Source: a bacterium (lineage in GTDB: Bacteria > UBA9089 > JASEGY01). From it: a stretch of 17,976 bases of DNA. The stretch spans positions 1 through 17,976 of the forward strand of contig JASEGY010000026.1 in the NCBI GenBank assembly GCA_030019105.1. Reading direction: 5' to 3'. This document shows positions 1 to 17,976 of the stretch, piece after piece. The position numbers were made by a program, and so were the translations under genes. Numbering within the stretch: position 1 is the first letter of the stretch; each line of letters starts with the position of its first letter. A model generated the notes under the pieces. It saw only the letters and a program-made list of their open reading frames with translations, was not told the DNA's origin and did not search any database.

Positions 1-462
1 TGGATTACTCCAGAATTCTCGCGGACAACGCAAATGTTGCGGGGTAATAGTATATTCTGCTCTGGTCATTTGAGTGGTTGTAGAACCTACCCTTTTATAT
101 GCCCGGCCAAAGGCCAAATGCGGTCTATTGGAACTTCCTTCTGCGGCAATTACTATTATACCTTTATCTCCCGATTTCTTCACCACTTCAATCTTAGGAT
201 AAAGAACCGGATCAGTATGAGCAGAGATTTTATCAGCTATTTGCTTTATCGTCTCTTTGCCAATTGCTACTTCTTTAATTTTACCCTTATCTTCTACCCC
301 AAAGATCACACATCCCCCATCGGGATTAGTATTAGCAAAGGCACTCAGTGTCTGAATAACTCTGTCTAATTCAGCAATAGACTTCTTGAACTCTATCCGC
401 TGTCCCTCACCAGCTTGCATGGCCTCATATATAAATTTCTCAGTAGATACCTTATTACTCAT
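1..462 (-). CDS. AlbA_2 (Schlafen AlbA_2-like) domain protein, 3' end off window
   Basis: Reading leftward from the ATG at 462 gives 154 open codons with no stop before the window edge, so the gene is partial. The start is preceded by a purine-rich AGGGGGG Shine-Dalgarno (about 472-479). The protein has the typical AlbA_2 order: GEGQRIEFKKS near residue 19, then a segment ending TLSAFANTNPDGG, then VIFGVEDKG, and later AFGRAYKRVGSTT. In this family the EFK(E/K)S and AFANT..GG blocks form a fold proposed to bind nucleic acid, often followed by an ATPase-like or winged-helix C-terminus that would lie outside the window. Such proteins are annotated as putative transcriptional regulators or ATP-dependent helicase-like proteins and are common in accessory regions. 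The domain call is good; the biological role is unknown. Confidence 0.8.
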   Translation of the reverse strand, partial: MSNKVSTEKFIYEAMQAGEGQRIEFKKSIAELDRVIQTLSAFANTNPDGGCVIFGVEDKGKIKEVAIGKETIKQIADKISAHTDPVLYPKIEVVKKSGDKGIIVIAAEGSSNRPHLAFGRAYKRVGSTTTQMTRAEYTITPQHLRCPREFWSNP

Positions 463-689
463 CTTAACTAACCCCCCTATAAACAACCGTCCTTTTCGTT
501 AAGCACTTTCTGCACCAACGTCCCCTAAATCCCCCAAGATAGTTAGGGAGTTAGGTAAGGCTAACAAGTGTTACCCTAATTTGAACCATGCCTAAAAACT
601 CAAAAATTAGACTTTTTGCCGTACCATCAAAATTAGAAAGGAGGCCTTCTCTGGTAGCCAATTTCTTTTTTAACCTTTCTACCTGAAAT

Positions 690-1892
690 TCATTTTTTAC
701 CTTTTTTATAACATTGAATGGCTCTGGTATCCGAAGCAACAACACATTCATTACAGTTATCACACAAGGCTCTTTCACTGGTTCCAGCCTTAAATTTGTT
801 GGCCAGGTCCGGTTCTCGGATTAAAGGTCTGGCCATAGAAACAAAATCGGTTTTTTTCGATTCAATGGCTGCTTCCATGAATCTCTTGGAGCGCATCCCT
901 CCTACGGTAATAACAGGTAGAGATATTACTTGTTTTGCCCTGGCCGCAGTCTCAAGATTATATCCTTCAGAGAATGGCGGATGGTTTAACTTAATAAAAG
1001 GAACCACGAAGGTCTTCATAAGAAATTTAACTACTGGATGATACTTACAGTAAGGGCGCATATATTTAAAAATAGCCCCGGTTGGAAATTTGCCTCTGGC
1101 CATAATAAACCCGCCCTCATTTGTACCGCAACTGAATTCGATAGCATTACAACAACCTGTTTCTTCAACCATTCCGGCAAATTGGATACACTCTTCGGAC
1201 TTGACTCCCAGGCGTGCCCGTTCATAGGTGTTTAGCTTTATCAGTACCGGATAATCTTTCCCGACAGCTTCTCTAACAATTCTTAAGGTTTCACCCACGA
1301 TTCTGAAACGGTTTTCAATACTTCCTCCCCATCGGTCCTTTCTCCTGTTGGAATGACGGGATAAGAATGTAGAAAGAAGATATCCGTGAGCACCATGGAT
1401 TTCTACCCCATCATATCCTGACTCCTTGACCCGTCGGGCTGCCCTGGCAAAGCCCTCTATTATCGTATCGATATCCTCTTCGGTCATCTCTTCAGGCATC
1501 TCACGGTAAAAACCGCACGGGATTGCCGAAGGGGCCAAAAGCGGCTTTCCCGTCTCGCTTGACCAGGTTTGACGACCACAGTGGGCTATCTGCAATACGA
1601 TCTTGCCGCCAATTTGATGAATTCGATCAACGAGCCTTTGATGGGACGGAACCAGTTCGTCCGAATCAATCATGGTCATATGAAAGAGGGCGCTCTTTCC
1701 TGACGACATAATTCCGGCATATCCAGTGATAACCAGGCTAATTCCTCCTTCTATAAAGCCCCGATAGAATTCAAACTGTTCATCAGTTGGTTTTCCCCTC
1801 TCGTCTGCCAATCCCTCATGGGAAGCGGAACGAATCATACGATTCGAAAGCTCCATGTCCCCGATTTTAGCCTCAGTAAATAAAATAGACAT
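690..1892 (-). CDS. Old Yellow Enzyme family NADH:flavin oxidoreductase
   Basis: This 400-residue protein is an FMN-binding TIM barrel of the OYE/2,4-dienoyl-CoA reductase group. Visible motifs are QIAHCGRQT (101-109), DGVEIHGAHGYLLSTFLS (161-178) with the two substrate-binding histidines H166 and H169, the following RRKDRWGGSIENR segment, and VSMARPLIREPDL (351-363) near the phosphate site. The C-terminus carries four cysteines (377, 380, 383, 394), spaced CX2CX2CX10C, consistent with the small Fe-S cluster found in the dienoyl-CoA reductase-like branch. It stops soon after this motif, so it lacks the C-terminal flavodoxin/NAD domains of the long members and is a single-domain enzyme. It starts 10 bp after the stop of the membrane-protein gene at 1903-2511, with only a weak AAGAAG ribosome site, so translational coupling is likely. 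The substrate cannot be inferred. Confidence 0.88.
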   Translation of the reverse strand: MSILFTEAKIGDMELSNRMIRSASHEGLADERGKPTDEQFEFYRGFIEGGISLVITGYAGIMSSGKSALFHMTMIDSDELVPSHQRLVDRIHQIGGKIVLQIAHCGRQTWSSETGKPLLAPSAIPCGFYREMPEEMTEEDIDTIIEGFARAARRVKESGYDGVEIHGAHGYLLSTFLSRHSNRRKDRWGGSIENRFRIVGETLRIVREAVGKDYPVLIKLNTYERARLGVKSEECIQFAGMVEETGCCNAIEFSCGTNEGGFIMARGKFPTGAIFKYMRPYCKYHPVVKFLMKTFVVPFIKLNHPPFSEGYNLETAARAKQVISLPVITVGGMRSKRFMEAAIESKKTDFVSMARPLIREPDLANKFKAGTSERALCDNCNECVVASDTRAIQCYKKGKK

Positions 1893-1902
1893 AGGTCGCT
1901 TC

Positions 1903-2511
1903 TTAATATTCTTTGCTCTCTTTCCTTATCTTTATAATCATATAGATGAAGCAGATAAAGAAATAGACCATTACTCCTATCCAGGCAATGCCAAAGTCAA
2001 AGGGGTTCTCCAATGCCCTGGCCATAGATTCCCTTGTCTGGCCGTTGAGGTTGTGATACTGGTCGTAGGTGCCGACTAAGAGGAAGGAGGGATAGCAGAA
2101 GGCGACTACTAAGGCCGCTGTCGCCAAAACACCGATATAGGTGGGCCGAAGATACCTTTCCCGGCCGGTTGTAACCCAATAATAAGCCAGGCGAAAGCCA
2201 AGATAGGCCGCCAGAACAATGCCCATGATGAATAAGGTTGGAAAAAGGGCATTCGCCCAGCCGGTATGGATCAATTCTTCAAACCGCCGGCTCCAGTATA
2301 TCTGCTCCCACCCTGGCCAGCCGCAGACCAGATACAGGCCGGCCGGCACGATAACCGTCGCCGCAAAGAACACAGAGTAAAATAGATAGCGGTAGTAGAT
2401 CGAGGGTCTTTGATCACCTGACTCTTCCGCCTCTTTCTTAATCCTTTGCCGGGCTAAATCAACAAAGAATTGACTGGCTGCAAAGGCAGCCGGGATATCT
2501 AATTGGACCAT
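1903..2511 (-). CDS. unknown integral membrane protein, paralogue A
   Basis: I place the start at the ATG at 2511, with GGAGG seven bases upstream, giving 202 residues. A longer reading frame from 2610 exists, but its extra residues are translated from a REP-like repeat (2525-2612) and are rejected. I do not recognise the family. The protein opens with an amphipathic segment (LDIPAAFAASQFFVDLARQRIKK) and has about four hydrophobic stretches, with the signature GWPGWE after the first and NGQTRE...ENPF before the last. The downstream-encoded protein at 2607-3167 has the same architecture and the same signature words, so the two are tandem paralogues. The pair lies in one operon with the OYE-type oxidoreductase. 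It ends with a charged tail (KIRKESKEY). Function unknown. Confidence 0.75.
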   Translation of the reverse strand: MVQLDIPAAFAASQFFVDLARQRIKKEAEESGDQRPSIYYRYLFYSVFFAATVIVPAGLYLVCGWPGWEQIYWSRRFEELIHTGWANALFPTLFIMGIVLAAYLGFRLAYYWVTTGRERYLRPTYIGVLATAALVVAFCYPSFLLVGTYDQYHNLNGQTRESMARALENPFDFGIAWIGVMVYFFICFIYMIIKIRKESKEY

Positions 2512-2524
2512 CTTTATACCTCCG

Positions 2525-2612
2525 CGTATAATATGTTTGTAGTGGTCGAGCTTGCTCGACATAGTCTGGCACAGCAGAGCAAGCTCTGCAACTACATAGC
2601 CATACCTCACTT
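2525..2612 (-). repeat. REP/BIME-like double-hairpin repeat, copy A
   Basis: This repeat matches the window's right-end copy (17835-17922) with two mismatches over 88 bp. Read on the minus strand it holds two perfect palindromes, CAGAGCTTGCTCTG and GTCGAGCAAGCTCGAC, in opposed half-units that each begin with GTAG. A 5' GTAG beside a hairpin is the known signature of REP sequences handled by RAYT (IS200-like) transposases. The repeat starts with the TGA of paralogue B and ends about 14 bp before the ATG of paralogue A, so it sits inside the operon. Confidence 0.85.
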
Positions 2613-3167
2613 ATCTTTTTTCCTGATCCATAAAAAGAAGACCAGAAGCGATCCCCAAAAACAGACGGTTAATACCAACCAAAAGATGAAGAACGGATTT
2701 TCAAAGAAGGAAAAGGTCTGACCATTTTGATAGTCAGCCCAGGTGACGGCCACATGGAAGGTTGCTCCCCTGCTGAGGTAGACAATAATCAGGATGAGAA
2801 TTCCTAAACTGCAATAGGACACCCTCAATAGTTTCTCCTTCCCTTTTCTAATCAGGTATCTACCCGACTCTAACCCGAGGAGAGCCGGAATAAGGGCCAT
2901 CGCGACTACACTTATCCCGGAGAGGAGCGCCAGCTTCGGATTATTCCGGATATGATCTGCCTGCTCAAAGAAGTAATTTGTCTCCCATCCAGGCCAGCCT
3001 AAGAAGAAGTAAATGACGATAGGGGTGATAAAGCAGAAGGCAAAGATGATGGTCATCGTTCTCAAGAATAGATGCTTTTCCCTCTTGTCACTTTTTAACA
3101 TATTTCTTCCGGCATCAGCGATCACCTGGCCGGCAATAAGACCTACCGGGACATCAATCAGTAACAT
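2607..3167 (-). CDS. unknown integral membrane protein, paralogue B
   Basis: This 186-residue protein is first in the minus-strand operon. Its ATG at 3167 follows GGAGGGATTAAT, and the same 12 bases occur again just upstream (3188-3199). It resembles its neighbour paralogue A: an N-terminal IDVPVGLIAGQVIADAGR amphipathic segment, a first membrane helix, GWPGWETNYFFEQ, two middle helices with an RKGKEKLLRVSY loop, NGQTFSFFENPF, and a last helix ending in a short basic tail (WIRKKDK). There are about four or five membrane segments. No enzymatic motif is visible, and I do not know the family. The stop codon TGA is also the first triplet of an 85-bp repeat shared with the window's right end. A small subunit-like membrane pair acting with a redox enzyme is possible but is only inference. 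Confidence 0.75.
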   Translation of the reverse strand: MLLIDVPVGLIAGQVIADAGRNMLKSDKREKHLFLRTMTIIFAFCFITPIVIYFFLGWPGWETNYFFEQADHIRNNPKLALLSGISVVAMALIPALLGLESGRYLIRKGKEKLLRVSYCSLGILILIIVYLSRGATFHVAVTWADYQNGQTFSFFENPFFIFWLVLTVCFWGSLLVFFLWIRKKDK

Positions 3168-3168
3168 A

Positions 3169-3199
3169 ATTAATCCCTCCTTACTTTATTAATCCCTCC
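3169..3199 (-). promoter_or_regulatory. duplicated Shine-Dalgarno block before paralogue B
   Basis: The 12 bases GGAGGGATTAAT occur twice on the minus strand (3169-3180 and 3188-3199), 7 bp apart. The proximal copy is positioned as the ribosome site for the ATG at 3167. A near-identical block (GGGGGGATTAAT) precedes the amidase start at 4065. Confidence 0.5.
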
Positions 3200-3235
3200 G
3201 TATCTTCTTCAAATCTAATGGTAAGACCCAAGGCA

Positions 3236-3327
3236 GGGATCAGGAGTCAGGGGTCAGGATGCAAGGTTAGATGGCGCGTAATGTGACCAACCTTGAACCC
3301 CTGACTCCTGACCCCTGACCCCTGATC
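3236..3327. repeat. palindromic element made of GGGGTCA-type heptamers
   Basis: The left arm consists of four consecutive 7-mers (GGGATCA, GGAGTCA, GGGGTCA, GGATGCA; 3236-3263). The right arm is their complement (TGACTCC, TGACCCC, TGACCCC, TGATCAT; 3302-3329) next to an AAGGTT/AACCTT pair. The result is a long imperfect hairpin about 90 bp across. No target duplication was found. It fills most of the 200-bp gap between the paralogue B gene and the amidase. Confidence 0.75.
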
Positions 3328-3369
3328 ATTCTACCATGACTTTTGAAGAGGATACATCCCTCCTTGCTT

Positions 3370-4065
3370 TCACCCTGAATTCCGAATCTTCAGCACCCCA
3401 CGGACCGGATCCCAACTCAAGTTAGCGTCTTCATCAATCGGGTGCTTCCAGACCTCTTTGCCGTCTTCCATCACCAGGAGTTCACGCTGGGTTGTTTCTT
3501 CTCCGATTTCTTCGAGTAGAGTGCGGGCCTTATCCAGGACGATCTCTGCATAATCAGCTTCTGTTCCCCCGCCAACAACAGCCGCCCCGCGATCATTGGG
3601 CCGCGACTCCTTGTATTTGTGTCCTACGCTGAAACCGATTGTTCCTCCGTGCGGAAAGAAACGTTTGATGCTGTCAGACAAGACCTGGGCGAGTCGCAGT
3701 TGACCGGATTCGCTTTTGATATAGTCGGCGTGCTGCGGGTTGCTGGCGAACAACGGTTCGAGCAATACTGCCGGCATGCAGGTATATTTGATGTTGCCGT
3801 CGCCCCTGCCGTTCCATCCACCGACCAAAATACCATTGTTGCCGCCGACTTCGATGTCGAACTCCCGTCCGATGGCTTGAGCATACCACCCTCCCCAGTT
3901 CTTGCTGGTCTGAGACGCATTACTTCCGACCACAACGACGGAATATCCTGCCGAAGGCGTTGAGGAGCTATTAAAGTGATGCTCCACATAGCCGGCGCAT
4001 TTATCCTCATTCGCCTGCATTTGCCGATGGTAGTAGTCCCCTTTATAGAACTTGACCTGATACAT
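3370..4065 (-). CDS. N-acetylmuramoyl-L-alanine amidase, apparently circularly permuted Amidase_3 fold
   Basis: This 231-residue protein lacks a signal peptide; its ATG at 4065 follows GGGGGGATTAAT. Amidase_3 enzymes cut the MurNAc-L-Ala bond and bind zinc through His, Glu and His, with a catalytic Glu near the C-terminus. All four elements are visible, but out of the usual order. The first half has VEHHFNS (third ligand, H30) and MPAVLLEPLFASNPQHA (catalytic E103). The second half, after KRFFPHGG, has IGFSVGHK (normally N-terminal ligand H149), NDRGAA and GGGTEADYAEIVLDKARTLL (ligand E169 with the first helix). The protein therefore seems to start at the usual second strand and end with the usual first strand and helix. 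A 45-residue beta-like tail (ELLVMEDGKEVWKHP...) follows. The lack of a secretion signal fits a phage-lysin-like origin, which is inference. It stands alone between two repeat elements. Confidence 0.75.
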   Translation of the reverse strand: MYQVKFYKGDYYHRQMQANEDKCAGYVEHHFNSSSTPSAGYSVVVVGSNASQTSKNWGGWYAQAIGREFDIEVGGNNGILVGGWNGRGDGNIKYTCMPAVLLEPLFASNPQHADYIKSESGQLRLAQVLSDSIKRFFPHGGTIGFSVGHKYKESRPNDRGAAVVGGGTEADYAEIVLDKARTLLEEIGEETTQRELLVMEDGKEVWKHPIDEDANLSWDPVRGVLKIRNSG

Positions 4066-4118
4066 TTTATTAATCCCCCCTTTTTATAGTATTCCCCCCC
4101 CCCAACATTAATAACGTA

Positions 4119-4394
4119 ACCTGAATGCAACTACTCAGGTTATCAGGTTCAAAGGTTCGAGGTTCACGGTTAGTTGCCTTATCGCTCTCTAACCTTGAAC
4201 CGTGAACCCTGGAACTATAGCTCTTAAGATAAATATTTTGGGGTAAGCGAATTCAAGATAGACTATGTAGCTTTCGGAGTTAATCCTTTAGGATTTCATT
4301 ACTTATGAAAGGCTAAAGCCTGAACTCCAAAGGATATCCAACCCCAAAATCTTTTTCTTAACCACTATATGAACCTGAGTAGTTACACCTGAAT
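4119..4394. mobile_element. MITE-like element (260 bp, 4127-4386) with 8-bp duplication ACCTGAAT
   Basis: The ends are a 15-bp inverted repeat with 14 matches: GCAACTACTCAGGTT at 4127-4141, and the complement of GTAACTACTCAGGTT at 4372-4386. ACCTGAAT flanks both sides (4119-4126 and 4387-4394). Inside are a GGTTC-heptamer hairpin (4146-4210), a 10-bp inverted pair ATTTTGGGGT / ACCCCAAAAT (4235-4244, 4341-4350) and a nested GGAGTT / AACTCC stem (4276-4281, 4323-4328). There is no coding capacity. GTAA-type ends and 8-bp duplications fit IS66-group mobilisation (from memory of that family). The insertion lies within a 14-bp tandem repeat (AATAACGTAACCTG), so the duplication alone is slightly ambiguous. 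Confidence 0.8.
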
Positions 4395-4472
4395 AACGTA
4401 ACCTGAAGGTTTGAAGGTTGCGGCTACCGCCACTATCCTCATTTTTTGGGCAAATTGAAACGAGGCGTAATG

Positions 4473-5750
4473 TTAATGATGATTAAGGCCCTCACATCGC
4501 TTTCTTGCCACTTCCTCATCGTAGGAGAAAAAGCCTTGCCGGCGTTCGCACTCCTCCGGGGTGCTTTGAAAAACATCACCGTCGATACAGCACCAGCCGG
4601 TCCTCGGAGGCTGTTGGCTGCGCTGACATTTCTTTCTTACCGCTCTCTCATCATAGGAAAAGAAGCCCTCCTGTTGTTCGCACTCCTTCAGGGTGCTTTG
4701 AAATACTTCACTGTCTCTGCAACACCAGCCGGTTCTCGAAGGCTGTTGGCAATATTTCTGAGCCTCCTCGTAAGAGATGTAGAACTGACCGCCGCGTTCC
4801 AGACAATCAGAGCTCTTTGCCTGAAAGATCTCACCATCTTGACAGCAATATCCCATTTGGTCAGACTCACATTCCTCTCTTACCGCCTCTTCATCGTAGG
4901 AGAAAAAGCCTCCTGCGTGCTTACACTTCTCCGGGGTGCTTTGAAAAACATCACCGTCACTGCAACACCAGCCGGTCCTCGAAGGCTGTTGGCAATATTT
5001 CTGAGCCTCCTCGTAAGAGATGTAGAACTGTCCGCCACCTTCCAGACAAGCAGACCTCTTGCTTTTAAAAACCTCACCATCTTGACAGCAATATCCCATC
5101 GGGTTAGGCTCAGGTTCTTGTCTCACCGTGCCGTCGCCGTATTTTTCTCGCCAAAGAGGTATTGAACGAAGCTCTTCTCGAGAAAGAGTCCGCACCTCTC
5201 CCACACGGTCCGAAACCCTGACTTGTTCTGAACTCCGAACTACCAATTCCTCCGGTTGCTCTCGTTGCTTTATCTTAATCTTCCCTTTTATAACAGTTAC
5301 CGTTGAGTGTTGCGGGGTAACCTCTATCTGAAAGGTAGTGTTTGGCACTGCACTTAAATGATCAGTCTCAATAATTGTTTCACATCCTCCCTTTGTTTCT
5401 CCAAATACTCGTCCGTAGCCAATAAAGATTTTGATAATGCATTTAGCCTGTTCAAACCACTTACGGAATTCCGGATCTGTATTTTGGTCCAGTTGGATGA
5501 ATCCGCCATCAGGAAAAGATATAATGGCGCTGCTATCCTGACCAGTGCGCACGCTGTCTCCACTGTAGATTTTCATTTTCTTATATGCCTTCTTTTGATT
5601 CACCCAGACATTACTCTTTCCTAACACCCTGAGAGTTCCAATGAAATCTTCGTGACGGGGGGGAATGGAAGCACATCCCCATAATACCATGAGAGATAAC
5701 GCTAACGAAAGAAAGCTGATAAAGGTGAATCTTCGATCAAAGTATGTCAT
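4473..5750 (-). CDS. FecR-domain lipoprotein with five cysteine-rich C-terminal repeats
   Basis: The ATG at 5750 follows AGGAGGAG, giving 425 residues. The N-terminus is a lipoprotein signal: basic start, hydrophobic stretch and VLWGC with the lipidated cysteine at 26. Residues about 35-190 look like a FecR/LysM-free beta domain: a GxxRVxGKxxVW start, YSGDSVRTGQDSSAIISFPDGGFIQLDQNT (63-91), then VPNTTFQIEV and VTVIKGKIKI (135-160). The remainder is five tandem repeats at about 219-253, 260-294, 300-334, 341-375 and 385-419. Each has the pattern G(Y/W)CCxDGxVFxS...C...GFFSYDEE...C, with four cysteines. Two sub-types alternate A-B-A-B-B. Four cysteines per repeat suggest disulphide-stabilised modules outside the cytoplasm; metal binding is also possible. 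The gene starts 17 bp after the stop of the membrane-protein gene, so they form one operon. Confidence 0.8.
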   Translation of the reverse strand: MTYFDRRFTFISFLSLALSLMVLWGCASIPPRHEDFIGTLRVLGKSNVWVNQKKAYKKMKIYSGDSVRTGQDSSAIISFPDGGFIQLDQNTDPEFRKWFEQAKCIIKIFIGYGRVFGETKGGCETIIETDHLSAVPNTTFQIEVTPQHSTVTVIKGKIKIKQREQPEELVVRSSEQVRVSDRVGEVRTLSREELRSIPLWREKYGDGTVRQEPEPNPMGYCCQDGEVFKSKRSACLEGGGQFYISYEEAQKYCQQPSRTGWCCSDGDVFQSTPEKCKHAGGFFSYDEEAVREECESDQMGYCCQDGEIFQAKSSDCLERGGQFYISYEEAQKYCQQPSRTGWCCRDSEVFQSTLKECEQQEGFFSYDERAVRKKCQRSQQPPRTGWCCIDGDVFQSTPEECERRQGFFSYDEEVARKRCEGLNHH

Positions 5751-5767
5751 ATCTCCTCCTTTTTATT

Positions 5768-6706
5768 TTATTTACCATCTGTCCTGCCAGGGAAAAGTGG
5801 TCGCCTCTCTCTAATTACCGCCGATTCGACTTGTTCTTTTGGTATCCAGAACACTTTCTTTTCAGTTGAATCCCACAAGACAAATTCCTGATCTGTTTTA
5901 TTGAGAAGCCGAAATCTATCTAATGTTCCTGATTTATTTGAAAGCATCTTATCCCCACATTTAATCTCAATTGGGGCAAATTCGATAGGAATGATTAGCA
6001 CACCGTAGACCATAGGCAACAAAATTATGTAGAGGATGAAAATAATGGCAAAAGGGGACACCATCAAAAATTGCAGATGCCATATAGAGGTTACTCTCCA
6101 GGCCAATAGGAGTAGGATACCTGCCTCTATCACGCTAATTAAGACCAGTAAAAAATGATTTCTTAATTCTACCGTTTGGCCATTGGCCAGGCGCTCTTTT
6201 ATTTTATTATTTTCTGTTGAAGGGGTTAAGTGGGAGGTATTATACAATAGGTCGGAAATCTCCAAAGGTTTTTTGAGTAAGTCCAGGCCGGGAAGTAAAT
6301 GGACAAAAAAGAGGAATGCCAGGACGATAAAGATTAGAGTCCTGTGTAACCAACGCAGTTTTTCATTGAGATTAGCCAGTTTAAATTTGCATGACTCAAA
6401 ATACTTGTTTAATCTGGTCCGTGTCAAGACCAGGTAAAAGATGACGAGAAAAGCAAGAATTGTAAGGAATACACAAGCTAATGGTATTAATATTTCGATA
6501 ATTAAATTAGCTGCATAAAGGATGAAACTTGCACCTCTTTGTAGATAATACTTGTTATCATATTGAAACAGTAAAACATCTAAACCCAATAAATGTAAGT
6601 TTGCTTGTGTAACCAGATAGCCACAAGCAAGTAGAATAGCTCCGACGCCGGCTAAAGATCCTGACAGCCAACCAATAAACTTTGCTGTTTCTTTGAAAAT
6701 ATTCAT
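5768..6706 (-). CDS. unknown five-helix membrane protein
   Basis: I choose the ATG at 6706 because GGGAGG lies seven bases upstream. An in-frame start at 6730 would place that ribosome site inside the gene. The protein has 312 residues with hydrophobic segments at roughly 11-33, 60-95, 123-143, 187-206 and 218-242. The last 70 residues are soluble (NKTDQEFVLWDSTEKKVFWIPKEQVESAVI), resembling a small beta domain. No catalytic motif is visible and I do not recognise the family. It is the first gene after the promoter at 6959-6987 and directly precedes the FecR-type lipoprotein. A membrane partner for the surface lipoprotein is a reasonable inference, without direct evidence. Confidence 0.7.
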   Translation of the reverse strand: MNIFKETAKFIGWLSGSLAGVGAILLACGYLVTQANLHLLGLDVLLFQYDNKYYLQRGASFILYAANLIIEILIPLACVFLTILAFLVIFYLVLTRTRLNKYFESCKFKLANLNEKLRWLHRTLIFIVLAFLFFVHLLPGLDLLKKPLEISDLLYNTSHLTPSTENNKIKERLANGQTVELRNHFLLVLISVIEAGILLLLAWRVTSIWHLQFLMVSPFAIIFILYIILLPMVYGVLIIPIEFAPIEIKCGDKMLSNKSGTLDRFRLLNKTDQEFVLWDSTEKKVFWIPKEQVESAVIRERRPLFPGRTDGK

Positions 6707-6762
6707 AGCGCGGCCTCCCGCCGCAACCAAACGAAAATAGGTTTCGGGGTTCGAGTTCTGTC

Positions 6763-6865
6763 GGCCTTGTTTATCGTTTCGGCCAGTTAGACTTGCAACC
6801 TTACCTTCCCGAAAGCTTCAAGCTTTCGGCAAGGTGCGCTATTGGCCCAAACGATGAACAAGGCC
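6763..6865. repeat. 103-bp nested palindrome in the leader of the membrane-protein operon
   Basis: The outer arms match at 21 of 23 positions: GGCCTTGTTTATCGTTTCGG... at 6763-6785, and the complement of 6843-6865. Inside is a perfect hairpin CCGAAAGCTT-C-AAGCTTTCGG (6809-6829), flanked by AACCTT / AAGGT. It has no U-run, so it is not a classical terminator. No target duplication was seen. It would be transcribed in the 245-nt leader of the gene at 5768-6706. Confidence 0.75.
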
Positions 6866-6958
6866 AGGCGGAGTTTTTACCTCACGAATCCACGTTGACC
6901 CACTATAAATTCGACAGCAGTAAGCCTCCTTGCCTCTTCTTATACTAAAATTATTAAT

Positions 6959-6987
6959 AGTATAATATGAGATATAAATCCTGTCAA
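6959..6987 (-). promoter_or_regulatory. sigma70-type promoter for the 6706-4473 operon
   Basis: On the minus strand a perfect -35 TTGACA (6982-6987) is followed by a 17-bp spacer and TATACT (6959-6964). Transcription would start near 6952 and run into the five-helix membrane protein and the FecR lipoprotein, leaving a leader of about 245 nt that contains the palindrome at 6763-6865. Confidence 0.75.
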
Positions 6988-7141
6988 GAAAAAACTGAAG
7001 CTTAAGGGGCCAGACCGGCAAAAACAGCTAAAGAACTTCGACCTTTAAGACGATATATTTAATAGAAGTAAATTTGATTAGGTTTAGTTTTTCTCTCCCG
7101 GTTTCTATGCCTGATCGGTTTACGGAACTAATTTTATGCGG

Positions 7142-7178
7142 AAGCTAAGTGGGTGCCCTCACCCACTTAGCTTTTTTT
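7142..7178 (+). terminator. strong Rho-independent terminator, no visible gene upstream
   Basis: A perfect 14-bp stem (AAGCTAAGTGGGTG / CACCCACTTAGCTT) with a CCCT loop is followed by seven T on the plus strand. The minus side has no T-run after the stem, so it acts rightward. No coding sequence points into it from the left: the nearest gene is divergent. It therefore either closes a small non-coding transcript from roughly 6970-7140 or insulates the pilT promoter 14 bp downstream. Confidence 0.85.
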
Positions 7179-7191
7179 GTGCGCAAGGGAC

Positions 7192-7220
7192 TTGACATGT
7201 AGTGTAAAATGTGATATTCT
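7192..7220 (+). promoter_or_regulatory. sigma70-type promoter for pilT
   Basis: A perfect -35 TTGACA (7192-7197), a 17-bp spacer and TATTCT (7215-7220) predict a start near 7227. The next 340 bp are almost entirely two MITE-like insertions (7232-7427 and 7435-7564). Removing them leaves a short leader of about 60 nt to the pilT start, which supports this as the native pilT promoter. Confidence 0.75.
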
Positions 7221-7231
7221 TAAGAATATAG

Positions 7232-7427
7232 GTAACTGCTCAATATCTTGTGGAAAGTAGGTAACCGTTTACGGCTCGAAATTGGAAATTGGAAATTGGA
7301 AATTGGAAATTGGAAATTGGAAATTGGAAATTGGAAAGTATGAAGGCCCAATTTCTAATTTCTAATTTCAACATTCCGTGAACACTTATCGTCTTTGTGG
7401 GATTTCCACACTTTATTGAGCAATTAC
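7232..7427 (+). mobile_element. MITE-like element family 1, copy 1 (196 bp), with an expanded GAAATTG array
   Basis: The terminal inverted repeats match at 21 of 25 positions: GTAACTGCTCAATA..TGTGGAAA at the left, and the complement of GTAATTGCTCAATA..TGTGGAAA at the right. A second copy lies inverted at 10560-10720 with very similar sequence throughout. Internally there are eight tandem copies of the heptamer GAAATTG (7278-7333), against about three diverged copies in the other element, and a complementary TAATTTC tract that can fold back on them. No matching flanks were found for this copy (GAATATAG left, ATGTGTCC right). It carries no coding region. Confidence 0.85.
7278..7333 (+). repeat. 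eight tandem GAAATTG heptamers
   Basis: Eight perfect consecutive 7-bp units lie inside the family 1 element. The homologous position of copy 2 has GAAATTG plus two GAAATTA units, so this array has probably expanded by slippage. Confidence 0.95.
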
Positions 7428-7571
7428 ATGTGTCCTCGAGAGTTAAAAGTTCTCGTGTATCTTCGAGGCTAACCCATTTAAAATAGGCCACTTACCTTCA
7501 ACGACGGGCAGTTCTGCAAAAGTCAACAGTACCAATGGCTTACGGAGAACTTTTAACTGTCGAGATGTGTC
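7428..7571. mobile_element. short inverted-repeat element (130 bp, 7435-7564) with 7-bp duplication ATGTGTC
   Basis: The arms CTCGAGAGTTAAAAGTTCTC (7435-7454) and the complement of 7545-7564 match at 19 of 20 positions. ATGTGTC flanks both sides (7428-7434, 7565-7571). It lies directly against the right end of the family 1 element and inside the pilT leader. There is no coding capacity. It is distinct in sequence from the other elements. Confidence 0.7.
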
Positions 7572-7611
7572 TCTATCTCAAATTTTTATCTCGAACGAAG
7601 TGAGGGTAATT

Positions 7612-8796
7612 ATGTATATTACGGAATTACTGGAGAAGATGGTTGAATTTGGGGCTTCCGATATTCATTTGAAGACTGGGAGTTCTCCTATTCTGCGAGT
7701 AAACGGTGAGTTAACCTTGATAGGAGGTTGGCGGGAAGGGAAATTGACGCCATCTCAGACTTCAGAATTAGCCTTTTCAATGATGAATGAGCTTCAGCGA
7801 CATCAATTTGAAGAGAAACACGAGCTCGATATGGCTTACAGTGTTTCGGGCCTGGGGCGATTCAGGGCCAATATTTTTATGCAGCGGGGATCAATCGGAC
7901 TTGTTTTGCGGATGATCCCCTTTCAGGTGCCGAGTTTTAAAGAGTTGAACCTACCTCCTGTTGTCCTTAAAAAACTCGCTGAGGAACGAAGAGGGCTTGT
8001 TATGGTGGTTGGGCCTACGGGTTGTGGTAAATCTACTACCCTGGCCGCTATAGTTGACTATATAAATTCTACCCGTAAATGTCATATAATGACGATTGAA
8101 GATCCTATCGAATATCTCCATCGGGACAAGGAGAGTATGATTAACCAACGTGAGATAGGGATAGATACGGATAGCTTTGCTGATGCCTTAAGACATATTG
8201 TTCGTCAGGATCCCGATGTCATCCTTATCGGAGAGATGAGGGATGCGGAGACTTTAACCGCCGCCCTTTCCGCGGCTGAGACAGGACATTTGGTTTTAAC
8301 TACCCTTCATACTATTGATGCCCCTCAGACAGTCAAACGGATGATAAATCTGGCTCCCCCTTATCTCCATAACCAAATACAGATGCAGCTCTCCTTGACG
8401 CTGCAGGGGATTGTTTCTCTCCGTTTATTGCCCCGGATAGATACAGAAGGACGTGTCCCCGCGGTGGAGGTAATGATTGCGACTGCCTTTGTCAAAAAAC
8501 TTCTGGAAGAAAACAAGATCGCTGAAATAGGAGACGCCGTAGCTAAGGGTAGACACTATGGGATGCAGACCTTTAATCAGGCCATCATTAACTTATACCG
8601 GGAGAAGAAGATATCCTATGAGGATGCTATGGCCGCCGCCAGTAATCCTGAGGAGTTAAAGTTGAATTTGTCAGGGATATTTGCCGGCCAGGAATCTGTC
8701 CATGATGTTGGGTCTGAGGTAATAGCCAAAGAAGAAGCTCAGCAGAGAGAAGAGATTAGAAGAAGGTTGGAAAGCATCAAAGCTGCCCGGAAATAA
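7612..8796 (+). CDS. pilT: type IV pilus retraction ATPase PilT
   Basis: PilT is the hexameric cytoplasmic ATPase that depolymerises type IV pili and drives twitching motility. The 394-residue protein starts at the ATG at 7612 (MYITELLEKMVEFGASDIHL, the usual PilT opening) behind GAGGG. The frame is open from 7567, but those codons lie partly in a repeat duplication. Motifs in order: ASDIHLKTGS (15-24), Walker A GPTGCGKS (134-141, with Cys where Ser is usual), Asp box IEDPIEYLH, Walker B RQDPDVILIGEMRD (198-211) and His box HLVLTTLHT (226-234). The usual AIRNLIRE segment after EVMI is replaced by FVKKLLEENK, so assignment to PilT rather than a close relative such as PilU rests on overall similarity. 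No other pilus gene is in the window. ruvA follows after a palindromic spacer. Confidence 0.93.
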   Translation: MYITELLEKMVEFGASDIHLKTGSSPILRVNGELTLIGGWREGKLTPSQTSELAFSMMNELQRHQFEEKHELDMAYSVSGLGRFRANIFMQRGSIGLVLRMIPFQVPSFKELNLPPVVLKKLAEERRGLVMVVGPTGCGKSTTLAAIVDYINSTRKCHIMTIEDPIEYLHRDKESMINQREIGIDTDSFADALRHIVRQDPDVILIGEMRDAETLTAALSAAETGHLVLTTLHTIDAPQTVKRMINLAPPYLHNQIQMQLSLTLQGIVSLRLLPRIDTEGRVPAVEVMIATAFVKKLLEENKIAEIGDAVAKGRHYGMQTFNQAIINLYREKKISYEDAMAAASNPEELKLNLSGIFAGQESVHDVGSEVIAKEEAQQREEIRRRLESIKAARK

Positions 8797-8876
8797 TAAT
8801 CGTGTCCGGTTACCGTAGTCCGTGTTCGTAAGGCACAAGAACACGGACACGTGGCCCGGACACGGATAACGATTAT
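8796..8876. repeat. 81-bp nested palindrome between pilT and ruvA, overlapping the ruvA start
   Basis: Three pairs of perfect arms nest: ATAATCG / CGATTAT (8796-8802, 8870-8876), TGTCCGG / CCGGACA (8803-8809, 8856-8862) and GTCCGTGTTC / GAACACGGAC (8818-8827, 8839-8848). The right outer arm includes the A and T of the ruvA ATG, and the left arm starts in the pilT stop codon. Such a hairpin in mRNA could mask the ruvA start. The CACGGA/TCCGTG vocabulary recurs at 11850-11935 and 13964-14110. Confidence 0.85.
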
Positions 8877-9453
8877 GATTGTTACCCTCGAAGGGAAATT
8901 AACGCATAAATCGCCCACTTATATTATCCTCGATGCCGGCGGAATCGGCTACGGTCTTCATGTTCCGCTCTCTACCTACCATAAACTTCCTCAGATATCC
9001 GAAAGCGCAAGGGTGTTCACTCACCTGGCTGTGAGAGAAGATGCCTTCGTCCTTTACGGGTTTTACAGCCCGGAAGAGCGGGATGTGTTTTTTAAGATTT
9101 GTTCTGTCACCGGCGTAGGGCCTAAATGTGGTTTGGCTCTTCTATCGGCCTTATCAGTGGAAGAGATAAAGGAAGTTATTTATAAAAAGGATATGGCTTC
9201 TCTAACCGCGATAAGTGGTATTGGCAAACGCACGGCGGAAAGGATTATCTTTGAATTAAAGGATAAAATAGAACCCCCTTCAACTCAGGTAAAAGAAGGA
9301 AGGGAAGATATAATGCAGGATGCTGAGGAAGCTTTGATTTCTTTAGGGTATGAAAGAGTAAAGGCCCAAAAGGCGATCAAGAAGGCGAGAGAGCGATTAG
9401 AGGGAACAGTCTCCTTAGAGAGATTAATCAAGGAGGCATTGAAGAACATGTAA
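8875..9453 (+). CDS. ruvA: Holliday junction branch migration protein RuvA
   Basis: RuvA tetramers bind Holliday junctions and load the RuvB motor during recombination repair. The 192-residue protein begins MIVTLEGKLTHKSPTYIIL, the usual first strand of domain I, which fixes the start at 8875. A GTG-initiated form from 8851 would be encoded by the preceding palindrome. Domain II shows the two helix-hairpin-helix motifs TGVGPKCGLALLS (79-91) and ISGIGKRTAERIIFELKDK (113-131). A variable linker follows at about 133-145, and domain III (EEALISLGYERVKAQKAIKKA) ends the protein and would contact RuvB. Length is normal. No good ribosome site is visible, only a GGA in the palindrome, so expression may depend on pilT translation. 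ruvB and ruvC are not in the window. Confidence 0.95.
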   Translation: MIVTLEGKLTHKSPTYIILDAGGIGYGLHVPLSTYHKLPQISESARVFTHLAVREDAFVLYGFYSPEERDVFFKICSVTGVGPKCGLALLSALSVEEIKEVIYKKDMASLTAISGIGKRTAERIIFELKDKIEPPSTQVKEGREDIMQDAEEALISLGYERVKAQKAIKKARERLEGTVSLERLIKEALKNM

Positions 9454-9460
9454 GCATTCA

Positions 9461-9481
9461 GGTGTCGGGTGTCAGGTGTCA
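9461..9481 (+). repeat. three GGTGTC(G/A) heptamers after ruvA
   Basis: GGTGTCG and two GGTGTCA units run without a gap shortly after the ruvA stop. They are followed by the small palindrome AGCTTAAGCT. The rest of the 125-bp gap to the next gene shows nothing else. Confidence 0.7.
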
Positions 9482-9578
9482 GCTTAAGCTCGAGAAAGAC
9501 CAGGGTTGGGGATGATTCCATTCTTCAACCTCTCCGGCGCATGTAGGTCAGGAAAAAATAGAAGAGGGAGGTGATGAG

Positions 9579-9971
9579 ATGTCAAGGACAGTGGAACTCA
9601 GTGATGAAATTGCTCAGATGGTCTCGATGGTGCCTTCGGAAGAGTTGTCCCCTGTTTTCAGGCAGGGCGCACTTCTGAGGTTGCCCTATCTTGAAAGCCG
9701 TCTGCGGGAAGCTGAGGATCGGATTAAGCGCTTTGAGATGAGATATCAGACCACGATCATCCGGCTCAAGGCGGACGGACTGCCGGACGATGCTGATCAT
9801 ACCATGCATGAAGACTTTATAGAGTGGGAATATTGGGATGATGTTTTGGACAGATCAAAGAAAGCCATTGAGCAATTTCGAAGGTTCTTAGGAAAAATGG
9901 AGGGAAGTTCACTTTGGGGTGCATTGAGTATCGGCTCTGCGAAATCAGTCAAAGATATGCCCACGTTATAA
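9579..9971 (+). CDS. putative antitoxin of a TumE-type toxin-antitoxin pair
   Basis: The ATG at 9579 follows an excellent GGGAGGTGATG ribosome site. The 130-residue protein is almost entirely helical and charged: YLESRLREAEDRIKRFEMRYQ, then an FIEWEYWDDVLDRSKKAIEQFRRFL segment typical of the small partner proteins encoded upstream of TumE-family toxins. It has no DNA-binding motif that I can see. The downstream gene starts inside its 3' end (58-nt overlap), which implies coupled translation at a fixed ratio, as in many toxin-antitoxin pairs. The antitoxin role is inferred from context and general resemblance only. Confidence 0.6.
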   Translation: MSRTVELSDEIAQMVSMVPSEELSPVFRQGALLRLPYLESRLREAEDRIKRFEMRYQTTIIRLKADGLPDDADHTMHEDFIEWEYWDDVLDRSKKAIEQFRRFLGKMEGSSLWGALSIGSAKSVKDMPTL

Positions 9972-10273
9972 AAGATACACTGGTCCTGAGCATTACCGAT
10001 GAGATATTAAAAGTCGTTTTTCTATTAAGTGACCATACGACATTACGTATCTCTGAAAGGTGGGTTGATAGGGCTTTGGTCCGATATAGCTATTACTGGT
10101 TGAATAGTGAAAATCGTTTGAATGTAGGTTGGGACAATGCCCCTCACCATAGGAGGCTGGAGAATTTCCCTCACCATAAGCATGTGGGTACGCAACTGCA
10201 CCGAATGGCTTCCTACGAGACATCTTTAGAAGACGTAATGCGTATTATTGAGGAAACAATCCAATTTTTGTAG
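9914..10273 (+). CDS. TumE/DUF6516-like toxin-family protein (TTG start)
   Basis: The 119-residue frame has no ATG upstream of its conserved region. A TTG at 9914 lies nine bases after GGAGGG (9899-9904), so I take that as the start, inside the preceding gene in a different frame. The hallmark is WDNAPHHRRLENFPHHKHVG (about 73-92), followed by SLEDVMRIIEETIQFL. These words match the family annotated as DUF6516/TumE, described as toxin components. A central VRYSYYWLNSENRL precedes the motif, as in relatives. The several histidines suggest a nuclease-like site, but I cannot confirm the activity. Together with the upstream helical protein it looks like a complete two-gene module. Confidence 0.65.
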   Translation: MGCIEYRLCEISQRYAHVIKDTLVLSITDEILKVVFLLSDHTTLRISERWVDRALVRYSYYWLNSENRLNVGWDNAPHHRRLENFPHHKHVGTQLHRMASYETSLEDVMRIIEETIQFL

Positions 10274-10312
10274 AAGTTTATTAGTCTTTAGGCCATGGGC
10301 TATCTCCCGCGG

Positions 10313-10525
10313 TTATTCTTCAATTAGCCCCTTTTCGCCTACCTGCTCATAAAACCACTTCTCAATTTCCGGTTTTTTGAATCGCCAGCCATTACCTACT
10401 TTATAGCAAGGGATAGTGTTATTCTTACACATCCGGTAGATACTGGTTTCATGTAATCTGAGATACTTAGCCACCTCTTTAACCGTCATGATAGTAGCCC
10501 GTTTATCCGTTATTGCCGTCTCCAT
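10313..10525 (-). CDS. excisionase-family helix-turn-helix protein
   Basis: This 70-residue protein has the MerR/excisionase-type HTH (HTH_17): MTVKEVAKYLRLHETSIYRMCKNNTIPCYKVGNGWRF at about 13-49, then KKPEIEKWFYEQ. Such proteins bind DNA as small regulators or as recombination directionality factors. I prefer the ATG at 10525, 12 bases after AGGAGG; a GTG at 10537 would touch the ribosome site directly. It is transcribed leftward, convergent with the TumE-like pair. Its own promoter at 10759-10787 is separated from it by the family 1 element (10560-10720), which therefore lies in its mRNA leader. No integrase accompanies it here. Confidence 0.8.
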   Translation of the reverse strand: METAITDKRATIMTVKEVAKYLRLHETSIYRMCKNNTIPCYKVGNGWRFKKPEIEKWFYEQVGEKGLIEE

Positions 10526-10551
10526 TTTATAGTCCACCCTCCTGTAATAGG

Positions 10552-10728
10552 CATTTGTCGTAATTGCTCAATAAAGTGTGGAAATTTCGCAAAGACGATA
10601 AGTGTTCACGGAATGTTGAAATTAGAAATTGGAAATTGGGCCTTCATACTTTCTAATTTCTAATTTCCAATTTCGAGCCGTAAACGGCTGCCTACTTTCC
10701 ACAAGATATTGAGCAGTTACCATTTGTC
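10552..10728 (-). mobile_element. MITE-like element family 1, copy 2 (161 bp, 10560-10720) with 8-bp duplication CATTTGTC
   Basis: This is the inverted copy of the element at 7232-7427. The termini are GTAATTGCTCAATA..TGTGGAAA at the left and the complement of GTAACTGCTCAATA..TGTGGAAA at the right. CATTTGTC flanks both ends perfectly (10552-10559, 10721-10728). It is shorter than copy 1 mainly because it has fewer heptamers. GTAA ends plus an 8-bp duplication fit IS66-group transposition. No open frame is present. Confidence 0.88.
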
Positions 10729-10758
10729 CTTATAAAGATTCAATAGTTACTTTGGTTT

Positions 10759-10787
10759 ATTAAAGCATAATTATATGATTCTGTCAA
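10759..10787 (-). promoter_or_regulatory. sigma70-type promoter for the excisionase-like gene
   Basis: On the minus strand TTGACA (10782-10787) is followed by a 17-bp spacer and TTTAAT (10759-10764). A transcript starting near 10752 would pass through the family 1 element before the HTH gene at 10525. Confidence 0.6.
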
Positions 10788-10872
10788 GATTTTTTTACAT
10801 AGAGCCCCCAAAAAGCGCTAAACTTTTGCTAAAGATTTGCCGATATAAATAACGTAGAGGGAAAAAATATCC

Positions 10873-10907
10873 GATTTCGGATTGCGGATTTCGGATTGCG
10901 GATTGGT
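10873..10907 (+). repeat. GATTTCG/GATTGCG alternating heptamer array
   Basis: Four perfect 7-bp units alternate GATTTCG and GATTGCG (10873-10900), followed by GATTGGT. The array lies directly left of the palindrome at 10910-11023 in the gap before the DUF4160 gene. Confidence 0.85.
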
Positions 10908-10909
10908 GG

Positions 10910-11023
10910 TTGGAATTATAGCATCACCTTTGATCACCCGTTAGAAACTGCATAAATGAAACTTGACGTCCAAGCCAGCAAGCCAGCCAGTTAGCGGATT
11001 CGCCGTTGCGGATATAATTCCAA
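10910..11023. repeat. inverted-repeat element before the DUF4160 gene
   Basis: A perfect 11-bp inverted pair TTGGAATTATA / TATAATTCCAA (10910-10920, 11013-11023) encloses about 90 bp containing AGCCAGCAAGCCAGCCAG (starting near 10973). No target duplication was found. Apart from this element, the heptamer array and the leftward promoter, the stretch 10729-11071 shows nothing recognisable. Confidence 0.55.
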
Positions 11024-11071
11024 TTATGCAATTTACACGGTGCTGTTCAAACCTGATGATAGGAGGTTAAA

Positions 11072-11341
11072 ATGCCTACAATTTCAATGTTCTACGGCAT
11101 CCTTGTTTTGATGTATTTCTACGATGACAAGAAACACAGTTGTCCTCATATCCACGCTGAATATGGAGAATATCAAGCCTCAATTGCTATTGACGATGGC
11201 TCAGTTTTGACAGGAAGTCTGCCACGGTCCAAAATGAAGTTAGTACAAGCTTGGATAGAAATTCATAGGGAAGATTTGTTAGTAGACTGGAAATTAGCAG
11301 CTGCCGGTGAACCTATTTTTAAGATCGACCCACTAAAATAA
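11072..11341 (+). CDS. DUF4160 domain protein
   Basis: This 89-residue protein starts at an ATG behind AGGAGG. It opens with MPTISMFYGILVLMYFYDDKKHSCPHIHAEYGEYQASI, the family hallmark, including the PH.HAEYG motif, and continues SLPRSKMKLVQAWIEIHREDLLVDW, also as expected. DUF4160 proteins are small, of unknown biochemistry, and commonly encoded next to DUF2442 proteins in toxin-antitoxin-like pairs. Here the DUF2442 gene follows after 14 bp. Length is full for the family. A toxin role is plausible but unproven. Confidence 0.88.
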   Translation: MPTISMFYGILVLMYFYDDKKHSCPHIHAEYGEYQASIAIDDGSVLTGSLPRSKMKLVQAWIEIHREDLLVDWKLAAAGEPIFKIDPLK

Positions 11342-11355
11342 AAGGAGAGTCTCTA

Positions 11356-11595
11356 ATGGATACTATCATAAAAGCGATACCTCTTGAAGATTTTAAGATT
11401 GATGTGCTTACTAGTAGTGGCATTTCAGGTGTATTTGATGTAAAACCATACTTAGGTGGTAGCGCTTTCAAGGAGCTTGCTGATAATTCGTATTTTCGCC
11501 TCGTTCGCCCTGCTTATCACGGCATTATGTGGCCAAATGAACAAGATTTTAGCTCCGATACTATCATATGGGATATACAAAATACCCAACAATGA
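11356..11595 (+). CDS. DUF2442 domain protein
   Basis: The ATG at 11356 follows AAAGGAGAG. The 79-residue protein contains SGISGVFDVKPYLGGSAFKELADNSYF and WPNEQDFSSDTIIWD, which match the DUF2442 pattern (G.FDV.PYL...F.L.D..YF..V...W....D...D.L). It is the usual partner of DUF4160 and is likely the antitoxin-like or DNA-associated half of the module. Its stop codon coincides with the first base of the region homologous to hicB (11594), so its last residues (NTQQ) may have been shaped by that junction. Confidence 0.85.
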   Translation: MDTIIKAIPLEDFKIDVLTSSGISGVFDVKPYLGGSAFKELADNSYFRLVRPAYHGIMWPNEQDFSSDTIIWDIQNTQQ

Positions 11596-12047
11596 GCTGG
11601 CATATGATCCTGAAACTCACCAATACGTAGCAGCTTGTCCGGAGTTGGACTTAGCCGTTGCTGGTGATAGAGAAGAGGAAGCTGTGGAAGATTTGGTGGA
11701 GGCAATCAAAGAGTATGCCCAGGATTATTTAGAGCGCCTGGATTTGTTTGCCGGCAACCCCAATCGAGGAGCACATTTACCCTTGATTTTATTAATAGCC
11801 AGTTGTGTTGGTACTCATCCACTACTACTTTGATTATGAAAATCTAATAGCACACAGATAACACGGATACCACGGATTACCACGGATAAAATCAGTATAA
11901 ATCCGTTAAATCCGTGTCATCCGTGTGCTATTAAAAGAGGAGTAACTATTTCCGCTGATCAGGTATTTTTTCTAAATCAAAGTACTAACGGGTGAGCACC
12001 GTTGTGTTTCAAAAGCGGATATTCGGAGGTTGCTCGTATCCCCATAA
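11594..12047 (+). pseudogene. hicB relic: 5'-truncated and split by a MITE
   Basis: Bases 11594-11809 align without gaps to 13468-13683 of the intact hicB. The relic continues at 12009 (CAAAAGCGGATATTCG) to a TAA at 12045-12047. It lacks the first 21 codons and any start codon, and a 191-bp element (11810-12000) interrupts it. Joining the two pieces across one copy of GTTGTGTT restores a single reading frame ending LLIASCVSKADIRRLLVSP, so the MITE arrived in a recognisable coding frame. No hicA follows this copy; the porin gene starts 22 bp later. It is probably inactive. Confidence 0.88.
11802..12008. mobile_element. MITE-like element family 2 (191 bp, 11810-12000) with 8-bp duplication GTTGTGTT
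   Basis: The ends form an imperfect inverted repeat of about 33 bp: GGTACTCATCC...ACTTTGATT at the left, against GGTGCTCACCC...ACTTTGATT read from the right. GTTGTGTT is duplicated at 11802-11809 and 12001-12008. The intact hicB at 13676-13683 has it once, giving an empty site within the window. The core is a palindrome of CACGGAT / ATCCGTG blocks (about 11847-11935) ending in GTGCTATTA, a tail that recurs near 14105. Confidence 0.9.
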
Positions 12048-12068
12048 AAAACAAGGAGGAGGTTAGAT

Positions 12069-13370
12069 ATGTCTTACAAAAAAGGTTTGTTAGTAGTAGG
12101 ATTATTACTGGGAGCTATCTTTTCCAGCCGATTGGTCTTTGCGGGAGGCCTGGAAGGGCCAGGGGTGGGCACAAGAGCTTTGAGTATGGGTGGCGCCTTC
12201 ATTGGCCTGGCAGATGATTGGACAGCCATCTACTGGAATCCGGCCGGGCTGGCCAACCTTTCCGGAAGAGGAATAGGAGTCAGCCTGGATGCCGTCTTCT
12301 CCCAGGCGTCTGATGGTAATTCAGCCGGAAATCCAACCCTTACTCCGGCAGGTTTGCCTCAAGAAGCCAAGGACCGAGGAGAGGTTTTCTTTCAGCTTGG
12401 AGGCGAACCAAACAACTTTGACAAGGAAGATATTGAATCGACTGTCTATCTTCCTACCCTGGGAGGCTACACCCACTTCAAAGGCTTTGTTGTTGGTGGA
12501 GGGATATATGAACCCCTGGGATATACTGCCAAATGGGATGACAGCAAAAGTGGGATAGATGCCTCCTTCGAGATCAAGGCTTATGAGATAGTCTTTAACC
12601 ATGCAGTAGCCAAAAGCCTAACCCCTGATCTTTCTATCGGCCTGGGCCTTAATCTACTTCAAGGAAAGGTGGAGCGGGAGGCAAAGAAGGTTGTCCCTGT
12701 CACCTATCCTGTCTCCTATACCTATACCAGCAAGGCCAAGGGAGATGGGATTAGTTTGGAAGGGGTTGTCGGAGCCCTCTATCAGATTAGCCCCAATATC
12801 TCTGCCGGTCTGGTCTATCGAACCGGAAGCAAACTCACCCTTGATGGTTCAACTAAGATAACCCACACCCACCCGGCCATTGCAGATGAAGAAAGCGATT
12901 ACGAACAGAAGTTTCGGGTTCCGGCCACCTATGGTCTTGGGCTGGCCTATCATCCTTTATCTAATTTTACCTTAACCTGCGACTGGAACTATACGGATTG
13001 GACAACCTTTAGAAAAGAGATTGATTTCAGTGATACAGGTTCTATTCTCCAAAACAAAGATGAAAGTTTGGATTGGGAAGCTGTCAGTAAAATCCGTCTT
13101 GGCCTCGAGTATAAACCAAATAACATCTGGTCTTTCCGGGCCGGTTTCTTTACCGACCCGTCTCCTGTCCCGGACAAGGCCTTAAACATAACCAATCTGG
13201 GAGGTATAGATACTGACCGCAATTTCTACTCAGTTGGTTCAACTTATAACTACAATAATTGGCGGTTCGACTTAGGGTTTATCCATACTAAGTCTGACCG
13301 GGAAGCTCAAGGAGTCAAATACGAAAAGGAGGCCAACTCTATCCATCTGGCTTCAAGTTATTCGTTTTAG
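12069..13370 (+). CDS. FadL/OmpP1/TodX-family outer-membrane transport protein
   Basis: The ATG at 12069 follows AAGGAGGAGG. The 433-residue protein has a signal peptide (MSYKKGLLVVGLLLGAIFSS.., cleavage likely after VFA at 25). It continues GVGTRALSMGGAFIGLADDWTAIYWNPAGLA, the hallmark of FadL-type 14-strand barrels, whose N-terminal plug carries the NPA motif. Alternating amphipathic strands fill the remainder (for example YGLGLAYHPLSNFTLTCDWNYTDW) and the chain ends in SSYSF with the C-terminal aromatic recognised by the Bam machinery. FadL relatives let hydrophobic compounds cross the outer membrane; the substrate is unknown. It is bracketed by hicB-derived direct repeats, suggesting that the segment was inserted or duplicated. 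Confidence 0.88.
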   Translation: MSYKKGLLVVGLLLGAIFSSRLVFAGGLEGPGVGTRALSMGGAFIGLADDWTAIYWNPAGLANLSGRGIGVSLDAVFSQASDGNSAGNPTLTPAGLPQEAKDRGEVFFQLGGEPNNFDKEDIESTVYLPTLGGYTHFKGFVVGGGIYEPLGYTAKWDDSKSGIDASFEIKAYEIVFNHAVAKSLTPDLSIGLGLNLLQGKVEREAKKVVPVTYPVSYTYTSKAKGDGISLEGVVGALYQISPNISAGLVYRTGSKLTLDGSTKITHTHPAIADEESDYEQKFRVPATYGLGLAYHPLSNFTLTCDWNYTDWTTFRKEIDFSDTGSILQNKDESLDWEAVSKIRLGLEYKPNNIWSFRAGFFTDPSPVPDKALNITNLGGIDTDRNFYSVGSTYNYNNWRFDLGFIHTKSDREAQGVKYEKEANSIHLASSYSF

Positions 13371-13404
13371 GACAATAGTGGTTGACCAAAAGGAGGTTAT
13401 CATA

Positions 13405-13737
13405 GTGGAAATGATACTTCTTCCCAAATTTCAACCTTCTCAGCCTGTGGCAAAGAAGCTAACATTAGAGCTGGAATATGATCCTGAAACTAACCAATAC
13501 GTGGCAGCCTGCCCGGAGTTGGATTTAGCTACTGCTGGTGATAGAGAAGAGGAAGCTGTTGAAGATTTGGTGGAGGCAATCCAAGAGTATGCCCAGGATT
13601 ATTTAGAGCGACTGGATTTGTTTGCCGGCAGCCCCAATCGAGGAGCACACTTACCCTTAATTTTATTAATAGCCAGTTGTGTTTCAATAGCGGATATTCG
13701 AAAGTTGCTCGTAGCTCCATCGAAGAGGATAAGTTAA
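13405..13737 (+). CDS. hicB: HicB-family antitoxin
   Basis: I choose the GTG at 13405, eight bases after AGGAGG (13391-13396); an ATG at 13411 is two codons further. The 110-residue protein shows the HicB partial RNase H-like fold: LELEYDPETNQYVAACPELDLATAGDREEEAVEDLVEAIQEYAQDYLE (21-68). In the known systems HicB neutralises HicA and represses its own operon. The usual C-terminal DNA-binding domain is not obvious; the tail IADIRKLLVAPSKRIS is short. The stop overlaps the hicA start by one base (TAATG). A truncated near-identical copy lies at 11594-12047. Confidence 0.88.
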   Translation: MEMILLPKFQPSQPVAKKLTLELEYDPETNQYVAACPELDLATAGDREEEAVEDLVEAIQEYAQDYLERLDLFAGSPNRGAHLPLILLIASCVSIADIRKLLVAPSKRIS

Positions 13738-13958
13738 TGGCGACTTATGGAGACTTCCGCAAGGTCTTACAGAAGCTAAACTTTGCTCTGGTTAGATCAA
13801 CTAAACATGAAACATGGGAGAGAATTTGTGAAGATGGTACAATCCTGAGAACGAGAGTAAGTCATCAACACGGAAAGGATGTTCCGAAGCCATTATTTCA
13901 CAGAATGCTCAAGCAGTGCAAATTAACAGAAACAAGATTTCGCGACCTGGGCGGTTAG
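13737..13958 (+). CDS. hicA: HicA-family mRNA interferase toxin
   Basis: HicA toxins are small double-stranded-RNA-binding-fold ribonucleases that cleave mRNA and tmRNA. The 73-residue protein starts at the ATG overlapping the hicB stop, which couples their translation. It contains FRKVLQKLNFALVRSTKHETWERI, with the expected catalytic histidine at H24, and VSHQHGKDVPKPLFHRMLKQCKLT, matching the second half of HicA domains. The order antitoxin-toxin is the less common but known hicB-hicA arrangement. The gene appears complete and likely active. Confidence 0.88.
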   Translation: MATYGDFRKVLQKLNFALVRSTKHETWERICEDGTILRTRVSHQHGKDVPKPLFHRMLKQCKLTETRFRDLGG

Positions 13959-14117
13959 AAATTACGGACACGGACAACGGGTCACGGAAACGTGCTGCTG
14001 CACTACAAGGAGGAAGAAATGAAGTTAGTTCTCTGTGCCTCCGTGTCTCCGCGGTGAATTTTTGTCCGCAAAATCCGTGTAAATCCGTCTCATCGGTGTT
14101 AATCCGTGTGCTATTAT
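13959..14117. repeat. degenerate ACGGACACGG / ATCCGTGT palindromic repeat region
   Basis: The gap between hicA and the next operon holds ACGGACACGGACAACGGGTC (starting near 13964), a small GTGCTGCTGCAC hairpin (13992-14003), CTCTGTGCCTCCGTGTCTCC (from about 14031) and AATCCGTGTGCTATTA (14101-14116). The last piece repeats the tail of the family 2 element core near 11924. It looks like one or more decayed relatives of that element. No clean ends or duplication were seen. Confidence 0.6.
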
Positions 14118-14144
14118 ATCTCAATTCTGCGAGGGGGTGTGGTG

Positions 14145-14732
14145 ATGAACTTTACCCATTTCTATCTGATCTTTCTAATTGGATCAAGCTTCTATCGCGT
14201 CAGGAGGATAATAAAATCTTACTCTTATGAGCCAAGGCCAAGCAAGGTCTCTGTCTCATTTACATTTCCAATCATGCTCTTACTCTATCTTACGGTCTGG
14301 TGTGGGGCCATCTTTGAATATTTCTACCTGACCTATATCCTTCAGATAAAAGAGATCAACCTAATCGTAAGTTTTATCGGGTTTTTGATGTATATTGGAG
14401 TTGTCCCCTGGCGCGGGTGGGCCGCTGATACATTAGGGAAACAGATGAGTCCGGATATAAAGATAGTTGAGGACCACCGGCTAATCAAAGACGGACCTTA
14501 CCGCTATATGAGACATCCCTTGATATTTTGTGCCATCATCGAGGCCTTTGGCTTGGCCCTTATCCCCAACTCTTATTATACACTCTTAATTGCCTTATTT
14601 GGCTTTACGCCATTTATGCTTCTGAAGGCATATCTGGAGGAGAAGGCATTAGTCAAGGAGTTTGGGCCAGAGTATCTCCATTACAAAAAGGAGGTTTATG
14701 GCTTCTTTCCGTGGAAGAGGGTAAAAAAATAA
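14145..14732 (+). CDS. isoprenylcysteine carboxyl methyltransferase-like (ICMT/PEMT family) membrane protein 1
   Basis: The ATG at 14145 follows GAGGGGGTG. The 195-residue protein has about four to five membrane segments (around 2-16, 40-66, 72-90, 126-160). Its C-terminal signature, DHRLIKDGPYRYMRHP (110-125) followed by EEKALVKEFGPEYLHYKKEV (165-184), is the SAM-binding RHP...EE region of the ICMT/phospholipid methyltransferase superfamily. Bacterial members methylate small lipophilic or isoprenoid-like acceptors; the acceptor here is unknown. It is first in a four-gene operon and is a paralogue of the third gene (15163-15735), sharing EDH.LIK.GPYRY.RHP and LIPN.YY.L. The SRPBCC gene follows after 14 bp. 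Confidence 0.85.
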   Translation: MNFTHFYLIFLIGSSFYRVRRIIKSYSYEPRPSKVSVSFTFPIMLLLYLTVWCGAIFEYFYLTYILQIKEINLIVSFIGFLMYIGVVPWRGWAADTLGKQMSPDIKIVEDHRLIKDGPYRYMRHPLIFCAIIEAFGLALIPNSYYTLLIALFGFTPFMLLKAYLEEKALVKEFGPEYLHYKKEVYGFFPWKRVKK

Positions 14733-14746
14733 AGGAGGCAAAGTCG

Positions 14747-15166
14747 ATGCAAACTGAGAACTCGATCGCCATTAAGGGAAGTCTGGAGGAGGTCTTTTCT
14801 GTAATGGCGGATGTAGAAAGCTGGCCTCTTTATCTCTCCTCTCATAGAGATATGCGTATCCTTAGAAAGGAAGAGGATATGATAGAGATTGAAAGAAAGG
14901 GAATCATTAAGTGGATTTCAGTTATTGAGATTGATAGAGAGAATATCCAGATAAAATCCGATCAGATTAAAGGACCAGTCAAGGGCCTTAAGGCCCTCTG
15001 GAGATTTGAAGAACTGAAAGGTGAAACAAAGATGGTTCTTGAGCACAGTTATCATTGTCAAGTATCAGTAATTGGATGGATAATAGAGCTAATCGTTGCT
15101 TTTGCCCTTAAGAAGATAAGTAACAATACCTTGAAGGCGGTCAAAGAGAGGGTGGAACAGGGATGA
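14747..15166 (+). CDS. SRPBCC (polyketide cyclase/START-like) ligand-binding protein
   Basis: The ATG at 14747 follows AAAGGAGG. The 139-residue protein has the START/Bet v1-like plan: an opening strand NSIAIKGSLEEVFSVMADVESWPLYLSSHRDMRIL (5-39), central strands, LWRFEELKGETKMVLEHSYHC and a long C-terminal helix (about 108-137) ending KAVKERVEQG. SRPBCC proteins bind lipids, polyketides or quinone-like molecules, and some are cyclases or carriers. Position between two ICMT-like methyltransferases suggests that it handles their hydrophobic substrate, which is inference. It overlaps the next gene by four bases (ATGA). Confidence 0.85.
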   Translation: MQTENSIAIKGSLEEVFSVMADVESWPLYLSSHRDMRILRKEEDMIEIERKGIIKWISVIEIDRENIQIKSDQIKGPVKGLKALWRFEELKGETKMVLEHSYHCQVSVIGWIIELIVAFALKKISNNTLKAVKERVEQG

Positions 15167-15735
15167 AATTTACCATTTTTTACCTTTTATTTTTAATCCT
15201 ATCGACCATCCTTCGTTTTTTTCGGAATATGGCCACTCGAAACAGAAAAGGGGGGATTGTTTATACCAAATCAATCTTTGCCTTTCAAAGCGGGCTCTAT
15301 GCTATTCTGCTCATTTCAACTATTGTAGAATTCTTCCTTGTTGTCGACCAAAGGGTTGATCTGTTTGCGAGTCTTTTTGGTTTGATACTCTATCTTGCCG
15401 GGATAGGGGGGCGGGAATGGGCAATTAAGTCACTTAGCGAATACTGGAGTGCTGACATTCGAATAAGAGAAGATCATCACCTCATCAAAGAGGGGCCTTA
15501 CAGGTATGTGCGGCACCCCAATCTTGTCTGCCTCTTGCTTGAGGTAAATGGTTTATGTCTTATCCCCAATGCTTATTACTCTCTTATATTTCTCTGGACA
15601 GTATTCCTCTTCTCAATCTTATTTCGAATACATTTAGAGGAAAAAGCCTTAATTGAGAAATTTGGCCAGGAATACCTTGATTATAAGAAGGAAGTTCCGG
15701 CCCTTATTCCATTAAAATTTAGAAGAGCGAAATGA
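15163..15735 (+). CDS. isoprenylcysteine carboxyl methyltransferase-like (ICMT/PEMT family) membrane protein 2
   Basis: This 190-residue protein starts at an ATG overlapping the SRPBCC stop. It has hydrophobic segments near 2-20, 40-61, 68-84 and 117-155 and the SAM-binding signature EDHHLIKEGPYRYVRHP (103-119) plus EEKALIEKFGQEYLDYKKEV (159-178). It resembles the first gene of the operon along its whole length, but its middle and last helices differ, so the two probably act on different positions or acceptors. The start of the sensor kinase overlaps its stop by four bases, so translation of all four genes is likely coupled. Confidence 0.85.
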   Translation: MKFTIFYLLFLILSTILRFFRNMATRNRKGGIVYTKSIFAFQSGLYAILLISTIVEFFLVVDQRVDLFASLFGLILYLAGIGGREWAIKSLSEYWSADIRIREDHHLIKEGPYRYVRHPNLVCLLLEVNGLCLIPNAYYSLIFLWTVFLFSILFRIHLEEKALIEKFGQEYLDYKKEVPALIPLKFRRAK

Positions 15736-17840
15736 ACCTTTATCAAATCAGCTTAGCCCTGGTTGTCTTATTCAATTTTTTTCTGGCCATCTTTGTCTTG
15801 AGCCGTAATGTCAAGGCCAGGGTAAACAGGGCATTCTGTCTCTATAGCAGCTTTTTGACTGCCTGGGGGACTGGGATGCTGGCCCTCTCCCTTGTCCCGG
15901 AAGGCCAGAAGGAGATAGCCCTATGGTGTGTTCCTATCCTCCATCTTGGATTGGTCTTTTTACCTTCGAGCTTCTTTCACTTTGTCCTGGCCATTACCAA
16001 AGATGAGAATAAATTTAATAGGCGTGTATGCCGGTTGGCATATCTCTTTAGTGTCTTCTTCCTGATTAGTGATAGATTAGGACTCTTTGTTCTTACTTCA
16101 GATGTCACCTTTGTTTTTGGCAGCTATAGGATAGTAAGAGGACCGTCAGCTCCATTCTTCAACCTATTCTTTCTTTTCCTCGGCCCTTATGGTACCTATC
16201 TCCTCTACCGGGCCTCCCAGGCGGTAACCTCTCCTTTAGAGAAGAACCGCTACAAATACCTTTTCTCTGGTATGGTTGTAAGCTTATTTTTTGCCATGAC
16301 CAACATCGTGCGGGTAATGGGGGTTAAGGTATCCCCCCTGGGCCACATAGGTATCCTTTTCTTAAACTTCATGACGGCTCTGGCCATTGTCCGCTACCGG
16401 CTGATGGACATCAATATTATCATCCGGCCGGGCCTGGTTTATACCACTCTGACTGCTTTTGTAACCACCTTATGGCTCTCCGGCGGCTTTTTCTTTGAAA
16501 CCCTTCTCGATTTTCAAACCCTTTTTGCCAGGATTATGACTATCATCATCATCGTCTTCCTCTTCAACATCATCAGGGAGAGGATCCAACTTATGGTGGA
16601 TAAGATATTTTATCGGGAAAAGTATGAGCTCTTTCACCTTCAAGAAAAGGTAACTTCAGAGATTGCCGCCGGCTATGATCCGGATATCCTTGTCCCGTCT
16701 GTTTTGAAAGAGATTGAAGCTGCCCTGCATCCCCGGTTTATCTCGGCTATGCTTTTATCTTCTGACCGGAGGTGTTACTTCGCCCGATACCTTATCGGAG
16801 AGGGGGAGAAGCAGGCTATCTTACCGGCCGATGATCCCCTTGTTAAGTGGTTGGTCAGGGAAAAAAGGGAGATATTCAGTGAAGAGCCGGAGGAGAATCC
16901 TGAGTTTAACGGCTTTAGAAAAGGAGTAAAAGAGGGTTTTGAGAAAATAATGGCCAAGCTGGTTGTTCCCTTGATCTATGGGTATGAGCTTACCGGGATA
17001 TTCAACCTCGGGAAGAAGAAGGGGGAAGGTTATTATACCTATAATGAGATTGCCTTTTTAAATACAATAGCTAAAGAGCTGGCCTTAACTTTAGAGAATA
17101 CCAGGCTCTATGCTGATTTGAAAGAGAGGACAGCCGAGCTTGAGAAGGCCAATGCCGCCAAGTCGGACTTTTTAAATGTCGTCTCTCATGAGCTGAAGAC
17201 CCCTCTTACGGTCATCCTTAGTCAGGTGGGGTTATTTAAGCAAGAGGTTTTTGGAAAGATTAGCGAGAAACAGACAGAGAGCCTGAAAAAGATAGAAGAT
17301 AAGGGTTTTAAGCTCAGGTCTTTGGTTGCGGATATATTGAATATGTCAAGGCTTGAGAGCGGGAAGGTCTATGATCTCAAGATAAAAGAGGTTCGGATAG
17401 AGAGGATATTTGAGGAGATAGTGGAAAGCTTCAAATTGTTAGCTGATAATAGAGGAATTAAGATAGAGATTGATCTTTCCTCAGAAATTCCTCCCATCCT
17501 TTCTGATCCCGGAAAGATAAAGAATATCCTCTCTAAGCTCCTTGATAATGCGGTCAAGTTCACTCCATCCGGAGGAATAATCATAATTGGGGCCAAAGAG
17601 GCCGATAAAGATGTGGAGTTCTTTGTCTCTGATACAGGAATTGGGATAAGAGAGGAGGATCAAAAAAGGATATTTGAAAGATTCTTCCAGGTAGATGCAT
17701 CAAGTACCCGCAAATATGGCGGGACCGGCTTGGGCCTGACCGTAGCCTCTGAACTGGTCAAGGCCATGGGAGGAAAGATATGGGTTGAGTCAAGGTTGCG
17801 GGAAGGGAGCAAATTTATCTTTACTATTCCGACAAAGTGA
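15732..17840 (+). CDS. membrane sensor histidine kinase (HisKA_7TM - GAF - HisKA - HATPase)
   Basis: The 702-residue protein begins with a seven- or eight-helix membrane region (about 5-280), including VRYRLMDINIIIRPGLVYTTL (220-240), typical of the histidine-kinase N-terminal 7TM domain. A GAF-like domain follows (about 310-455), then a short coiled coil (ERTAELEKANAAKSDF). The kinase core has the H-box LNVVSHELKTPLT with phospho-acceptor H486, the N-box LLDNAVKFTPSGG (603-615), the G1 box DTGIGI (634-639) and the F/G2 boxes ERFFQVDASS and GGTGLGL (663-669). All catalytic residues are intact. No response regulator is encoded downstream within the window, so its partner must be elsewhere. Its ATG overlaps the methyltransferase stop, an unusual fusion of sensing and lipid-type chemistry in one operon. 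Its TGA starts a REP-like repeat. Confidence 0.93.
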   Translation: MNLYQISLALVVLFNFFLAIFVLSRNVKARVNRAFCLYSSFLTAWGTGMLALSLVPEGQKEIALWCVPILHLGLVFLPSSFFHFVLAITKDENKFNRRVCRLAYLFSVFFLISDRLGLFVLTSDVTFVFGSYRIVRGPSAPFFNLFFLFLGPYGTYLLYRASQAVTSPLEKNRYKYLFSGMVVSLFFAMTNIVRVMGVKVSPLGHIGILFLNFMTALAIVRYRLMDINIIIRPGLVYTTLTAFVTTLWLSGGFFFETLLDFQTLFARIMTIIIIVFLFNIIRERIQLMVDKIFYREKYELFHLQEKVTSEIAAGYDPDILVPSVLKEIEAALHPRFISAMLLSSDRRCYFARYLIGEGEKQAILPADDPLVKWLVREKREIFSEEPEENPEFNGFRKGVKEGFEKIMAKLVVPLIYGYELTGIFNLGKKKGEGYYTYNEIAFLNTIAKELALTLENTRLYADLKERTAELEKANAAKSDFLNVVSHELKTPLTVILSQVGLFKQEVFGKISEKQTESLKKIEDKGFKLRSLVADILNMSRLESGKVYDLKIKEVRIERIFEEIVESFKLLADNRGIKIEIDLSSEIPPILSDPGKIKNILSKLLDNAVKFTPSGGIIIIGAKEADKDVEFFVSDTGIGIREEDQKRIFERFFQVDASSTRKYGGTGLGLTVASELVKAMGGKIWVESRLREGSKFIFTIPTK

Positions 17841-17922
17841 GGTATGGCTATGTAGTTGCAGAGCTTGCTCTGCTATGCCAGACTATGTCGAGCAAGCTCG
17901 ACTACTACAAACATATTATACG
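17835..17922 (+). repeat. REP/BIME-like double-hairpin repeat, copy B
   Basis: This matches copy A (2525-2612) in inverted orientation with two mismatches in 88 bp. The hairpins are CAGAGCTTGCTCTG (17859-17872) and GTCGAGCAAGCTCGAC (17887-17902), each preceded, on its own strand, by GTAG. The repeat opens with AAGTGAGG, containing the kinase stop codon, exactly as copy A contains the stop of paralogue B. The remaining 54 bases to the window end show nothing recognisable. Confidence 0.9.
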
Positions 17923-17976
17923 AGCTGGACAGCAGTAAGTTCTCAGCTTTCCCCAGAATGAATACTCTGTAAGTTG

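Follow-up and report, generated by a model that had tools for sequence, protein, structure and literature searches.

The 17,976-nucleotide stretch of DNA analysed here (the window) encodes, at 3370..4065 on the minus strand, a 231-aa protein that is very probably a leaderless, zinc-dependent N-acetylmuramoyl-L-alanine amidase with the Amidase_3 fold and a natural circular permutant, the permutation needing only one origin, most likely in or near phage endolysins. Amidase_3 enzymes are among the main cell-wall amidase families and function in cell division, spore germination and phage lysis. The permuted amidase represents a real, widespread family in which the active-site residue types are kept. 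A sequence-only reading of the window had proposed a natural circular permutation, which is supported by the alignment of rotated profiles together with shuffled controls, by two AlphaFold2 models and by the conservation of four proposed zinc-binding and catalytic residues. The Amidase_3 family as such is known, and the circularly permuted variant is apparently undescribed, as no earlier description of a permuted Amidase_3 was found in the literature within scope, which excluded most subscription papers and all bioRxiv preprints.

The gene is an intact ORF with an ATG start at 4065-4063 and a stop at 3372-3370, and inspection of the upstream sequence identified a Shine-Dalgarno-like AGGGGGG (4075..4081, minus strand) 9 bases before the ATG; the ORF, coordinates, residue numbers and ribosome site of the sequence-only reading all check out. 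Residues 1-140 (3646..4065, minus strand) correspond to the part from canonical strand 2 to the last helix, which is now N-terminal, and contain R14, H30 (codon 3976-3978, in the motif VEHHFNS) and E103 (codon 3757-3759, in MPAVLLEPLFASN). This part ends in a four-residue link, FPHG (residues 137-140), delimited in the alignment of 207 listed family proteins. The following segment, residues 141-187 (3505..3645, minus strand), corresponds to canonical strand 1 and helix 1, now C-terminal, and contains H149 (codon 3619-3621, in FSVGHKYK) and E169 (codon 3559-3561, in GGGTEADYAE). The proposed residues thus follow each other along the chain as His, Glu(cat), His, Glu instead of the canonical His-Glu-His-Glu(cat). 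Residues 188-231 (3373..3504, minus strand) form an accessory C-terminal four-strand beta tail (AlphaFold2 strands 194-200, 203-210, 215-219 and 224-228), which is occupied in 198 of the 207 listed proteins and matches no Pfam family above its cut-off. A signal peptide, reported as missing from the sequence, is also missing from the predicted structure, where the first strand of the chain starts already at residue 2.

Pfam Amidase_3 (PF01520) matches only residues 11-134 (E 5.1e-11, 43.4 bits versus a cut-off of 27) and spans profile positions 56-173 of 174; the N-terminus thus lacks the first third of the model, and the chain begins where strand 2 would be in a canonical amidase. As a result of the permutation, Pfam sees only a partial amidase, and many family members are annotated as 'hypothetical protein'. 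NCBIfam yields only matches far below cut-off and PHROGs two weak matches, both to endolysins, while no PADLOC defence family was detected at E up to 10. Six Amidase_3 proteins from other genomes likewise match only from profile positions ~51-70, so a partial Pfam match alone is no proof of permutation. These six were rejected as unlike the permuted family; they sit in long ORFs that span 897-1489 codons of the retrieved sequence, and hundreds of residues precede the Amidase_3 match.

Of 1114 candidates in a search with the single protein, 721 had an E value of 0.001 or less, and the best 120 of these, the window's own aside, share 59-68% identity over 98-100% of the query. A nine-member diverse profile retrieved 750 proteins among 2661 candidates, of which the best 120 were likewise listed. 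All family counts are based on the 207 distinct listed proteins (206 homologues plus the window's own), since the remaining matches may include canonical amidases. The E-x-H-[FL]-N motif of H30 is present in 207/207 and exact VGHKY in 197/207, with variants such as SIGHKY, VGHKF and VCHKY in its place in the remaining 10; in all 197 exact-match proteins VGHKY lies after the H30 motif, so that the swapped motif order first noticed in the window extends to its relatives. In the alignment, R14, E28, H30, N32, E103, D158, E169 and E174 are conserved in every listed protein and H149 in 206, with a Tyr instead in P0023, one of the 10 proteins with a VGHKY variant; the four proposed residues H149, E169, H30 and E103 therefore occur together in 206/207. 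Alignment A2 (87 rows) contains 16 invariant columns including these four, and in alignment A3 (50 rows) they are complete in 48 rows, the other two being viral matches that end before the last site. The window comes from a 1053-contig assembly, in which two amidase pieces could have been joined in the wrong order or displaced by a frameshift. Such an artefact has a negligible probability, as all 206 listed homologues, which stem from several sequence sources, have the same order, as do loci whose titles name isolates (Malikia granosa, Malikia spinosa, Desulfosarcina cetonica and Chitinimonas taiwanensis), and artefact, truncation and frameshift are ruled out by these homologues.

The permutation was evaluated by hhalign against a cellular reference set, in which two of the 32 canonical Amidase_3 domains come from the window's own genome and the remaining 30 from different genomes. 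In native order, the family profile aligns residues 13-135 with template positions 59-213 (score 84.4), and rotation to place residue 139 first raises the score to 93.6 over template positions 10-213; a scan of cut points against the same set peaks at 135-153. In global mode, the rotated profile places I143-H149 on the strand-1 GH motif, D158-A161 on DPGA and E169 on the first Glu of KEK. Shuffling the columns of the moved segment 400 times against the cellular set gives a mean of 84.5 and a maximum of 93.4, and none of the 400 shuffles reaches 93.6. Against 10 canonical phage endolysins, the score increases from 123.3 in native order to 140.1 after rotation (141.4 at the best cut), with H149 again aligned to the canonical motif, and 400 shuffles (mean 122.7, sd 0.75, max 129.8) include none that reaches the rotated score. 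Twenty random 10-domain cellular subsets score a mean of 84.3 and a maximum of 93.3 with the rotated profile, compared with 140 for the phage set, the best score of any. The phage set consists of weak BLAST matches to two permuted proteins, and its higher absolute score is partly due to selection because it was chosen by similarity to the permuted family; real and shuffled profiles were compared within that set. A search of solved structures by sequence returned no significant match for the single protein, and with profile A3 it found amidases, 11 distinct sequences in all with E no higher than 0.01. None of the best A3 stretches extends past profile position 144, which means that segment 141-187 is missed in native order.

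Alternatively, the protein could have lost its true strand 1-helix 1 unit and gained segment 141-187 from an unrelated source, with a GH..E likeness that is coincidental. This would agree with the weak match of the segment alone to the cellular profile (P 0.013), with the 5-residue insert that separates H149 from the D-x-G-A part in the rotated cellular alignment, and with near-miss shuffles against the cellular set, where 93.2 occurs among the first 60 and 93.4 among the 400 compared with 93.6-93.8 for the real profile. We nevertheless consider it very improbable, as no shuffle reaches the rotated score in either set, D158, E169 and H149 are invariant or nearly so among the listed proteins, a 192-residue relative is modelled with a pTM of 0.92, and the sizes of the parts left over on superposition are complementary. 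The two AlphaFold2 models (pLDDT 94.5 and 97.0, pTM 0.80 and 0.92) each form one compact core, the higher pTM belonging to a 192-residue relative, and on the moved segment AlphaFold2 places a strand (141-147) and a helix (169-186). In both models, which show the amidase fold, residues 1 to ~140 can be overlaid on solved amidases, starting at about residue 45 of the latter and ending close to their C-terminus; VIA-align pairs model residues 1..140 with residues 46..179 of 1jwq. The leftover sizes are complementary, with 45 unmatched residues in front in 1jwq versus 47 (141-187) left over behind in the model.

In SCOP, LigB-type extradiol dioxygenases count as circularly permuted versions of the broad fold to which amidases belong, and an in-order structural match to LigB or Memo covers nearly the whole core of the model, which raises the question whether the protein is a relative of these enzymes and not of amidases. 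The entry 7txy_E has identities of only 3% and 9% and Z values below those of the 24 amidase entries, no Pfam LigB match was obtained at E up to 1 (a range in which the HMMER filters drop most matches above 0.1) as opposed to the significant Amidase_3 match, and the catalytic motifs are those of amidases. No sequence relation to LigB-type enzymes or Memo, which have a different chemistry, was found, and the structural matches were rejected as a sign of kinship; we regard this assignment as exceedingly improbable.

A permuted Amidase_3 is the preferred reading. Reference systems are the Amidase_3 zinc amidases (PF01520) CwlV (1jwq), CwlD (7rag), AmiC (4bin) and Rv3717/Ami1 (4m6i). The permuted protein resembles them in its profile over residues 11-134, its fold over 1-140, its zinc and catalytic residue types and R14, N19 and N32, and differs from them in its C-terminal strand 1-helix 1, the insert after H149, the E at H-2 and the beta tail. 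In Amidase_3 enzymes, zinc ligands and a general base act together to cleave the bond between MurNAc and L-Ala. From the conservation, the aligned profiles and the predicted fold we infer the same for the permuted enzyme: the strand 1-helix 1 unit with the first zinc His and the zinc Glu would have been relocated to the chain end, the old C-terminus being joined to the old N-terminus via the FPHG link and the new break in the chain falling within the helix 1-strand 2 loop. The folded product would be an ordinary Amidase_3 with H149, E169 and H30 as putative zinc ligands and E103 as the presumed general base for cleavage of the MurNAc/L-Ala amide. Judged by residue conservation alone, the enzyme may be functional, and an intact active site would mean that the zinc site tolerates the new chain order. 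The family offers a natural set of proteins for studying permutation and folding.

The protein could also be a true permutant with a changed chemistry or role, for example in cytosolic peptidoglycan recycling, on another amide substrate or as a binding protein, which we consider unlikely. Consistent with a changed role, the window protein lacks a signal peptide, 11 of the 207 listed proteins have leaders (>45 residues before the E28 motif), which are mostly K/R-rich, and several listed members carry K/R-rich ends in place of a signal peptide. Furthermore, the invariant E28 and E174 are absent at those places in the 32 aligned cellular domains, although E28 is found in 5/10 phage endolysins. 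On the other hand, the four catalytic-type residues are kept, and a relative at locus L038 is fused to Peptidase_S41 and PDZ domains (Pfam) and has an N-terminus that by eye is leader-like. In addition, 11 of the 53 loci examined, a number that includes overlapping loci, encode a Germane (GerMN)-domain protein a short distance downstream in the same orientation. Three products of these loci were checked and are all Germane by Pfam, with two lipobox-like starts and one leader-like start (by eye), which points to the envelope. No Germane-domain gene is present at the window's locus. The amidase CwlD is activated by GerS. The complex of CwlD with the GerS lipoprotein has been solved (7rag), and this pair is comparable to the proposed Germane-domain partner or activator of the permuted amidase.

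The relationship to phage endolysins was investigated with an unrooted tree that combines 14 permuted rows in rotated form with the canonical domains of the phage (10) and cellular (32) sets; its root is arbitrary, and it contains several long branches. The permuted rows form one clade (SH-aLRT 100), so one origin suffices, and nearest to it are five phage endolysins with E at H-2. An E two residues before the zinc His, scored with one common pattern, occurs in 205/207 permuted, 5/10 phage and 0/32 cellular sequences, and LEPxF in 203/207, 4/10 and 0/32, respectively. Endolysins with E.HxN and LEPxF (Vibrio phages 141O35-1, 1.251.O and pVco-5, and uncultured phage MedDCM-OCT-S45-C18) share both motifs with the permuted family, but all 10 of the 10 phage endolysins examined have the canonical order. 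The earlier suggestion that the gene is possibly phage-derived gains from the fact that the nearest canonical-order members of the set, whose phage part was selected by likeness to the permuted proteins, are phage endolysins with E at H-2 and mostly LEPxF, as well as from copies on IMG/VR contigs, and is retained as a possible phage ancestry of the family. The origin and direction that we infer would be a single permutation, most likely in or near the E.HxN / LEPxF endolysins, whose gene is now scattered among bacteria. More tentatively, and with rather low confidence, we propose that permutation of a phage endolysin founded a separate family and that bacteria took over the leaderless enzyme, one branch with an exported Germane partner or activator. 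If this is true, a natural permutation would have supplied bacterial cells with a new cell-wall tool derived from a viral lysin. Owing to the family's resemblance to phage endolysins, the idea that a bacterial wall enzyme has a viral origin can be tested.

NlpC/P60 enzymes have cysteine/His catalytic residues and a fold unrelated to Amidase_3. Circularly permuted members (YaeF, LRAT-like) provide a precedent for permutation in a superfamily with cell-wall hydrolases, according to PMC6403190. The relevant passages of that paper and of PMC12419801, PMC2096629 and PMC1239909 deal with other proteins, and a term search of PMC3482391 gave no match.

A genome scan identified 39 loci, two of them cut by contig ends (L033 and L040); the scan favours close kin because it is based on exact short peptides. 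The loci are titled mostly Gamma-/Betaproteobacteria or deltaproteobacterial groups, with single loci in Mariprofundaceae, Epsilonproteobacteria, Acidobacteria, Armatimonadetes and Bacillota. A first scan of IMG/VR contigs found 6 loci and a second one 11, the two sets overlapping, and one of these contigs (L083) is apparently a real phage contig by its gene content as judged by eye. Among 50,697 annotated phage records, no match to the permuted protein was found at E 1e-5; the same records gave weak matches at E up to 10, and those inspected are canonical endolysins. A single match was obtained among 72,556 plasmid records. Some match was present in 203 of 386 genomes around the window's own, and among the matches listed only the window's own gene covers residues 1-228; the genus mate (G001) has no match to the permuted protein. 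In the family tree, a MAG locus titled Desulfopila (L012) groups with Chromatiaceae-type rows, Desulfosarcina cetonica is placed among Burkholderiales rows with weak support, and the window's row falls in no starred group. This scattered pattern of tree and taxa suggests horizontal transfer. The window's own genome also encodes, in an ORF of 787 residues, a tandem pair of Amidase_3 domains that each have the canonical order (G000:C122:2059-3975, loci L078 and L079). This is the kind of duplication that could yield a circular permutant, and nothing marks it as the intermediate of this family, for which no duplicated intermediate was found.

Five neighbouring proteins in the window have no lysis or structural PHROG match, the two matches obtained being of unknown function in PHROG, and no phage family was detected among them by Pfam. 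An all-against-all comparison of the ORFs of 46 loci including the window for a conserved operon yielded only shadow ORFs, general families and small-group synteny. Elsewhere, a tail-sheath gene (PHROG 23, E 4.2e-51) lies upstream of a permuted amidase at L006:3-1625 (minus strand) and a contractile tail sheath is also encoded at L029, a co-occurrence that might point to a connection with contractile injection systems. Pfam did not bear out an SLH-like end noticed by eye in L034, and its TPR matches in L036 fall short of their cut-offs.

The amidase gene is flanked on one side by a FecR-domain protein (4473-5750, minus strand, Pfam E 1.4e-7), the C-terminal half of which is built from consecutive, similar Cys-rich units that follow the pattern GWCCxDGxVFQSTxEECE. 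On the other side, two adjacent membrane-type proteins (1903-2610 and 2607-3167, minus strand) have a GWPGWE motif in common and resemble a duplicated pair that has diverged; neither has a Pfam match above cut-off or an informative PHROG match. The intergenic region 3234-3327 downstream of the amidase gene contains an inverted repeat with the arms CAGGAGTCAGGGGT and ACCCCTGACTCCTG, possibly a repeat element or a terminator. Furthermore, the window encodes two closely similar antitoxin genes (Pfam PHD_like) at 11456-11833 and 13378-13737 on the plus strand, the second of which precedes a gene (13677-13958) whose HicA-like match narrowly misses the Pfam cut-off.
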